From the NCBI RefSeq assembly GCF_000702605.1, contig NZ_JNIR01000001.1, positions 2,036,501 through 2,100,500 of the forward strand: a stretch of DNA of 64,000 nt. Reading direction: 5' to 3'. Every line of letters begins with the position of its first letter. Positions within the stretch are counted from its first letter, which is position 1. Shown piece after piece: positions 1-64,000 of the stretch. A model generated the notes under the pieces. That model was not told the DNA's origin and did no database searches. It saw nothing but the letters and a program-made list of their open reading frames with translations. The DNA is from Exiguobacterium acetylicum DSM 20416 (GTDB taxonomy: Bacteria > Bacillota > Bacilli > Exiguobacteriales > Exiguobacteriaceae). Made by a program: the position numbers and the translations under genes.

Positions 1-1
1 A

Positions 2-112
2 AGATGGTACTCAGAAATGATTTTTTATAAACTCAATGAAATTAATTTCTTTGATTATTTTTTGGATAGTTTTTTTGTATTCTATTACTATAAATTGATA
101 ATCAAATTTTAA
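2..112 (+). CDS. possible 3' end of an AT-rich gene (partial)
   Basis: One plus frame stays open from base 2 to a TAA at 110-112, giving about 36 residues rich in Phe, Tyr, Ile and Lys (ends YYYKLIIKF). In DNA this AT-rich, stops are frequent, so an open run of this length at the window edge could be the tail of a gene beginning to the left. There is no visible start, no domain and no second line of evidence. Its composition is unlike the rest of the window. It could equally be chance. Confidence 0.2.
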   Translation, partial: RWYSEMIFYKLNEINFFDYFLDSFFVFYYYKLIIKF

Positions 113-309
113 TAAATTTTATAAAAACTATTTTGAAATTTTCAGGTATCTCTTCTTTTGAATTTCTATATAAATTTATTTTAGTCTTTTTTATCTAACA
201 CTAAAATTATCATATTAAACAAAGCAAATGTAAATAAATATACAGAAATCCTAAATATGTATATATTCAAATTATGAAAGTTGAAAAATATTACTAGAAA
301 TTAAAATAA
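113..309. other. AT-rich intergenic stretch, no gene seen
   Basis: This stretch is almost all A and T, with stops in all six frames. I see no RNA gene, repeat or promoter worth naming. The sharp change in composition at about 355, where ssrA begins, is the notable point: it may be the edge of acquired DNA. Confidence 0.5.
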
Positions 310-355
310 AAAAAGTGCCATAAATGTTGATATGTCAACATTTATAGCACTTTTT
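310..355 (-). terminator. bidirectional terminator after ssrA
   Basis: A long, almost perfect inverted repeat (AAAAAGTGC..TAAATGTTGA, loop TATG, then its complement) is flanked by A on one side and T on the other, so it works in either direction. It lies just past the tmRNA 3' end and also closes off any gene to the left. Confidence 0.85.
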
Positions 356-378
356 GAAATCCTTAAGATTTCAGGGTA

Positions 379-734
379 TGGAGACGGTGGGAGTCGAACC
401 CACGTCCGAAGGCATCGTATACTTAAGCTTCTACGTGTGTAGTCAATTTATTGGGATCTCGTCGTCAGGCTGCCAATTGACAGGCGTCCGTCCGACCAGT
501 CTGATTCCATCTCTTCTCTTTCCCTCCAGACGGAAGGGTCCAAGCGTAGCCTGTTTAAAGTGAGACCCTAGAAATCAGCCGACCAGGCGACGGCTGCTAG
601 GATCCGTAGCGGCAATTAAGCTGCTGCGAGTTGTGTGTTAGTTTTGCCAGTTATGGCTGGTGCGTTTTAACGAGGCCGACCCCTCGACACGCCACAGAAG
701 ACCGAACTACCCCCGTCGAATCCGTAACGTCCCC
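379..734 (-). ncRNA. ssrA: transfer-messenger RNA (tmRNA)
   Basis: tmRNA rescues ribosomes stalled on broken mRNA and tags the nascent protein for proteolysis, working with SmpB. The 5' end GGGGACGTTACGGATTCGAC and the 3' end (TTCGACTCCC..CCGTCTCCA) are the conserved tRNA-like ends, and CCA is encoded at 381-379. The tag frame is at 648-616: GGC AAA ACT AAC ACA CAA CTC GCA GCA GCT TAA, encoding GKTNTQLAAA. This keeps the GKTN start and LAAA end of Bacillus tags but is shorter, 10 codons against about 14 in Bacillus. The mature 5' end would be made by RNase P from a precursor starting near 761. smpB lies directly upstream. The ends are inferred from conserved sequence, so they may be off by a base or two. 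Confidence 0.97.
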
Positions 735-767
735 AAGATAATAAATTGGGGCTTTCCGAATACTAGT

Positions 768-796
768 ATTCTAGCAGAAAAGTGTTACGGGTTCAA
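768..796 (-). promoter_or_regulatory. sigma-A promoter for ssrA
   Basis: On the minus strand TTGAAC (796-791), a 17-nt spacer and TAGAAT (773-768) form a good sigma-A promoter. The -35 overlaps the smpB stop codon. Transcription would start about 25-30 nt upstream of the mature tmRNA 5' end, as expected for a processed precursor. ssrA can therefore be expressed independently of the smpB operon. Confidence 0.7.
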
Positions 797-1263
797 TACT
801 TTTGCTTATCGCGTAGTGCCCGGTCGATATCACGCTTCGCATCCTTCTTCTTGAGGTCGTCGCGTTTATCGAATTTCTTCTTCCCGCGTCCGAGTCCAAT
901 CAAGCATTTCGCATACCCATTCTTAATGTAGACTTTGAGCGGCACGATCGTATAACCGTCGCGCGAGACCGCCCCGATCAAGTTCGCGATCTGTTTCTTG
1001 TGCAGCAACAGCTTCCGTGGGCGGAGCTGCTCATGGTTGTACCGGTTGCCCTGTTCGAAGTGGGCGATGTTCGAGTTCCAAAGAATCGCTTCTCCCCCAT
1101 CGAACCGGACGAACGCGTCCCCGATACTGATTTTTCCTTTACGGACCGATTTGATCTCCGTTCCCGTCAGGACGAGACCGGCTTCAATCGTATCCTCGAT
1201 CGCATAATCGAACGAGGCCCGTTTGTTGTTCGCTAAGACTTTCGAATCTGTTCCCTTTGGCAT
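793..1263 (-). CDS. smpB: SsrA-binding protein SmpB
   Basis: SmpB binds the tRNA-like domain of tmRNA and delivers it to stalled ribosomes. The protein is about 156 residues, the usual length. It shows the family features GTEIKSVR (about residues 34-41), the [10 protein letters not shown] segment and the basic C-terminal tail that enters the empty mRNA channel. I chose the MPKG start at 1263 because SmpB proteins typically begin MPKG and the GGTGA ribosome site is about 6 nt upstream of it. An in-frame ATG at 1269 sits too close to that site. It lies between rnr and ssrA, the standard Bacillales arrangement. Confidence 0.97.
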
Positions 1264-1295
1264 GTTCATTCACCACATTTCCGATGCGGAAGCGC

Positions 1296-3656
1296 TTATT
1301 TGCGCTTCCGTTTCTTATTCGAGACCGCCTTATGGAATGGCGGTTTATCCTTTTTGTCTTTCAACGCGAAGCCTTTGCCTTTCGACTGGTCCTTCGACTT
1401 GCCCGGACGTTTTGACTTGCCACGCCGATCGTCTTTCTTCTTGTCGTCACGTTTTTGTCCCGGACGTCCGCCGCTTGAGCGGATCGTCTTCGACTCGAAC
1501 CGTTTCTTCGGTTGCCGTTCTGGCATCCCGACGACACTGAAGTCAATCGTCCGTTCATCGATGTTGACGTTCGTGACCTTAATCTCGACGACGTCACCAA
1601 TTCGGAACTGTTGCTTCGTCCGCTCACCGATCAGCTGGTAGTTCGCTTCATCGTAGCGGTAGAAGTCATCCGTCATCGCCTGGATATGGACGAGTCCTTC
1701 GATCGTGTTCGGCAATTCGACGAACATCCCGAAGTTTGTGACGCCACTGACGACACCTTCAAACGTCTCGCCGATGTGTTGCTCCATATACTCGGCTTTC
1801 TTCAAGGCGTTCGTTTCACGCTCCGCATCAACGGCGCGACGCTCGCGTTTCGACGAATGATCGGCGATCTCAGGTAAGATTTCCGAGTAACGGTCTTGCG
1901 TCTTTTGCGATTTGTCATTGTAGATGACATATTCACGCAACAGACGGTGAACCATTAAGTCTGGGTAACGACGAATCGGCGACGTGAAGTGCGTGTAGTA
2001 GTCCGTCGACAGACCGAAGTGACCGATCGGTTCGATGTCGTATTTCGCTTGTTGGAGCGAACGGAGCATGACCGTACTGACGACGGCTTCTTCCGGTTCG
2101 CCTTCGACAGCGTTGAGGATTGATTGCAACGTCTTCGGTGCGACTGACTCCCCTTTGCGTTCGACATTGATCCCGAAGTTACCGATGAACTTGAAGAACG
2201 TATCGAGACGTTCTGCTTTTGGCTCATCGTGGATCCGGTACATGAACGGCAGTTTTTGACGCTGGATGTGCTCGGCGACCGTTTCGTTCGCTGCGAGCAT
2301 GAACTCTTCAATCAGCTTCTCGGCGACCGACCGTTCCCGGAGGATGATCTCACTCGTCTTGCCTTCTTCGTTGACGAGGACCTTCGCTTCTGGGAAGTCG
2401 AAGTTGATCGCCCCGCGACGTGAGCGACGTTCGCGGAGGATTGCTGCGAGTTCCGCCATCTTGTCGAAGTACTCGACGAGATCTTGGTACTTCGCGATCA
2501 CTTCTTCGTCTTCGCGTTCGATGATTTTCCGGACGTCCGTGTACGTCATCCGTTCCGTCGTCTTGATGACACTCTGGAAGATCTCATGGTTGACGACAGC
2601 TCCGTTCGCATCGATTTCCATGATACAGCTGAGCGTCAGCCGATCGACGTGCGGGTTGAGCGAGCAAATCCCGTTCGATAACCGGTGCGGGATCATCGGG
2701 ATGACGCGGTCGACAAGATAGACACTCGTTCCGCGCTCACGCGCTTCTTCGTCGAGTGCTGAATCCTCTTTGACGTAATGCGAGACGTCGGCGATGTGGA
2801 CACCAAGCTCGAAGTTGCCGTTCGCTAATTTCTTGACGTGAACCGCATCATCGAGGTCTTTTGCGTCCGCCCCGTCAATCGTCACCGTCAATTCGTTCCG
2901 TAAATCGACGCGTCCGACCAAATCCTTCTCATCGATTTGATCCGGTACAGCATTCGCTTCAGCGATCGCTTCCGGTGAGAAGTCGACGTTGATGCCGTGC
3001 TTATGGACGATCGACAAGATGTCAACGCCTGGATCATTCTTGTGACCGATGATTTTCAAGACTTTCGCCGTTCCGGCGTAGCGACCGTCGGGATACTTCG
3101 TGATCCGGGCGAGGACTTTATGACCATCGACGGCACCAAGTGTATCATCGTTCGCGACGACCGGTAAGAACGTCAGCTTTGTATCATCCGGTTCGATATA
3201 AGCGATCGATTCGATCCGTCCTTTTGGACTGACGAACGTGCCGACGAAATCGGCTGGTCCGCGCGAGAGAATCTTAAGCAGTTTCCCTTCACGACGGTCG
3301 CCGCCGTTTGACTCGGCAAACACTTTGACGAGGACACGGTCGCCGTTATAGACGTTCTTCAATTCCGATGCCGGCAAGAAGATGTCGCCTTCTGAACCAT
3401 CTTCCGGTGAGACGAAACCGAAACCGCGTTGGTGGACGGAAATCTTCCCTGCGACTTGACCGATTTGCGCGAGCGTTCCGTACTTGTTCGAGCGTGTCCG
3501 GGCGATCAACGCTTCGTCTTCCATTGCGTTTAGCGTCCGGATTAATTCCTTAAATGCTTCCGTATCCGCTAGTTCTAGTTTTTTCGTTAATTGATCAATC
3601 GACAACGGACGTTCTTCCGTCGTGATGACCGTTAGTATTCGTTCACGTAATTCCAA
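1296..3656 (-). CDS. rnr: ribonuclease R (3'-5' exoribonuclease)
   Basis: RNase R degrades structured RNA from the 3' end and works with the SmpB-tmRNA system on defective mRNA. In order the 786-residue protein has an N-terminal winged-helix-like segment, cold-shock-type OB domains, the RNB catalytic domain with the metal-binding stretch DGADAKDLDDAVH near residue 265, a C-terminal S1 domain (about 630-710), and a Lys/Arg/Gly-rich tail of about 60 residues that probably binds RNA. Translation appears to start at a TTG (3656), preceded at good spacing by GGAGGTG. It is 14 nt downstream of the esterase gene and just upstream of smpB, so it is probably cotranscribed with both. Confidence 0.97.
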   Translation of the reverse strand: MELRERILTVITTEERPLSIDQLTKKLELADTEAFKELIRTLNAMEDEALIARTRSNKYGTLAQIGQVAGKISVHQRGFGFVSPEDGSEGDIFLPASELKNVYNGDRVLVKVFAESNGGDRREGKLLKILSRGPADFVGTFVSPKGRIESIAYIEPDDTKLTFLPVVANDDTLGAVDGHKVLARITKYPDGRYAGTAKVLKIIGHKNDPGVDILSIVHKHGINVDFSPEAIAEANAVPDQIDEKDLVGRVDLRNELTVTIDGADAKDLDDAVHVKKLANGNFELGVHIADVSHYVKEDSALDEEARERGTSVYLVDRVIPMIPHRLSNGICSLNPHVDRLTLSCIMEIDANGAVVNHEIFQSVIKTTERMTYTDVRKIIEREDEEVIAKYQDLVEYFDKMAELAAILRERRSRRGAINFDFPEAKVLVNEEGKTSEIILRERSVAEKLIEEFMLAANETVAEHIQRQKLPFMYRIHDEPKAERLDTFFKFIGNFGINVERKGESVAPKTLQSILNAVEGEPEEAVVSTVMLRSLQQAKYDIEPIGHFGLSTDYYTHFTSPIRRYPDLMVHRLLREYVIYNDKSQKTQDRYSEILPEIADHSSKRERRAVDAERETNALKKAEYMEQHIGETFEGVVSGVTNFGMFVELPNTIEGLVHIQAMTDDFYRYDEANYQLIGERTKQQFRIGDVVEIKVTNVNIDERTIDFSVVGMPERQPKKRFESKTIRSSGGRPGQKRDDKKKDDRRGKSKRPGKSKDQSKGKGFALKDKKDKPPFHKAVSNKKRKRK

Positions 3657-3670
3657 CGTGACACCTCCAG

Positions 3671-4411
3671 TTACTTGCTCCAGTTCAATGACTCCAGGAA
3701 GTCCAAGATGTCAGAGTGGAGCTGGTCTTTTTCTTTGTCGAGCGTAATGACGTGACCTGAGTTCTCATACCAGATCAGCTCTTTTTGGAAGGCACTGACT
3801 CCATCATGGATGATGTTCGCGGAGTCGGTGTTGATCATGTGATCATTGCGTGCTTGGACGACGAGCGTCGGTGCGTAGACGTCCTCGAGCGAATCGCGTG
3901 TCTCGCGCAGCAGTTCCTGCAAGTCCTTCAAGGTCGGCATCGGTTCGAAGGACGCCATCTCGTGGTCGATCTCTTCTTGCGATTTGCCTTCTCGCTTCTT
4001 GAATTCTCGTGCGTACTCGGTGACTCCTGCATACATGACTTCTTCACTTTTGATGTAGGCGGGTGCACACATCGGGATGACCGCTTTGACCGGACGGTTC
4101 ATCGATAACTTCAGCGACATGACGCCACCAAGCGACAGTCCGCAAACGGCGATTTCGTCATAACCTTTATCGACGAGTTCCTGATATCCGGCAAGGACAT
4201 CCTGCCACCAGTCGGCTGGCCCGGTCTTCGTCAGCTCTTCGGGTGGGGCAGCGTGCCCTTTATATTGTGGTGCGAGGGACGTATAGCCCTGCTTCTGTAA
4301 ATAGCGACCGAGGATGCGGACATCCGCGCTCGATCCCGTGAATCCGTGTAATAGTAAAACGGCACGTGGGCCGGCTTCGAAAAAGAATGGTTTCGGTAAA
4401 GTGATTTTCAT
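3671..4411 (-). CDS. est: carboxylesterase, alpha/beta hydrolase (Est30/YvaK type)
   Basis: This is a cytoplasmic carboxylesterase of 246 residues, the length of the Geobacillus Est30 and B. subtilis YvaK group. The oxyanion-hole motif LLLHGFTG is at residues 19-26. The nucleophile is Ser93 in GLSLGG, and the likely remaining triad residues are Asp190 in QARNDH and His220 in SGHV. It is preceded by a strong AGGGGGA ribosome site and sits between secG and rnr, as in Bacillus. Its physiological substrate is unknown; family members hydrolyse short-chain esters and lactones. Confidence 0.92.
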
Positions 4412-4472
4412 AAAATGATTCCCCCTCTAACTCTATACCCCATATCCGGAAAAAATGAATATCGAGAAATAC

Positions 4473-4507
4473 AAAAAACGACAGCGCGATCATACGGCTG
4501 TCGTTTC
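4473..4507 (-). terminator. terminator after secG
   Basis: On the minus strand AACGACAGC, a short loop and GCTGTCGTT are followed by a T run. It lies between secG and the esterase gene and probably limits readthrough; the downstream genes may need their own promoter or partial readthrough. Confidence 0.75.
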
Positions 4508-4512
4508 AGTGC

Positions 4513-4746
4513 TCACTTATAAAAAGCGACGAGTAACGCCAAGATGAAGAGTAATGCTCCTAAGATAGACGCCACACGATTTAGGACCGCATCCAAGCCA
4601 CGAGCTTTTTGGCGACCAAATAATTGTTCTGCTCCACCCGTCAATGCTCCGAGTCCAGTCGTACGACCCGACATCAATAGAACGACGATGATGAGAAGAA
4701 CGGAAACGACGATGAGGCCGACAAGAGCCACGTTATGAATGATCAT
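4513..4746 (-). CDS. secG: preprotein translocase subunit SecG
   Basis: SecG is the small accessory subunit of the SecYEG membrane channel and eases SecA-driven export. The 77-residue protein has two hydrophobic segments (about 5-25 and 55-75) joined by the conserved Gly-rich loop containing SGRTTGLGALTGGAEQLFG. I chose the MIIHN start at 4746 because AAGGAGGATC precedes it. It is the first gene of the secG-est-rnr-smpB cluster. Confidence 0.95.
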   Translation of the reverse strand: MIIHNVALVGLIVVSVLLIIVVLLMSGRTTGLGALTGGAEQLFGRQKARGLDAVLNRVASILGALLFILALLVAFYK

Positions 4747-4780
4747 CGATGATCCTCCTTCAGTAATATACGCTTCTTTC

Positions 4781-4809
4781 ATTATAGAGAAAAACAAGTA
4801 CGGGAACAA
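4781..4809 (-). promoter_or_regulatory. sigma-A promoter for secG
   Basis: TTGTTC (4809-4804), a 17-nt spacer and TATAAT (4786-4781) on the minus strand, about 35 nt upstream of the secG start codon. Confidence 0.7.
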
Positions 4810-4849
4810 GGAATAGATTTAGGAACTTTTTCCTGCCTGCTCTGCCCGA

Positions 4850-4884
4850 CGAAAAGAGACACCTGAATCGTCGACTCAGGTGTC
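4850..4884 (-). terminator. terminator of the ribose operon
   Basis: The inverted repeat GACACCTGA..TCAGGTGTC (4858-4884) is followed on the minus strand by TCTCTTTT. It lies just after the rbsB stop and before the secG promoter. Confidence 0.85.
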
Positions 4885-4892
4885 CTGTCTTC

Positions 4893-5810
4893 TTATTGTT
4901 TGATCAATTCGAGGTCGACTGGTATGTTCTTCTCGACTGTTTCACCTTTTAAGTGCTTGATCGCTGTCTCGACACCCATTTTCCCGATCTCAGTCGGTTT
5001 TTGAGCGATCGTTCCTGCCATTTTTCCGTCTTTGACAGCTTTGACGGCATCATCTGTCGCATCGAAGCCGATGACTTTAACATCGTTCAGACCCGCTGCT
5101 TTTAATGCTTCAACCGCACCGAGTGCCATCTCATCATTGTGTGCGAAGACGGCTTTGATGTCTTTGTTGTTCTGGAGGATGTTCTCCATGACCGACAAAC
5201 CTTTTGCCCGGTCGAAGTTTGCTGCTTGTTTTGCGACGACGTCAAGTTTACCGTCGACTGCTTCATGGAATCCTTTACCACGGTCGCGTGTTGCGGATGC
5301 TCCTGGAATCCCTTCGAGCTCCACGACTTTTGCTTTATCGCCGACGAGTTCGATCATGAACTCACCTGCTTGTTTCCCACCTGCGACGTTATCTGACGCG
5401 ATGTGTGCGACGACGTCGCCTGCTTCTGCGTTGCGGTCAACTGTGATGACAGGGATGTTCGCATCGTTCGCTGTTTGGACGGCTGCACCAACTGCTGCTG
5501 AATCCGTTGGGTTGATCAAGATGAGATCGACTTTCTTTTGAACCATGTCTTCGATGTCGCTTGCTTGTTTTGCCGCGTCATCTTGCGCATCCGCGACTTG
5601 AAGTGTTGCGCCTTGTGCTTTTGCTTCTTGTTCTGCCCCTTCTTTTAACGAGACGAAGAATGGGTTGTTGAGGGTTGAAATCGAAAGACCAATCTTGAAG
5701 TCCTTCGTCTTCTTTTTCGTATCACCGTTGTTGCTGCCTGGCTGTTCCGTCGAACAAGCGGCTGCAAAGACCATTAGTGCCATCATGACGACTGCAAGTA
5801 GTTTTTTCAT
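4893..5810 (-). CDS. rbsB: ribose ABC transporter, substrate-binding lipoprotein RbsB
   Basis: This is the extracellular ribose receptor that delivers sugar to the RbsC/RbsA importer. The 305-residue protein starts with a lipoprotein signal peptide ending in a lipobox (AAAC, Cys20), followed by a low-complexity Asn/Lys linker. The periplasmic-binding-protein type I fold starts with FKIGLSISTLNNPFF, and SDNVAGG and AHNDEMALGA are typical RbsB ligand-site motifs. It has a strong AAAAGGAGG site. It is the last gene of the operon, right before the terminator. Confidence 0.94.
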   Translation of the reverse strand: MKKLLAVVMMALMVFAAACSTEQPGSNNGDTKKKTKDFKIGLSISTLNNPFFVSLKEGAEQEAKAQGATLQVADAQDDAAKQASDIEDMVQKKVDLILINPTDSAAVGAAVQTANDANIPVITVDRNAEAGDVVAHIASDNVAGGKQAGEFMIELVGDKAKVVELEGIPGASATRDRGKGFHEAVDGKLDVVAKQAANFDRAKGLSVMENILQNNKDIKAVFAHNDEMALGAVEALKAAGLNDVKVIGFDATDDAVKAVKDGKMAGTIAQKPTEIGKMGVETAIKHLKGETVEKNIPVDLELIKQ

Positions 5811-5837
5811 CTGTAGATCCTCCTTTTGGAATATGGG

Positions 5838-6806
5838 TTACGCTGCTTGTTTCCGGTCCGCGAGTACCGCGAACAAAATGACTAAACCTTTGACGACGAG
5901 TTGGAAGAACGAGGAAACACCAAGCAAGTTAAGACCATTGTTCAGTGTTCCGATGATCAAGGCACCGATCAAGGTACCGACAATCCAGCCACGACCACCT
6001 GACAGGCTCGTCCCACCAAGGACGACCGCTGCGATGGCATCGAGTTCGTACGATGTCCCCGCCGTCGGCTGTGCCGAGTTCAGACGGGACGTCAGGATGA
6101 TGCCGGCGAGTGCTGCCATCAAACCTGAGAGTGAGTAAATCATGATTTTGACTTTATTGACTTGAATCCCCATCAATTTCGCTGCTTCTTCGTTACCGCC
6201 GATCGCATACGTATAACGACCGAACGTCGTCTTCTTCAAGATGAAGTAGAGAACCGCAAAGGCGATCAACATCGTCAGAACAGGTACTGGGAAGATCCAG
6301 AAGTAACCGCGTCCGAACAGTTCGAACCAGCCGCCTTGGCTTAGACCAGTGATCGGTTTCCCGTCCGTATAGACGAGCGTCAAGCCGCGGAAGATCGTCA
6401 TCGTCGCGAGGGTCGCGATGAATGGTGCGACTTTCCCGAGTGAAATGACCATCCCGTTCAAGGCACCCATGACAGCTCCGACGATCAATCCGGCGAGAAC
6501 AGCGATCAACGCTGACGTTCCATCCGTCATCAGACCCGCGACGAAGGCGGACGATAGCGCAAGAATCGAGCCGACTGATAAATCAATCCCACCCGTCAGA
6601 ATAACGAACGTCATCCCGAAGGCAATCAAGGCATTGATCGAGACTTGACGTAAGATGTTAAATAAATTATTCAATGTTAAAAAGTCCGGTTCCATGATCG
6701 AGACGACGAGGACGATCGCGAACAATCCTGCGAGTGGTCCAAGCTTTTGTCCGATCCCAAGACGTCTCGGTTTTGCTTCCGTTACCTTGCCTTGCATCAA
6801 TTCCAT
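5838..6806 (-). CDS. rbsC: ribose ABC transporter permease RbsC
   Basis: RbsC is the membrane channel of the ribose importer. The protein is 322 residues and almost entirely hydrophobic, with about 8-10 membrane segments. It carries the family motifs NALIAFGMTFVILTGGIDLSVGS and GGTSLSGGRG. The start at 6806 (MELMQGK) follows AGGAGGACA; the rbsA stop lies within the same few bases, so translation is probably coupled. Confidence 0.95.
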   Translation of the reverse strand: MELMQGKVTEAKPRRLGIGQKLGPLAGLFAIVLVVSIMEPDFLTLNNLFNILRQVSINALIAFGMTFVILTGGIDLSVGSILALSSAFVAGLMTDGTSALIAVLAGLIVGAVMGALNGMVISLGKVAPFIATLATMTIFRGLTLVYTDGKPITGLSQGGWFELFGRGYFWIFPVPVLTMLIAFAVLYFILKKTTFGRYTYAIGGNEEAAKLMGIQVNKVKIMIYSLSGLMAALAGIILTSRLNSAQPTAGTSYELDAIAAVVLGGTSLSGGRGWIVGTLIGALIIGTLNNGLNLLGVSSFFQLVVKGLVILFAVLADRKQAA

Positions 6807-6807
6807 A

Positions 6808-8286
6808 TCATTGTCCTCCTGTCGCAAGTGTCATGATGCTTTCTTGCGTCGCTTCCTGTCGTGTCAACATGCCGCTCATCTTGCCTTCGCGCATGACGTA
6901 GACGCGGTCGCTCATCCCGAGAATTTCCGGAAGGTCCGAGCTGACCATGATGATCGCGACCCCCGCCGCAGCGAGTTCGTTCATGATGAGGTAAATCTCT
7001 TTCTTCGCCCCGACGTCGACACCACGTGTCGGTTCGTCGAGGATCAAGACTTTCGGTTGTGTTCCGAGCCACTTCGCAAGGACGACCTTCTGTTGGTTCC
7101 CCCCGGATAGGGACTTCGCCGGCTGGTCCATCGAGCTATGCCGGACCGAGAGTGACTTCAAGTATCCTTCTGCGAAATCACGTTCTGCCTGATCCTTGAT
7201 GACACCGGATCTTGATAACGAACGAATCGTTGGCAGTGAGATGTTCTCGCGCAGTGAAAAGTCGAGGAACAATCCTTCGCCTTTGCGATCCTCGGTCAAA
7301 AAGCCGATGCCTTGGCGGATCGCGTCGTACGGTGTCTTGATTTTCAGCGATTGTCCGTTCAGTTCGATTGTCCCGTCTTTCAGGCGATCGACCCCGAACA
7401 ATCCGCGCATGACTTCCGTCCGACCGGCACCCATCAAACCAGAGAAGCCGATGATTTCGCCTGCTTTGACGGAGAACGAGACATCGTCGAACCGTTTTCC
7501 GCTCGCCTGTTTGACCTCAAGAACAGTCGCACCGATCGACACATCACGATCCGGATACCGTTCCCCCATCTCACGACCGACCATCTCCCGGACGATCTGT
7601 TCAAACGATGTCTCGGGAATCGCGTGTGTCGAGACGGAAATTCCATCCCGTAAGACCGTGATCCGGTCGCAAAGCTCAAAGATTTCCTCCATCCGGTGTG
7701 AGATATAGACGATCGAGACACCTTGGTTGCGCAGTGCCGTCGCGACGCTGAACAAGGCACGAATTTCCCGCTCCGTTAGTGCGGCTGTCGGTTCATCCAT
7801 GATGATGACCTTCGCATCCGTCATCAGAGCTTTTGCGATTTCAATCATCTGTTGTTGACCGACTGATAACGTCCGAGCAAGCTGGTCGACGTCCATGAAG
7901 ACGTTCAATTCCGCGAGTTCACGTTCCGCCTGCCGCTTCATCTCCCCTTGCTTGAGAATCCCAAAGCGTGACTTCAACTCCCGTCCGAGGAACAAGTTCT
8001 CCGTCACCGTCAAATCCGGGAGGATGTTTAGTTCCTGATGGATGAAGGCAATCCCCGCCTCTTCGGCAAGCTTCGGATTCTTATACTCGACGTCCTGTCC
8101 ATCGACGCGGATCGTGCCTGCGTCCGCTTTATGAACACCGGTCAAAATCTTCATCAGCGTCGATTTCCCGGCACCGTTCTCTCCCATCAAGGCGTGGATC
8201 TCACCCGCAGCGAGTTCGAAGTCGACCCCTTTCAGGACAGGGACGGGACCGAATGCTTTTTTGATACCTGTCATCTCGATACGCAT
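6808..8286 (-). CDS. rbsA: ribose ABC transporter ATP-binding protein RbsA
   Basis: RbsA powers ribose import. The 492-residue protein consists of two fused ABC domains, as is usual for sugar importers of this class. The first has Walker [10 protein letters not shown] near residue 35, signature LSVGQQQ and Walker B VIIMDEPT. The second has the degenerate Walker A region [13 protein letters not shown], signature LSGGNQQK and Walker B VLILDEPT. Overlap with rbsC and the short gap to rbsD indicate one transcript. Confidence 0.96.
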
Positions 8287-8298
8287 CGCATGACCCCC

Positions 8299-8688
8299 TT
8301 AAAAGATTACGCCGGAATGGAAGATGACATTTGCGTACGGTGTCGCTTCTCCGGTCCGGATGATGACCTTCGCCTGCTGTGTCTGTTTCTTGAATTCCTC
8401 GTGCGAAACGAACGTCGTCTCGATCTGCATGGCTTCCAGTTGCTCGAGGACGTCTGGATTCGCTTCCTTAATCTCCGTTGCCAGAGTCAGCTGTTCGATC
8501 GCCATGTCACCGGCGACGACACGGACGACGTCGAGAAATGATGGTGTGCCGAGTTCCAGTGCTAAATCGATTCGTGCGACCCTTTCTGGAATCGGTAAGC
8601 CGCAATCAGCGATGACGATCGTATCGGTATGACCAAGATCGGTCAGGACCTTACTGATATGACTGTTTAAGATACCGTGTTTCTTCAT
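8299..8688 (-). CDS. rbsD: D-ribose pyranase RbsD
   Basis: RbsD interconverts the beta-pyranose and beta-furanose forms of ribose so that ribokinase receives the form it uses. It is 129 residues, the family length. It begins [15 protein letters not shown], with the active-site His20-type residue in [18 protein letters not shown] and the C-terminal [12 protein letters not shown] motif. It overlaps rbsK by 4 nt. Confidence 0.95.
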
Positions 8689-9563
8689 GCGTCTCCCTCC
8701 ATCTGATCCCGTGTCGGCATCCCGCCTTGTGCGCCGAGTGCGCGGATGGATAAGCCGGCTGCCCGGTTCGCGAAACGAATTGCCTCGACGAGCGGTTGTC
8801 CTTCCGTTAACGCAACGGCTAAGGCGCCATTGAACGTATCCCCTGCTCCTGTTGTATCGACGACGGTCGTCTCGATCGCAGGAATTGTCACGATCGACTC
8901 TCCGTCATAGAAGCGTGCCCCGCGACTACCTTCGGTCACGATCAGTTTATTCGGGTATTCCATCAGCCAATGTTCGATCGGCTGGTCTTGTCCGAAGATC
9001 AAGCCACATTCATGTTCGTTTGGCGTTAAGTATGTGACGTGTTCAATCAATTCCGGACTGAGTGACCTCGCCGGTGCTGGATTCAAGACGACTGGTATGC
9101 CGGCTGCATGTGCTTCGCGAGCAACGGTCTCGACCGTTTCGATCGGAATCTCGAGCTGGAGTAAGATGATTTCACTGTCTGCGAGAATCGGTGCGAGTGC
9201 ATCATCCGCAAATCGCACATGTTGGTTGGCAGATTGAACGACGACGATCGAGTTGTCGCCTTCAGCGAGCGTGATGTGTGCCGTGCCCGTCCGTTCGCCT
9301 TCAATCGTTTGCAAGTGCGTCGTCTGTACCCCTTGCGTCTTGAAGTTTTCGCGGATGGCTTCACCGTTCGCATCACTGCCGACGCAACCGATCATTTCGA
9401 CGGTACTGCCGAGACGCGCGACTGCCACCGCTTGGTTTGCACCTTTTCCACCCGGTACGGTATGAAAGGCATCCCCGATGACCGTTTCGCCTGCGCCTGG
9501 GCGGCGTTTACTTTCAACGACGAGATCCATCGAGATACTGCCGATGACACTGATTTGTTTCAT
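8685..9563 (-). CDS. rbsK: ribokinase
   Basis: Ribokinase phosphorylates ribose to ribose-5-phosphate. The 292-residue protein of the PfkB family has the N-terminal signature [10 protein letters not shown](VA)RLG (about residues 39-52) and the C-terminal signature [14 protein letters not shown], which contains the catalytic Asp. It overlaps rbsR upstream and rbsD downstream by 4 nt each, which points to translational coupling. Confidence 0.96.
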
Positions 9564-10540
9564 GCTTCCTCATCCTTCCGTTTCGTCGTTTCCCGTTCGA
9601 TGATCTCAACCGTCAACTCATGATGGACGGCGGCAATTGGTGTGCCTTCAATCCGCTGAATCAGGAGTTTCGCGGCTAGTTCCCCCATTTGATAGATCGG
9701 CTGCGCAATCGTTGTCAACGGTGGTGAAATCATTTGTCCGAGTTCGATCCCGTCATAGCCGATCACTTGTAGCTCGTCTGGAATCGTGATCCCGCGTTCC
9801 GCAGCGACCTGCACCGTTGCTGCGGCAATGACATCACTCGCGGCAAAGATCCCGTTGCAATGATAGTGATCAAACAGATAATTCGCGGCATCGAGCGACC
9901 CTTGAAAGTGGAACGGTGACTCGATGCTTGCAACGAGATGCGTTCCGGCAATCTCTTCGAAGCCATCCCGTCGTTTCTTGATCGTCGGGAGTTTCGATGG
10001 ACCGCTGATGACGGCCAGTTCCGTCGCACCAGATGCAAGTAAAAATGATGCCGCCTTCTTCCCGCCTTCGTATCCGTTTGAGGTCACCGTCGGAATCGCT
10101 CCTTGTAACACACGGTCTAACGCTACGACCGGCACTTCGAGTTCTTCATAGTTCGGATTGTTCGAGTAGTTCGTCGTGATGATTAATCCGTCGACATGCA
10201 TCGCCTCGAGTGACTTGATATATTCGCGTTCTTTCTGAAACTGTTCGTCTGTGTTACACAAAATGACTTGAAAACCATGTTGATGTGCCATATCTTCCAC
10301 AGCCCGTGCGAGTTGTGGGAAGAATGGGTTCGTGATGTCTGGAACGATCAAACCGATCAATCCGGATCGTTTTTGGAACAACGATCGCGCGACCCGGTTC
10401 GGTCGATAATCCAATTGTTTGATTGCCTGAAGCACCGCCTTACGCGATTTCTCACTGACATAACCCTTTTCGTTCATGACGCGTGAGACCGTCGCGACGG
10501 AGACATGTGCCGCTTTCGCTACTTCCCGGATGGTCGACAT
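9560..10540 (-). CDS. rbsR: ribose operon repressor RbsR (LacI family)
   Basis: This LacI-family regulator of 326 residues is the first gene of the ribose operon. The N-terminal helix-turn-helix reads TIREVAKAAHVSVATVSRVMN, and a sugar-binding-protein-like domain follows. I chose the MSTIREV start at 10540, preceded by AGAGGTGG. Because the repressor is in the operon it controls, it probably autoregulates through the palindrome at 10588-10605. Ribose or ribose-phosphate as inducer is inferred from the operon and not visible in the sequence. Confidence 0.93.
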   Translation of the reverse strand: MSTIREVAKAAHVSVATVSRVMNEKGYVSEKSRKAVLQAIKQLDYRPNRVARSLFQKRSGLIGLIVPDITNPFFPQLARAVEDMAHQHGFQVILCNTDEQFQKEREYIKSLEAMHVDGLIITTNYSNNPNYEELEVPVVALDRVLQGAIPTVTSNGYEGGKKAASFLLASGATELAVISGPSKLPTIKKRRDGFEEIAGTHLVASIESPFHFQGSLDAANYLFDHYHCNGIFAASDVIAAATVQVAAERGITIPDELQVIGYDGIELGQMISPPLTTIAQPIYQMGELAAKLLIQRIEGTPIAAVHHELTVEIIERETTKRKDEEA

Positions 10541-10560
10541 GTTTCGCCACCTCTTTCTTT

Positions 10561-10574
10561 TGATAACGCTTACA
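10561..10574 (-). promoter_or_regulatory. catabolite response element (cre) of the rbs operon
   Basis: TGATAACGCTTACA matches the CcpA-binding consensus TGWNANCGNTNWCA at every fixed position. It lies a few bases downstream of the predicted start of transcription, where bound CcpA would block elongation. Repression by preferred sugars is inferred from this match. Confidence 0.8.
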
Positions 10575-10580
10575 AGAATC

Positions 10581-10609
10581 ATCATATTGTGTAACCGGTT
10601 ACACATCAA
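10581..10609 (-). promoter_or_regulatory. rbs promoter with RbsR operator in the spacer
   Basis: On the minus strand TTGATG (10609-10604), 17 nt, TATGAT (10586-10581). The spacer is filled by the perfect 18-bp palindrome TGTGTAACCGGTTACACA (10588-10605), which also covers the end of the -35. This is a typical LacI-family operator with a central CCGG. A bound repressor would exclude RNA polymerase. The A/T-rich 10610-10650 just upstream could act as an UP element. Confidence 0.85.
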
Positions 10610-10661
10610 TCTTTTTTATATAAAATATATTTTATTTTTTTCGAGCCCTTGGATTGGACCA

Positions 10662-10693
10662 TAAAAAAGAAGCCTGACACCGCATCAGACTTA
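10662..10693 (-). terminator. terminator of the small membrane protein gene
   Basis: AAGTCTGA, loop, TCAGGCTT, then a T run on the minus strand, about 35 nt after the stop at 10728. Confidence 0.75.
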
Positions 10694-10727
10694 CGATCAT
10701 TCCATATGATCATGCACGAATCATGTC

Positions 10728-10967
10728 TTAAATAAAGACGATCAATGAGAGACCAATCAAAATATTAATGAATCCTAACCCATCCGTCGCTTTCGTGTAT
10801 AGTGACGGTTTATCTTTTTTAACGCTGTCATTCAGAAACATCAATGTCACGGCAATGACGGTCGTGATGCCCAGAGGCGCATTTAAAAAACTATCGGAAT
10901 ACGTAAATAAGTTATTCGTAATATAGAGACTATTTAAGACAGATAAACCAAACAACACTTTATGCAC
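10728..10967 (-). CDS. small membrane protein, unknown function
   Basis: The 79-residue protein has three predicted membrane segments (about 1-20, 30-47 and 60-79) and a short charged loop DSVKKDKPSLY. I do not recognise the family. I chose a GTG start at 10967 because TAGGAGTGAG lies at proper spacing in front of it; an ATG at 10988 lacks a ribosome site. It stands alone with its own terminator. Confidence 0.6.
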   Translation of the reverse strand: MHKVLFGLSVLNSLYITNNLFTYSDSFLNAPLGITTVIAVTLMFLNDSVKKDKPSLYTKATDGLGFINILIGLSLIVFI

Positions 10968-11099
10968 GAAACTCACTCCTATAATCATCAGGATCTTACG
11001 AAACCAACTAATATCTGATTTCGCTCTCCCTCTATTATAGAATATTCTTCCAGTTACTCTCCCTTACACTATTGAAAGAAAGTATTTGGATGCATACGC

Positions 11100-11142
11100 A
11101 AATACACTGCAAGACAGCGTCACGCCATCTTACGGTGTATTT
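11100..11142. repeat. long imperfect hairpin
   Basis: AAATACAC (11100-11107) pairs with GTGTATTT (11135-11142). Inside it AAGA pairs with TCTT and GCG with CGC, separated by small symmetric internal loops around a TCA apex. There is no T run in either direction, so it is not an ordinary terminator. It may be a structured RNA, a processing site or the end of an old element next to the repeat at 11172. Confidence 0.45.
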
Positions 11143-11171
11143 CTTGTCCTCTCAGTAGCACGTTAGGTTAG

Positions 11172-11308
11172 ATTGTTGATTTCCGAAAAAGACGGAAACT
11201 CCTGCGGGAAGAGCGGAATAGACAAGAACCTGCAGGAGCGCACGCGACGAGAAGACTTGCCTTCCGTCCGCGGAAAGCGACGTCTTGGACGGAAATCAAC
11301 GAACAATC
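11172..11308. repeat. intergenic repeat element with terminal inverted repeats
   Basis: The element is bounded by the perfect inverted repeat GTTGATTTCCG (11175-11185) and CGGAAATCAAC (11290-11300). Its interior carries ACTCCTGCGGGAA, CCTGCAGGAGC and CCGCGGAAAGCGA. This resembles small non-coding repeats that I know from many Bacillaceae genomes with CTCCTGCGGG and CGCGGAAAGCGA cores. It has no coding capacity. A diverged relative may lie at 33160-33295. Family membership is inference. Confidence 0.6.
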
Positions 11309-11329
11309 GGAGTCTAGCTGACAAGACTT

Positions 11330-11674
11330 TCATCTCTTTGCTTTCCCGGCTCTTTTTCGCTCCACGAACAAACGTCGAATCAAAGCAACAAAGAACGCAA
11401 CAATTGCTAGCGGCTCAAATAAATAAATCAATAGGAACGTGACATCGATGACGGCATCCTCCGGATTATAACGGATGATATAGAGCGCACCGGGTAAGAT
11501 GGCAATCAGTCCGCCAATTCCGAGTACCGTTCCCAAAATCAGACTCTGACGTGAAAATCGGCTCGTGATTTGATACAAACCGATGAATAGTATGAGTTCC
11601 GTAAAATAGATGAGGCGCAACGGGATGTCACCAATCGACGTATCAAGCCCTAAAAACAAAAAACGAAATAGCAT
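11330..11674 (-). CDS. small multi-spanning membrane protein, unknown function
   Basis: The 114-residue protein has three or four hydrophobic segments (roughly 20-38, 45-67, 80-103) and a strongly basic C-terminus (RRLFVERKRAGKAKR), which suggests the C-terminal end is cytoplasmic. GGGAAGGGGGA precedes the ATG. I do not recognise the family, and there is no operon partner. Confidence 0.6.
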   Translation of the reverse strand: MLFRFLFLGLDTSIGDIPLRLIYFTELILFIGLYQITSRFSRQSLILGTVLGIGGLIAILPGALYIIRYNPEDAVIDVTFLLIYLFEPLAIVAFFVALIRRLFVERKRAGKAKR

Positions 11675-11809
11675 GTCGATTCCCCCTTCCCTCTAGTTGT
11701 ACCCCGAACAGTGTCCTCGTAATGCTTCATTTCCAGTTTCCCTGCATATCCTCGCTTCAATTAGGGAATAGCTAGAGAGTTACAGTCACATACAGAGAGT
11801 TGGGATCGG

Positions 11810-12130
11810 ATGAAAGAAGAACACTCGATGAGGGTCGTCAGTTGTCTGAATGATTATTTCGAACGTCATCAGCAGCCTCTTCAAGTCGACCTATTGCGGG
11901 GGCTACCGCCGATCGTATTATTATTACGCGACGATGCGAAGCGCGCCTTTCCAAAGGAAGCGAACCTGCATGATGAATTATTACAGGATATTAAGCGTCT
12001 CGTTCAAGAATGTCTGGAGCCGGATACACTACGTGAACTTGGAATCGATGTAGATCTCCCAGATTTTTTCGTGACCCGTGCACCCCTTCATTCCCCTCAT
12101 CATTATCTCGTTACGTTTATTGAAGATTGA
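11810..12130 (+). CDS. uncharacterised cytoplasmic protein
   Basis: This is an isolated plus-strand gene of 106 residues between minus-strand genes, ending in its own strong terminator. The protein looks soluble and acidic, with an alpha/beta pattern: VDLLRGLPPIVLLL, then a long helix with DELLQDIKRLVQECL. I do not recognise it. The ribosome site is weak at both the ATG at 11810 and the in-frame ATG at 11828, so the start is uncertain. The upstream gap 11675-11809 shows no clear promoter. Confidence 0.55.
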   Translation: MKEEHSMRVVSCLNDYFERHQQPLQVDLLRGLPPIVLLLRDDAKRAFPKEANLHDELLQDIKRLVQECLEPDTLRELGIDVDLPDFFVTRAPLHSPHHYLVTFIED

Positions 12131-12139
12131 TTTCATATT

Positions 12140-12205
12140 AAAAAGTAGCTATTTCTTCCATCACGTGCACGTGTTTGCGTGAAAGAAGAAATAGCTGCTT
12201 TTTTA
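12140..12205 (+). terminator. long hairpin terminator
   Basis: AAAAGTAGCTATTTCTT..CACG pairs over about 24 nt with CGTG..GAAGAAATAGCTGCTTTT and is followed by TTTTTT. It ends the gene at 11810-12130 and could also stop minus-strand transcripts. Confidence 0.85.
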
Positions 12206-12212
12206 TAGACGT

Positions 12213-12245
12213 AAAAAACCGGTAGAGCCGAAGCACTACCGGTTA
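12213..12245 (-). terminator. terminator after the zinc-ribbon gene
   Basis: On the minus strand AACCGGTAGTGC, loop, GCTCTACCGGTT, then TTTTTT, about 20 nt past the stop at 12267. Confidence 0.85.
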
Positions 12246-12266
12246 TACTTCTATGAAGAAGATTCC

Positions 12267-12515
12267 TTAATTCTCGACCTCAAGAATCGCTTCGATTTCG
12301 GCTTCTACTTCTTTGTTGACCATTTGTGAACGTTTTTTTCGTAACTCCAGATCCATTTCCTGATCGATGAAATGGTTCGTATGTTTATCAAAACAATCAA
12401 AACAAATCGGATAAAAGTCTTTTGCTTCTTTGTTCAATGAGTTGAATTCCCACGTATCGAGTTCCAAGTAACTGACTTGGTTGTTCGTTTCGGTTCCACA
12501 GATTTCACACTTCAT
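12267..12515 (-). CDS. small protein with paired CxxC motifs (zinc-ribbon-like)
   Basis: The 82-residue protein opens with KCEICGTETN and has a second pair in ICFDCFDKH, so two CxxC knuckles about 32 residues apart could bind one zinc ion. The C-terminal half is highly charged and probably helical. The ATG at 12515 is favoured because AAGGAGG lies 8 nt upstream; the ATG at 12521 is too close. It follows the desaturase gene by only 13 nt, so the two are probably cotranscribed. Function is unknown. Confidence 0.65.
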   Translation of the reverse strand: MKCEICGTETNNQVSYLELDTWEFNSLNKEAKDFYPICFDCFDKHTNHFIDQEMDLELRKKRSQMVNKEVEAEIEAILEVEN

Positions 12516-12528
12516 GTTCATTGCCTCC

Positions 12529-13440
12529 TTAGACGTCGAGCTTCGCTTTTTCGAGTTGGCGTTCCTGACGCTCCTTGATGCGCTTCAAACGTCCGTGATA
12601 CTTCATGATGTTCGCTTGAGATTGCTTCGCTTCTTCGCTTGTCGGTTCCAAATCGGCGATGCCCCAGTATTTGACGACGACGTCTAATACTTGGTCGAAG
12701 TATTGGAGTGGTCCATAGTTCGTATCGACGGCAATCGTCTTCATGCGTTCCGTGAAGTCCGGCATGACAGCACCTGGCATCGAGAAGTTGATGATGACAT
12801 CTTCGAAGAAGACGATGAAGTTCGGGTCAAGCTCTAGGTGTGCTTTGACCGTGTCACGATAGAACGCATAATGCAGTGCTTCGTCCTTCGCTAGACGACG
12901 GAGTAGCGTTGCTAAGTCCTTGTCATGTGCCCCTGCGATTTTCGCGACGTTGTTATAAAAGACAAGTGTCGCTAACTCTTGCAGTGACGTATATGCCATC
13001 GTCGCTAACGGGTTCGTGAAGTCCGGGAACCAGCCGTTCTCAACAACACGTTTTCTCAGTTGATGGAGTCGTGTCGGATTGACGTTTCGCGTGACGAGTA
13101 GATATGTCTCGAGTAAGTTCGAGTGCTGATCTTCTTCCGCTGTCCACGTCCGGACGAAATCATTGATGACTTCCATCGAGTTCTTGAATGTATAGTCTAA
13201 GTGTGACGTATACCATGGTAAGTTGACTTCTGTCAGTAATGCCGTCTCGATTGCTACGATGACACCTTCCGGAAGCGTGACTTGGCTCTCATCCCAAGGA
13301 ACGCGTTTAAACGACATCGCCTTATCCCATGGAATGAACTCGTGGTAGCTCCAGTCAATATTAGCTGAACGTTCCTTATGCAGTCGATATAACTCTTGAA
13401 TACGTGGTTCTAAACGGATATCTAAATCTGAATTTAACAT
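12529..13440 (-). CDS. acyl-ACP desaturase (soluble diiron type)
   Basis: This enzyme would introduce a double bond into acyl chains carried on acyl carrier protein, changing membrane fluidity. The 303-residue protein has the diiron ligands of the plant stearoyl-ACP and actinobacterial DesA family: EEDQH (102-106) and DEALH (186-190), with further Glu ligands around 66 and 155. This soluble family is unlike the membrane-bound acyl-lipid desaturase Des of B. subtilis. I chose the start at 13440 because AAAGGAGATACGATC precedes it. Upstream lies an inverted repeat that may be an operator. It is probably cotranscribed with the zinc-ribbon gene. Assignment to the family is firm; substrate and double-bond position are not known. 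Confidence 0.85.
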   Translation of the reverse strand: MLNSDLDIRLEPRIQELYRLHKERSANIDWSYHEFIPWDKAMSFKRVPWDESQVTLPEGVIVAIETALLTEVNLPWYTSHLDYTFKNSMEVINDFVRTWTAEEDQHSNLLETYLLVTRNVNPTRLHQLRKRVVENGWFPDFTNPLATMAYTSLQELATLVFYNNVAKIAGAHDKDLATLLRRLAKDEALHYAFYRDTVKAHLELDPNFIVFFEDVIINFSMPGAVMPDFTERMKTIAVDTNYGPLQYFDQVLDVVVKYWGIADLEPTSEEAKQSQANIMKYHGRLKRIKERQERQLEKAKLDV

Positions 13441-13477
13441 GATCGTATCTCCTTTAAACGTATTTTTCACCTTCATT

Positions 13478-13496
13478 GATTAAGGTGTAATTAATC
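13478..13496 (-). promoter_or_regulatory. possible operator of the desaturase gene
   Basis: GATTAA-N7-TTAATC forms an inverted repeat about 38-56 nt upstream of the desaturase start. It overlaps a short hairpin (CACCTT..AAGGTG) in the probable leader. It does not match the FapR consensus as I know it. The regulator is unknown. Confidence 0.35.
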
Positions 13497-13630
13497 GCTA
13501 TAACTATTTAATTTGCACTTATTTATGAGTATAACATTTTAGCCGTCTAATGAGATAAATCAATTTTTTGACAGTTCATTTTAGTTTTGATGACAAAAGG
13601 GATTTTCGCGTTTGACATCGCTTGATATGT

Positions 13631-13678
13631 AAAAAACCTCCTATCCGTGTGTACGTATCACACGAATAGGAGGTTTTC
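13631..13678 (-). terminator. terminator of the glycolytic operon
   Basis: On the minus strand AAACCTCCTATTCGTGTG, loop, CACACGGATAGGAGGTTT, then TTT, about 30 nt after the eno stop. Confidence 0.9.
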
Positions 13679-13709
13679 CTTATAGCTTATTCAAACGATC
13701 AACCTGAAA

Positions 13710-15002
<1,293 letters not shown>

Positions 15003-15061
15003 TTAAATTCGCTCCTTTTGTGTATAAAGAATGTGTGGTGTAGTCATTTCGATCGACGGGA

Positions 15062-16609
15062 TTATTTTTTCAATACGATCGATTTACCAGTCATCTCTGC
15101 TGGTTGGTCCGCTCCGAGGAGATCAAGGACCGTTGGTGCGAGGTCAGCGAGTGCACCTGTGAGTGGTTCAAGGAGTTCAACGTCCTCGACCGTCACGATA
15201 CATGGAACGGGTTCTGTCGTATGCGCCGTCATCTTACTGCCGTCCGCATTAAGGACTTTATCCGCGTTCCCGTGGTCAGCCGTGATGACTGCCGCGCCGC
15301 CTTTGCTGAGAATCAAGTCAACGACTTTCCCAAGACACTCATCGACAGCTTCGATCGCCTTTTTCGTCGGCTCGAGCATACCCGAGTGACCGACCATATC
15401 CGGGTTAGCGAAGTTGAGGATGATCGCGTCGTGTTTGTCCGAGTTGATCGCGTCGACGAGCGCATCTGTGACTTCATAGACGCTCATCTCCGGTTTCAAG
15501 TCGTATGTCGCGACTTTTGGTGAAGGGATCAAGATCCGATCTTCCCCTTCGTATGGTTCTTCACGTTGTCCGTTGAAGAAGAACGTGACGTGCGGATACT
15601 TTTCCGTTTCCGCGATGCGTAGCTGTTTGAGACCTTGTTTTGACAATGTCTCACCAAGCGTGTTCTTGATGTCTTCAGGCGGGAAGACGATGTCCGTATC
15701 AATCGCATCCGAGTACTTCGTCATCGAGACGAGTAGCAGGTTCTTCGGTGCATTGTCCGGAAGCTCGAATCCGTCGAAGCCACCTTTTTCTTTGTAGACT
15801 TTCGAAAGCTGAATCGCACGGTCAGGACGATAGTTGAAGAACACGATCGCATCGTTATCGTGGATCGGTGCGACTGGCGTACCGTCTTCCTGCACGACAA
15901 CAGTTGGTTCGATGAACTCATCCGTTACGTCTTGTTTGTACGAAGCTTCGACCATGCCGATTGGATCCTTCGTCGTTGGACCTTCACCGAACGTGATGAC
16001 GTCATAGACTTTCTTGACGCGCTCCCAACGGTTATCGCGATCCATCGCATAGTAGCGACCAGAGATACTCGCGAATTGTCCAACATTCAATTCATCCATC
16101 TTCGCTTGCGCGTCACGGAGGAAACCAGCGCCCGATTGTGGGTCGCAGTCACGACCGTCCGTGAAAGCATGGAGGTAGACTTTTTCGATTTCGTGAAGTT
16201 TCGCGAATTCGAGCACCGCATATAAGTGGTTGATGTGACTGTGGATTCCACCGTCAGAGACCAAACCGAAGATATGAAGCGCTGAACCGTATTTCTTCAC
16301 GTGACCTGCCGCATCGTTCATCGCTTGACGCGAGAAGAACGAGCGATCCTTGACCGCGTTGTTGATTCGGGATAGCGATTGATAGACGACGCGACCTGCA
16401 CCGATGTTGAGGTGACCCACTTCTGAGTTCCCCATTTGACCTTCAGGCAAACCGACGTATTCGCCTTTCGCATTCAACAACGTATGCGGGTATTGACCCC
16501 AGTAACGGTCGAAGTTCGGTTTATTTGCCGCCGTAACGGCATTTCCAAACTCCTCGTCACGCATACCAAAACCATCAAGGATGATTAGTGCGACTGGACG
16601 TTTTTTCAT
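15062..16609 (-). CDS. gpmI: 2,3-bisphosphoglycerate-independent phosphoglycerate mutase
   Basis: This enzyme interconverts 3- and 2-phosphoglycerate using two Mn ions and a phosphoserine intermediate. The 515-residue protein starts [15 protein letters not shown]. The catalytic Ser is in QMGNSEVGH (about 62), with metal ligands in [16 protein letters not shown] and ITADHGNAD. Its ATG directly follows the tpiA stop (TAA then ATG), so translation is coupled. The order pgk-tpiA-gpmI-eno is that of Bacillus. Confidence 0.98.
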
Positions 16610-17362
16610 TTAAATCGCCTCCAACAGTTTGAGGAACGATCCTGTCTCAAGACTTGCACCGCCGACGAGCGCGCCGTCGATGTCTGGTTGAGCCATATAT
16701 TCTTTGATGTTTTCCGGTTTGACGCTACCACCGTATTGGATTCGGACAGCTTCTGCTGCTTCAGCACCAAATTCAGCTGCAACGACGTCACGGACGAATT
16801 TACAAGAATCTTGTGCATCTTGTTCTGTCGCTGATTTACCTGTTCCGATTGCCCAGACAGGCTCGTAAGCGACGACGAGATTTTTCACTTGGTCGACAGT
16901 AAGACCTTTGAGGCTGTTTGCTGTCTGTTCGCGGATGACGTCTTCGAACTTGCCGCCTTCACGCTCTTCCAGTGTTTCACCTACACAAACGATTGGAACG
17001 AGACCGTGCTCGAACGCTTTTTTCGCTTTGCTGTTGATGAACGCATCTGTTTCGCCGAAGTACTCACGACGCTCAGAGTGACCGAGGATGACGTATGTCA
17101 CGTCGAGTTCTTTGAGCATGAGCGGGCTGATTTCACCAGTGAACGCACCGCTCTCTTTGTCGTACATGTTTTGAGCACCGATCTTAAGATCCGTACCAGC
17201 TGCTGCTTCTGTCAAGTGTGCCAAGAATACTGCTGGCGCACAGACGGCTGCGTCGACTGTCGTCGAAGCAGGTACAGCTCCTTTGACTTCCTCAACGAAT
17301 GCGACTGCATCCTTGAGCGTCAGATTCATCTTCCAGTTACCTGCGATAATTGGTTTACGCAT
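16610..17362 (-). CDS. tpiA: triosephosphate isomerase
   Basis: TpiA interconverts dihydroxyacetone phosphate and glyceraldehyde-3-phosphate. The 250-residue TIM barrel has the N-terminal GNWKMN with active-site Lys13, the His95-type residue in ILGHSERR, the catalytic Glu in [11 protein letters not shown] and the phosphate-binding YGGSVKPEN and GALVGGASL. It has a strong GGGAGTG ribosome site. Confidence 0.98.
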
Positions 17363-17389
17363 TGAGAAACACTCCCTTGTGAACTTAGA

Positions 17390-18574
17390 TTACTTGTCGT
17401 TTAGCGCTTCGACACCAGGAAGAGCTTTCCCTTCCATGAATTCGAGACTTGCTCCACCACCTGTAGAGATGTGGCTCATTTTGTCAGCAAGACCGAATTT
17501 CTCTGCCGCAGCAGCTGAGTCGCCACCGCCGATGATTGAGTACGCATCGCTGTCCGCAAGAGCTTGCGCGACACCTTTTGTACCGTTTGCGTATTTATCG
17601 AGTTCGAATACGCCCATCGGTCCGTTCCAGACGACGAGTTTCGAGTTCTTGATTGCCTCTGCATAGAGTTCAACCGTTTTTGGACCGATATCAAGTGACA
17701 TGTGATCCGCTGGGATCTCTGTGATGTCACGTGGTCCGACATATGTTTCTTCTCCGAATTCCTTCGTGATGACACAGTCGACAGGCATGAGGAACTTAAC
17801 GCCTTTTTCTTCTGCTTTTTTCATGAATTCCTTCGCTTGGTCGATTTTGTCGACCTCAAGAAGTGAAGTACCGACTTCGATACCACGAGCTGTGAGGAAC
17901 GTGTACGATAAGCCGCCACCGATGATCAACGTATCGACGATGTCGAGTAAGTGATCGATGACACCGATTTTATCCGCAACTTTCGAACCACCGATGATTG
18001 CCGTGAACGGGCGATCTGGGTTAGAAAGAGCTTTACCGAGAACTTGAAGTTCTTTTTCGATGAGAAGACCGGCAACTGCTGTGTCGACATGGTGTGCGAT
18101 ACCTTCTGTCGATGCGTGTGCACGGTGTGCTGCGCCGAACGCGTCGTTGACGAAGACGTCAGCGAGTTTCGCGAATCCTTTAGCGAGCTCTTCGTCATTT
18201 TTCGTTTCGCCAGAATAGAAGCGGACGTTCTCTAAGACGACGACATCGCCGTTTTCGAGTTTGCTGACTGCTTCTTCTGCAACTGGACCGTATGCTTCTT
18301 CAACGAGCTTGATGTCTTTACCAAGCAATTCGCTGAGGCGTGCTACGACTGGTGCAAGTGAGAACTCAGGGTTTTTTTCGCCTTTTGGACGACCCATGTG
18401 GCTAGCGAGAATGACTTTTGCTCCGCCTTCGATCAAGTGTTTGATCGTTGGGAGTGCAGCACGGATCCGTGTGTCATCCGTGATTTTACCGTCTTCCAAC
18501 GGTACGTTGAAATCCACGCGTGTAAATACGCGTTTTCCTTGTACATCGATGTCGCGAATCGATTTCTTATTCAT
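17390..18574 (-). CDS. pgk: phosphoglycerate kinase
   Basis: Pgk transfers phosphate from 1,3-bisphosphoglycerate to ADP. The 394-residue protein has the substrate-binding signature [13 protein letters not shown] (about 19-31), SHMGRPKG, the hinge and nucleotide-binding motif [11 protein letters not shown] and the C-terminal [13 protein letters not shown]. It lies behind two hairpins that separate it from gapA. Confidence 0.98.
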
Positions 18575-18603
18575 ACATTCGTCCTCCGTCTCTTACGTAT
18601 AGT

Positions 18604-18672
18604 GAGGGGCGAATGCCCCTCCCGCTTTTTTCCGCAATAAGAGCGGAGACTGATATCGTTTCCGCTCTTATT
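18604..18672 (-). other. two intercistronic hairpins between gapA and pgk
   Basis: On the minus strand a perfect 12-bp stem AATAAGAGCGGA..TCCGCTCTTATT (18672-18636) is followed, about 14 nt later, by a second stem GAGGGGC..GCCCCTC (18621-18604). Neither is followed by a proper T run. Such structures can stabilise the upstream cggR-gapA mRNA 3' end or cause partial termination, so that gapA is expressed above the later genes. That role is inference. Confidence 0.6.
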
Positions 18673-18695
18673 CAATTGCTATTTAATTGCTCGAA

Positions 18696-19745
<1,050 letters not shown>

Positions 19746-19756
19746 TCAAAAGGGGG

Positions 19757-20785
19757 TTACCCTTTCAAAATCGAAGCTGCTGCGCCTTCATCCGTGATCA
19801 GGATGATGTCTGGCGACTGTTTGACATAGGCATTGATCGCTTCTGCCTTCGAATGACCACCTGCGACGACGATGACGTGTTCGACTTGCTTCAAGTCAGC
19901 CAGTTGGAGACCAACTGTCTTGACCCGGTGCACGATGTTCCCGTCTCGGTCGAAGTAATATCCGAATGCTTCCGCTACTGCCTGGTCATGTTCCAGTCGG
20001 GTCAGGAGATCCTCAGACGCACGACGACGTTTTGCCATCGTTTTCGCCTCACCAATTCCATGTACCACGATTGAAGCACCTTTAATCATTTGAAGCACAT
20101 TTTTTATGCTCGGCTCTTCGATCATCTTGACGAAAGTCTCTGTGCTGACCATGTCTGGGATGTGAAGCAGATGATAATCACTTTGAGCGCGTGATGCCAT
20201 CCGTGAGCATACTGTGTTCGCTTGTAGTTCGAGCGTTTCTCCCAGTCCTCCGCGTGCCGGAACGAACGTCATTGGACGGTGTTCCTTGTCTGGCGACATC
20301 ATCGCCGCGACCGAAGCCATCGTCGTACCGCCTGTGACAGCGATCGTATTGTGATGGTTTGAAGAAAGCTCTCGCTTGAGTCGTGCGACGGTCGCCCGTC
20401 CCATGTCTCGTTGTACCCAGAAGGTCTCATCGGAATCACCCGGTACGATGACGACGTCCCGTACCCCGAGTCTCTCTTTCAAGGCTTTCGCCATGTCTGA
20501 GATCCCTGCGAGTTCTCCCATGATGCTGTGCATGCTGCGAAGAACGTTTCGTCCTTCATCCGTTAAGGACATCCCTTGCGTTGCGACCTCTAGGAGGTCT
20601 TGCTGCTTCAAGAAGTCGACTTCCCGCCGTAAGACGCGTTCCGTCAAGCCAAGGCTTGTCGCAAGTGTACGTCGTCCGATCGGTTGCATCAGTCGCACAT
20701 AATGAAGGATGTCGTAGCGTGTCTGCATTTCTTCGATCAGATCAGGCACGATTCGTTTTTGGATCTGGACTAACTGCCGAATCAT
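19757..20785 (-). CDS. cggR: central glycolytic genes regulator CggR
   Basis: CggR (SorC/DeoR-like) represses the gapA operon and is relieved by fructose-1,6-bisphosphate. From the MIRQLVQIQK start at 20785 (preceded by GAGAGGAGAGGG) the protein is 342 residues, the size of the B. subtilis protein. The N-terminal DNA-binding domain contains QPIGRRTLATSLGLTERVLRREVDFLK, and the sugar-binding domain has the phosphate-binding VTGGTTMASVA. An operator for it lies just upstream, so it autoregulates. Confidence 0.95.
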   Translation of the reverse strand: MIRQLVQIQKRIVPDLIEEMQTRYDILHYVRLMQPIGRRTLATSLGLTERVLRREVDFLKQQDLLEVATQGMSLTDEGRNVLRSMHSIMGELAGISDMAKALKERLGVRDVVIVPGDSDETFWVQRDMGRATVARLKRELSSNHHNTIAVTGGTTMASVAAMMSPDKEHRPMTFVPARGGLGETLELQANTVCSRMASRAQSDYHLLHIPDMVSTETFVKMIEEPSIKNVLQMIKGASIVVHGIGEAKTMAKRRRASEDLLTRLEHDQAVAEAFGYYFDRDGNIVHRVKTVGLQLADLKQVEHVIVVAGGHSKAEAINAYVKQSPDIILITDEGAAASILKG

Positions 20786-20812
20786 GTATTTCCCTCTCCT
20801 CTCAAGTAGCTG

Positions 20813-20846
20813 GACGCTTTTTGTCCCGCATGTCATAACGTGTCCC
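20813..20846 (-). promoter_or_regulatory. CggR operator
   Basis: On the minus strand GGGAC-N6-TGAC-N4-GGGAC-N6-CGTC, two tandem half-sites with the spacing of the B. subtilis CggR operator (CGGGAC-N6-TGTC-N4-CGGGAC-N6-TGTC). It lies between the promoter and cggR, so a bound repressor would block elongation. Confidence 0.8.
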
Positions 20847-20861
20847 ACTTGGTACACCGTT

Positions 20862-20890
20862 ATCATAACAGTCCATTTCTCGCCTTGCAA
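20862..20890 (-). promoter_or_regulatory. sigma-A promoter of the cggR-gapA operon
   Basis: TTGCAA (20890-20885), a 17-nt spacer and TATGAT (20867-20862) on the minus strand, upstream of the CggR operator. Confidence 0.8.
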
Positions 20891-20900
20891 GTCTCGTTTC

Positions 20901-21161
20901 TCAAGTTTTTTGAAGTAAGCGTTTTCTTACTGTTTCTGTCTCGAATTTGCCATAACTCCAGATTTCCTCGTCATGCATGACAACGGGAATCTCGTATAAG
21001 AACCGTAGACTGAGCGCTTCATCCTGATCAATGTTGACTTCCTCGAACGTCCATTCCGGAAACTCATCGAGTACGAAGTCGAGTAAGATGGCGGCCTCTT
21101 CACATAGCGTACATCCCGGACGTGAATAGAGTGTTAAGTGTCTGTGTCGTTTTAATCCCAT
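20901..21161 (-). CDS. glutaredoxin-like thiol protein
   Basis: The 86-residue protein has a thioredoxin-type fold start, LTLYSRPGCTLCEEA, with a CxxC pair (about 17-20), and the cis-Pro in EIPVVMHDEE. Proteins of this family of unknown role often sit between rpoN and cggR in Firmicutes. The gene overlaps the 3' end of rpoN by 10 nt and ends just before the cggR promoter, so it is transcribed with rpoN. Confidence 0.85.
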   Translation of the reverse strand: MGLKRHRHLTLYSRPGCTLCEEAAILLDFVLDEFPEWTFEEVNIDQDEALSLRFLYEIPVVMHDEEIWSYGKFETETVRKRLLQKT

Positions 21162-22294
21162 TCTGATTGCGCCTTCCTTTGCTGCATCGTTTTTTTCGTT
21201 AAACCAAGCGCTGTCCGATATTTCGCGACCGTCCGTCGCGCGACTGTCAGACCATCTGCTTGCAAGCGATCTGTCAATTGCTGATCACTTAACGGACGAT
21301 TGCTATGTTGAATGTATTCGGCGATCCGCCGTTTAATCAAAAAACTCGAATCTCCGGTTGTCGTCCGTGAGACGAACAAGTCTTCTAGGGCAACGAGACC
21401 ATGGACCGTCTCGACATACTTCGACGCAATCGCTCGACCAATCGTTGACGGATGATGCCCCGTTGCCTCAGCGACTTGTTTTTTCGTCAATGGCTCAAGA
21501 TACAGTTCTCCCTTGAACCAGCGTTCTTGTCGCTCAAGCAAGACCAAGAGGATGGCATGCATCGTGACACGGCGTCGTTCGTACGCGCGCAAAAAAGGCG
21601 TTGCCTCTTTTAATTCGAGCCACGTCTGATCCGTGTCGAGTGTCATCCAGTTGATTTGAAGTTCTCCATCTAACAGGTGAATCCGCGCTTCTGCTGTCAC
21701 CGGTCGTTCTTCTTTTGGAAGATCCGGTGTCCGGCTCAACCGCGTCAATTGTTTTCGCAACCGCGCTCGATCCTGTTCACTGAACTGCGCGAACACCTGA
21801 CTTGCGGATTCATGTCGCAACCGATTCGTCAGTCCGATCAATTCCGCGTCGTCTAGCTCGATCGCCTGTAACCATTGGCACTCGCGTTCCGAACGGGCAG
21901 CGATGCCGACTGGTTCACATTGTTGTAAGAGTGTCCGTGCCTCTGTAATCGTAGCGACATCGGTCGAGAAGGATGCAGCAAGCTGCTCGTCCGATGTCCG
22001 CATTAAACCGTCCGCTTCTAAATACACGATGAGTTGTTCCGCCATATATCCTATTTCCTGTCTGACTGATTCTAAACGTATTTGTGCAAGAAGCTCGTCT
22101 TCATAGGACGCTAAATTACCCGCCATCTGCTCGAATTCTAGCGAAACCTGATTCGGGTAATGGCGATGCAACCGTCGTTTCAACCGTCGCCATTCCTCCT
22201 CGAGCTCTGACGCTGGTTGTTCAAGCACATGTAACTGATACTGTTGTGACGCCGATAACGTCATCTGTTGCGTCTGTTCCTGGCGTTGATCCAT
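21152..22294 (-). CDS. rpoN: RNA polymerase sigma-54 factor
   Basis: RpoN directs transcription from -24/-12 promoters and needs an enhancer-binding ATPase. From the MDQRQEQ start at 22294 the protein is 380 residues, shorter than the usual 430-480. It has the Gln-rich region I (QQMTLSASQQYQLHVLEQP), a core-binding middle, a helix-turn-helix (KKQVAEATGHHPSTIGRAIASK) and the RpoN box ARRTVAKYR near the C-terminus. The acidic region II is very short. The equivalent in B. subtilis is sigL. No enhancer-binding protein gene lies in the window. Confidence 0.92.
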   Translation of the reverse strand: MDQRQEQTQQMTLSASQQYQLHVLEQPASELEEEWRRLKRRLHRHYPNQVSLEFEQMAGNLASYEDELLAQIRLESVRQEIGYMAEQLIVYLEADGLMRTSDEQLAASFSTDVATITEARTLLQQCEPVGIAARSERECQWLQAIELDDAELIGLTNRLRHESASQVFAQFSEQDRARLRKQLTRLSRTPDLPKEERPVTAEARIHLLDGELQINWMTLDTDQTWLELKEATPFLRAYERRRVTMHAILLVLLERQERWFKGELYLEPLTKKQVAEATGHHPSTIGRAIASKYVETVHGLVALEDLFVSRTTTGDSSFLIKRRIAEYIQHSNRPLSDQQLTDRLQADGLTVARRTVAKYRTALGLTKKTMQQRKAQSEWD

Positions 22295-22396
22295 CGATTC
22301 CCCTCCCCCCACTTCTTATTATAGAAGAAACGTTTTAAAAAACGTGCTCTGAACCCCTTTTGAGTCGCTAGAGAAAAGAAAAGTCATGCTTCCCTA

Positions 22397-22425
22397 TTGC
22401 TTTTCTGAAAAAATGTCGCTATACT
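22397..22425 (+). promoter_or_regulatory. sigma-A promoter of tRNA-Arg
   Basis: TTGCTT (22397-22402), 17 nt, TATACT (22420-22425), about 23 nt upstream of the mature tRNA. Confidence 0.75.
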
Positions 22426-22448
22426 ATTAATTGTTCAGTACATCAGAT

Positions 22449-22524
22449 GCACCCGTAGCTCAGGGGATAGAGCACTGGTTTCCGGTACCAGGTGTCGGGA
22501 GTTCGAATCTCTCCGGGTGTACCA
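22449..22524 (+). tRNA. tRNA-Arg, anticodon CCG
   Basis: A complete 76-nt cloverleaf with encoded CCA. Acceptor GCACCCG pairs with CGGGTGT; D arm GCTC..GAGC; anticodon arm CTGGT-TTCCGGT-ACCAG with CCG at positions 34-36; T arm GGGAG-TTCGAAT-CTCTC. It reads CGG codons. It has its own promoter and terminator. Confidence 0.97.
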
Positions 22525-22537
22525 TTTATTCAACTAC

Positions 22538-22570
22538 AAGGCAATGCCAGCAATGGCGTTGCCTTTTTTC
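22538..22570 (+). terminator. terminator of tRNA-Arg
   Basis: AAGGCAATGCCA, short loop, TGGCGTTGCCTT, then TTTT. Confidence 0.85.
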
Positions 22571-22631
22571 TATACTGATATGTTTCATTTGCCCTTGTAA
22601 TGGAAAAATACCTAAAAGTCGCATCGTATCT

Positions 22632-22661
22632 TTTGACCAATATTGACCAAAGGATTATGAT
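22632..22661 (+). promoter_or_regulatory. clpP promoter with CtsR box
   Basis: TTGACC (22633-22638), 17 nt, TATGAT (22656-22661) form a sigma-A promoter. The heptads TTTGACC (22632-22638) and ATTGACC (22642-22648), three bases apart, match the direct-repeat operator of the heat-shock repressor CtsR and overlap the -35. This predicts heat and protein-stress induction of clpP, as in Bacillus. Confidence 0.85.
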
Positions 22662-22712
22662 AAGGATAAGTCGAATAGGAAGCTACATACCAACTATAAG
22701 GAGGCAAAGACT

Positions 22713-23291
22713 ATGTTAATTCCAACAGTCATCGAACAAACAAACCGCGGGGAACGTGCTTACGATATCTACTCACGTTTGCTAAAAGACCGCATCATTC
22801 TTCTCGGGAGCGCGATTGACGACAACGTCGCCAACTCAGTCGTTGCCCAACTTCTGTTCTTAGCAGCAGAAGATCCAGATAAAGAAATCTCGCTTTACAT
22901 CAACAGCCCAGGTGGTTCAATCACTGCCGGTATGGCGATTTACGATACAATGAACTTCATCAAACCACAAGTTTCAACAATTTGTATCGGTATGGCAGCA
23001 TCGATGGGTGCGTTCTTGCTCCAAGCGGGCGCAAAAGGAAAACGTTTCGCGTTACCAAACGCTGAAATCATGATCCACCAACCGCTCGGTGGTACACAAG
23101 GTCAAGCATCGGATATCAAAATCCATGCGGAGCGTATCATCAAAATGCGTGAGCACCTCAATAAAATCATGGCTGAAAACACAGGACAACCACTTGAAGT
23201 CATCGAACGCGATACAGAGCGTGACAACTTCATGTCAGCACAAGCTGCTGCTGACTACGGTCTCATCGACCGCGTCATGGAACGTGCATAA
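22713..23291 (+). CDS. clpP: ATP-dependent Clp protease proteolytic subunit
   Basis: ClpP forms the barrel that degrades proteins unfolded by ClpC, ClpX or ClpE. The 192-residue protein has the catalytic triad Ser97 (GMAASMGAF), His122 (MIHQPLGG) and Asp171 (TERDNFMS). It starts [10 protein letters not shown] after ATAAGGAGGC. It is a single-gene unit under CtsR control with its own terminator. Confidence 0.98.
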
Positions 23292-23301
23292 GTCATCCAG
23301 A

Positions 23302-23329
23302 GTGTCTCCTTCGGGAGGCACTTTTTTTG
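23302..23329 (+). terminator. terminator of clpP
   Basis: GTGTCTCC-TTCG-GGAGGCAC followed by TTTTTTT. Confidence 0.92.
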
Positions 23330-23368
23330 TATCCATAGGAAAGCGAAGCCTTGTCGGTTATCGTTGCA

Positions 23369-23403
23369 TACAAAAAAACCTCCCGTTCCTTATAGAACGA
23401 GAG
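23369..23403 (-). terminator. terminator of the RHH gene
   Basis: On the minus strand ACCTCTCGTTC, loop, GAACGGGAGGT, then TTTTTTT, just past the stop at 23412. Confidence 0.85.
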
Positions 23404-23411
23404 GTCGATGA

Positions 23412-23648
23412 TCAGTCGATCAAGTCTGTGATGTCTGAAACGATATCGTGGTTTTCACGAATCAGCGAGTAGATCGCGTTCGCATGTGGCGAAAGCTCTT
23501 CCTCTGCTTGTAATTGTTTCAGGAATAAAGATGTTGCGAACGCAACGAGTGTGCTTTTCGGTACACCGATTGATTTTGCTTTTTTTGTTAACACTTCATC
23601 AAACTTCGCATCGACTGTCAGCGAAATACGTTTCTTTTCGTTAGCCAT
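23412..23648 (-). CDS. small ribbon-helix-helix-like protein
   Basis: The 78-residue protein contains an N-terminal strand RISLTVDAKFDE, then two helices (VLTKKAKSIGVPKSTLVAFATSLFL), the pattern of CopG/Arc DNA-binding proteins. The acidic C-terminal third is probably not part of the fold. It sits between clpP and whiA, where Bacillus has crh and yvcN. I see no toxin partner, so a free-standing regulator is more likely than an antitoxin. Function is unknown. Confidence 0.6.
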   Translation of the reverse strand: MANEKKRISLTVDAKFDEVLTKKAKSIGVPKSTLVAFATSLFLKQLQAEEELSPHANAIYSLIRENHDIVSDITDLID

Positions 23649-23730
23649 TTCAAAAACTCCTTAATTCGAACATTTAGTTGCATCGACTATATATTATAGT
23701 AGACTATGGTTCATCCCGCAAGCGACCCTC

Positions 23731-24687
23731 TTATAAGGCCCCTGTCATCGACTCTCCATTTCGTACTTTTTCAGCGATTTGATCAATCTTCCGCAACCGG
23801 TGATTGATCCCTGATTTTGAGATGGAGCCGCTTTCGACCATCTCTCCGAGTTCTTGTAACGTCACGTCTTGATGTGTCACACGCAAGATCGCGATCTCCT
23901 TCAGCTTATCCGGTAAGACATCGAGCCCGACCGTCCGCTCAAGGAACTTGATGTTCTCGACTTGGCGTAATGCCGCACCGACCGTTTTGTTGAGGTTTGC
24001 CGTCTCACAGTTGACGAGACGGTTGACCGAGTTACGCATATCTTTTAAGATCCGGACGTCCTCGAACCGTAGCATCGATTGTGTCGCATCAACGAGCTTG
24101 AGGAAATCGGAAATCTTTTCGCTCTCCTTGATGTAGAGGATGTGTCCCTTTTTCCGTTCGATCGCCTTCGCGTTCAAATCAAAGACGTTTGATAAACCAC
24201 GGAGCGCCGCATTGTGCTCCTCATATAAGCTGAAAATCTCCAAGTGATACGACGACGTCGCCGGATTGTTGAGCGAGCCCCCGGCGAGAAACGCTCCTCG
24301 TAAATACGCGCGCGCTTTGCGTTCGTCGTTGAGGATCGTGTCACTGATGGAACGAATCATCGTGAACCCTTCCCCTAAAATCCCGAGGTCTTGTAAAATC
24401 TTGTCCGCTTGTTGTTTGACGCGGACGATATAGACATTATTCTTTTTCAGACGCATTTTCTTCCGCACGAGCAGATCGAGATGGACCCCGTATGCTTTTT
24501 TCAGCAATGAGTAGATCCGACGAGCAATCGAGGCATTCTCGGTCGAGATATCGAGTGTCAGACCACGTCCGAGACCGAACGAGATTGCACCGTTCATCCG
24601 GGCGAGCGCCGCGAGTTCCGCCTTCATCTCGTGATCGGTGATCGGAATCTGCGTTAATTCTTTTTTGACTTCTGAGGCAAAGCTCAT
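23731..24687 (-). CDS. whiA: DNA-binding protein WhiA
   Basis: WhiA pairs a degenerate LAGLIDADG homing-endonuclease-like domain with a C-terminal helix-turn-helix. In Bacillus it affects cell division and chromosome segregation. The 318-residue protein starts [14 protein letters not shown]. It has the [10 protein letters not shown] motif near 130-140 and a C-terminal HTH ([27 protein letters not shown]). It overlaps yvcK by 4 nt. Confidence 0.96.
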
Positions 24688-25682
24688 GTCAGCTCCTCCT
24701 TTCCTTCGAGTTGACGCATCCGTCGAATCGACAACACCTTTCGCATGACGAGGCTTGCGACGGCATCTGAGTCATGACGGATGAAATGATGATTGTAGTC
24801 GACGATATCGTCTGCCAGCACTTCAACGCCAGCAAGCTCGAATTGTTTTTCATTATAGGTGACGATGTCAGCGTGATCCTTCTGGTATTTCTTCAGGTAA
24901 CTCGCATCGATCGATTCGTTGTTGACGATGATCGTATCAACGACGCCTTGTCCGAGGAAGCGTTCGAGTGCCGCTAAATGCTCATTGGCTGTGAACGCCG
25001 TCGTCTCGCCGGGTTGCGTCATGACGTTACAGATATAGACGACCGGAGCTAACGATTGTTGGATTGCTTCCCGGATCTCATCGATCAGGACATTTGGGAT
25101 GATACTCGTATAGAGACTACCCGGACCAAGGACGATGACATCGGCATCAAGAATTGCCTGAATCGCTTCCGGAACCGGTCGGACATCTTGTTCTTCGAGG
25201 AAGATCCGTTCGATCTTCTTGCCAACCTTCGGGATCAACGACTCGCCTTTGACGATCGTTCCGTCCTCGAACTCGGCACATAACGTGATCGTCCGTTCCG
25301 TCGCCGGATAGACCTTTCCTTCTGCGTTCAACAGTTGTCCCATGACGCCAATCGCTTCGACGAACGAACCGTTACAAAGCTGAGTCGCTGCTGTCAGCAT
25401 CAGGTTTCCGAGCGAATGCCCGTGTAATCCTTCCCCGGTCTCGAACCGGTATTGCATGATTCGGTCCATCAACGTCTCCGACTTCGATAAGGAGACGATG
25501 ACGTTTCGGATATCGCCTGGCGGTAACATGTTGAATTCCGTCCGCAGACGACCAGAACTGCCCCCGTCATCGGCGACCGTGACGATGGCTGTGATGTCGA
25601 GCGGGTAATGTTTCAGTCCACGAAGAAGCGTCGAGAGTCCTGTCCCGCCACCGATGGCGACGACTTTACGTTCCCATTTCAT
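24684..25682 (-). CDS. yvcK: gluconeogenesis factor YvcK (CofD-like)
   Basis: YvcK is a UDP-sugar-binding protein needed for growth on gluconeogenic carbon and for cell shape in Bacillus. The 332-residue protein starts [19 protein letters not shown], with [14 protein letters not shown] and GHSLGNLML as hallmark motifs. I chose the ATG at 25682, 7 nt after GGAGG; a GTG just upstream is possible. It overlaps the rapZ stop and the whiA start, so the three genes form a coupled operon. Confidence 0.95.
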
Positions 25683-26551
25683 CACTTCTCCTCCTTCGCA
25701 TACACATAATCCCGGTGATTGGTCTCGATGTGATACTGCGTCGCGAATTCTTTACTGATCGCTTCCGCGAATGTGATCGAGCGATGTTTCCCGCCTGTAC
25801 AACCGAGAGCGATGACGAGTTGTGACTTCCCTTCCCGCTCGTATTGTGGAATCAGGAACTCGAGCAAATCGACGAGTTTTTTATAGAACAGCTTCGCTTC
25901 CGGCCACTGCATGACGTAGGACGCGACTTCCTCGTCGAGTCCCGTCTTTGGACGCAGCTCTGGAATGTAGAACGGATTCGGTAAGAAGCGCAGGTCAAAG
26001 ACGAGATCGGCATCAAGCGGTAAGCCGTGTTTGAACCCGAACGACATGACGTTGACTGTGAACGGAATCCGTGTCCCTTCCGTGAACTCCTTCAAGAGAC
26101 GTTCTTTCAGTGCAAGCGGCTTGATGTCACTCGTATCAATCAGCATCTGTGCCTTATCACGGAATCCTTCGAGCAACGTCCGCTCACGTTCGATTCCAAT
26201 CAATGGGGAATCCGTCGGTGCGAGCGGATGCGAACGGCGCGATTCTTTGTAACGACGTACGAGGACATCGTTTCGTGCATCAAGATACAACATCCGGATT
26301 TGTAAGTCCGTTTTCTTTAAATCCTCATAGACGACAAAAAAGCTGTCGATGAAATCACGCGCGCGGGTATCGATGGCAACGGCGATTTTAGGACGCACTT
26401 GTCCAATGACTTCGATGAGATGCGGCAGTAACGTCGGGGGTAGATTGTCGACACAAAAATAGCCTAAGTCCTCAAAGCTGTTCATTGCGACAGTCTTCCC
26501 AGCCCCACTCATACCCGTGATGATGACAAGTTGCGGTTGATTCTGTTCCAT
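25682..26551 (-). CDS. rapZ: RNase adapter / nucleotide-binding protein RapZ (YvcJ)
   Basis: This is a P-loop NTPase of 289 residues. Walker A is [10 protein letters not shown] (about 13-22). Its C-terminal domain has [23 protein letters not shown] and GCTGGKHRS. In enterobacteria RapZ guides RNase E to a small RNA; in B. subtilis YvcJ affects competence. The role in this organism is not evident from sequence. It is first in the rapZ-yvcK-whiA operon. Confidence 0.95.
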
Positions 26552-26610
26552 CTTTTCGCCCTCCAGACAACAGTTCCGTGTGTATTTTTCACTTCTTTCT
26601 CAGTATATCA

Positions 26611-26660
26611 TAAAAAAAGAGCCAGCTTCACTGAAGTCTCCTTCAATGAAACTGGTTCGA
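26611..26660 (-). terminator. terminator of trxB
   Basis: GAACCAGTTTCATTGAAG, loop GAGA, CTTCAGTGAAGCTGGCTC, then TTTTTTT on the minus strand. It is a long stem with a few mismatches. Confidence 0.85.
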
Positions 26661-26662
26661 TA

Positions 26663-29171
<2,509 letters not shown>

Positions 29172-29252
29172 GATTCAAGCCCCCATAAATAGTAAACTGG
29201 TTTCGTAGTTGCAGACACAAGAATACCCTATCTCTAGGAGGCATGCAACAGA

Positions 29253-29283
29253 AAAAAACGCCGGAGTTCATCCCCAGCGTTTT
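29253..29283 (-). terminator. terminator overlapping the kapB stop codon
   Basis: On the minus strand AACGCTGGGGATGAACTCCGGCGTT followed by TTTTT. The 5' arm of the hairpin contains the last codons and the stop of kapB, so a ribosome finishing translation could disturb folding of the terminator. Confidence 0.75.
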
Positions 29284-29648
29284 GCATAAATCGATTCCAG
29301 TTCTTTGTAATTCTCTAAGCATTTTCGTACAAAAGCATCCGTCTCTGGATTCAGTCCTTCAAGACGTGCCACGTCCTTGTCATATGCTTGCCGTAAGCTC
29401 GTCGCATAATCCGGAATCTCTCCGTCATATGCATAAACGACTGCGGGCGAAACCGTGATCTTTTCGTGCTTATGCAAGGCGGTCCGGATATGGAAGAGCG
29501 GGACATCGACTTGGTTCGGCTGATGAAGATCCCCTTGAACAGGATGCTTCTCGACAGCCAACACCTCAACGACGAGACCTTGTGGACGTTCGGCGAATAA
29601 TCTTCCGAAATACTTTCCTGTCTTATACGTAAAGCGGATGTGCGTCAT
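29268..29648 (-). CDS. kapB: kinase-associated protein B (KapB)
   Basis: In B. subtilis KapB is needed for activity of the sporulation histidine kinase KinB. The 126-residue protein has the family core YKTGKYFGRL..VLAVEKHPVQGDLHQPNQVDVPLFH and the later EIPDY segment. No lipobox is present at its N-terminus, so calling it a lipoprotein would be unjustified here. This organism type is not known for sporulation, so the role is probably different. It starts after AAGAAGGAAAAAAG. Confidence 0.8.
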   Translation of the reverse strand: MTHIRFTYKTGKYFGRLFAERPQGLVVEVLAVEKHPVQGDLHQPNQVDVPLFHIRTALHKHEKITVSPAVVYAYDGEIPDYATSLRQAYDKDVARLEGLNPETDAFVRKCLENYKELESIYAKRWG

Positions 29649-29678
29649 CTTTTTTCCTTCTTCCTTCTCACAGTTTTG

Positions 29679-30161
29679 TCACATTTCATGCCGGCGAAGC
29701 GGCTGACTCGAGACCCGTTCGTTCGGTGCAATGTCCCGGTGAACGACAGATCCGGCACCAACGACGGCACCATCTCCGATCGTTACGCCGGGTAGAATCG
29801 TCACGTTCGCACCAATCAAGACGTTGCTTCCGATGACGACGTCACCTAAACGGTACTCCGTCGTCAAATATTCATGACAGAGAATCGTCGTATTGAAGCC
29901 GATGATCGTATTGTCACCAATCGTGATCCTCTCTGGGAACATCGTGTCCGGCATCACCATCAAGGCAAGCGCCGTCTTCTCGCCGATCTTCATCCGGAGG
30001 CATGTCCGGTAGAGCGCGTTCTTGAAACGAAGCGACGGAGCGAACCGACCGATCGTGATGATCGTAAAGCACCACATCACTTTAAAGAACGACACGGTCT
30101 GGTACATGTGCCAGAGCGGATTCGTCGTACCGACCTGAAACCGATCAGTTCGCCGTGCCAT
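29679..30161 (-). CDS. hexapeptide-repeat acetyltransferase (YvoF-like)
   Basis: The 160-residue protein has a left-handed beta-helix signature: repeated I-G-(D/S)-N-x-x-(I/L) turns (ITIGDNTIIG, VVIGSNVLIGANVTI, VTIGDGAVVGAGSVV), typical of acyl- or acetyltransferases using CoA donors. It sits after ppaX as yvoF does in B. subtilis, overlapping ppaX by 17 nt. I chose the MARRTDRF start at 30161, as longer starts run deep into ppaX. The substrate is unknown. Confidence 0.85.
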   Translation of the reverse strand: MARRTDRFQVGTTNPLWHMYQTVSFFKVMWCFTIITIGRFAPSLRFKNALYRTCLRMKIGEKTALALMVMPDTMFPERITIGDNTIIGFNTTILCHEYLTTEYRLGDVVIGSNVLIGANVTILPGVTIGDGAVVGAGSVVHRDIAPNERVSSQPLRRHEM

Positions 30162-30801
30162 TTTGTTCCTCCAGCCAAGTAGCAAGATGATCCATCGAAT
30201 CAATGATGACATCCGGTTCGAGGGCTTCTAAATACGCACGACCTTTGATTGCCCAACCGACCGCGACCGTCTTCAGTCCCGCGTTCTTACCACCGAGAAT
30301 GTCCGTATCGTTGTCACCGACCATGATCGTTTCGTCTGCCGTTGCTCCAAGCAACTGCATCGCTTTTTCGAATGGCTCAACGGCTGGTTTTTCTTCCGTT
30401 ACGTCGTCGGCTGCAATGACAGCATCAAAGAGTGATGTCAATCCGAACAACTCGATACCGCGAAGAGCGACACGACGACTTTTCGACGTCACGACCGCCA
30501 TCTTGTATCCTGCTTCATGCAGACGACGTAATCCGTCAAGCACACCTGGATACTCGAGCACGAGCGCGTCATGCATCGCGATGTTGTAGCTGCGGTAAAA
30601 AGCGACCATCTCTTTCCACTGTTCTGCATTCATCGCCGAGAACGATTTTTCTAGCGTCGGACCGATGAACGGAAGCAGTTCCGCTTCCGTGAACGTCCGG
30701 TCCGGATAATAGTAACTGAGCGTATGCTCGAAGCTTTTTAAGATCAATGGATTCGTGTCGATCAACGTTCCATCTAAATCAAACAGTAGCGTGCGAATCA
30801 T
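30145..30801 (-). CDS. ppaX: pyrophosphatase PpaX (HAD family)
   Basis: PpaX hydrolyses the pyrophosphate produced when HPrK/P dephosphorylates P-Ser-HPr. The 218-residue HAD hydrolase has motif I LLFDLDGTLIDT with nucleophile Asp, motif II VVTSKSRR, motif III Lys in EEKPAVEPF and motif IV MVGDNDTDILGG. Its location two genes after hprK supports this role over a generic phosphoglycolate phosphatase. Confidence 0.93.
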   Translation of the reverse strand: MIRTLLFDLDGTLIDTNPLILKSFEHTLSYYYPDRTFTEAELLPFIGPTLEKSFSAMNAEQWKEMVAFYRSYNIAMHDALVLEYPGVLDGLRRLHEAGYKMAVVTSKSRRVALRGIELFGLTSLFDAVIAADDVTEEKPAVEPFEKAMQLLGATADETIMVGDNDTDILGGKNAGLKTVAVGWAIKGRAYLEALEPDVIIDSMDHLATWLEEQNGTAN

Positions 30802-30804
30802 CGA

Positions 30805-31638
30805 TTACTTCGCCTCCTTTTTCGAACCGTCCAAGTAACGAACGGCGTTGCGGCGAACGACCATCATGATCACACCGAAGATGATCAAACAGATTGAGAC
30901 GATTTGCGCCGTCCGGAGTCCATCTCCCATCAACAGACTGTCCGTCCGGAGACCTTCGATATAGTAGCGTCCGATTGAATACCACACGAGATAACCAAGG
31001 AAGATATACCCACGACGTGGATTGAACTTCATCCGCCAGACGATCAACAGAATGACACCGATGATGTTCCAGATGCTTTCATAGAGGAACGTCGGTAAAT
31101 AGTATGTTCCATCAATGTACATCTGGTTAACGATCCAGTTCGGCAAGTGGAGCGTATCTTGTAAGTACGACCATGTCGTTTCGCCACCGTGTGCTTCTTG
31201 GTTGAAGAAGTTGCCCCAGCGTCCGACCGCTTGACCGAACAAGAGCGATGGTGCCAAGATATCGGCGATTTGCCAGAACGAGATCTTTTTCTTACGCGTA
31301 TAGATGATGACCGTCAAAATCGCACCGATGATCGCACCGTGGATCGCGATCCCACCTTGGCGGATGTTGATGATTTGGTCAAGATGTTGACTATAGTAGT
31401 TCCACTCAAACGCGACGTAGTAAATCCGGGCACAGATGATACTGATCGGAATCGACCAGATGACGACATCAACCGCATACTCTTCGTTGAAGCCGATTCG
31501 CTTCGATTCGAAAATTGCAATCAACAGTCCAACGACCGCACCGAGTGCGATGACGATCCCGTACCAGTAAATCGGTACAGGACCGAGTTCGATCGCCACA
31601 CGGTCAAACGTTGGTTGTACAGAGGCTAAAGTTCCCAT
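30805..31638 (-). CDS. lgt: prolipoprotein diacylglyceryl transferase
   Basis: Lgt attaches diacylglycerol to the lipobox Cys of lipoproteins at the membrane. The 277-residue multi-spanning protein has the Lgt signature GRWGNFFNQEAHGG (about 140-153), with the catalytic His-containing region and GGIAIHGAIIG upstream. The ATG at 31638 overlaps the hprK stop (TGATG), so it is translationally coupled. RbsB and the cytochrome c lipoprotein in this window are likely substrates. Confidence 0.97.
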   Translation of the reverse strand: MGTLASVQPTFDRVAIELGPVPIYWYGIVIALGAVVGLLIAIFESKRIGFNEEYAVDVVIWSIPISIICARIYYVAFEWNYYSQHLDQIINIRQGGIAIHGAIIGAILTVIIYTRKKKISFWQIADILAPSLLFGQAVGRWGNFFNQEAHGGETTWSYLQDTLHLPNWIVNQMYIDGTYYLPTFLYESIWNIIGVILLIVWRMKFNPRRGYIFLGYLVWYSIGRYYIEGLRTDSLLMGDGLRTAQIVSICLIIFGVIMMVVRRNAVRYLDGSKKEAK

Positions 31639-32573
31639 CAAAGACCACCATTCCCATCTTCAATTGCTTGCGCGAGACGTCCCGCGAATTCTTCTGCTGT
31701 GTTGATGCCCATGTTCTTCAGACGATAGTTCATTGCTGCGACTTCGATGATGACAGCAAGGTTTCGTCCGGGACGAACCGGAATTGTCAGGAACGGAATT
31801 TCCGTATCGATGATTTGGAGTGTCTCTTGGTCCAGGCCGACGCGGTCATAGACTTTCGATTGATCCCAAATCTCGAGGTTACAGACGAGGCTGATCTTCT
31901 TGTGCGAGCGAACCGCGCCTGCACCGAACAACGTCATCACATCGATGATCCCGATTCCACGAATCTCAAGCAGATGCTGAATCAACTTCGGTGCTGTCCC
32001 AACGAGAATCCCGTCACCAGTTTGACGAATCTCAACTGAGTCGTCCGCCACTAGGCGGTGACCTCGTTTAACGAGTTCGAGTGCCGTTTCCGATTTACCG
32101 ACACCACTTGCCCCTTTGATGAAGACACCGACACCATAGATATCGACGAGGACACCATGCATCGCTGTCGTTGGTGCGAGTTCCGCTTCGAGGAAGTTCG
32201 TGATCTGTGACTCGACCGATGTCGTATGCCCTTTTGTCGTCAACAGTGGCACGTTCGTCTCGTCTGCAGCTTGGATGATCGCTTCCGGTACGTCAAATCC
32301 ACGTGTGATCAAGATACCAGGTGTTTCATCCGTACAGAGGACATTCGCTCGTTCGCGTTGTTCCTCGTACGTTAAATTATTGAAGAACGTCAATTCTGTT
32401 TTTCCGAGAATCTGGAGACGTTCTGCCGGGTAATAGGCATAATAACCGGCAAGCACAAGGCCAGGTCGGCACAAATCAGCCGTCAGAATCGGACGATGTA
32501 AGCCCTCTTCTCCCGTGACGATGTGGAGATTGAATTGTTTTACGATTTCAGCTGTTCGCACTTTTGGTTGCAC
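31638..32573 (-). CDS. hprK: HPr kinase/phosphorylase
   Basis: HPrK/P phosphorylates HPr on Ser46 when glycolytic intermediates are high, giving the corepressor for CcpA. The 311-residue protein has Walker [15 protein letters not shown] (about 152-165) and the HprK signature [16 protein letters not shown] (near 205). It starts at a GTG behind AAAGGGGCTG. It heads the hprK-lgt-ppaX-yvoF operon and would act through the cre in the rbs promoter of this window. Confidence 0.97.
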
Positions 32574-32699
32574 GCTTCGTCAGCCCCTTTCACTTGAAGT
32601 ATTGTACCATATTTTTATTGGATTCATGGAATTGGATTAGAAGCATGATTTCTTGGGAATGGAATAAAGAGTTAATATTTTGAAGGAGGTTTTGCCGTG

Positions 32700-33083
32700 A
32701 TGTCAGGCGGTGGTATCGGATTAATTTTAGTCATTATCTTATTTGCGGTTCTAGCGATTGCTGGTTTCGTCTATCTCATCATCTCACTGATTGATATGTG
32801 GAAAGCGTATTCGCGTAATCAAGATCAAACTGCCCTCTTATTCTTCATCATCTCGATTATCGGGATCTTCATCAGTGGTTCATTCATTTCCTACGTCCTC
32901 GCGATCATCTTCTATTGGAATCGCGCACGTGGAAAGAGTTGGCTCGGAATCGGTCTGATTCTCGTTTCGATCGTTCTTGCAATCATCGGTGTCATTGCCT
33001 TACTCTCGTTCGGTTACGATATGAATAATATCGAGAACATGAACTTCGACGAGCCGATGATGGATCAGGACTACGATTATTGA
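32700..33083 (+). CDS. membrane protein of unknown function
   Basis: The protein of about 127 residues has three predicted membrane helices (about 8-30, 45-70, 80-105) and a very acidic Asn/Asp/Met-rich C-terminal tail ending DQDYDY. AAGGAGG precedes a GTG at 32697 and the ATG at 32700; either may be used. It is a stand-alone plus-strand gene with its own terminator. I do not recognise a named family beyond a general small stress-type membrane protein. Confidence 0.65.
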   Translation: MSGGGIGLILVIILFAVLAIAGFVYLIISLIDMWKAYSRNQDQTALLFFIISIIGIFISGSFISYVLAIIFYWNRARGKSWLGIGLILVSIVLAIIGVIALLSFGYDMNNIENMNFDEPMMDQDYDY

Positions 33084-33091
33084 TGTAAGCT

Positions 33092-33126
33092 ACACCCATC
33101 TTCTTATGAGGATGGGTGTTTGTTTA
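33092..33126 (+). terminator. terminator of the membrane protein gene
   Basis: ACACCCATC, loop, GATGGGTGT, then TTGTTT. Confidence 0.8.
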
Positions 33127-33159
33127 TCTAAAGGAAAACATAGCGATATATCCTTTTCT

Positions 33160-33295
33160 TCTACTTGCTTTCCTCAGGCGAGACACGAGCCGCGGCTGCA
33201 TCGTTCGAACGAACGAGTAGCCGGGTCTCGTTTGTCTCTGACAGCGCGGATCACCGCGCTTTTTCCTGCAGGAGTCGCGTAAAAAGCAGGATACA
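33160..33295. repeat. possible diverged intergenic repeat
   Basis: Read on the minus strand, this gap holds GACTCCTGCAGGAAAAAGCGCGG, ACAAACGAGACCC and GAGGAAAGCAAGTAG, a layout similar to the repeat at 11172-11308 (ACTCCTGCGGGAA..AGACAAGAACC..CGGAAAGCGA). It also contains the palindrome TCGTTCGAACGA and a GCGCGGATCACCGCGC hairpin. No coding potential is seen. That both belong to one family is inference. Confidence 0.45.
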
Positions 33296-33338
33296 AAAAA
33301 AGCAGCTACCTGATTCGATTAAGAATCAAGTAGCTGTT
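33294..33338 (-). terminator. terminator of the DUF4097 gene
   Basis: AACAGCTACTTGATTC, loop TTAATC, GAATCAGGTAGCTGCTT, then T run on the minus strand. Confidence 0.85.
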
Positions 33339-33347
33339 ATCTATTTC

Positions 33348-34457
33348 TTATAACGCTTGTGGACTGAGGTGAACACCATGCGTGACCGAAATCGTACCTG
33401 TCTTCGTATCCGCTTCAACCTCGATTTTTGGTGAGCGACCGCGACCTGATACGAAATGGAGCTTCCGGTTGACAATCTCTTTTTGATCCCGGATTAATTC
33501 CATGTCATCGAGGTTGCAGTTGAGACCACCAAAGTTTGTCTCAAGCTCCCCGTAGACTTCAGCGCCGTGCGGCAACATCAGGGCGATGCTTCCAGCAAGC
33601 GACGACGCTTTGACCTTCGCATTTTGCGCTGTCTTCAGCTCGCAGCGGACGTTTCCGTTCGCTGTTTTCAGTTCTGAACGTTCGAAGACACCTGCCGTGA
33701 TGATTTGTCCATTAGCTGTCTTCGCCTTCAAGACCTTCAACTCCGACTCTTCGATTTCAATCGAACCGTTCGCAGTCGATACTTTGACATCCTCACTGAA
33801 CAAATCACGGACGTTGACCCGACCGTTCGCTGTCATCAGTTGAGCAGATGTCGTATCGAGTGACGTCAACGAAATTTCCCCATTCAGTGTCTGTAAGACG
33901 AATGATTCGTAATGACGGCGCGGAACTTTCAGATGGACTGTCGCCCGGACACTCTTATCCTTCAAACGGATCGAGAGTGTGTTCGCCGAGACTGCGTGTT
34001 GAACAGCGGCCTGAAGTTGCTCAAGCGCCTGTTCTTCCGTCACTTGTTGGCGGCGGAGCGGACGTCCTGTCACCGTCAATTCGCATTCTTCGAGATCACT
34101 CGGTTCGACGACCAAGTTTGCATTGAACAGATCGACGTGAACCGTCTCTCCGCTGAATGGGAATTGTTTGACGTAGGTGACGTTCGGACCGGACGCCTGA
34201 TTAAGCGAAAGATCACTGTCCTTGATCCGGCTGACGAGATTATCGAACGCTGACATGACTTTCGTCGTCAGTGAATCGACGGAATACTGGTCGACCCGAT
34301 CATATTGTTCTGGTTCATCGACGTACTTATGTTCACTGGCAGAAGTTGCACGTTCGTCGATCGCTTCGAGCCGCTCGAGTTTATCGAGTGCCTCATCAAT
34401 CGTTAACTTTCCTTCTTTGACTTGCTCCAATATCAATTGACGCATATCTTGCTTCAT
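33348..34457 (-). CDS. DUF4097 family beta-strand repeat protein (YvlB/LiaG-like)
   Basis: The 369-residue protein starts with a short helical segment (MRQLILEQVKEGKLTIDEALDKLERLE) like those of YvlB and related proteins. A long beta-helix region of repeated TANG-type turns follows (LMTANGRVNV, VSTANGSIEI, AKTANGQIIT, LKTANGNVRC), which is the DUF4097 adhesin-like fold. There is no signal peptide. In B. subtilis yvlB lies beside uvrA and hprK as here. I chose the start at 34457 because AGGAGGGAACGG precedes it. Its function is unknown; relatives take part in envelope-stress responses. Confidence 0.8.
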   Translation of the reverse strand: MKQDMRQLILEQVKEGKLTIDEALDKLERLEAIDERATSASEHKYVDEPEQYDRVDQYSVDSLTTKVMSAFDNLVSRIKDSDLSLNQASGPNVTYVKQFPFSGETVHVDLFNANLVVEPSDLEECELTVTGRPLRRQQVTEEQALEQLQAAVQHAVSANTLSIRLKDKSVRATVHLKVPRRHYESFVLQTLNGEISLTSLDTTSAQLMTANGRVNVRDLFSEDVKVSTANGSIEIEESELKVLKAKTANGQIITAGVFERSELKTANGNVRCELKTAQNAKVKASSLAGSIALMLPHGAEVYGELETNFGGLNCNLDDMELIRDQKEIVNRKLHFVSGRGRSPKIEVEADTKTGTISVTHGVHLSPQAL

Positions 34458-34557
34458 GAACCGTTCCCTCCTATTCTTGAACCTCAAACGTGTGTTACAT
34501 GATACTTTCGTTTAAGTTCCCTTAGTTCCTTCCTACGAATCCTCATCCACAAAAGTT

Positions 34558-37422
34558 TCACGATTCAATTCGTGCCGCATCGCGTTCAAGGACAGGTGCG
34601 AGGTATCGTCCCGTGTAGGATGCTTCGACTTCAGCAATCTGTTCCGGTGTACCGGCAGCAACAATCGTTCCGCCACCGTCGCCACCCTCTGGTCCTAAAT
34701 CAATCAAGTAGTCGGCCGTCTTGATGACATCCAAGTTGTGTTCGATGACGAGCACTGTATCACCATTGTCGACGAGACGTTGCAAGACTTTCAAGAGACG
34801 CGCAATGTCGTGGACGTGGAGTCCTGTCGTCGGCTCATCGAGGATGTAGATCGTCTTCCCAGTCGAGCGTTTATGCAACTCGGACGCCAGTTTAACACGT
34901 TGCGCTTCCCCGCCGGACAGTTCCGTCGCGGGTTGACCGAGACGCATGTATGTCAGACCGACGTCAGCGATCGTCTGCAATTTACGCGTGATCTTCGGAA
35001 TGTTCTCGAAGAAGGCGAGGGCATCTTCAACCGTCATCTCAAGCACGTCGGCAATCGTCTTGCCTTTATATTTCACTTCGAGTGTTTCGCGGTTATAACG
35101 TTTCCCATGACAGACTTCACACGGTACATAGACGTCCGGTAAGAAGTGCATCTCAATCTTGATGATCCCGTCGCCACGACAAGCTTCACAGCGTCCACCC
35201 TTGATGTTGAAACTGAAGCGTCCTTTTTTATAACCACGCAGTTTCGCTTCGTTCGTCGAAGCAAAGACGTCACGGATGTCATCGAAGACACCGGTATACG
35301 TTGCTGGGTTCGAACGTGGTGTCCGACCGATCGGCGACTGGTCGATGTCGATGACCTTATCGATTTGATCCAGACCGGTAATCCCTTTATGGGCACCCGG
35401 TTTTTCTTTCGCCCGGTTCATCTCGTGCGCAATCGTCTTATAGAGAATTTCATTGATCAACGTCGATTTCCCGGAGCCCGAGACACCGGTGACGGCGACG
35501 AACAGACCCAGCGGAATATCGACATCGACGTTCTTCAGGTTGTTTTCCGATGCTTTGTGGATATGGAGCATCCGACCGTCCGGCTCTTTGCGTGTTGATG
35601 GAACAGGAATGAACTTCTTCCCGGACAAGTATTGACCAGTCAACGAGTTCGCATCCTGCATCAACTCTTCCGGTTTCCCGGCTGCCGTGACGAATCCACC
35701 GTGATCGCCGGCACCAGGTCCGATATCGATCAAGTAGTCGGCTGCCATCATCGTGTCTTCATCGTGTTCGACGACGATCAACGTGTTGCCGAGATCACGC
35801 ATCGCCTTCAGCGTATTGATCAGACGATCATTATCACGTTGGTGTAAACCGATCGATGGTTCATCGAGAACGTAGAGGACGCCCGTCAGACGCGAACCAA
35901 TTTGTGTCGCAAGACGAATCCGTTGCGCTTCCCCACCGGACAACGTACCGGCTGCGCGTGAGATCGTCAGGTAATCGAGACCGACGTTCTCGAGGAACGA
36001 CGCCCGTTCGTGAATCTCACGGACGATCATCCGCGAAATCGTCTGATCCTTCTCACTCAACTTCTCCGGTAGTTCGTCGAAGAACATGACCGCTTGTTTA
36101 ACAGACATCTTCGTCACTTCACCGATATGATGATCGGATACTTTGACGGCAAGTGATTCCCGTTTCAAGCGGTGTCCTTGACACGTCGGACAAGCTTTCT
36201 TCGCCATGTAGCCTTCCATCTGTTCCCGGATATAATCAGACGACGTCTCCTTGAAGCGACGTTGTAAGTTATTGAGGACCCCTTCGAAGTAGAGGTTCGT
36301 ATTTCGGACCATCCCGAAGTCGTTCTCATAACGGAAGTGAATCTCTTCCTTCGTGTTTCCGTTCAAGATCGTTTCACGGTGTTCTTCTGACAATTGTTCG
36401 AACGGTGTATCCATATCGATCTTGAAGTGGTCGCAGACCGCTTTGAGTAATTGTGGATAATACTGCGAGCTCGTCGGTTCCCACGCCACGATTGCCCCTT
36501 CGTTCAACGACTTATCGGGATGCGGCACGACGAGATCAACATCGACCTCAAGCTTCGTTCCGAGACCATCACATGACGTACAAGCACCAAACGGTGAGTT
36601 GAACGAGAACATCCGTGGTTCGAGTTCGCCGATTGAGAAGCCACAAATTGGACAAGCATGATGTTCACTGAACAACAGTTCGTTGCCGTCCATCGTATCG
36701 ACGATGACCCGACCATCCGCGAGGCGAAGGGCAGTCTCAAGTGAGTCCGCAAGACGGGCTTCGACGTCTGGTCGCACGACGACACGGTCGACGACGACTT
36801 CGATCGAGTGTTTCTTGTTTTTCTCAAGCGTGATCTCTTCGGCGAGATCCATCGTCTCTCCGTTGACACGGACGCGGACGAAACCTTCTTTCTTCAAATC
36901 GTCGAGTACCTTGACGTGCGTTCCTTTTCGTCCGGAAACGATTGGCGCGAGGATTTGCAGACGGGTCCGCTCCGGTAACTCCATCACTTGGTCGACCATC
37001 TGACTGATCGTCTGGCTCGAAATCTCGATTCCGTGATTTGGACAAATCGGTTTACCAATTCGTGCATACAACAGACGCAAATAATCATAGATCTCTGTGA
37101 CCGTTCCAACCGTCGACCGTGGGTTTTTACTCGTCGTTTTCTGGTCGATTGAAATTGCTGGACTCAGTCCTTCAATCGTATCGACATCCGGTTTATCCAT
37201 CTGTCCGAGGAACTGACGGGCATAGGCAGATAAACTTTCGACATAACGCCGTTGTCCTTCAGCGTAAATCGTGTCGAAGGCAAGCGACGATTTCCCTGAC
37301 CCGGACAAACCCGTCAAGACGACGAGCTGATCGCGGGGGATTTCGACATCGATGTTTTGTAGATTATTGACGCGAGCGCCTTTGATGATAATCTGATTCT
37401 TCTTTTCTCCCAACTTAGGCAC
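34558..37422 (-). CDS. uvrA: excinuclease ABC subunit A
   Basis: UvrA recognises bulky DNA damage and loads UvrB. The 954-residue protein has two ABC ATPase modules (Walker [13 protein letters not shown] near residue 38 and [10 protein letters not shown] near 645), two signatures LSGGEAQR, and zinc fingers CPICGF..CTSCDG and [14 protein letters not shown]. It starts at a GTG overlapping the 3' end of uvrB by 8 nt, with a weak ribosome site, so translation is probably coupled. Confidence 0.98.
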
Positions 37423-39382
37423 CTGCTTTCAATTCTAATATGAGGTCGCGGAGCTCAGCAGCTCGTTCGAACTGCATGTCCTTCGCCGCTTGACGCATCT
37501 CTTGGTCGAGCTGCTCAAGCAACGTTTCGCGCTCCGGTTTTTTGAGTTTGTTGAACTTCTCGAGTTTTTCGACGGTGTCGTCGCTCTCGATCGTCGTACT
37601 GATGACACCACGAACATCTTTTTTGATCGTCTGCGGCGTGATGCCATGTTCTTCATTGAACGCCATCTGGATCGCGCGACGGCGTTCCGTCTCATCGATC
37701 GCGCGTTGCATCGAATCGGTAACTTTATCGGCAAACAAGATGACGTGTCCTTCCGAGTTCCGAGCCGCCCGACCAATCGTTTGAATCAGCGAACGATCCG
37801 ACCGCAAGAACCCTTCCTTATCGGCATCAAGAATCGTCACGAGTGAGACTTCCGGAATATCGAGTCCTTCTCGTAATAAGTTGATCCCGACGAGGACATC
37901 GTATTTCCCGAGTCGTAAGTCACGGATGATTTCAATTCTTTCCAGCGTCTTGATCTCCGAGTGCATGTAGTTGACCTTGACACCATTCTCTTTCAAGTAA
38001 TCGGTCAAGTCTTCTGCCATCTTCTTCGTCAGTGTCGTCACGAGAACACGTTCGTTCTTCGCGACCCGGTCACGGATGTTATCCATCAAGTAATCGATTT
38101 GTCCCGTGATTGGATGAATCTCGATCGTCGGATCGACGAGGCCGGTCGGACGAATGATTTGCTCGACCATCTCTTTTGAATGTTCGAGTTCATATGGTCC
38201 TGGTGTCGCTGAGATATAGATTGCCTGACTGACTTTTTCCTCGAACTCCTCGAACCGTAACGGACGGTTGTCTTTTGCCGATGGAAGACGGAAGCCGTGA
38301 TCGACGAGGACTTGTTTCCGCGCCTGGTCTCCGTTGTACATCCCGCGAATTTGCGGCAATGTGACGTGTGACTCATCGGCGACGAGCAAGAAGTCTTTCG
38401 GGAAGTAATCAAGCAACGTATACGGTGTTGCACCTTCCGGCATCAAGTTCAAGTGACGCGAGTAGTTCTCGATTCCGGAACAATAGCCCATCTCACGCAT
38501 CATCTCGAGATCGTAGTTCGTTCGTTGCTCAAGGCGTTGCGCTTCAAGTAGCTGATTGTCTTCGCGTAATTTCGCGAGTTGGACTTCCAGTTCCTTCTCG
38601 ATGTTCGCGATCGCTTTCTGAAGACGGGTATCTCCCGTCACGAAGTGGGACGCCGGGAAGATTGAGATATGCTCGCGGTCTGCGACGATCTCACCTGTCA
38701 GCGGATCCATGTCACGAATCCGTTCAATCTCATCACCGAAGAACTCGACCCGGACACACTGTTCGTCGCGTGACGCCGGGAAGATTTCGACGACGTCTCC
38801 TCGGACACGGAACCGTCCTCGTTGGAAATCGATGTCGTTACGCTCATACTGAATGTCGATCAGACGACGGAGCATCTCGTTACGCCCCATCTCATTGCCG
38901 ACACGTAGTGACAAGACGTGATTGTTGTACTCTTCCGGGTTACCGAGACCATAGATACACGAGACAGACGCAACGATCAAGACGTCCTCCCGTTCGAACA
39001 GGGCGGACGTCGCCGAGTGACGTAGTTTATCAATCTCATCGTTGATCGAAGAGTCCTTCTCAATGAACGTATCCGTCGATGGGACATACGCTTCCGGCTG
39101 ATAATAATCATAAAAACTAACGAAGTATTCGACCGCATTGTTCGGGAAGAATTCCTTGAACTCCGAGTAGAGTTGTCCCGCTAGTGTTTTGTTGTGGGCA
39201 AGGACGAGCGTCGGTTTCTTGATTTCCTTAATGACGTTCGAGACCGTGAACGTCTTCCCGGTACCAGTCGCCCCAAGCAACGTCTGATGTCGTTCGCCTT
39301 GTTTTAGCCCAGTCACCAATTTTTCGATTGCCGTCGGCTGATCACCGCCTGGCTCAAATGGTGAAACGAGTTCAAATTCCAT
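37415..39382 (-). CDS. uvrB: excinuclease ABC subunit B
   Basis: UvrB is the damage-verifying helicase-like subunit. The 655-residue protein has Walker [12 protein letters not shown] (about 40-50), the beta-hairpin region [12 protein letters not shown], the DEAD-type box VADESHV, helicase motif [11 protein letters not shown], and a C-terminal UVR motif ([24 protein letters not shown]) that contacts UvrC. I chose the MEFELVS start at 39382 after GAGGGGGAAGC. The SOS box upstream indicates DNA-damage control. Confidence 0.98.
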
Positions 39383-39420
39383 CGTTTGCTTCCCCCTCAT
39401 CACGTAAAAAATCTATTTTT

Positions 39421-39448
39421 ATTGTACCACTTTACGAACAAACATTCG
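39421..39448 (-). promoter_or_regulatory. uvrBA promoter region with LexA/SOS box
   Basis: CGAACAAACATTCG (39435-39448, plus-strand reading) matches the Gram-positive LexA box CGAAC-N4-GTTCG with one mismatch. On the minus strand TACAAT (39426-39421) is a good -10 downstream of it; the box covers the -35 area. This predicts LexA repression and induction by DNA damage. Confidence 0.7.
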
Positions 39449-39543
39449 ATTATGAAGTGTTCCTTTTAGGAAGTTACCCTTTTTTTCGAAAATGCAAAAG
39501 TTTCTTTTTTGCTTCGAGTGTTGACCCTCGATTTTTCTGCCGA

Positions 39544-39583
39544 CAAAAAAATCCCCGTCACGGCTGTTCCGTGACAGGGATTT
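39544..39583 (-). terminator. terminator after minJ
   Basis: AAATCCCTGTCACGG, loop, CCGTGACGGGGATTT, then TTTT on the minus strand, right after the minJ stop. Confidence 0.9.
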
Positions 39584-39588
39584 ACTCG

Positions 39589-40752
39589 TTAATGCAAGGA
39601 CCGCACTTTAGTGCGACCATGGACTGGCTCATTGACGAACAGGATGCCGAGCTCATGATGATCTTGTTCATAGAAGGCACGTTGCGCAAACCGGATGTCT
39701 CCGTTATGGTTCATGACTTCAAGACGCAGATACGGTTTGTGTTTTTGGATGGCTTCGTAGAACGATGTTTCCGAATCGACCTTTTCACCATTGACCTTAT
39801 AGATCGCTTCGCCCGGAATCAAGCCCATCTCGGCAGCTGGTTTATCAGGTAGCGTTCCGAGAATGACGGCACCACGCGTTCCATTGAGGAACAATGGTGT
39901 CTGTGCCCGGTTCAATCGTTTGACCCGCTGATGCAACACAATGTGCAGGACGAGCAACAAAACGATCCCGTACAGCCATTCAGCTTGTCCGGTGACGTAT
40001 GCAAGAACCGTCAATAGAATTGCAACGAGGCTCGTAATTAAACGTCCTTGAACGAGTGGACGCATCAATTCTTTCGGTAACTTACCCGTAAAGAGGAAGC
40101 TGAAGCCGATCGGTAACCAGAGAACGATCGGAACGAGCTCTGGGAAGCTGTAACGTGGCCACCAGGCTTCAAGCACGTCGCCCGGAACAAAGACGAGCAA
40201 AGGCAATAGCCAAAGTTTATTCGCTGACAGCCCACCGATGAAGCGACCACGCTTCGAAACGACGAGTGACGGTGACAGGCGTCGTTGCCCGCGCCACCAG
40301 ACGAGGAGACATTCCGCAACGAGCGTTAACGTCGCAAGCAATAAAATCATTTTCGGCTCAACCGCTCGGACCGGATCAAGACGTGCATCCATCAAGAACC
40401 AGCCGGCAAGTCCAAGCAAGACGATCGGCCAAAGCGGTACGTTCAAACGTACGATGCCGATCAACAGCAGGACACTTGAGAATCCGAGTAACAGCAAAGC
40501 GTATTGCGGCGTCAGCGTCAATCCGAGCCAGCCACTGACGACGGATAAGACGAGACCAACGAGTAACCCTGGTAAAAGTGTTTCGAGGACATCGCTTCGT
40601 TTTCCGTGTGTCCGGGAGCGAAATAGTCCACGTTCCCGTTTGACACGCCGGATGCCGATGACCCAACTGACAAGGAGTGCTAACCACAAGGTCGGACTGG
40701 CGATGAGACTAATCGCGGTCCAACCAATTTCATCGAGTAATTCCACGCGCAT
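39589..40752 (-). CDS. minJ: MinJ-like division topological protein (PDZ membrane protein)
   Basis: In B. subtilis MinJ bridges DivIVA and MinD at division sites and poles. The 387-residue protein has about seven or eight membrane segments in the first 260 residues and a C-terminal PDZ domain (GTRGAVILGTLPDKPAAEMGLIPGEAIYKVNGEKV). Length, topology and position beside ctpB match MinJ (YvjD). It starts 22 nt after ctpB. Confidence 0.85.
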   Translation of the reverse strand: MRVELLDEIGWTAISLIASPTLWLALLVSWVIGIRRVKRERGLFRSRTHGKRSDVLETLLPGLLVGLVLSVVSGWLGLTLTPQYALLLLGFSSVLLLIGIVRLNVPLWPIVLLGLAGWFLMDARLDPVRAVEPKMILLLATLTLVAECLLVWWRGQRRLSPSLVVSKRGRFIGGLSANKLWLLPLLVFVPGDVLEAWWPRYSFPELVPIVLWLPIGFSFLFTGKLPKELMRPLVQGRLITSLVAILLTVLAYVTGQAEWLYGIVLLLVLHIVLHQRVKRLNRAQTPLFLNGTRGAVILGTLPDKPAAEMGLIPGEAIYKVNGEKVDSETSFYEAIQKHKPYLRLEVMNHNGDIRFAQRAFYEQDHHELGILFVNEPVHGRTKVRSLH

Positions 40753-40774
40753 TCAGACCTCTTTCCATTCCTTA

Positions 40775-42199
40775 TTATTGAGCAGCGACCTCGAGTGCTT
40801 TTTTCCGCTGGACGTCATTTTTGTCGTCCTCGAGTTTCTTCGGGAGACGTGTCTCCATCTCACCCGCTGTCTGCTGATCGATTTTTCCAGTGACGTCGAG
40901 CTTCGCATCTTTTTGTAAGGCTTCGACAGCTTGCTTCATCGTGTCACCGAAATACCCATCCTGTCCTTTTGGCTCGTAACCGATTGCTTCGAGAACTAAG
41001 TGAGCGTTTTCGACCGATTTTCCATAATCACCGACTGCAAGTGACTTCTGATCAGTCAGGATCTTCGTGACGTTGAAGTACGCTGGTTGCTTGACTTCAA
41101 TCGTCGGTTCGACCCCTTTTTTGTGGATCCAGTTGCCGTCCGGCGTCAGCCATTTGTTCGTCGTCAACTTCAAATCACTACCGTCCTTCAGATCGTACGC
41201 ACTTTGGACGATTCCTTTACCGAACGATTTTGTACCGACAACCTCAGCCCCAGCACCTTCCTTTAGACCGGCTGCCAGAATCTCGGACGCGGACGCGGAT
41301 CCGCCGTCTTCAAGCACGACGATGTTATAAGGTTTCTTCTCGTCTGCCTTCCCGAATTCCTGCTGCCGCTCCCCTTTATTGTTCTCAACTTGATAAATCG
41401 GAACATCTTTCGGAATGAACGGTGCAATCATGCTTGAGACAGCCGTCAAAAGACCGCCCGGATTCCCACGAACGTCGATGACGAGCCCATCGATATTCTG
41501 ACTCTCGAGTTTCGCGAGCCCCTTCTCGAACTCTTCTGCCGTCGGTTCTGAGAACTGCGTCACTTGCAAGACACCAATCTTCTTCCCGTTGACGTCCTCA
41601 GTCGACGTATAGACCGTCTCGATCGGAATCGTGTCCCGTTTGATCGTGATGTCCATCGCGTCTTGACCGCTGCGTTGAATCGTCAGGACGACGTTCGTTC
41701 CTTTTTCACCACGGATTTTCTTGACCGCCTGATCCGTCTTTTGCCCTTTCGTCGACTTGCCGTCGATTTCTAAGATGACGTCACCAGGTTTAATCCCGGC
41801 TTTTTCAGCGGGCGACCCTTTGATTGGTGAGACGATGACGATCGACTCGCCCTTTTGTTCAAGCGTCGCACCGATCCCTTCGAACGAAGACGATAGATTC
41901 GTATTGAACGATGCTGTCTCCGACTCATCCATATAGACGGAATACGGATCGTCAAGCACTTCCGCCATACCGGATAACGCACCATCCAGCAGTTCTTTAT
42001 CTGTTACGTCCTCTAGATAGTTCTGTTCGATCATTTGACGGACCTGATCAACTTTTTTCCAATCACCCGTCGCATTCGCCGACGACGATGACGTCGAGAC
42101 AGAATCCGTTCCGCCAGCCGCTAACATTCCGACGGCGCCTGCCCCTAAACCAAGCCCGAAGGTACTGACCGCGATGACTGCTGTTGTAGATTTTTTCAC
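40775..42199 (-). CDS. ctpB: C-terminal processing peptidase (S41 family)
   Basis: This is a membrane-anchored, secreted serine protease of 474 residues. One N-terminal membrane segment (AVIAVSTFGLGLGAGAVGML) is followed by a PDZ domain (SPIKGSPAEKAGIKPGDVILEIDGKS), the S41 domain with nucleophile Ser in GGSASASEIL and Lys in KSFGKGIVQ, and a C-terminal peptidoglycan-binding domain. In B. subtilis CtpB cleaves SpoIVFA during sporulation; here the substrate is unknown. It starts at a GTG behind TGGGGAATC. It is downstream of ftsEX and the M23 gene. Confidence 0.93.
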   Translation of the reverse strand: MKKSTTAVIAVSTFGLGLGAGAVGMLAAGGTDSVSTSSSSANATGDWKKVDQVRQMIEQNYLEDVTDKELLDGALSGMAEVLDDPYSVYMDESETASFNTNLSSSFEGIGATLEQKGESIVIVSPIKGSPAEKAGIKPGDVILEIDGKSTKGQKTDQAVKKIRGEKGTNVVLTIQRSGQDAMDITIKRDTIPIETVYTSTEDVNGKKIGVLQVTQFSEPTAEEFEKGLAKLESQNIDGLVIDVRGNPGGLLTAVSSMIAPFIPKDVPIYQVENNKGERQQEFGKADEKKPYNIVVLEDGGSASASEILAAGLKEGAGAEVVGTKSFGKGIVQSAYDLKDGSDLKLTTNKWLTPDGNWIHKKGVEPTIEVKQPAYFNVTKILTDQKSLAVGDYGKSVENAHLVLEAIGYEPKGQDGYFGDTMKQAVEALQKDAKLDVTGKIDQQTAGEMETRLPKKLEDDKNDVQRKKALEVAAQ

Positions 42200-42249
42200 G
42201 CTTGATTCCCCACTTCCGTTAAAAAACGCAGTATTTTTTTCAGTATAGC

Positions 42250-42276
42250 AAAAAAAGATAGGTTACCCTATCTTTT
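42250..42276 (-). terminator. terminator of the M23 peptidase gene
   Basis: AAAAGATAGGG-TAA-CCTATCTTTTTTT on the minus strand, shortly after the stop at 42294. It separates the ftsEX-M23 unit from ctpB-minJ. Confidence 0.85.
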
Positions 42277-42293
42277 CGGTATTCTATGGGATG

Positions 42294-43694
42294 TCAAAAG
42301 ATGTACGGTGCCGGGTCCACTGCATTCGGTTGTCCGACCGCCCACTCTCCCTTATGCAATTCGAAATGCAGATGCGGTCCTGTCGACCAGCCGGTTGAGC
42401 CAAGCGTCCCGACCGTTTGACCTGGCATGACCGTTTGCCCCGCAGACACGCTGATCGAGTCGAGATGCGCATAAACGGTCGTATAGACCTGTCTGTCGAT
42501 CAAATGCGTCACCATGACGACATTTCCGTAACCGGTCGCACTACCGGCACGGAGGACGATCCCACCAGCTGCCGCATGAATCGGAGTTCCTTTCGCATTG
42601 ACGAGATCGATGCCCGTATGCAACTCCGGTTTCCCTGTCAATGGATTGTTCCGCGGACCAAATGGTGACGACACATAGCCTTTGACTGGTAAGTGGAACG
42701 GGCGACTCACATCAACATCAACACTCGTATCCGGTGTTGCACTTGGCGCCTCGATCTCAGGTACCGACGTCTCTGTTTTTGGTGTCTCTGCTTTCGGTGC
42801 CTCTCCTTGTTCCTCTTTCGCTGCTGCCTCTCGTGCAGCTTCAGCAGCTTTTGCGGCTTCCGCTTGACGTTTGGCTTCTGCTGCCCGTGCGGCTTCTTCC
42901 GCTTTGCGTTTCGCTTCTTCTTTTGCTTTCCGTTCCGCTTCTTGCAGGGCAATCAATTCATTTTGGATCAGACGACGCTGATCCGCGAGGATTTCCGCCT
43001 CTTCAGCTTTCGAGAACTGCTCTTGTTGTAGTTCCTTGACCTTCGTGTTCAACTGGACGACGAGCTTTCGCTTCAAGTCAGACTCCGCGATGATCCGCGT
43101 CTGAAGAACGAGTAACTTCCGTTGTTCCTGTTTCATGCTCTCCAGTAATAACGCTTGTTCCGAGCGCTGTTCATTCAGTTGCTTGACGTTCGCCTTATAG
43201 GCTTGCAAGACATTATCATCTTGCTTGATGATCTCGCTGACCGTACTGAAACGCGAAATCAAATCCCCGAAATCCTTTGCGTCGAGCAGGACCTCGATGT
43301 ATTTGACGTCTCCTTTTTGCTGGACGGCACGCAATCGGCTTCCGAGCAAATCTTCTTGCTGATGCAGTTCCTTCAACGTCTCGGAAATCGCTTCTTCCGT
43401 CAGACGTAATTGTTCCTTAGATGCAGCAACAGCCGCTTGTTGATCGGCTATTTTAAGCGCTAAATCATCCAAACGGCTGTTGACTTCATCCAGTTGCGCA
43501 CGGGCTTCCTTGCGCTCCTGTTTCGTCAAGATTAACTTCTCTGATGTCTGATTCTGTGATCGTTCCGTCTCTTTCAGACGGCTTTCGACCTCCTGTTGTT
43601 CCTTCAGCAAATCTTCTTTCGACGTGGCATCAACGGACACACTAGTTCCAATCAAAGCTAAGCTCAGGACGGCAGAATAGAATCGGACTTTCAT
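42294..43694 (-). CDS. murein hydrolase activator / M23 peptidase (EnvC-like)
   Basis: The secreted protein is 466 residues. It has a signal peptide (to about residue 23, ending SVDA), then about 230 residues of coiled coil in two blocks separated by a short hinge, an Ala/Glu/Lys-rich linker (repeats of AEAKRQAEAAKAAEAARE type), and a C-terminal M23 (LytM) domain with HTGIDLVNAKGTPIHAAAGG and the metal motif HLHFEL. The first Zn ligand region HTGIDL and HxH are both intact, so it may be an active endopeptidase, unlike degenerate E. coli EnvC. It lies immediately downstream of ftsEX, which suggests control by FtsX. Confidence 0.9.
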   Translation of the reverse strand: MKVRFYSAVLSLALIGTSVSVDATSKEDLLKEQQEVESRLKETERSQNQTSEKLILTKQERKEARAQLDEVNSRLDDLALKIADQQAAVAASKEQLRLTEEAISETLKELHQQEDLLGSRLRAVQQKGDVKYIEVLLDAKDFGDLISRFSTVSEIIKQDDNVLQAYKANVKQLNEQRSEQALLLESMKQEQRKLLVLQTRIIAESDLKRKLVVQLNTKVKELQQEQFSKAEEAEILADQRRLIQNELIALQEAERKAKEEAKRKAEEAARAAEAKRQAEAAKAAEAAREAAAKEEQGEAPKAETPKTETSVPEIEAPSATPDTSVDVDVSRPFHLPVKGYVSSPFGPRNNPLTGKPELHTGIDLVNAKGTPIHAAAGGIVLRAGSATGYGNVVMVTHLIDRQVYTTVYAHLDSISVSAGQTVMPGQTVGTLGSTGWSTGPHLHFELHKGEWAVGQPNAVDPAPYIF

Positions 43695-43734
43695 GAGAAG
43701 CATCTCTCCTCTATTTTATTTTTGAGTGAATCAC

Positions 43735-44634
43735 TTAAATCTTCAAGAAACGACCGAGTGATGTCGTAGATCCCCATACACCGATGAATGCACCGAGTCC
43801 GAGTAGGATCAAGACGACTTGTGCCGACAGTTCACCTGGTGGAATCAGCGAGAAGATTCCCGCATTCACGGTAGCAAGTTGCGGTTGGATCGCGTTGTAT
43901 GAGACTTCGTAACCGAAGTAGACGACGACGATCGGGATGATGGCACCTAATACGCCCATCAATAATCCTTCGACGAAGAACGGCGCACGGATGAATCCGT
44001 TTTTCGCTCCGACGAGGCGCATGATCTCGATTTCCCGGCGACGGGAGAAGATCGTGACTTTGATCGTGTTCGAAATGAGGAACATTGCCATGAATGTCAA
44101 TCCGACGATCAGGATGATTCCACCGATCCGAACTCCTTCAAGGAAGTTAAACATCTTTTTAACATAGTCCTTACCATATTCGACACTATCTACATTTTCC
44201 ATTTTTTTGATGGAATTTGCAAGTGTTTCTGTCTCTTTTGGTGAGGTAGCTTTGACGATATATCGGTCGTGAAGTGGATTATCCTTTTCAACCGACTGAT
44301 AGGCTTGTGAGCCTTCGCCAAGTTGCTCCTTGAAGCGGTCCAGTTCTTCTTCTTTCGAACTATAACGAACAGAGTTGACACCCGGCATCTGCTTGAGGGA
44401 GTCACCCACTGCATCAATCTTCGACTGGTCTGCTTCCCGTTCGACGAACACTTGGATTTCAACGTCTTTTTCGACGTTATCGGAAATCTTGTTGACGTTG
44501 AACATGAGCATTGCGAATATTCCTACGAGAAGTAAAGTGACGGTAACAGCACTGACAGAAGCGAATGTCATCCAGCCGTTCCGGACGAGACCTTTTGCCC
44601 CTTCCCGTAAATGACGGAATCCATTAAACTTCAT
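43735..44634 (-). CDS. ftsX: cell division protein FtsX
   Basis: FtsX is the membrane part of the FtsEX complex, which activates cell-wall hydrolases. The 299-residue protein has one N-terminal membrane segment (about 20-42), a large extracellular domain (about 45-170) and three C-terminal membrane segments (about 175-200, 225-250, 270-290). It overlaps ftsE by 11 nt. Confidence 0.95.
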   Translation of the reverse strand: MKFNGFRHLREGAKGLVRNGWMTFASVSAVTVTLLLVGIFAMLMFNVNKISDNVEKDVEIQVFVEREADQSKIDAVGDSLKQMPGVNSVRYSSKEEELDRFKEQLGEGSQAYQSVEKDNPLHDRYIVKATSPKETETLANSIKKMENVDSVEYGKDYVKKMFNFLEGVRIGGIILIVGLTFMAMFLISNTIKVTIFSRRREIEIMRLVGAKNGFIRAPFFVEGLLMGVLGAIIPIVVVYFGYEVSYNAIQPQLATVNAGIFSLIPPGELSAQVVLILLGLGAFIGVWGSTTSLGRFLKI

Positions 44635-45310
44635 AGCCGTACATTCCTTTCTCTTCGTCTCGGACGATTTTTCCTCCGTCGATCGCTAAGACACGATGAC
44701 GCATCTTGTTAACGATGTCTCGGTTATGTGTCGCCATTACGACCGTTGTCCCACGGCGATAAATTTCTTCGAATACTTCCATGATCTCCCATGCTGTATC
44801 CGGGTCCAGGTTCCCAGTCGGCTCATCGGCGATGACGAGTGACGGACGATTGACGATGGCTCTCGCGATCGAGATCCGTTGTTGTTCGCCCCCAGATAAT
44901 TCGTCCGGATAGTTGCGCTCTTTATGTTTGAGCTTCACGAGATCGAGAACCTCGAGGACTTTCTTCCGGATTTGTGATTTGTCTTCTCCTACAACTTCTA
45001 GCGCGAAGGCGACATTTTCATAAACCGTCAATGACGGGAGTAGTTTGAAATCTTGGAAGATGACGCCGATTTGGCGACGAAGTTCGGGGATTTGACGGTT
45101 CTTCAGCTTACCGACTTCGATTCCTTTAAATAAAAATGAACCGCTCGTTGGTTTCTCTTCGCGGTACATCATTTTCATAAATGTTGATTTACCCGCACCC
45201 GACGGACCGACGATATAGACGAATTCGCCTTGATTGATCGTCAAATCGACCTCACGGAGTGCCGTGACGCCGTTCGGATAAATCTTACTGATTCGTTGCA
45301 TCTTGATCAC
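44624..45310 (-). CDS. ftsE: cell division ATP-binding protein FtsE
   Basis: FtsE is the ATPase that drives FtsX. It has Walker A GPSGAGKSTFMK (about 33-44), signature LSGGEQQRISIARA and Walker B VIADEPTGNLD. I chose the GTG at 45310 (VIKMQRISKIYPNG..), which gives 228 residues and aligns with the Bacillus start MIEMKEVYKAYPNG; a GTG at 45319 sits almost on top of the AAGGA ribosome site. A TATAAT -10 lies at 45379-45374 upstream. Confidence 0.95.
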   Translation of the reverse strand: MIKMQRISKIYPNGVTALREVDLTINQGEFVYIVGPSGAGKSTFMKMMYREEKPTSGSFLFKGIEVGKLKNRQIPELRRQIGVIFQDFKLLPSLTVYENVAFALEVVGEDKSQIRKKVLEVLDLVKLKHKERNYPDELSGGEQQRISIARAIVNRPSLVIADEPTGNLDPDTAWEIMEVFEEIYRRGTTVVMATHNRDIVNKMRHRVLAIDGGKIVRDEEKGMYGYEV

Positions 45311-45437
45311 GTACTTCACATCCTTATTTATTTACTGATGCTGATGGATAGGTCTAAAAACCTACCGACCACCATTATAACAGGGACAAAATTGAACGCA
45401 CATTACAATCAAATGTCATTTCAGGCGATTATACCAT

Positions 45438-45482
45438 AAAAAAGAGGCACGAATGACGAACACGTGTCGTGTGTGTCATCTC
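45438..45482 (-). terminator. terminator after the cytochrome c gene
   Basis: GATGACACACACG..ACGTGTTCGTCATTC with a mismatch or bulge, followed by CGTGCCTCTTTTTT on the minus strand. Confidence 0.65.
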
Positions 45483-45503
45483 GTACCCCATCATATCCCA
45501 TAA

Positions 45504-45875
45504 TTACTTTTTATCAGCGAGCCAGTCGGCAACGGCAACGATTTCTTCATCCTCTTTCAAGAGTCCGGCAGGCATTTGCCCTTTCCCGTTCTTGATGATT
45601 TCCTGGATTTCTTCTGAAGAATACTTCGAGCCGACCTTCGTCAGGTTCGGTCCGACGTTCCCTTCAAGGTTGTTCCCGTGACACGATGCACAGTTGTTCG
45701 CGAAGATTTTTTCCGCATCGACGGCTGTTTCCGTCTTCGACGAATCATCGTTCATCGTCGACTCTTCCTTCGTACTTGACGAATCGCTAGAGCTTGAATC
45801 GTCACTGCCGCCACACGCCCCGAGCGCAAGCGTTGTTCCTAAACCTAACGCAAGTAACAAGTTTTTCAGCTTCAT
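45504..45875 (-). CDS. cccB: cytochrome c-551 lipoprotein
   Basis: This is a small membrane-anchored c-type cytochrome of 123 residues. The lipoprotein signal ends LALGAC (Cys20). A Ser/Asp/Glu-rich linker follows, then a class I cytochrome c domain with the haem motif CASCHG (about 67-72) and the axial Met in GQMPAG. It carries electrons on the outer face of the membrane, probably to a terminal oxidase. The position near prfB and the YitT gene is that of B. subtilis cccB. Confidence 0.93.
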
Positions 45876-45990
45876 CCGGATATCCCCCTCTTGTAAGTAT
45901 CTGCAAAAACACTTCTGACCTAGTTAGAGTATAACCGTTATCCGGAAGAGTTAAGCGTGATTTCACAAAAACTTCACGAGTTCGGAACAA

Positions 45991-46860
45991 TTACGGCACA
46001 TTCCGGTAACGTTTATCATCGGTAAAACCGAGACCGAGCACTTCGTGGGCTTCACTGACGACGAGAAACGCCGACGGATCGATGTGTTTGACGATCTCTT
46101 TGAGCGTCGTGATCTCCCCTTGGCGAACGACGACCATCAGCATCGGTTTCCGTGTCCGTGTGAACGCACCTGCTGCCTCGATCTCCGTCGCCCCGCGATC
46201 GAGCGTCTCGAAGATTTCCTTCACTAACGCTTCCCGTTGATCGGAAATGATATAGGCGAGCTTGTCGTTCGTGATCCCGAGCTGGACGACGTCGATCATC
46301 TTGATCGTGATGAACAAGGCGACGAGCGCATACAATCCGATCTCGAGCGAGAAGATCGTCGCCGCACTGATGACGATCGTTCCGTCGAGCAAGGCAATAC
46401 AGAGATGGAGCGGCAACTTGGTGAAGCGATGCAAAATTTGCGCGATCAAATCCATTCCCCCGGTCGACGCCCGGCCCCGGAAGATCAGACCGAGTCCGAT
46501 TCCGACACCGGCACCGCCGAAAATCGCGGCAAGCATCGGATTCATCGTCGCAGCCGGAACATCGAACCGCTCATACACGAGGATGACAACCGGTAAAAAG
46601 ATTGAACCGACGAGTGATTTGACACCAAACCCCATCCCGAGGATCATCCAACCGATCGCTAGTAAGACAACGTTCGCGACGAGTTGGAATAACCCGGGCG
46701 AGATCCCAAACAAATCGTTCAAGACGATCGATAAGCCACTGACGCCTCCTGAGGCGAGTTGATTCGGTGCTAAAAATAAACTAAAGGCACTTGCGACGAA
46801 CAAGGACCCGATTAACAAATACGCATAATCGCGCACGACTTCCTGACGTGTCGATGTCAT
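45991..46860 (-). CDS. YitT family membrane protein (YvjA-like)
   Basis: The 289-residue protein has five or six membrane segments in the first 185 residues (AYLLIGSLFVASAFSLFL, the GGVSGLSIVL and STGGMDLIAQIL motifs) and a C-terminal soluble DUF2179 domain (about 200-285). B. subtilis YvjA, in the same neighbourhood of cccB and prfB, belongs here. The transported substrate, if any, is unknown. Confidence 0.88.
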   Translation of the reverse strand: MTSTRQEVVRDYAYLLIGSLFVASAFSLFLAPNQLASGGVSGLSIVLNDLFGISPGLFQLVANVVLLAIGWMILGMGFGVKSLVGSIFLPVVILVYERFDVPAATMNPMLAAIFGGAGVGIGLGLIFRGRASTGGMDLIAQILHRFTKLPLHLCIALLDGTIVISAATIFSLEIGLYALVALFITIKMIDVVQLGITNDKLAYIISDQREALVKEIFETLDRGATEIEAAGAFTRTRKPMLMVVVRQGEITTLKEIVKHIDPSAFLVVSEAHEVLGLGFTDDKRYRNVP

Positions 46861-46957
46861 GACATTCCATTTCCCCTTATCGATTGATTCTCGTGTTTCA
46901 TTTTAGCGGAAAAGTCAGACAACGACTAGATAGGCGGAACAACTCACAGTGTTCCCT

Positions 46958-47461
46958 TTATACCGCACTAAAGGGCGGACTATAGCGGACGATGCCGCTA
47001 ACACCGCGCAACCCATTTCGTTCAAGCGCAAGGACGAGAAAGACCTCTGGCGGAACGGGGAACGGTGGGTGAATATCATAGTCGATCGCCCGTTCGAAAC
47101 CGAACTGTGGATAGTAGCTGTCGTGACCGAGCACGACGATGTGTGATTCACCGGCGTCCCGCGCATCCTCAATCACTTGACGGATCAATTCGGAACCAAT
47201 TCCTTTTCGTTGCCAGACCGGCCGGACGCCGACTGGTGCTAAAGCAAGCGACGGAATGTCATCGATATGGATCCGGCTTAAGAGGACGTGTCCGACGATT
47301 TCTCCTTTATCAGTTACCGAGACGCGACCGAAGACCGGTTGCGCTGCTTCATCCTCGCGTAAGGCATCGACGAGGTTTGCCTCGTTCGGTTGTTCGAATG
47401 CCGCTTCGTGAACGAGCCGGATTCCCGCTGCATCCTTGAAGCCTTCTTTACGAATGATCAT
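46958..47461 (-). CDS. GNAT family N-acetyltransferase (YhbS-like)
   Basis: The 167-residue protein has the GNAT acetyl-CoA pyrophosphate-binding motif VWQRKGIGSELIRQVIEDAR (about 82-101) and the typical VLGHDSYYPQFGFERA stretch of the YhbS subgroup. It starts where the methyltransferase ends (shared base), so the two are cotranscribed. The acceptor is unknown. Confidence 0.88.
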   Translation of the reverse strand: MIIRKEGFKDAAGIRLVHEAAFEQPNEANLVDALREDEAAQPVFGRVSVTDKGEIVGHVLLSRIHIDDIPSLALAPVGVRPVWQRKGIGSELIRQVIEDARDAGESHIVVLGHDSYYPQFGFERAIDYDIHPPFPVPPEVFLVLALERNGLRGVSGIVRYSPPFSAV

Positions 47462-48228
47462 CAGATATTGCTCCCTTCGAGTGGTTTTGTTGCAAGAAGC
47501 GTAAATTCCTTCGGAATGTTCTCACCGTTCCAGCCCCGATGCTCATCGAATCGCTTTAATGTGAAACCTGTTCGCAGGACACCGTTTAAGATTTCGCTCA
47601 GTGTAAAATAGCGGACGGAGACATCCGGAAAATCGACTTGCTCCTCGTCCGTAAAGTGCGTCTTATATGCCAAGTCACCCGCCTGTACCGCTTGATCGAA
47701 ATAACACGGTTTATACGTCAAGTCCGTATCAATCCAGCGTCCGACCGGATGAAAGTCACTCAGGATCAACTGTCCACCGGGCTTCAACATTGTAAAGAGA
47801 ATCTGCAGAAAACGCTCGAGATCAGCAAAATAATGCAAAATCCCACCTTCTAAGTAGAGGATATCAAATGTCTCGCTGTATCGCTCAAGGTCGATTGCAT
47901 AGAGATCGCCGACGACATACTCAATCTTTGTTCCAGCAGCATGGGCGAGTTCTAGCGCGTACCGCGCATTCTCCTCCGAGATATCGAACACCGTGACGTC
48001 TGCCCCGAGTAACGCTAACGGCACCGTCTTGCGTCCGTTCGAACCACAGATGTTCGCGATCGTCTTCCCGGCTACGTCTTCGAGATGACGACGATGTTTC
48101 TTCAGGCTTGCGGCTGGATCTTGTTTGATGATCGCAGCATATTCCGCCGGTGTTCCGTCGCGTTTCTCCCAAAATTCATACGCCCGGTACTCCCACGCTT
48201 GTTTGTTGATCCGACTTTGCTCCTGCAT
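47461..48228 (-). CDS. class I SAM-dependent methyltransferase
   Basis: The 255-residue protein has the SAM-binding motif I in TIANICGSNGRKTVPLALLGADVTVFDIS, an unusual form with SNGRKT in place of a plain GxGxG, then an acidic strand-end VFDIS and motif III ILYLEGGILHYF. A GGQLILSDFHP motif is also present. I chose the start at 48228 after AAAGGGGGAA. It is cotranscribed with the acetyltransferase. The substrate is unknown. Confidence 0.85.
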   Translation of the reverse strand: MQEQSRINKQAWEYRAYEFWEKRDGTPAEYAAIIKQDPAASLKKHRRHLEDVAGKTIANICGSNGRKTVPLALLGADVTVFDISEENARYALELAHAAGTKIEYVVGDLYAIDLERYSETFDILYLEGGILHYFADLERFLQILFTMLKPGGQLILSDFHPVGRWIDTDLTYKPCYFDQAVQAGDLAYKTHFTDEEQVDFPDVSVRYFTLSEILNGVLRTGFTLKRFDEHRGWNGENIPKEFTLLATKPLEGSNI

Positions 48229-48249
48229 CACTGTTCCCCCTTTGACGGT

Positions 48250-48281
48250 CAAAAAACCAGTCGAACATCGTCCGACTGGTT
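48250..48281 (-). terminator. terminator of prfB
   Basis: AACCAGTCG, loop, CGACTGGTT, then TTTTT on the minus strand. Confidence 0.9.
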
Positions 48282-48288
48282 GGTTGTC

Positions 48289-49389
48289 TTACATATTCAT
48301 GAGACGGAGGTACGCATCGATGAAGCCCATGATGTCACCATCCATTGCTCCTTGTGTGTTCCCGACTTCATAGTTCGTCCGGTGATCCTTGACCATGCTG
48401 TATGGGTGGAAGACGTACGAACGGATTTGGCTACCCCATGCGATATCCGATTTTTCACCACGGATCTCGTCGAGTTTCTTTTGCTGCTCTTCGATTTCGC
48501 GTTGATAAAGTTTCGCTTTCAACATCTTCATTGCCGCTTCACGGTTTTTGATCTGCGACCGTTCTTGTTGACAGGAGACGACGACGCCTGTCGGAACATG
48601 TGTGATCCGGACAGCCGAGTCCGTCGTATTGATGTGCTGACCACCGGCACCAGAGGCACGGTACGTATCGATCCGTAAATCTTCCGTACGGACTTCGATG
48701 TCGATGTCATCGTTGAATTCCGGCATAACGTCACACGAGACGAACGATGTATGACGGCGACCTGACGAGTCAAATGGTGAAATCCGGACTAAACGATGGA
48801 TCCCTTTTTCGGCTTTTAAGTATCCATAGGCATTGTGCCCTTGAATACGGAGCGTGACTGATTTGACACCCGCTTCATCACCCGGTTGGTAGTCCATCGT
48901 TTCGACTTTCCAGCCTTGCTTGTCGCAGAAACGTTGGTACATCCGGAGAAGCATCGATGCCCAGTCTTGCGACTCGGTCCCACCCGCACCTGGGTGTAAC
49001 TCGAGGATCGCGTTGTTCGCGTCATATTCGCCGTTTAAGAGGATTTGAAGTTCGAAGTCTTCGAACTTCTTCTTGAGATCGCCAAGTTCTGACTCGAGCT
49101 CTTCTTGAAGATCCGCATCCGGCTCTTCCTTGATCAATTCGTACGTCAAGGCGACGTTCTCATGACCTGCTTCGAGTTCTTTGTATTTGTCGACCATCGC
49201 TTTTAAGCCGTTCGACTCATCGATGACTTTTTGTGCCGATTCCTGGTTGTTCCAGAAGTCTGGGTACGTCATCTCATTTTCAAGTTCTTCGATCCGGGCA
49301 ATCTTCGACTCGAGGTCGAGTGATGCCTTATATTCGTCGAGTTTCTTTTCCATCCACTCGGCGGTGTTGCGAATTTCTGCTAATTCCAT
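48289..49389 (-). CDS. prfB: peptide chain release factor 2
   Basis: RF2 releases proteins at UAA and UGA. The 366-residue protein has the stop-codon reading region around [13 protein letters not shown] and the peptidyl-tRNA hydrolysis motif GAGGQHIN. Most strikingly, the reading frame is continuous through [12 protein letters not shown] (CTC GAC CTC), where Bacillus and E. coli have the CUU UGA C frameshift site. This RF2 gene therefore has no autoregulatory frameshift. I chose the ATG at 49389 (MELAEIR) after GAAGGTGG; a GTG lies 9 nt upstream. Confidence 0.97.
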
Positions 49390-49410
49390 GTGTTCCACCT
49401 TCTCTTTCCG

Positions 49411-49438
49411 TGAAAAGAGGCAGGAATCTCCTGCCTCT
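49411..49438 (-). terminator. terminator between secA and prfB
   Basis: GAGGCAGGA-GAT-TCCTGCCTC followed by TTTT on the minus strand. It is moderately strong; some readthrough into prfB is likely as no other promoter is seen. Confidence 0.75.
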
Positions 49439-49457
49439 CTTTCAGTCGATTCATCAC

Positions 49458-51977
49458 TTATGCCTGACGGCCGTGACAGTTCTTATATTTCTTACCGGAT
49501 CCACACCAGCACGGATCGTTGCGTCCGATTTGGTCGTTTGGATTTTTCCTGACCGGCTTTTTCTTGACCGCTTTGTCTTCCTTACCCGAAACGGCGACTT
49601 CGTCTTGAACAACTTTTTCGCGTTTGAGGTTTGGATCGAGATCTGCCCGAAGGACGAATTGTGTCACTTCTTCAGCAATCGCAGCGTTCATCGCATCAAA
49701 CATCATCGAACCTTCCGATTGGTATTCACGGAGCGGATCGTTTTGACCGTATGCCCGGAGGTGAATCCCTTCACGGAGTTGATCCATTTGATCGATATGG
49801 TTCATCCAGTGTTGGTCAACGGCACGAAGAACGATGACTTTTTCGAACTCATCAAATGCTTCGGCTGGTACTTCTGACCGTTTGTGCTCATAGTGTGCGA
49901 ATGTCCGCTCTTTGAGCAACTCGATGATTTCTTCGCGTTCTTTTCCGAAGAGGTCGCTTTCCGTGACCTTCTCTTCGATTGCAAGCGTCTGATTTGCCCA
50001 CTCCGCAAGCGCACCGATGCTCCACTCTTCCGGGACGAACTCGACCGGCGTGTACTGATGGACGCCTGCTTCGATCGTCTGCTCGATCATCGGACGGACG
50101 ATATCTGACACGGAACCCGCATCGAGAATCGCTGCCCGGTCCGCGTACATGACTTTCCGTTGGTCTGCCATGACGTTATCGTAGCCGAGGACTTGTTTCC
50201 GCGCATCAAAGTTGTTGCCTTCGACGCGTTTTTGAGCCGATTCAACGGCACGAGACACCATCCGGCTCTCGATTGGTTGCGAATCATCCATTCCGAGACG
50301 ATCCATCATCGATTGCAACGAATCGGAACCGAAACGACGCATCAATTCATCTTCAAGTGACAGATAGAATTGTGATGCCCCTGGATCTCCTTGACGACCA
50401 GCACGACCACGGAGCTGGTTATCAATCCGGCGTGATTCGTGACGTTCTGTCCCGAGGATGAAGAGACCGCCTTTATCTAAGACACCTTCACCAAGCTTGA
50501 TGTCGGTACCACGACCGGCCATGTTCGTTGCGATCGTGACCGAGTTCGCTTGACCGGCGTTCTCGATGATTTCCGCTTCACGTGCGTGGTTTTTCGCGTT
50601 CAAGACTTCGTGACGGATGCCACGTTTCTTGAGGATGTTGCTGAGCAACTCTGACGTCTCGACGGCAACCGTACCGACGAGGACAGGCTGTCCTTCGCGG
50701 TGGGCACGTTCGATTTCGTCTGCGACAGCAGCGAACTTCCCGTTCATCGTTTTGAAGATTAAGTCCGGCATATCGTTTCGGACGACGGGTTTGTTCGTCG
50801 GCACCGGTACGACATGCATGTTGTAGATGTTACGGAACTCTTCTTCCTCCGTCTTCGCTGTACCCGTCATCCCAGCAAGCTTCGTATACATCCGGAAGAA
50901 GTTTTGGTACGTGATCGTCGCAAGCGTCATCGATTCGCGTTGAATCTCGACGCCTTCCTTCGCTTCGATCGCTTGGTGCAGACCTTCTGAGTAACGACGC
51001 CCTTCCATGACACGACCTGTGAACTGGTCGATGATCATGACTTCGTCTTCACGAACCATATAGTCGACGTCGCGATGCATGACGGCGTTTGCCCGCAGTG
51101 CGAGGCTCAAATGATGGTTGAGTGAGACGTGCTCAAGTCCGAACAGGTTATCGATGCCGAAGTATTTCTCAGCCCGGTCGATCCCTTGCTCCGTCAACAG
51201 AACACTTTTCGTTTTGATGTCGACTGTGTAGTCTTCATCTGCTTTCATGATTTTTGCGAATGCATCCGCTTGCGAATAGAGCGCTGTCGATTTCTCGGCA
51301 GACCCTGAGATGATGAGTGGTGTCCGTGCTTCATCGACGAGGATCGAGTCAACTTCATCGACGACAGCGTAATGGAGCGGTCGTTGTACACGGTCTTCTT
51401 TATAGAGGACCATGTTGTCACGCAAGTAGTCGAAACCGAACTCGTTGTTCGTTCCGTACGTGATGTCACAGCTATAGGCTGCTTGTTTCTCCTGACGCGA
51501 CATGCTTGAGAGGTTCAAGCCGACCGATAGACCAAGTGCCGCATAAAGAGGCTCCATGATGTCACGGTCACGTTTTGCGAGATATTCGTTGACGGTAACG
51601 ACGTGAACGCCGTTGCCAGCGAGGGCATTCAAATAAACAGGGAGTGTCGCAACAAGCGTCTTACCTTCCCCGGTTTTCATTTCGGCGATGTCCCCGTTGT
51701 GCAGGACATATCCACCAATCAACTGAACGCGGTAGTGGCGCATGCCGAGAACGCGTGTCGAAACCTCGCGACAGACCGCGAAAGCTTCCGGTAAAATATC
51801 ATCTAAGTCTTCTCCGTTAGCAAGACGCTCACGGAATTCAACGACTTTTCCTTCAAGTTCTTGATCCGATAACGCACCGATTTGTGTCTCGAATGCTTCT
51901 ACAGCGTCTGCTGCTTTTTCGGCTTTCTTCAGGACACGTTTCGTTGGTGCAAATAATTCTTTTAGAAAATTAGCCAT
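49458..51977 (-). CDS. secA: preprotein translocase ATPase SecA
   Basis: SecA drives proteins through SecYEG. The 839-residue protein has nucleotide-binding motif [11 protein letters not shown] (Walker A, about 103-113), DEVDSIL, the conserved [10 protein letters not shown] and [11 protein letters not shown], a helical scaffold, and the C-terminal zinc-binding tail [13 protein letters not shown]. It starts after AAGGGGACTG. Confidence 0.98.
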
Positions 51978-52044
51978 GCCTTACAGTCCCCTTACTTCGA
52001 ACGATTCTTTGAACGAACAGAATTCCGAGATTTTTCCTTTATTC

Positions 52045-52073
52045 AGTGTACCGAATACGACGTCAAATTTCAA
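52045..52073 (-). promoter_or_regulatory. sigma-A promoter of secA
   Basis: TTGAAA (52073-52068), 17 nt, TACACT (52050-52045) on the minus strand, about 65 nt upstream of the start codon. Confidence 0.7.
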
Positions 52074-52151
52074 CAAGCGGACCAAGCAGCGGTCTCGGTC
52101 TTTTGTCATAAAGCAAACGTATCGTGTTTAAAAATAGTTTTCCATCATATC

Positions 52152-52183
52152 AAAAAGGGACCCGCCCGTAAGAGCGAGTCCCT
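52152..52183 (-). terminator. terminator of hpf
   Basis: AGGGACTCGC, loop, GGCGGGTCCCT, then TTTT on the minus strand. Confidence 0.85.
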
Positions 52184-52193
52184 GTTGCATTCA

Positions 52194-52757
52194 TTATTCT
52201 GGTTCAATCAAACCGTAACGACCATCTTTACGACGGTAGACGACGTTCGTGTTGCCCGTTTCTGCGTCTGAGAAGACGAAGAATGCGTGTCCGAGCATGT
52301 CCATCTGAAGAATCGCTTCTTCCGTGTCCATTGGTTTGAGTGTGAAACGCTTCGTCCGAACGAGTTCGAGTTCTGCCTCGTCCTCTTCATAGACTGGCGC
52401 TTCCGCTTCCGGTCCTTCGAGCGTTTTGAAGTACTCTCCGATGCCGCCTTCTTTAGCGCGTCCTCTCCGGTTCAACTTTGTTTTGTGTTTCCGGATTTGA
52501 CGTTCGAGCTTATCGACGACGAGGTCGATTGCTGCATACATATCGCCATTGATATCCTCTGCACGGAGCAAGAGGTTTGGCATTGGAATCGTCACTTCGA
52601 CTTTTTGCTTCTCATTGTTGACTTTGAGATTGACATAAGCCGTTTGCGCTTCCGTAGGAGTTGTAAAATAACGAGTTAACTTTTCAAGCTTTTTCTCGAC
52701 GTAATCCTTGAGAGCATCTGTGACGTCCAAGTTTTCACCGCGAATGTTGTAGATCAT
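52194..52757 (-). CDS. hpf: ribosome hibernation promoting factor, long form
   Basis: Long-form HPF dimerises 70S ribosomes to inactive 100S particles in stationary phase. The 187-residue protein has an N-terminal ribosome-binding domain (MIYNIRGENLDVTDALKDYVEKKLEKL, then DLVVDKLERQIRKHK), an acidic linker and the C-terminal dimerisation domain (TLKPMDTEEAILQMDMLGHAFFVFSDAETGN). A TATAAT -10 is seen at 52856-52851; the matching -35 is weak. Located upstream of secA as in Bacillus. Confidence 0.95.
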   Translation of the reverse strand: MIYNIRGENLDVTDALKDYVEKKLEKLTRYFTTPTEAQTAYVNLKVNNEKQKVEVTIPMPNLLLRAEDINGDMYAAIDLVVDKLERQIRKHKTKLNRRGRAKEGGIGEYFKTLEGPEAEAPVYEEDEAELELVRTKRFTLKPMDTEEAILQMDMLGHAFFVFSDAETGNTNVVYRRKDGRYGLIEPE

Positions 52758-52985
52758 GTAAACTCCTCCTTAAGTAACCGGTTGAACCTATGAATTCGAG
52801 ATGCTTCAGTCGTTTCCTTCTGAATATTCGAAATTCTTTGGTTCGTTTTTATTATAGCACGATAAGTGAAGGAAGACCATGAAAACGATGACATTCTCAT
52901 GAACGTTCACTCCGGTTCTTAGCGTACGATAATATTGAAGCATGTTGATGTTAACGTATATACCCGTTTTATCTAAACTCAAAAC

Positions 52986-53021
52986 AAAAAACCGCTTTTA
53001 GGCGAATAGCCTAAAAACGGT
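52986..53021 (-). terminator. terminator of the cold-shock gene
   Basis: ACCGTTTTTAGGC-TATTC-GCCTAAAAGCGGT, then TTTTT on the minus strand. Confidence 0.9.
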
Positions 53022-53037
53022 GGCGGCTGCTATTGGA

Positions 53038-53238
53038 TTAGATCTTTGAAACGTTCGCAGCTTGTGGACCACGATCGCCTTCAACGATTTCAAATTCCAC
53101 TTCTTCGCCTTCTTCAAGTGATTTGTAGCCATCGACTTGAATCGCTGAGAAGTGTACGAATACGTCTTTCGCGTCAGACGTCTCGATGAAACCATAACCC
53201 TTTTCAGCATTAAACCATTTTACTTTACCTTGTTCCAT
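53038..53238 (-). CDS. cold-shock protein (CspA family)
   Basis: This is a single-stranded nucleic acid chaperone of 66 residues, the standard size. RNP1 is KGYGFIE (about 14-20) and RNP2 VFVHFSAI (about 27-34). RGPQAANV near the end is typical. It has its own promoter and terminator. The leader of about 50 nt is shorter than the long thermosensing leaders of some csp genes. Confidence 0.95.
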
Positions 53239-53293
53239 TCGAATTCACGTTCCCTTCGCAAACCAGAGTTCGAGAGCAAGCTCTCTACGGCTT

Positions 53294-53322
53294 AGTCTAT
53301 CAAAAGAAGGAATTATTGACAA
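53294..53322 (-). promoter_or_regulatory. sigma-A promoter of the cold-shock gene
   Basis: TTGTCA (53322-53317), 17 nt, TAGACT (53299-53294) on the minus strand. Confidence 0.75.
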
Positions 53323-53404
53323 TTAAAAATTCTGATTAATTTGAATTCATCCCGAAAAATGAATAATATTCCCTACTTATTGGTCTATATTTTAAAAAAT
53401 TACG

Positions 53405-53433
53405 TTGTCATTACAGTTGTATTATTGTATTAT
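53405..53433 (+). promoter_or_regulatory. promoter of the comK-type gene
   Basis: TTGTCA (53405-53410), 17 nt, TATTAT (53428-53433) in an AT-rich region that runs from about 53317 to 53470. No clear AAAA-N5-TTTT ComK box is seen, although A-tracts and T-tracts are plentiful. Confidence 0.6.
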
Positions 53434-53489
53434 ATCGTTAGTAATTACCTATTTTATCCATTGTCCTATCTTAAGGAGGATGTAGTCGA

Positions 53490-53996
53490 ATGCGACCATT
53501 CCATAATGACGAAAAGTATCGAATCACGAAACGGACGGTGGCGATTCTCCCGTGCTACGACATGATGAAGCAATCCATCATCGTACTCGAGGATGGCTCG
53601 ACCATCATGACACCGCTTCGGCCGTATCAACTACTGCAGCTTTCCTGCAGGCAATACAACAGTTCCATCGAGGAACGCATCGTGACAGCAAAACGTGTCG
53701 CATCTGTGAAAGGAAAAGTCCCAGTCGTCATTGAACCGACACTTGGCCTCGTGTTTTTCCCAACGAAATCACCGAAACGTGATGATTGCGAGTGGTACGC
53801 TTGGAGCCACATGTCCGAAGTCATCGAGGAAGACGGACAGACGAAGCTCAAGACTCGTAATGGCATGATCCTTCCCGTAAACGCCTCTCCTTACATCGTC
53901 CGCAACCAAATGAAAGCAACTGGCGAGCTGATGGCTCGTTATCAACAATTGAACGCGATGACATTAGAGGAACGCTTTAATGCAATCAAATCTTAA
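53490..53996 (+). CDS. comK: ComK-type competence transcription factor
   Basis: ComK activates DNA-uptake genes in Bacillus. The 168-residue protein aligns by eye with ComK: a start like YRITKRTVAILPCYD, the MTPLRPYQLLQLSCRQYNSS block (ComK has MKPLQIVDRSCRFFGSS), PVVIEPTLGLVFFPTKSPKRDDCEWYAWSHM (ComK has DPSNQIFLFPTLSSTRPQCGWISHVH), and NG..LPV followed by a helical tail that is shorter than in B. subtilis (168 against 192 residues). AAGGAGG precedes the ATG. It is divergent from the cold-shock gene and just upstream of a flagellar operon, but ends in its own terminator. Confidence 0.85.
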   Translation: MRPFHNDEKYRITKRTVAILPCYDMMKQSIIVLEDGSTIMTPLRPYQLLQLSCRQYNSSIEERIVTAKRVASVKGKVPVVIEPTLGLVFFPTKSPKRDDCEWYAWSHMSEVIEEDGQTKLKTRNGMILPVNASPYIVRNQMKATGELMARYQQLNAMTLEERFNAIKS

Positions 53997-54016
53997 AGAT
54001 TAACCGTAAAAAAATC

Positions 54017-54049
54017 AGGGTTGGGCGATGAATTCGCTCAATCCTTTTT
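54017..54049 (+). terminator. terminator of the comK-type gene
   Basis: AGGGTTGGGCGA-TGAAT-TCGCTCAATCCT, then TTTTT. Its 3' half contains the -35 of the next promoter. Confidence 0.8.
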
Positions 54050-54064
54050 GGTTTCTGCCGATAT
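54038..54064 (+). promoter_or_regulatory. sigma-D (FliA-type) flagellar promoter
   Basis: TCAA (54038-54041), 15 nt, GCCGATAT (54057-54064). The -10 is a perfect match to the SigD consensus and the -35 differs from TAAA at one base. It would drive the flagellin operon starting at 54106. An overlapping TATAAT at 54064-54069 lacks a good -35. Confidence 0.8.
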
Positions 54065-54105
54065 ATAATGAGATGATAGTTTTAAAAAAACAAGGAGGCT
54101 TCTCG

Positions 54106-55959
54106 ATGAACATCCAATTGAACCCGGCACGTCCGGCGCAATCCCCTGGTCAGACGCCGCTTTCGGAGACGAAGACCTATAAAGGTACGGTCCTTGAGCA
54201 GACCGGTCCACATACGGCTCTCGTCCAGGTCGGTCGGGATAAGATCGAGATGACCTTCACGGGCGACGTTCCGACAGGTGATTTTCAGTTCAAGGTCAAA
54301 GGACAGACCGCAGAAGGTTACCTGATCGAACAGCTGACTCCAGCGACACCAGACGCGGAAACCCCACCTGTCCTGTCCGTTCCCTCAAACGTCGATCCTG
54401 CCTTACTTGAAGGCGTACCAGCGGAACTGAAACAGGCCGTCGCAAAGTTACTGGCGAGCGGACAGTTGCCACAAACATCAGAAATCGTCGCCCAGCTCGT
54501 GACGGCACTGCAAGGAACCTATAAAAACTTAGCACTCGAACTCGTGTCGCGACCGGACACGACACTGCCCGTTGACGCCGACGTCTTGATCGCGAGTCTT
54601 CTGGCTACGACGGAAGATTATCCGGACGTCCTGCCGGAACGAGACGCCTTAAAGGAGCAGCCGACGTTCGAAAAAGCTGTCGCGCTTGATGTCGCCCGCG
54701 TCACCCTGCCAACGCAACGCGAGATCGAGACAGCATCGCCACTCCATATCCGGCAATACATCGAACACCTACCAGCAGAGAAACGCCCGGCTCTCGTCGC
54801 TACGCTCGAACGAGGCGATGTCGAAACAGTCCGCAAACAGCTCGCGCCTTACTTCCCGCAAGCGCCACTCGAGCCGAAGACGAGCGTCCGCGAGCAACTG
54901 ATCGGTCTGACGGCACGGGCAAGTCAACCGGAAGCTCAAGCAGCGCAAACGACACCGGTCCGTTCCGCCTTGACGCTTGTCCGCGAAGTGACGCCACGGC
55001 TCGCTGAGATCACGAATGATTTCAAGAGCCAACAACGAACGATCGTCTCGCAACTTCGCCAGATCGAACCACTCGTTGAGACGCGTCCCGTCCAAATGGT
55101 CGCCGTTATCGAAAGTACGGCGCAACGCTTAAAACAAGTCTTCCAGCAAACAGATGCCTTACTGCATACCTCGATGAAAGATGAAAAACAGCTGATTCAT
55201 TTCTTATCGAAACTCGAACGGGGCGCGGAACTGGCATTACTCGGACGCGGAACAGAGGCAAAAGCCGTCTTACAGGAAGTCCGGATCGCATTCGAAGCCT
55301 TCCGTTATGCGCCGGCGAACGTCCGCCCGACCTACTTACCGGAGATGCAAGGACTGCCACCGCAAGCACCAACGCTACCAGCGCAAGTAGCAACAAAAGC
55401 CGTTCCATATGAGCCGCAGCAGAACAGCCCACGACTTTTGCAAGAAACCGTCCAAAAGACGCTTCAGCTTCAGACGGCAGAACTGAAACTGAGTACACCG
55501 GCAGCGAACCCCGAAGCCGCCAAATTGCAGACGTTCCTTGCAGCGCAACAGCAAGTCAATAAACCGGATAGCCAGCAACAGTTGAACCAGATTCTCCTGG
55601 CGTTACCGGTCCAACTCGTCGAAGCGACGGCAGGACTCCACGTTCACTTGCAAAATAAACGTCCGGACGAAGTGATCGACTGGGAAAACAATACGTTGTA
55701 TGTCCAGCTCAATACGCCGCGCCTCGGTGAAATCGGTGTCCGCGTTGAGACCGTCAACCGAAAGATGCAGATCACGATTGAAAATGATTTCCCAGTTCTT
55801 GAACAACTGGCGACCCCGTTCCTCGACCGAACGACGGATGCCTTGCAAGCGACCGGTTACCAAGACGTCCGAATCCAGTTCCGTCCGTTCACGCGCGAGC
55901 AAGTGACGGAGACCGTCAAACAAGACGAGATACCGCGTGGCTACGACTATCGTATCTAA
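54106..55959 (+). CDS. FliK-like flagellar hook-length control protein (YlqG-like)
   Basis: The 617-residue protein opens MNIQLNPARPAQ after CAAGGAGG. A small beta-rich N-terminal domain (KTYKGTVLEQTGPHTALVQVGRDKIEMTF) is followed by a long Gln/Ala/Glu-rich central region of low complexity. The C-terminal domain is like that of FliK: NTLYVQLNTPRLGEIGVRVETVNRKMQITIENDFPVLEQLATPFLDRTTDAL. FliK acts as the length ruler and switches export to filament substrates. B. subtilis YlqG, encoded next to the FlhB-like YlqH, has the same arrangement, so this is probably the YlqG equivalent and not the main FliK of the hook operon. Confidence 0.75.
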   Translation: MNIQLNPARPAQSPGQTPLSETKTYKGTVLEQTGPHTALVQVGRDKIEMTFTGDVPTGDFQFKVKGQTAEGYLIEQLTPATPDAETPPVLSVPSNVDPALLEGVPAELKQAVAKLLASGQLPQTSEIVAQLVTALQGTYKNLALELVSRPDTTLPVDADVLIASLLATTEDYPDVLPERDALKEQPTFEKAVALDVARVTLPTQREIETASPLHIRQYIEHLPAEKRPALVATLERGDVETVRKQLAPYFPQAPLEPKTSVREQLIGLTARASQPEAQAAQTTPVRSALTLVREVTPRLAEITNDFKSQQRTIVSQLRQIEPLVETRPVQMVAVIESTAQRLKQVFQQTDALLHTSMKDEKQLIHFLSKLERGAELALLGRGTEAKAVLQEVRIAFEAFRYAPANVRPTYLPEMQGLPPQAPTLPAQVATKAVPYEPQQNSPRLLQETVQKTLQLQTAELKLSTPAANPEAAKLQTFLAAQQQVNKPDSQQQLNQILLALPVQLVEATAGLHVHLQNKRPDEVIDWENNTLYVQLNTPRLGEIGVRVETVNRKMQITIENDFPVLEQLATPFLDRTTDALQATGYQDVRIQFRPFTREQVTETVKQDEIPRGYDYRI

Positions 55960-55974
55960 AAAGGAGAGACCGTT

Positions 55975-56265
55975 ATGTATCAGAAAATCGATTTAACCGG
56001 ACGCAAGACCGCTGCCGTCCTCCGCTACGATGAAGCATCCGGTCAAGCACCGGTCGTCGTCGCTCGGGCCAGCGGACAAGCCGCCGATCGGATCCTACAA
56101 GAAGCACGAGCAAACGGCGTCGCGATCGAACACGATACGTCTCTGCTCGGTCACTTACTTGATCTTGATCTCGGAACAGCGATTCCCCCGCAACTGTACG
56201 ACGTGATGGCAGAACTGCTCTTATTGATCGAAGAACTCGACAACGCGAAAGGACGGCAGACATGA
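55975..56265 (+). CDS. FlhB C-terminal-domain-like protein (YlqH-like)
   Basis: The 96-residue soluble protein resembles the cytoplasmic domain of FlhB without the membrane part: KTAAVLRYDE, APVVVARASGQAADRILQEARANGVAIEHDTSLLGHLLDLDLGTAIPPQLYDVMAELL. The NPTH self-cleavage motif is not visible. It probably interacts with the FliK-like protein encoded just upstream during export switching. It overlaps the next gene by 4 nt. Confidence 0.85.
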   Translation: MYQKIDLTGRKTAAVLRYDEASGQAPVVVARASGQAADRILQEARANGVAIEHDTSLLGHLLDLDLGTAIPPQLYDVMAELLLLIEELDNAKGRQT

Positions 56266-56654
56266 CAGAACAAGAACTTTACGCGATGACCCCACAACAG
56301 CTGACGGAAGTGATGCTGACGGGACTCGTCCTCCAATATGACCGCTCGATACTTGCGCGTGACGCGAACCGCTTCGATGAAGTCAACGAACACCTACAAA
56401 AAGCTTATCAGTTACTCGACAAACTACAGGCGGGACTGCATGACGACGGCGGTATCATCACGGCACAGCTCGACGCGCTTTATCACTACCTCGCCGAGCA
56501 GACGTTACAGGTTTATAAGACACCGAGCGTCTTAGACGAGTTGCTTGAACTAGCAGAAGACTTACGCATCACCTGGCAAGCGGCACAAACCGACGAACGA
56601 CCACTTGCGCGCGCCGTACATCATCAACGATACGAAGGGATGGAATACGAATGA
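56262..56654 (+). CDS. FliS-like flagellin chaperone paralogue
   Basis: The 130-residue helical protein resembles FliS: YAMTPQQLTEVMLTGLVLQYDRSILARDANRF aligns with the FliS region PxxLxxMLYEGxIKxxxxA of the gene at 61113, and helices DEVNEHLQKAYQLLDKLQ and LYHYLAEQTLQ follow. It overlaps both the FlhB-like gene (ATGA) and flagellin (ATGA), so it is translated together with its probable client. FliS proteins hold flagellin unfolded and prevent early assembly. This would be a chaperone dedicated to the flagellin at 56651, separate from the canonical FliS. Confidence 0.75.
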   Translation: MTEQELYAMTPQQLTEVMLTGLVLQYDRSILARDANRFDEVNEHLQKAYQLLDKLQAGLHDDGGIITAQLDALYHYLAEQTLQVYKTPSVLDELLELAEDLRITWQAAQTDERPLARAVHHQRYEGMEYE

Positions 56655-57541
56655 GAATCACCAATAACGTTCAAGCCTTGAAGGCTTATCGCAACCTCAG
56701 CATCAATCAGACGAATGTCAAGACGACAATGGATAAATTGTCGAGCGGTCAGAAGATCAACCGGGGAGCGGACGATGCAGCTGGTCTTGCAATCTCGGAG
56801 AAGATGCGAAATCGCTTGAAGGCACTCGATAAAGCCGAACAGAACGTCCTTGACGGTGTCTCGATGATTCAAACGGCTGAAGGTGGTTTGAGTGAGACAC
56901 ATAACCTGTTGCAACGAATGCGTGAACTGGCAGTTCAAGCTGGTAACGGTACGCTCGCAACAGAAGACCGGACTGCAATCCAAGAAGAAATTAACCAGCT
57001 GACGAACGAAGTCTCACGGATTGCGAAGACGACACAGTTCAACGGCAAGGAATTGTTGAGCGGTAAGTTCAACGATGCCGATAATGCCCTGTTCATCCAA
57101 ACGAATGCTGGTGCAAACGAAGGGATCTCAATAACGATTGACGATATGCAAGCTCTTGCGCTTGATGTCAGTTCAACAACGCAAGCTGATCCGTCGATTC
57201 GCCCGCTTGATTTCCCGAGCGGTAACGCACCAGAGTATGCGCTAAGTGTAATGACAGCTACGGACGCAAACGATGCAATCAGTCGTTACACGCAAGCGAT
57301 CGATACGGTCTCACAGCAACGGGCACAACTCGGTGCGATTCAGAACCGGTTCGAAGCAACGTCATCCGTCCTCAGTGTCAGCGTCGAGAATTTAACCGCA
57401 TCTGAGTCACGGATTCGCGATACCGACATGGCACGGGAGATGATGGAATATGCGAAGTACAACATCCTCAATCAATCGGGGATGGCAATGATCGCTCAAG
57501 CGAATGCCCTGCCGCAAGGGGTCTTACAACTACTCAACTAA
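56651..57541 (+). CDS. hag: flagellin
   Basis: This is the filament subunit, 296 residues. The conserved N-terminal D0/D1 region runs from MRITNNVQALKAYRNL through KLSSGQKINRGADDAAGLAISEKM and QTAEGGLSETHNLLQRMRELAVQA; the C-terminal D1/D0 region runs from NRFEATSSVLSVSVENLTASESRIRDTDMAREMM to LPQGVLQLLN. The variable middle is short (about 130-200), giving a compact flagellin like that of Bacillus. It lies in an operon behind a sigma-D promoter. Its last residue is Asn, whereas the flagellin ends at the right edge of the window have Arg. Confidence 0.96.
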   Translation: MRITNNVQALKAYRNLSINQTNVKTTMDKLSSGQKINRGADDAAGLAISEKMRNRLKALDKAEQNVLDGVSMIQTAEGGLSETHNLLQRMRELAVQAGNGTLATEDRTAIQEEINQLTNEVSRIAKTTQFNGKELLSGKFNDADNALFIQTNAGANEGISITIDDMQALALDVSSTTQADPSIRPLDFPSGNAPEYALSVMTATDANDAISRYTQAIDTVSQQRAQLGAIQNRFEATSSVLSVSVENLTASESRIRDTDMAREMMEYAKYNILNQSGMAMIAQANALPQGVLQLLN

Positions 57542-57554
57542 GGAGGCAGATCCG

Positions 57555-57995
57555 ATGGATATCCGCCGCATCCAAGAAACGCAACGACTACAGTCCTTAA
57601 AAGGCGGTCCACGTGAAGTCGAAGCGTCAACGACCTTCTCTGCCTTGATGCAGGAGAAACGGGACCATAAAGGTTATGAGCGCCTGCAACAAAAGCTCGC
57701 GCTCGTCGAAGAACACGGACAATTACTCGCTGAGAGCCAGACGATCGAGCATCTCGAAAGCTACAAAGAAAAAATCAAGGACTTCCTAAAAGATGCCCTC
57801 GACCAATCGCAACAACTCGAAGAGAAGCGTGGCTTTAACCGCCGCGGACGGACGAAGATTTATAAAGTCGTCGAACAAGTTGACGCAAAGCTCCTCCAGT
57901 TGACGGATACCGTCATCTCTGGTGAATCGCGCCGTCTCGATATCCTCGACCAAATCGGCGAGATCAAGGGCATGCTCGTCAACGTCTTCGTTTAA
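57555..57995 (+). CDS. YaaR family protein (DUF327)
   Basis: The 146-residue soluble helical protein has the YaaR features: ASTTFSALMQEKR near the N-terminus, a helical middle and the RGRTKIYKVVEQVDAKLLQLTD block near the C-terminus. It starts at 57555 after CTAAGGAGG, 13 nt past the flagellin stop. The function is unknown; its place here suggests a link to filament assembly. Confidence 0.82.
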   Translation: MDIRRIQETQRLQSLKGGPREVEASTTFSALMQEKRDHKGYERLQQKLALVEEHGQLLAESQTIEHLESYKEKIKDFLKDALDQSQQLEEKRGFNRRGRTKIYKVVEQVDAKLLQLTDTVISGESRRLDILDQIGEIKGMLVNVFV

Positions 57996-58019
57996 TTCAG
58001 ATTAGAGGAGTTCCTCCAC

Positions 58020-58682
58020 ATGCCAGACCTATATCTTAAAAAATGTATCTGTCCCTTCTGCTTGAAGACGACGGAAACGAAACGTGTCCTGTCGCGACAT
58101 ATCCGTGTCGCTTCGACCGACTTCGATGGGTTCGTTCGCCATCAAGGCGTCAACGTCTACCTTTACGAACCGATCCAGTGTAGCCATTGCCGGTTCTTCT
58201 TCCACGAATCGTTTGAGAAGTTATCTCCAGATGTGCGCACGACGTTACAGGACCACGTCCTCCCAACGCTCCCCGTCCTACCATTCGCTAGCACCGAGCG
58301 GACGATCGAGCAGGCAATTCAGCTTTATAAGCTTTGCCTCTACACGGCTCAAGTTACGGAACAAAAGCCAGCGATCCAAGCGATGCTCGGTGTGCGTTTG
58401 TCCTGGTTACACCGCTTGGCCGGTCAACCGGACGATGAACAACTCTGGGCGAGTCGAGCAATCGAGAAGTATCTTCCGCTGTACGACAACTATACGTCCG
58501 TCAAAGAGAGCGGGATTCCAGAAGACGTCCTCTTGCTACGGATTGCTGACCTGTACGCCGTGACGAAAGAGAAAGACACGGCTCGCCTCTGGTACAGTCG
58601 TTTGTTCCAAAGCAAGACGGCGACTGACAAAATTAAAAAAGACGCACGAATTCACTGGGAATGGGTGCAAGAGCAGGACTAA
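58020..58682 (+). CDS. DUF2225 family protein
   Basis: The 220-residue protein has an N-terminal metal-binding module with two Cys pairs, CICPFCLKT (about 9-15) and CSHCRFFFHE (about 56-60), followed by a helical, TPR-like region (IEQAIQLYKLCLYTAQV, AIEKYLPLYDNY). These are the marks of DUF2225. Its role is unknown. It is probably cotranscribed with flagellin and yaaR. Confidence 0.82.
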   Translation: MPDLYLKKCICPFCLKTTETKRVLSRHIRVASTDFDGFVRHQGVNVYLYEPIQCSHCRFFFHESFEKLSPDVRTTLQDHVLPTLPVLPFASTERTIEQAIQLYKLCLYTAQVTEQKPAIQAMLGVRLSWLHRLAGQPDDEQLWASRAIEKYLPLYDNYTSVKESGIPEDVLLLRIADLYAVTKEKDTARLWYSRLFQSKTATDKIKKDARIHWEWVQEQD

Positions 58683-58769
58683 TCCTTGTTCGTCATCAGA
58701 CGGGGCAAGGATTTCTTTCACCGCTCGTCGAAAAAAGCCAACACACCGCTTCGAGAAAGGAGGTCTGTG

Positions 58770-60509
58770 ATGCGACCGACGTTACCCATTGTTTACCTAC
58801 TCACGAGCTACGGTTTGATATTGCTCGTCAGCGGAACGCCATTCGTTCCACCCGTCGCGGTTCTTTCGACGTTACTCGGCGTTACCTTCGTCGCCGTTAA
58901 AGCCAGGCGTTGGTTCTTCCCGAAACACTCGGAACGTTCGGTTGGCATCGCGATTCTCTTGTTCGCCAGTGGCCTCTGGATCAATTTCATCCTGACCTTC
59001 TTCCCGCATCCACCGGAAGTTGATTCCGCCGCCAACTTGACGTTGACTGCCTTTCTCGCGCTAACAGCAATCGCCTTCGCTCGCCTGATCGACTGGTCGT
59101 CCATTCGTCATGCGCGGCTACTGTACATCGATGGTGTGCTTTTGTTCGGGATGGTCTTCGTCTTCGGCTACACGGTCATCCTCAGGCACTTACCGACGTT
59201 CGCGCGCTCTGACATCGAATTCGTCGCCATGCTTGGCTATTCAATCAGTTTTATTGCGCAGTTGTTCTTTTTTTTGATTTTGTATGCGACGGGACTGCGC
59301 GGTCCGACCCATAAGCGACTGATTCGCGCAATGATGTTATTCATCGTCGCGAATCTTGGGTATTATACATTTTTCATTCGTAATGAATTGACGTTTGCCG
59401 CCTGTTTCTTCCCGCTCTACGCTGTCAGTCTGTTTGAGCTTGCTGTCTACTTCAGGGATGTCCCACCGAAACAGCCGGCACGAGATCGACTCGGAAGATC
59501 CTATTTACCGTATATTAGTTTGCTCGTCTTGCTTGCCGGTGTGACGTTCTTGTCGATCGCGCAGGATGTCTACTTCCCGACGCTGATTGTCTTATTCTCG
59601 TTGTTTATGTTCCGGCAGTTTTTCTCCGAACGGCTCAATCGAAAATTGCTGACCGAACTTGAGACGTTCGAGGTTGACCTGACGCACCGGATCGATCGTC
59701 ATACAGCGCAACTCGAACTCCGGAAGGAAGAGTACCGTCGTCTGTTCCTCGCCCACCCACAACCAATCATTCGACTCGATGGCAATGGGCATGAGAAAGC
59801 GATGAACCCGGCAGCAGAACGTTACTTCCCGCATGGTTACGTTCCTGATGCCTTAGTCGAGCAATTGAATGCGGCATTTCTAAACCTTGAGACCGGTGAA
59901 AAGCAACTCTTGATGCGTCCCATCGACGGACGGACGTTCGAAGTAACGTTAATCCCGATTCCGGGTGAGGCTGATCTGTACGTCATCCTGTCCGATTTGA
60001 CCGAAGCCTTATCGCAAGAAAAGTGGCTCCAGGAACTCGGCTATCACGATGTCTTGTCGGCACTTCCGAACCGGCGTTACTTTGAGGATTATCTTGGTCC
60101 ACAGCTCGCAACGCTGACGGAAGGATCGCTACTGTTCATTGATCTCGACGGCTTTAAACAAATCAATGACCGTTACGGGCATGATGCTGGAGATTACGTT
60201 CTCCAGGAGACAGCACGTCGCCTGCAGCTCGATTTAACGCATGAAGATTTGGCGGCGCGGCTCGGTGGTGACGAGTTTATCGTCTTCCTCGCCCGCAGTC
60301 GCGCCGAGACGATTACGTACGCAGAAAACGTTCTGCTCCGCTTAAATGATCCGTTCTTTTTTGACGCAACGGCGATGCAAGTGACACCGTCGATTGGTAT
60401 CGCCCGTTATCCAGACGATGGACGGACGACCAGTCTACTCTTGATACGGGCGGACGAAGCGATGTACACCGTTAAGCAGGAAGAGAAGAACGCCTACCGC
60501 TTTAAATAA
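58770..60509 (+). CDS. membrane-bound diguanylate cyclase (PAS-GGDEF)
   Basis: The 579-residue protein makes the second messenger c-di-GMP. About eight to ten N-terminal membrane segments (to about residue 285) are followed by a short coiled coil, a PAS-like domain (EEYRRLFLAHPQPIIRLDGNG..ILSDLTE, about 330-450) and a GGDEF domain with intact active site GGDEF at 499-503. The inhibitory RxxD site is replaced by THED (490-493), so product inhibition there is unlikely. I chose the start at 58770 after GAAAGGAGG. It ends before a bidirectional terminator. Confidence 0.93.
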   Translation: MRPTLPIVYLLTSYGLILLVSGTPFVPPVAVLSTLLGVTFVAVKARRWFFPKHSERSVGIAILLFASGLWINFILTFFPHPPEVDSAANLTLTAFLALTAIAFARLIDWSSIRHARLLYIDGVLLFGMVFVFGYTVILRHLPTFARSDIEFVAMLGYSISFIAQLFFFLILYATGLRGPTHKRLIRAMMLFIVANLGYYTFFIRNELTFAACFFPLYAVSLFELAVYFRDVPPKQPARDRLGRSYLPYISLLVLLAGVTFLSIAQDVYFPTLIVLFSLFMFRQFFSERLNRKLLTELETFEVDLTHRIDRHTAQLELRKEEYRRLFLAHPQPIIRLDGNGHEKAMNPAAERYFPHGYVPDALVEQLNAAFLNLETGEKQLLMRPIDGRTFEVTLIPIPGEADLYVILSDLTEALSQEKWLQELGYHDVLSALPNRRYFEDYLGPQLATLTEGSLLFIDLDGFKQINDRYGHDAGDYVLQETARRLQLDLTHEDLAARLGGDEFIVFLARSRAETITYAENVLLRLNDPFFFDATAMQVTPSIGIARYPDDGRTTSLLLIRADEAMYTVKQEEKNAYRFK

Positions 60510-60514
60510 ACGAC

Positions 60515-60552
60515 AAAATGCCCTGTCCATTTGCTTGGACAGGGCATTTTTC
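60515..60552. terminator. bidirectional terminator between converging operons
   Basis: AAAATGCCCTGTCCA-TTTGCT-TGGACAGGGCATTTTT, a perfect stem flanked by A on one side and T on the other. It ends the plus-strand flagellin operon and the minus-strand fliD operon. Confidence 0.92.
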
Positions 60553-60558
60553 ATAAGC

Positions 60559-60735
60559 TTACGACTCACGACGGTATTTTTCTTCTTCATAGGCATCCGG
60601 TGCATCGGAGACAGGGCGTTCGAACTCTTCCCATGATTCCGATTCAACGTCCGGTTCAATGAACTGATCGTACGAGCCATCTGATTGGAAATACGGCTGC
60701 GGTACGGGACGCTTCTTGTCTTCCCGCTTGGTCAC
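60559..60735 (-). CDS. small acidic protein, unknown function
   Basis: The 58-residue protein is very acidic, rich in Glu, Asp, Ser, Tyr and Pro (for example PDVESESWEEFERP) and probably disordered. A GTG at 60735 preceded by GAGGGAGGG is the best start. It is the last gene after fliT, with no recognisable family. It could be a small export or regulatory factor but nothing proves it. Confidence 0.55.
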   Translation of the reverse strand: MTKREDKKRPVPQPYFQSDGSYDQFIEPDVESESWEEFERPVSDAPDAYEEEKYRRES

Positions 60736-60762
60736 GAAAGATCCCTCCCTCACACAAGAAAG

Positions 60763-61116
60763 TTACTGACGAGAATCAAAATACGGTGAAAAACTATGAT
60801 CAACTTCTTCATACGGATCAACGTACGATTTACGACTCGTTTGCGTCTGACGCAACTGACTGATTTGTACCCCTAATTTAGCCGTTTCCGCTGATAATTT
60901 CAAGTCGATTTTCCGACTATCAGCAACGAGTTCCTGGATGACAGCTTGATTGGCACCAGCCAGCAGATTCGAGTGTGCGGCAATGAATGCTTCCCGTTCG
61001 TTCAAGAGACCTTGAATCTTCTCGATCCATTCGTCATATGTCTCTTCATTCGGCGTTTGATCAAGCAGTTCAATCAGTCGTTTTGTCTTCAGGCGAAGCG
61101 GATCGAGCGGACTCAT
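60763..61116 (-). CDS. fliT: FliT-like flagellar chaperone
   Basis: The 117-residue helical protein starts MSPLDPLRLKTKRLIELLDQTP, with a second helix EWIEKIQGLLNEREAFIA. FliT binds the filament cap protein FliD before export. Identification rests on size, helical pattern and its position directly after fliS (overlapping ATGA). The Ser/Tyr-rich C-terminal tail is less conserved. Confidence 0.75.
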   Translation of the reverse strand: MSPLDPLRLKTKRLIELLDQTPNEETYDEWIEKIQGLLNEREAFIAAHSNLLAGANQAVIQELVADSRKIDLKLSAETAKLGVQISQLRQTQTSRKSYVDPYEEVDHSFSPYFDSRQ

Positions 61117-61481
61117 CGTTGCCGTGCGAGTTTCATCGCTTCTTTCCACGTCTCGCGGAATTCTTCCGCAAAACCGATCACTTCATCGATTGCAACAAGG
61201 TCATTTTTGACATTCGCATCAATCAGGCGTGTTTGCATATAATCGTACAAACTGTTCAAGTCCTTTGATAAGGCAATTGATTGATTGAGCGTCAATTGCA
61301 ACTCACTAATAATGGCTTGCGCTTTTTGGATGTTCGTATTTTTTTGTTCAATCATTTTCTGTTCGATCGCTCGTTTCGCGAGCATCGAGAATTTGATCAA
61401 ACCCTCATATAACATCAATGTTAAATCTTGAGGTAACGCCGTCGTTACCGAGTTTGTCTGATACGTAGTATAAGGGTTCAT
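61113..61481 (-). CDS. fliS: flagellar chaperone FliS
   Basis: FliS keeps flagellin export-competent. The 122-residue protein has the classic start YTTYQTNSVTTALPQDLTLMLYEGLIKF, then IQKAQAIISELQLTLN and LNSLYDYMQTRLIDANVKND. It lies right after fliD, as in most Firmicutes. It is the canonical FliS of the window; a paralogue is at 56262. Confidence 0.95.
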   Translation of the reverse strand: MNPYTTYQTNSVTTALPQDLTLMLYEGLIKFSMLAKRAIEQKMIEQKNTNIQKAQAIISELQLTLNQSIALSKDLNSLYDYMQTRLIDANVKNDLVAIDEVIGFAEEFRETWKEAMKLARQR

Positions 61482-61496
61482 CGCGTTTCCTCCTTG

Positions 61497-63068
61497 TTAT
61501 TGTCCTTGTCCGAGATAACCAGCAAGTGTCGCCGACTGACTGTTCGCTTGGTTCATCGCTTGTTCCATCGCCGCGAATCGGCGATAGTAACTGTCTTCTT
61601 TTCGTTTTAACTTGTCTTCCCACGACAGCATGCTTTTATCGAGATCAGCCAGTGATTTTCCTAATCGATATGTCGTCGCAACGGCTCCGTCACGTCCAGC
61701 AACTCCGGAAACCTTATCGCGGAGTGTCGTTGCGAAACCTTGAATTTGACGGACAAAGCCGTCGAGTCCATTTGGATTCGGAACGGTATTTCCTTGTCCA
61801 TCTTTTGTTGGTTCAGGTGCATCAGCTGTGAATAGTTTATAGACGCCTTCTGGCTGTTCTTCGAGCATCTTCTTCAGTTTCGTCTCATCGATTTTCAGCT
61901 TTCCACCGTCACGGAAATCACTCGTCGAGGTAATACCAATTTGCGACATGTACTGAAGTTGAATCGTATCCGTACCTGACGTATACGAGTAACCGGTATC
62001 GATTTTTGACGAGATGGCACTCCGGAACTGATTCATGCCGTCCTGTAAGTAGCTATCGTTTTTCAGAACACCACTCATCGCTTTCTCTTCCCACTTCTTG
62101 ACTTCATCTTCGCTGAGTTCCTTGCGCTGAGCGTCCGTCAACGGCTGAAAATCACGATACTTTTCTTCACGGACTTTTTTGCTCATCTTATCGATGACAT
62201 CATTGTATTTGTCGACGAAGTTCTTGATCGAGTCGAAGTTTTTCTGTGTATCGAACGTCGTATTGATCGTTGTTGCCGTCGTCGCGACGTTGTTCAACGT
62301 GATCGTCAGACCGTTCTGCGTGAACGTATTCGTTGTTTGTTCGAGTTGTTGTCCACCAATCGTGTACTTGGCGTTCTGTCCTTCACGGCCGAATGTCGCA
62401 TTCTCTGAATTGACCTTCGCAGTATTAGTCGAAGCATCTACGATAGAAATATCGGCTCCTGCGGGATTTAAGTTACCAGTACTCGTTTTCGTTAAGACGA
62501 ATTTTCCTGTTAAATCATTGAAGACCGCGTTCATACCGAGACTTGTTTTACCGTTGATTGCCGCTGTTAAGTCCGAAATTTTTTGAGTCGCATCTAGCTG
62601 TAACGTCTCCGTCACGGCTACGCCTGAAGCATCAAATGTGTTGATTTGGACATTGATTTTTCCGTCCGCGTCTTTTGTGAACATTCCACTTTCTTCAAGG
62701 GTCGCATCGCTCTTTTTCCCGCTTGCTGCAACGATTGTTACGGATGCTGCACTGGCCAGCTGATCAATACTGTCAATCGTCACACTACCAGTTGATGCGG
62801 CTGGACTCGCCGTTACCGTCAATGCCGTCGGATTCGAGCTCGTAACGGTCTTCGATTGATAGTTCTTTGATAAGAGCATGTCACTTGCCGCTGTTCGGAA
62901 ATCAAGTAGCGCCCGGTTTATCTCCCGGTACGCATCGCGTTGCCACGTCAACGTCTGTTTCTTTTGCGATAACCGATCAACCGGCGCTCGCTCCGCCTGC
63001 ATCAATTGTTTGATCATCGTTTCTGTATCTATTCCACTTGCAAGACCACTCAGTCGAATACCTGCCAT
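61497..63068 (-). CDS. fliD: flagellar hook-associated protein 2 (filament cap) FliD
   Basis: FliD caps the filament and folds incoming flagellin. The 523-residue protein starts MAGIRLSGLASGIDTETMIKQLMQAERAPVDRL (the FliD N-terminal coiled-coil domain), with variable Thr/Ser/Ala-rich D2/D3 domains in the middle. The C-terminal domain is (RKEDSYYRRFAAMEQAMNQANSQSATLAGYL). It is in the order flaG-fliD-fliS-fliT. Confidence 0.96.
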   Translation of the reverse strand: MAGIRLSGLASGIDTETMIKQLMQAERAPVDRLSQKKQTLTWQRDAYREINRALLDFRTAASDMLLSKNYQSKTVTSSNPTALTVTASPAASTGSVTIDSIDQLASAASVTIVAASGKKSDATLEESGMFTKDADGKINVQINTFDASGVAVTETLQLDATQKISDLTAAINGKTSLGMNAVFNDLTGKFVLTKTSTGNLNPAGADISIVDASTNTAKVNSENATFGREGQNAKYTIGGQQLEQTTNTFTQNGLTITLNNVATTATTINTTFDTQKNFDSIKNFVDKYNDVIDKMSKKVREEKYRDFQPLTDAQRKELSEDEVKKWEEKAMSGVLKNDSYLQDGMNQFRSAISSKIDTGYSYTSGTDTIQLQYMSQIGITSTSDFRDGGKLKIDETKLKKMLEEQPEGVYKLFTADAPEPTKDGQGNTVPNPNGLDGFVRQIQGFATTLRDKVSGVAGRDGAVATTYRLGKSLADLDKSMLSWEDKLKRKEDSYYRRFAAMEQAMNQANSQSATLAGYLGQGQ

Positions 63069-63085
63069 CCAATCAGTCCTTTCGG

Positions 63086-63442
63086 TTAAATCCGTTTATC
63101 GATTAATTGATTAAATTCCATGAATGCCGCAAAAAAATCAAGTTCCTTTTTACTCGGAATTTCCTGCACGACGTTATTATTCGTATCAACGACTTGAATG
63201 TAATATTCGTTCAATTGTTCATGTTTAACGAACTTCAGTCCTGTCCGTTGAAGTTCAAGTTTGATGTTCGCTTGTTCCATCGCTGTTTCAAGTTTCGTAA
63301 TGTGTTGGGGTGTCGGTAGGACGACGACTCCTTCTTCTGCTAACGCTTCCTGATTCGCTTCCACAAACACATTCCGTGTCGCTTCGTACGGTAGGACGTT
63401 CGAAGGCAGATGAAGGCGAATTTCCGTATTGATGGAATTCAT
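63086..63442 (-). CDS. flaG: FlaG family protein
   Basis: The 118-residue protein has the FlaG core: KLETAMEQANIKLELQRTGLKFVKHEQLNEYYIQVVDTNNNVVQEIPSKKELDFFAAF. Its role in the filament is poorly defined; in some species FlaG affects filament length. It is the first gene of the fliD operon behind a sigma-D type promoter. Confidence 0.9.
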   Translation of the reverse strand: MNSINTEIRLHLPSNVLPYEATRNVFVEANQEALAEEGVVVLPTPQHITKLETAMEQANIKLELQRTGLKFVKHEQLNEYYIQVVDTNNNVVQEIPSKKELDFFAAFMEFNQLIDKRI

Positions 63443-63476
63443 AGTCGGTCACTCCTTATTTTGTTCTCTATGTAGT

Positions 63477-63503
63477 GTATCGGTGTAATCGCTCAATTCT
63501 TTA
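63477..63503 (-). promoter_or_regulatory. sigma-D (FliA-type) promoter of the flaG-fliD operon
   Basis: On the minus strand TAAA (63503-63500), 15 nt, ACCGATAC (63484-63477), a 6 of 8 match to GCCGATAT with a perfect -35 and correct spacing. It lies about 35 nt upstream of flaG. Confidence 0.7.
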
Positions 63504-63545
63504 TACTAATTGATTTATAAAACCTTTTAGTCAAACAACAATAAC

Positions 63546-63575
63546 AAAAAAGGTCACGGAACGAGTCCGTGACCT
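63546..63575 (-). terminator. terminator of the flagellin locus at the right edge
   Basis: AGGTCACGG-ACTCGTT-CCGTGACCT followed by TTTT on the minus strand, about 27 nt past the second flagellin stop. It implies that the intron-like RNA and the downstream flagellin end are part of one transcript ending here. Confidence 0.9.
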
Positions 63576-63601
63576 GAACAATCGATATGTGCCAATTACG
63601 A

Positions 63602-63646
63602 TTAACGGAGTAATTGGAGAACGCCTTGCGGCTGTTGGTTCGCTTG
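63602..63646 (-). CDS. flagellin 3' exon (second copy of the coding end)
   Basis: On the minus strand CAA GCG AAC CAA CAG CCG CAA GGC GTT CTC CAA TTA CTC CGT TAA encodes QANQQPQGVLQLLR, the C-terminus of Bacillales flagellins. It has no start of its own. The codon before it reads TAG and lies in the intron-like RNA, so it can be translated only after splicing, or it is a remnant. It differs from the copy at 63971-64000 at 5 of the 30 shared bases, all synonymous, which suggests both have been under coding selection. Confidence 0.75.
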   Translation of the reverse strand, partial: QANQQPQGVLQLLR

Positions 63647-63970
63647 CTACGCGCATTAGCTTTCGCTAATGATAAGACTATATCTTCATCCTTGAAATCC
63701 AAGGAGCTGGGCACTTCCCCCGCCGTTTACGGAGTACGGATTTCATAACCATCGGACAAGTCCATTAGGTCGTCTATCCTAGTCGTTGAACCTTCACCAA
63801 GGTTTCCCTACAGGTGCTTGGCTGCTGATTGTCCAATCCTTGATATTTTTCAGAACGGTCACGCTCGCTGTTTCCAGCCACGTTGTCGTACACCAAGGCT
63901 CTCAGGAGTTCCAGCAATTCACCCAGTCATGTTCTAATCCGTTACCAGATTAGACGCCCGGTAGAATCAA
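63647..63970 (-). ncRNA. group I self-splicing intron (core)
   Basis: The four conserved group I core elements appear in order on the minus strand: P (GAATTGCTGG, 63920-63911), Q (AATCAGCAGC, 63830-63821), R (GGTTCAACGACTA, ending 63780) and S (AAGATATAGTC, 63686-63676). P7 pairs GACTA (63784-63780) with TAGTC (63680-63676); P4 pairs GCTG with CAGC; a P2 hairpin TCTAATC..GATTAGA lies at 63954-63933; a P9 hairpin CATTAGC-GAAA-GCTAATG follows S. The last intron base is probably the G at 63647 (GTAG then CAAGCG). The 5' splice site is unresolved and may lie beyond 64000. No homing endonuclease gene is inside. Confidence 0.85.
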
Positions 63971-64000
63971 TTATCGAAGGAGTTGGAGAACGCCCTGCGG
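63971..64000 (-). CDS. flagellin, 3' end (partial, continues beyond the window)
   Basis: On the minus strand CCG CAG GGC GTT CTC CAA CTC CTT CGA TAA gives PQGVLQLLR and a stop at 63973-63971, the end of a flagellin gene that begins to the right of the window. It is separate from the flagellin at 56651. Immediately after its stop comes the intron-like RNA. If the 5' splice site lies upstream of this segment, these codons belong to the intron and serve only the unspliced mRNA. Confidence 0.8.
   Translation of the reverse strand, partial: PQGVLQLLR

Follow-up and report, generated by a model that had tools for sequence, protein, structure and literature searches.

Work by Hayakawa and Ishizuka in 2009 and 2012 is said to have dealt with the group I introns that interrupt flagellin genes in Geobacillus stearothermophilus and in thermophilic Bacillus. 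Flagellin introns of these organisms appear in parts of two published texts (PMC3984707, PMC4853749), and the section of PMC4853749 devoted to them describes self-splicing, temperature-dependent elements of group IA2. Other group I introns of phages and bacteria carry an early in-frame stop codon inside the intron (as outlined in a section of PMC3984707). The nearest relatives in idea of the element described below are the hybrid genes and introns with host-gene duplications of fungal mitochondria, covered for Allomyces, Glomus atp6 and others in portions of PMC3630166 and for Tremella introns in a portion of PMC7315562, and with these its family appears to share the principle of a mobile element that has a LAGLIDADG gene and supplies a divergent version of the coding end downstream of it.

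The flagellin gene of Exiguobacterium acetylicum DSM 20416 holds a group I intron that carries its own recoded copy of the flagellin ending, such that a complete C-terminus would probably be obtained from spliced or unspliced mRNA. The element is like the introns of the thermophiles, compared here by second-hand description, in being a group I intron in a Bacillota flagellin gene, and these may belong to the same family, given two Anoxybacillus introns (L084, L095) with site and copy as in Exiguobacterium. In the early-stop introns of phages and bacteria the stop stands alone and the product is truncated, whereas in Exiguobacterium the codons ahead of the stop complete the protein, and the stop is placed just ahead of the internal guide. 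In the fungal elements the copies span tens to hundreds of bases and the endonuclease gene lies within the element, in contrast to a 45-nt cassette in P1 and a 369-nt intron free of endonuclease; moreover, the fungal native end is sometimes unexpressed or the element has ceased to be an intron, whereas both endings of flagellin, copy and native, appear to stay under selection. In the open-licence full-text literature searched, no account of a C-terminal copy or of a tag of the tmRNA kind within a bacterial group I intron was found; an earlier notice elsewhere is possible.

The Flagellin Intron and Its Insertion Site

The window is the whole stretch of 64,000 nt that was analysed, and the DNA beyond its edge was read from locus L003 (window position = L003 position + 62999). 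An intact flagellin ORF runs past this edge (L003 972-2171, 399 aa, Flagellin_N and Flagellin_C). The order on the minus strand is the intact flagellin ending in QSNQTPQGVLQLLR and stop, the intron core, QANQQPQGVLQLLR and stop, a hairpin, and then flaG and fliD. The parts listed in an earlier note made from the sequence (PQGVLQLLR and stop, group I core, QANQQPQGVLQLLR and stop, terminator-like hairpin) are all present, and the synonymous differences that it quoted (CTC/TTA, CTT/CTC, CGA/CGT) are correct. The main features, all on the minus strand, are the following.

63551-63575 (L003 576-552): terminator-like hairpin with a T run, the sole one within L003 400-1100
63602-63646: native 3' exon, QANQQPQGVLQLLR and stop, from the letters and from the same codons unbroken in intronless congeners
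63647-64000 in the window: group I intron of 369 nt, with its first 15 nt (64015-64001) outside and its last base, G, at 63647, from empty sites in intronless congeners and homologous introns
63654-63974: Rfam RF00028 match, group I core (79.8 bits, cut-off 50, E 1.2e-18, model positions 1-253 of 253)
63676-63684: S element GAUAUAGUC, the P7 3' strand, from the letters and the Rfam alignment
63971-64000 in the window (whole 64015-63971, stop 63973-63971): C-terminal copy, QSNQTPQGVLQLLR and stop, in frame with the flagellin exon, from the ORF reading and from selection on homologous copies

The match to RF00028, the single one in the whole genome, is full length; the earlier note had proposed a covariance-model check. 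The Rfam alignment has 64 inserted bases from the R element to P3', which makes subgroup IA, the class with extra P7.1/P7.2, a candidate assignment.

The insertion point, AMLA/QANQQPQGVLQLLR, falls between Ala and Gln, 14 codons from the flagellin end. In the 5 intronless genomes among the 19 surveyed of the genus the gene is uninterrupted at this site, for example CTTGCA/CAAGCAAACCAACAGCCG in G008. These empty sites place the 5' splice site at GGCU/CAAUCG (64016/64015, beyond the window) and the 3' splice site at GUAG/CAAGCG (63647/63646), and thereby give the intron its 369 nt; the same empty sites identify the 3' copy of the ending as the native exon and the 5' copy as the intron's own. The extension past position 64000 that the earlier note had advised thus puts the inferred 5' splice site within an intact flagellin gene. 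Placing the splice site within GGCGU/UCUCC would lengthen the P1 formed with the guide, but this placement was rejected: homology to the native exon begins exactly at CAA, and the empty sites agree.

The copy consists of 14 codons and a stop, that is, the first 45 nt of the intron, and extends the flagellin frame. It differs from the native end at 2 of 14 residues (QSNQT in the copy, QANQQ in the native end), and hence the earlier description of a synonymously recoded copy stands as to the recoding of the terminal codons and not as to full synonymy. The scan of L003 400-1100 gave no terminator-like hairpin between the copy's stop and the intron core, and no promoter-like site; shuffles of the hairpin region contained 0.6 terminator-like sites on average.

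Distribution Among Relatives

The genus survey (19 genomes, including this one) yielded the intron in 14 genomes, each time with the copy. Two of the congener introns are identical to those of Exiguobacterium antarcticum (L061) and Exiguobacterium sp. KRL4 (L063); aligned with the intron of the window, these two agree with it at 343 of 372 and 341 of 371 positions, respectively. In the sister genus, 6 of 19 genomes have an RF00028 match over the cut-off at the same place in flagellin, each with a copy. In that genus, weaker RF00028 matches were also seen in what appears by eye to be a tRNA gene (e.g., L045-L047, L052, L053). Some group I match, in many genes, occurs in 94 of 398 genomes of the class.

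More introns were collected by scanning a single genome of each species for the exact P7 3' strand (the S element) followed by a flagellin end. The copy was not asked for in the pattern, which gave at least 117 stretches; since the pattern called for a native exon still intact, introns whose exon had decayed escaped it. Loci from the genus, the sister genus and the RF00028 survey of the class were the other sources. Exact duplicates were removed, leaving 140 rows, of which 120 were kept for the counts. Those dropped were 9 rows, L057 among them, cut by a locus end, 5 remnants that no flagellin gene precedes (L060, L090, L103, L105, L171), 2 intact genes followed by relics (L065, L170), which the residue tallies of 92 copies still include, and 4 of another intron lineage inserted about 1 codon upstream (L058, L116, L141, L162). 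The five remnants consist of a core or part of one and a flagellin 3' exon; at L065 and L170 an intact flagellin gene with its own stop is followed downstream by an orphan core and exon.

Among the 120 distinct introns of Bacillota that are readable at this site, 117 continue the frame into a copy, which is 14 codons long in every case, and at least 30 genus names besides Exiguobacterium are represented. The exceptions are L075, with a stop at the first codon and again within, L080 (QFEQIAA) and L207 (QFEQVA). The last intron base is G and the 5' exon ends in T in 120/120. No copy is identical to its own native exon (0/117); the two differ at 8-19 of 42 bases, with a median of 13. Pairs of RF00028 matches about 450 bp apart had raised the possibility of introns stacked at one site, which was rejected, as they represent two insertion sites in one gene.

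Selection on the Copy

Selection was assessed on 90 representatives of the 116 introns with a 14-residue copy and native exon; the shuffles and the pN/pS values ignore relatedness. The copy has a pN/pS of 0.243 overall and 0.135 at residues 8-14 (pS 0.70, pN 0.095), and the native exon one of 0.130 overall and 0.212 at residues 8-14. When the bases of the copy are read in the two shifted frames, pN/pS rises to 0.91 and 3.38. Within the genus, the 14 copies have diverged at synonymous sites only (pS 0.344, pN 0.000). The native 3' exon of the genus (63602-63646 and its homologues in 14 congeners) has almost no synonymous change, with a pS of 0.030.

The copy also follows the ending of its own host. 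At the last residue 85 of 90 copies agree with the host against 67.4 in shuffles, and at residue 8 the match is 86/90 against 66.4; with relatedness ignored, none of 20000 shuffles reached the observed value in either case. Where the host ends in Gln or Gly and not in Arg, the copy agrees in 10/10, and 5 copies depart from an Arg host at residue 14. The match at residue 8 holds in 10 of the 14 hosts that lack the usual Gly. Gene conversion as the cause of this matching was not supported: synonymous divergence between copy and native exon is alike within genomes (0.779) and between them (0.795), which points to selection and not to conversion. Judged from these substitution patterns, the copy is conserved as protein and is under selection at the protein level.

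The likeness between copy and host is uneven along the peptide. Residues 2-5, which lie in or beside the P1 stem, differ most, with Ser at residue 2 in 59 of 92 copies against 1 of 92 natives and Met or Leu at residue 5 in 50 of 92 against 2 of 92, and residues 7-14 are mostly as in the host.

RNA Structure Around P1

Three further elements, again on the minus strand, were located in the region of P1 and P2.

63933-63954: P2 hairpin, UCUAAUC...GAUUAGA, from the minimum-energy fold and by eye
63956-63959: internal guide GGGC, opposite exon GCU (64018-64016) and the intron base C (64015) with U.G at the splice site, from its position before P2 and its recurrence in 76 of 92 introns
63964-63970: P1 extension, 3' strand UUGAUUC, base-paired to GAAUCAG of copy codons 2-4 (64010-64004, outside the window), from covariation over 76 introns and the minimum-energy fold

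The guide makes three base pairs with the exon and one with the intron; in Bacilli the exon part of P1 is short. The earlier note had looked for a U pairing with the guide near CGGGCG: exon GCU does face GGGC at 63959-63956, with just three exon base pairs. The GGGC guide is lacking in 16 of 92 introns, and most of the clostridial ones have GGGUC, which by eye is able to pair with GGCUC.

The 3' strand of the extension was taken from the bases between the copy's stop and the guide. In the 76 introns with a GGGC guide, the extension score averages 13.65 with the intron's own partners and 11.35 with swapped ones, and 0 of 300 shuffles reached the former. The best stems comprise 47 different sequence pairs in a register that is not uniform, and three introns (L042, L044, L107) have 3 bp or fewer. 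The rest of the copy, including its most conserved residues 8-14, sits in the P1 loop outside the stem, and the copy's stop is 7-12 nt ahead of the guide in 111 of 117 introns. The minimum-energy fold of the P1 region of the window contains both the extension and P2 and has exon GCUCA paired with a later stretch in place of the guide; 8 of 200 shuffles folded as well.

A Putative Homing Endonuclease Gene in Related Genomes

No homing endonuclease ORF lies inside the 369-nt intron, and this genome has no LAGLIDADG_2 relative. Related genomes have a free-standing LAGLIDADG_2 gene (PF03161) convergent on the flagellin gene (L008, L010, L014-L017, L039, L042, L259-L263). Within the genus it is intact in 6 of the 14 intron-bearing genomes, in pieces in 1 and absent from 7, including this one, and it is absent from all 5 intronless genomes. 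In the six congeners with an intact gene, its end is 45 nt or less from the flagellin 3' exon, which it overlaps by 4 nt in L015. In the sister genus the gene neighbors the intron in 4 of 6 genomes, and a fifth has it in pieces; in 5 genomes, one of them with a broken endonuclease gene, its neighbor is an intronless flagellin gene, and the intron is therefore not required for its presence. In another family, PF03161 was detected in 8 of 61 genomes; in 5 of these 8 a flagellin intron lies 0.5-2.6 kb away.

The junction of exon and copy nearly restores the uninterrupted gene; if the endonuclease cuts there, the copy would have to be respelled. In three genomes of the sister genus (L260, L261, L262) the intronless flagellin beside the endonuclease ends in QSNQQPQAVLQLLR, a chimera-like combination of copy and native end. 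As a lead only, such endings could mean that the intron was removed when copy and native exon recombined.

Proposed Mechanism and Alternative Explanations

The following course of events is proposed. A group I intron would have entered the flagellin gene between Ala and Gln, 14 codons from the end, with those 14 codons and a stop housed in its P1 loop as a recoded cassette. On unspliced mRNA, ribosomes would pass from the exon into the intron and end a whole flagellin with the copy's peptide, and the stop just ahead of the internal guide would take them off before the ribozyme core. On spliced mRNA the native exon would be read, giving flagellin with the native ending. With a full C-terminus from either mRNA, failed or delayed splicing would yield no truncated flagellin. 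The recoding would serve the P1 pairing and perhaps also shield the exon-copy junction from a homing endonuclease and from recombination. Flagellin assembly needs the C-terminal helix. The intron is presumably removed by self-splicing in the cell, the unspliced mRNA is presumably translated, and we infer that the two endings are functionally equivalent; splicing would then most likely be optional for flagellin production. The silent insertion that the earlier note had suggested is largely supported by the empty site in congeners, the 117 of 120 homologous introns with a copy, protein-level selection and the P1 pairing.

Since no copy equals the native peptide (0/117), the two products are never identical, which, with the biases at residues 2 and 5, would fit isoforms (QSNQT or QANQQ) of distinct function chosen by splicing, perhaps with temperature; splicing of the thermophile flagellin introns is reported, second hand, to be temperature dependent (in part of PMC4853749). 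Such a switch is unlikely, as the most divergent residues 2-5 lie in or next to the P1 stem and residues 7-14 are host-like, the pattern expected of equal function. The intron might also never be spliced, the copy having replaced the native ending as in the fungal mitochondrial hybrid genes, with the downstream exon a relic. Seven relic-like loci speak for this, as do Glomus atp6 and cox2, whose native end is given as unexpressed (in part of PMC3630166). It is nevertheless distinctly unlikely in view of the splice-site U and G kept in 120/120, the full-length core over the Rfam cut-off in the window, and the pN/pS of 0.130 of the native exon over 90 representatives, a value weakened by the pattern's preference for intact native exons.

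The covarying stem formed by copy codons 2-4 could be taken to mean that splicing is always complete and the copy mere RNA structure, a P1 extension and loop with a chance likeness to protein. This is very improbable: the most conserved residues, 8-14, are in the loop outside the stem with their synonymous sites free (pS 0.70, pN 0.095), the signal is lost in shifted frames, and the copy tracks host-specific endings. The least credible alternative, offered in the earlier note, is that of two tandem flagellin genes, the second cut down to intron and 3' exon. Relatives do have several flagellin genes (e.g., L260); however, the right-hand gene turned out to be one intact flagellin holding the inferred 5' splice site, L003 400-1100 contains no promoter-like site, no 5' half of a second gene precedes the native end, and 117 introns have the same arrangement at the same codon, with empty sites in congeners. 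We regard tandem genes as extremely improbable. The spare-ending reading is considered likely.

A Second Flagellin Intron With a Tag-Like Ending

Many of the same flagellin genes have a second intron (e.g., L195-L205, L212, L215) between DVD and MAKEMM, 23 codons upstream of the first site and 37 codons before the stop; it was not seen among the 14 introns of the genus. Its unspliced frame reads YALAA and stop or similar, with AA at the end in 42 of 43 cases and VA in 1 (4 rows with no located 5' end were left out of this count). At the final Ala all four of its codons occur (GCT 19, GCG 11, GCA 7, GCC 6), as if this unspliced product were selected too; pairing around the stop may add an RNA constraint on the AA ending. 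The ending resembles the tmRNA degradation tag, which in E. coli ends in YALAA and in this genome is GKTNTQLAAA. The tmRNA gene lies in the window at 376-734, with the tag as given by ARAGORN.

Similar endings occur near the first site. The four introns of the other lineage (L058, L116, L141, L162) end in AA, reading, by hand, ML-EVLAA, DEMAA, EVLAA and EGLAA before the stop, and among the three copy-less introns one ends in AA and one in VA. Of the RF00028 matches from the survey of the class 90 were read, 37 of them behind a non-flagellin frame of at least 90 codons and 17 unclassed; AA or VA ends 5 of the 37 introns of other genes, and the AA ending was therefore rejected as a general habit of group I introns. 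Three non-flagellin introns (L193, L225, L231) have an AA-ending unspliced frame in genes that, guessed from the letters, are perhaps phage tape-measure genes.

It is, on balance, plausible that Bacillota flagellin introns manage their unspliced product in two opposite ways: near the end of the gene a recoded C-terminal cassette in the P1 loop would complete the protein, and upstream a tmRNA-like tag (..ALAA) would direct the truncated flagellin to ClpXP-type proteolysis. The recoding would spare the exon-copy junction from the family's free-standing homing endonuclease, leaving the intron nearly invisible to host and endonuclease.

Implications

Part of PMC3984707 argues that bacterial protein genes seldom hold self-splicing introns because the ribozyme suffers from translation. 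A further likely cost is the broken protein that results when splicing fails. The flagellin intron appears to solve both problems, with a frame that stops before the core and a protein that is whole either way, and it makes testable a matter seldom addressed, namely whether the product of an unspliced bacterial mRNA is selected. If the reading is true, gene finders that stop flagellin genes at the cassette would, in many genomes, conceal the intron together with the real last exon, and the cassette would provide a template for building introns that remain harmless if they are not spliced out.
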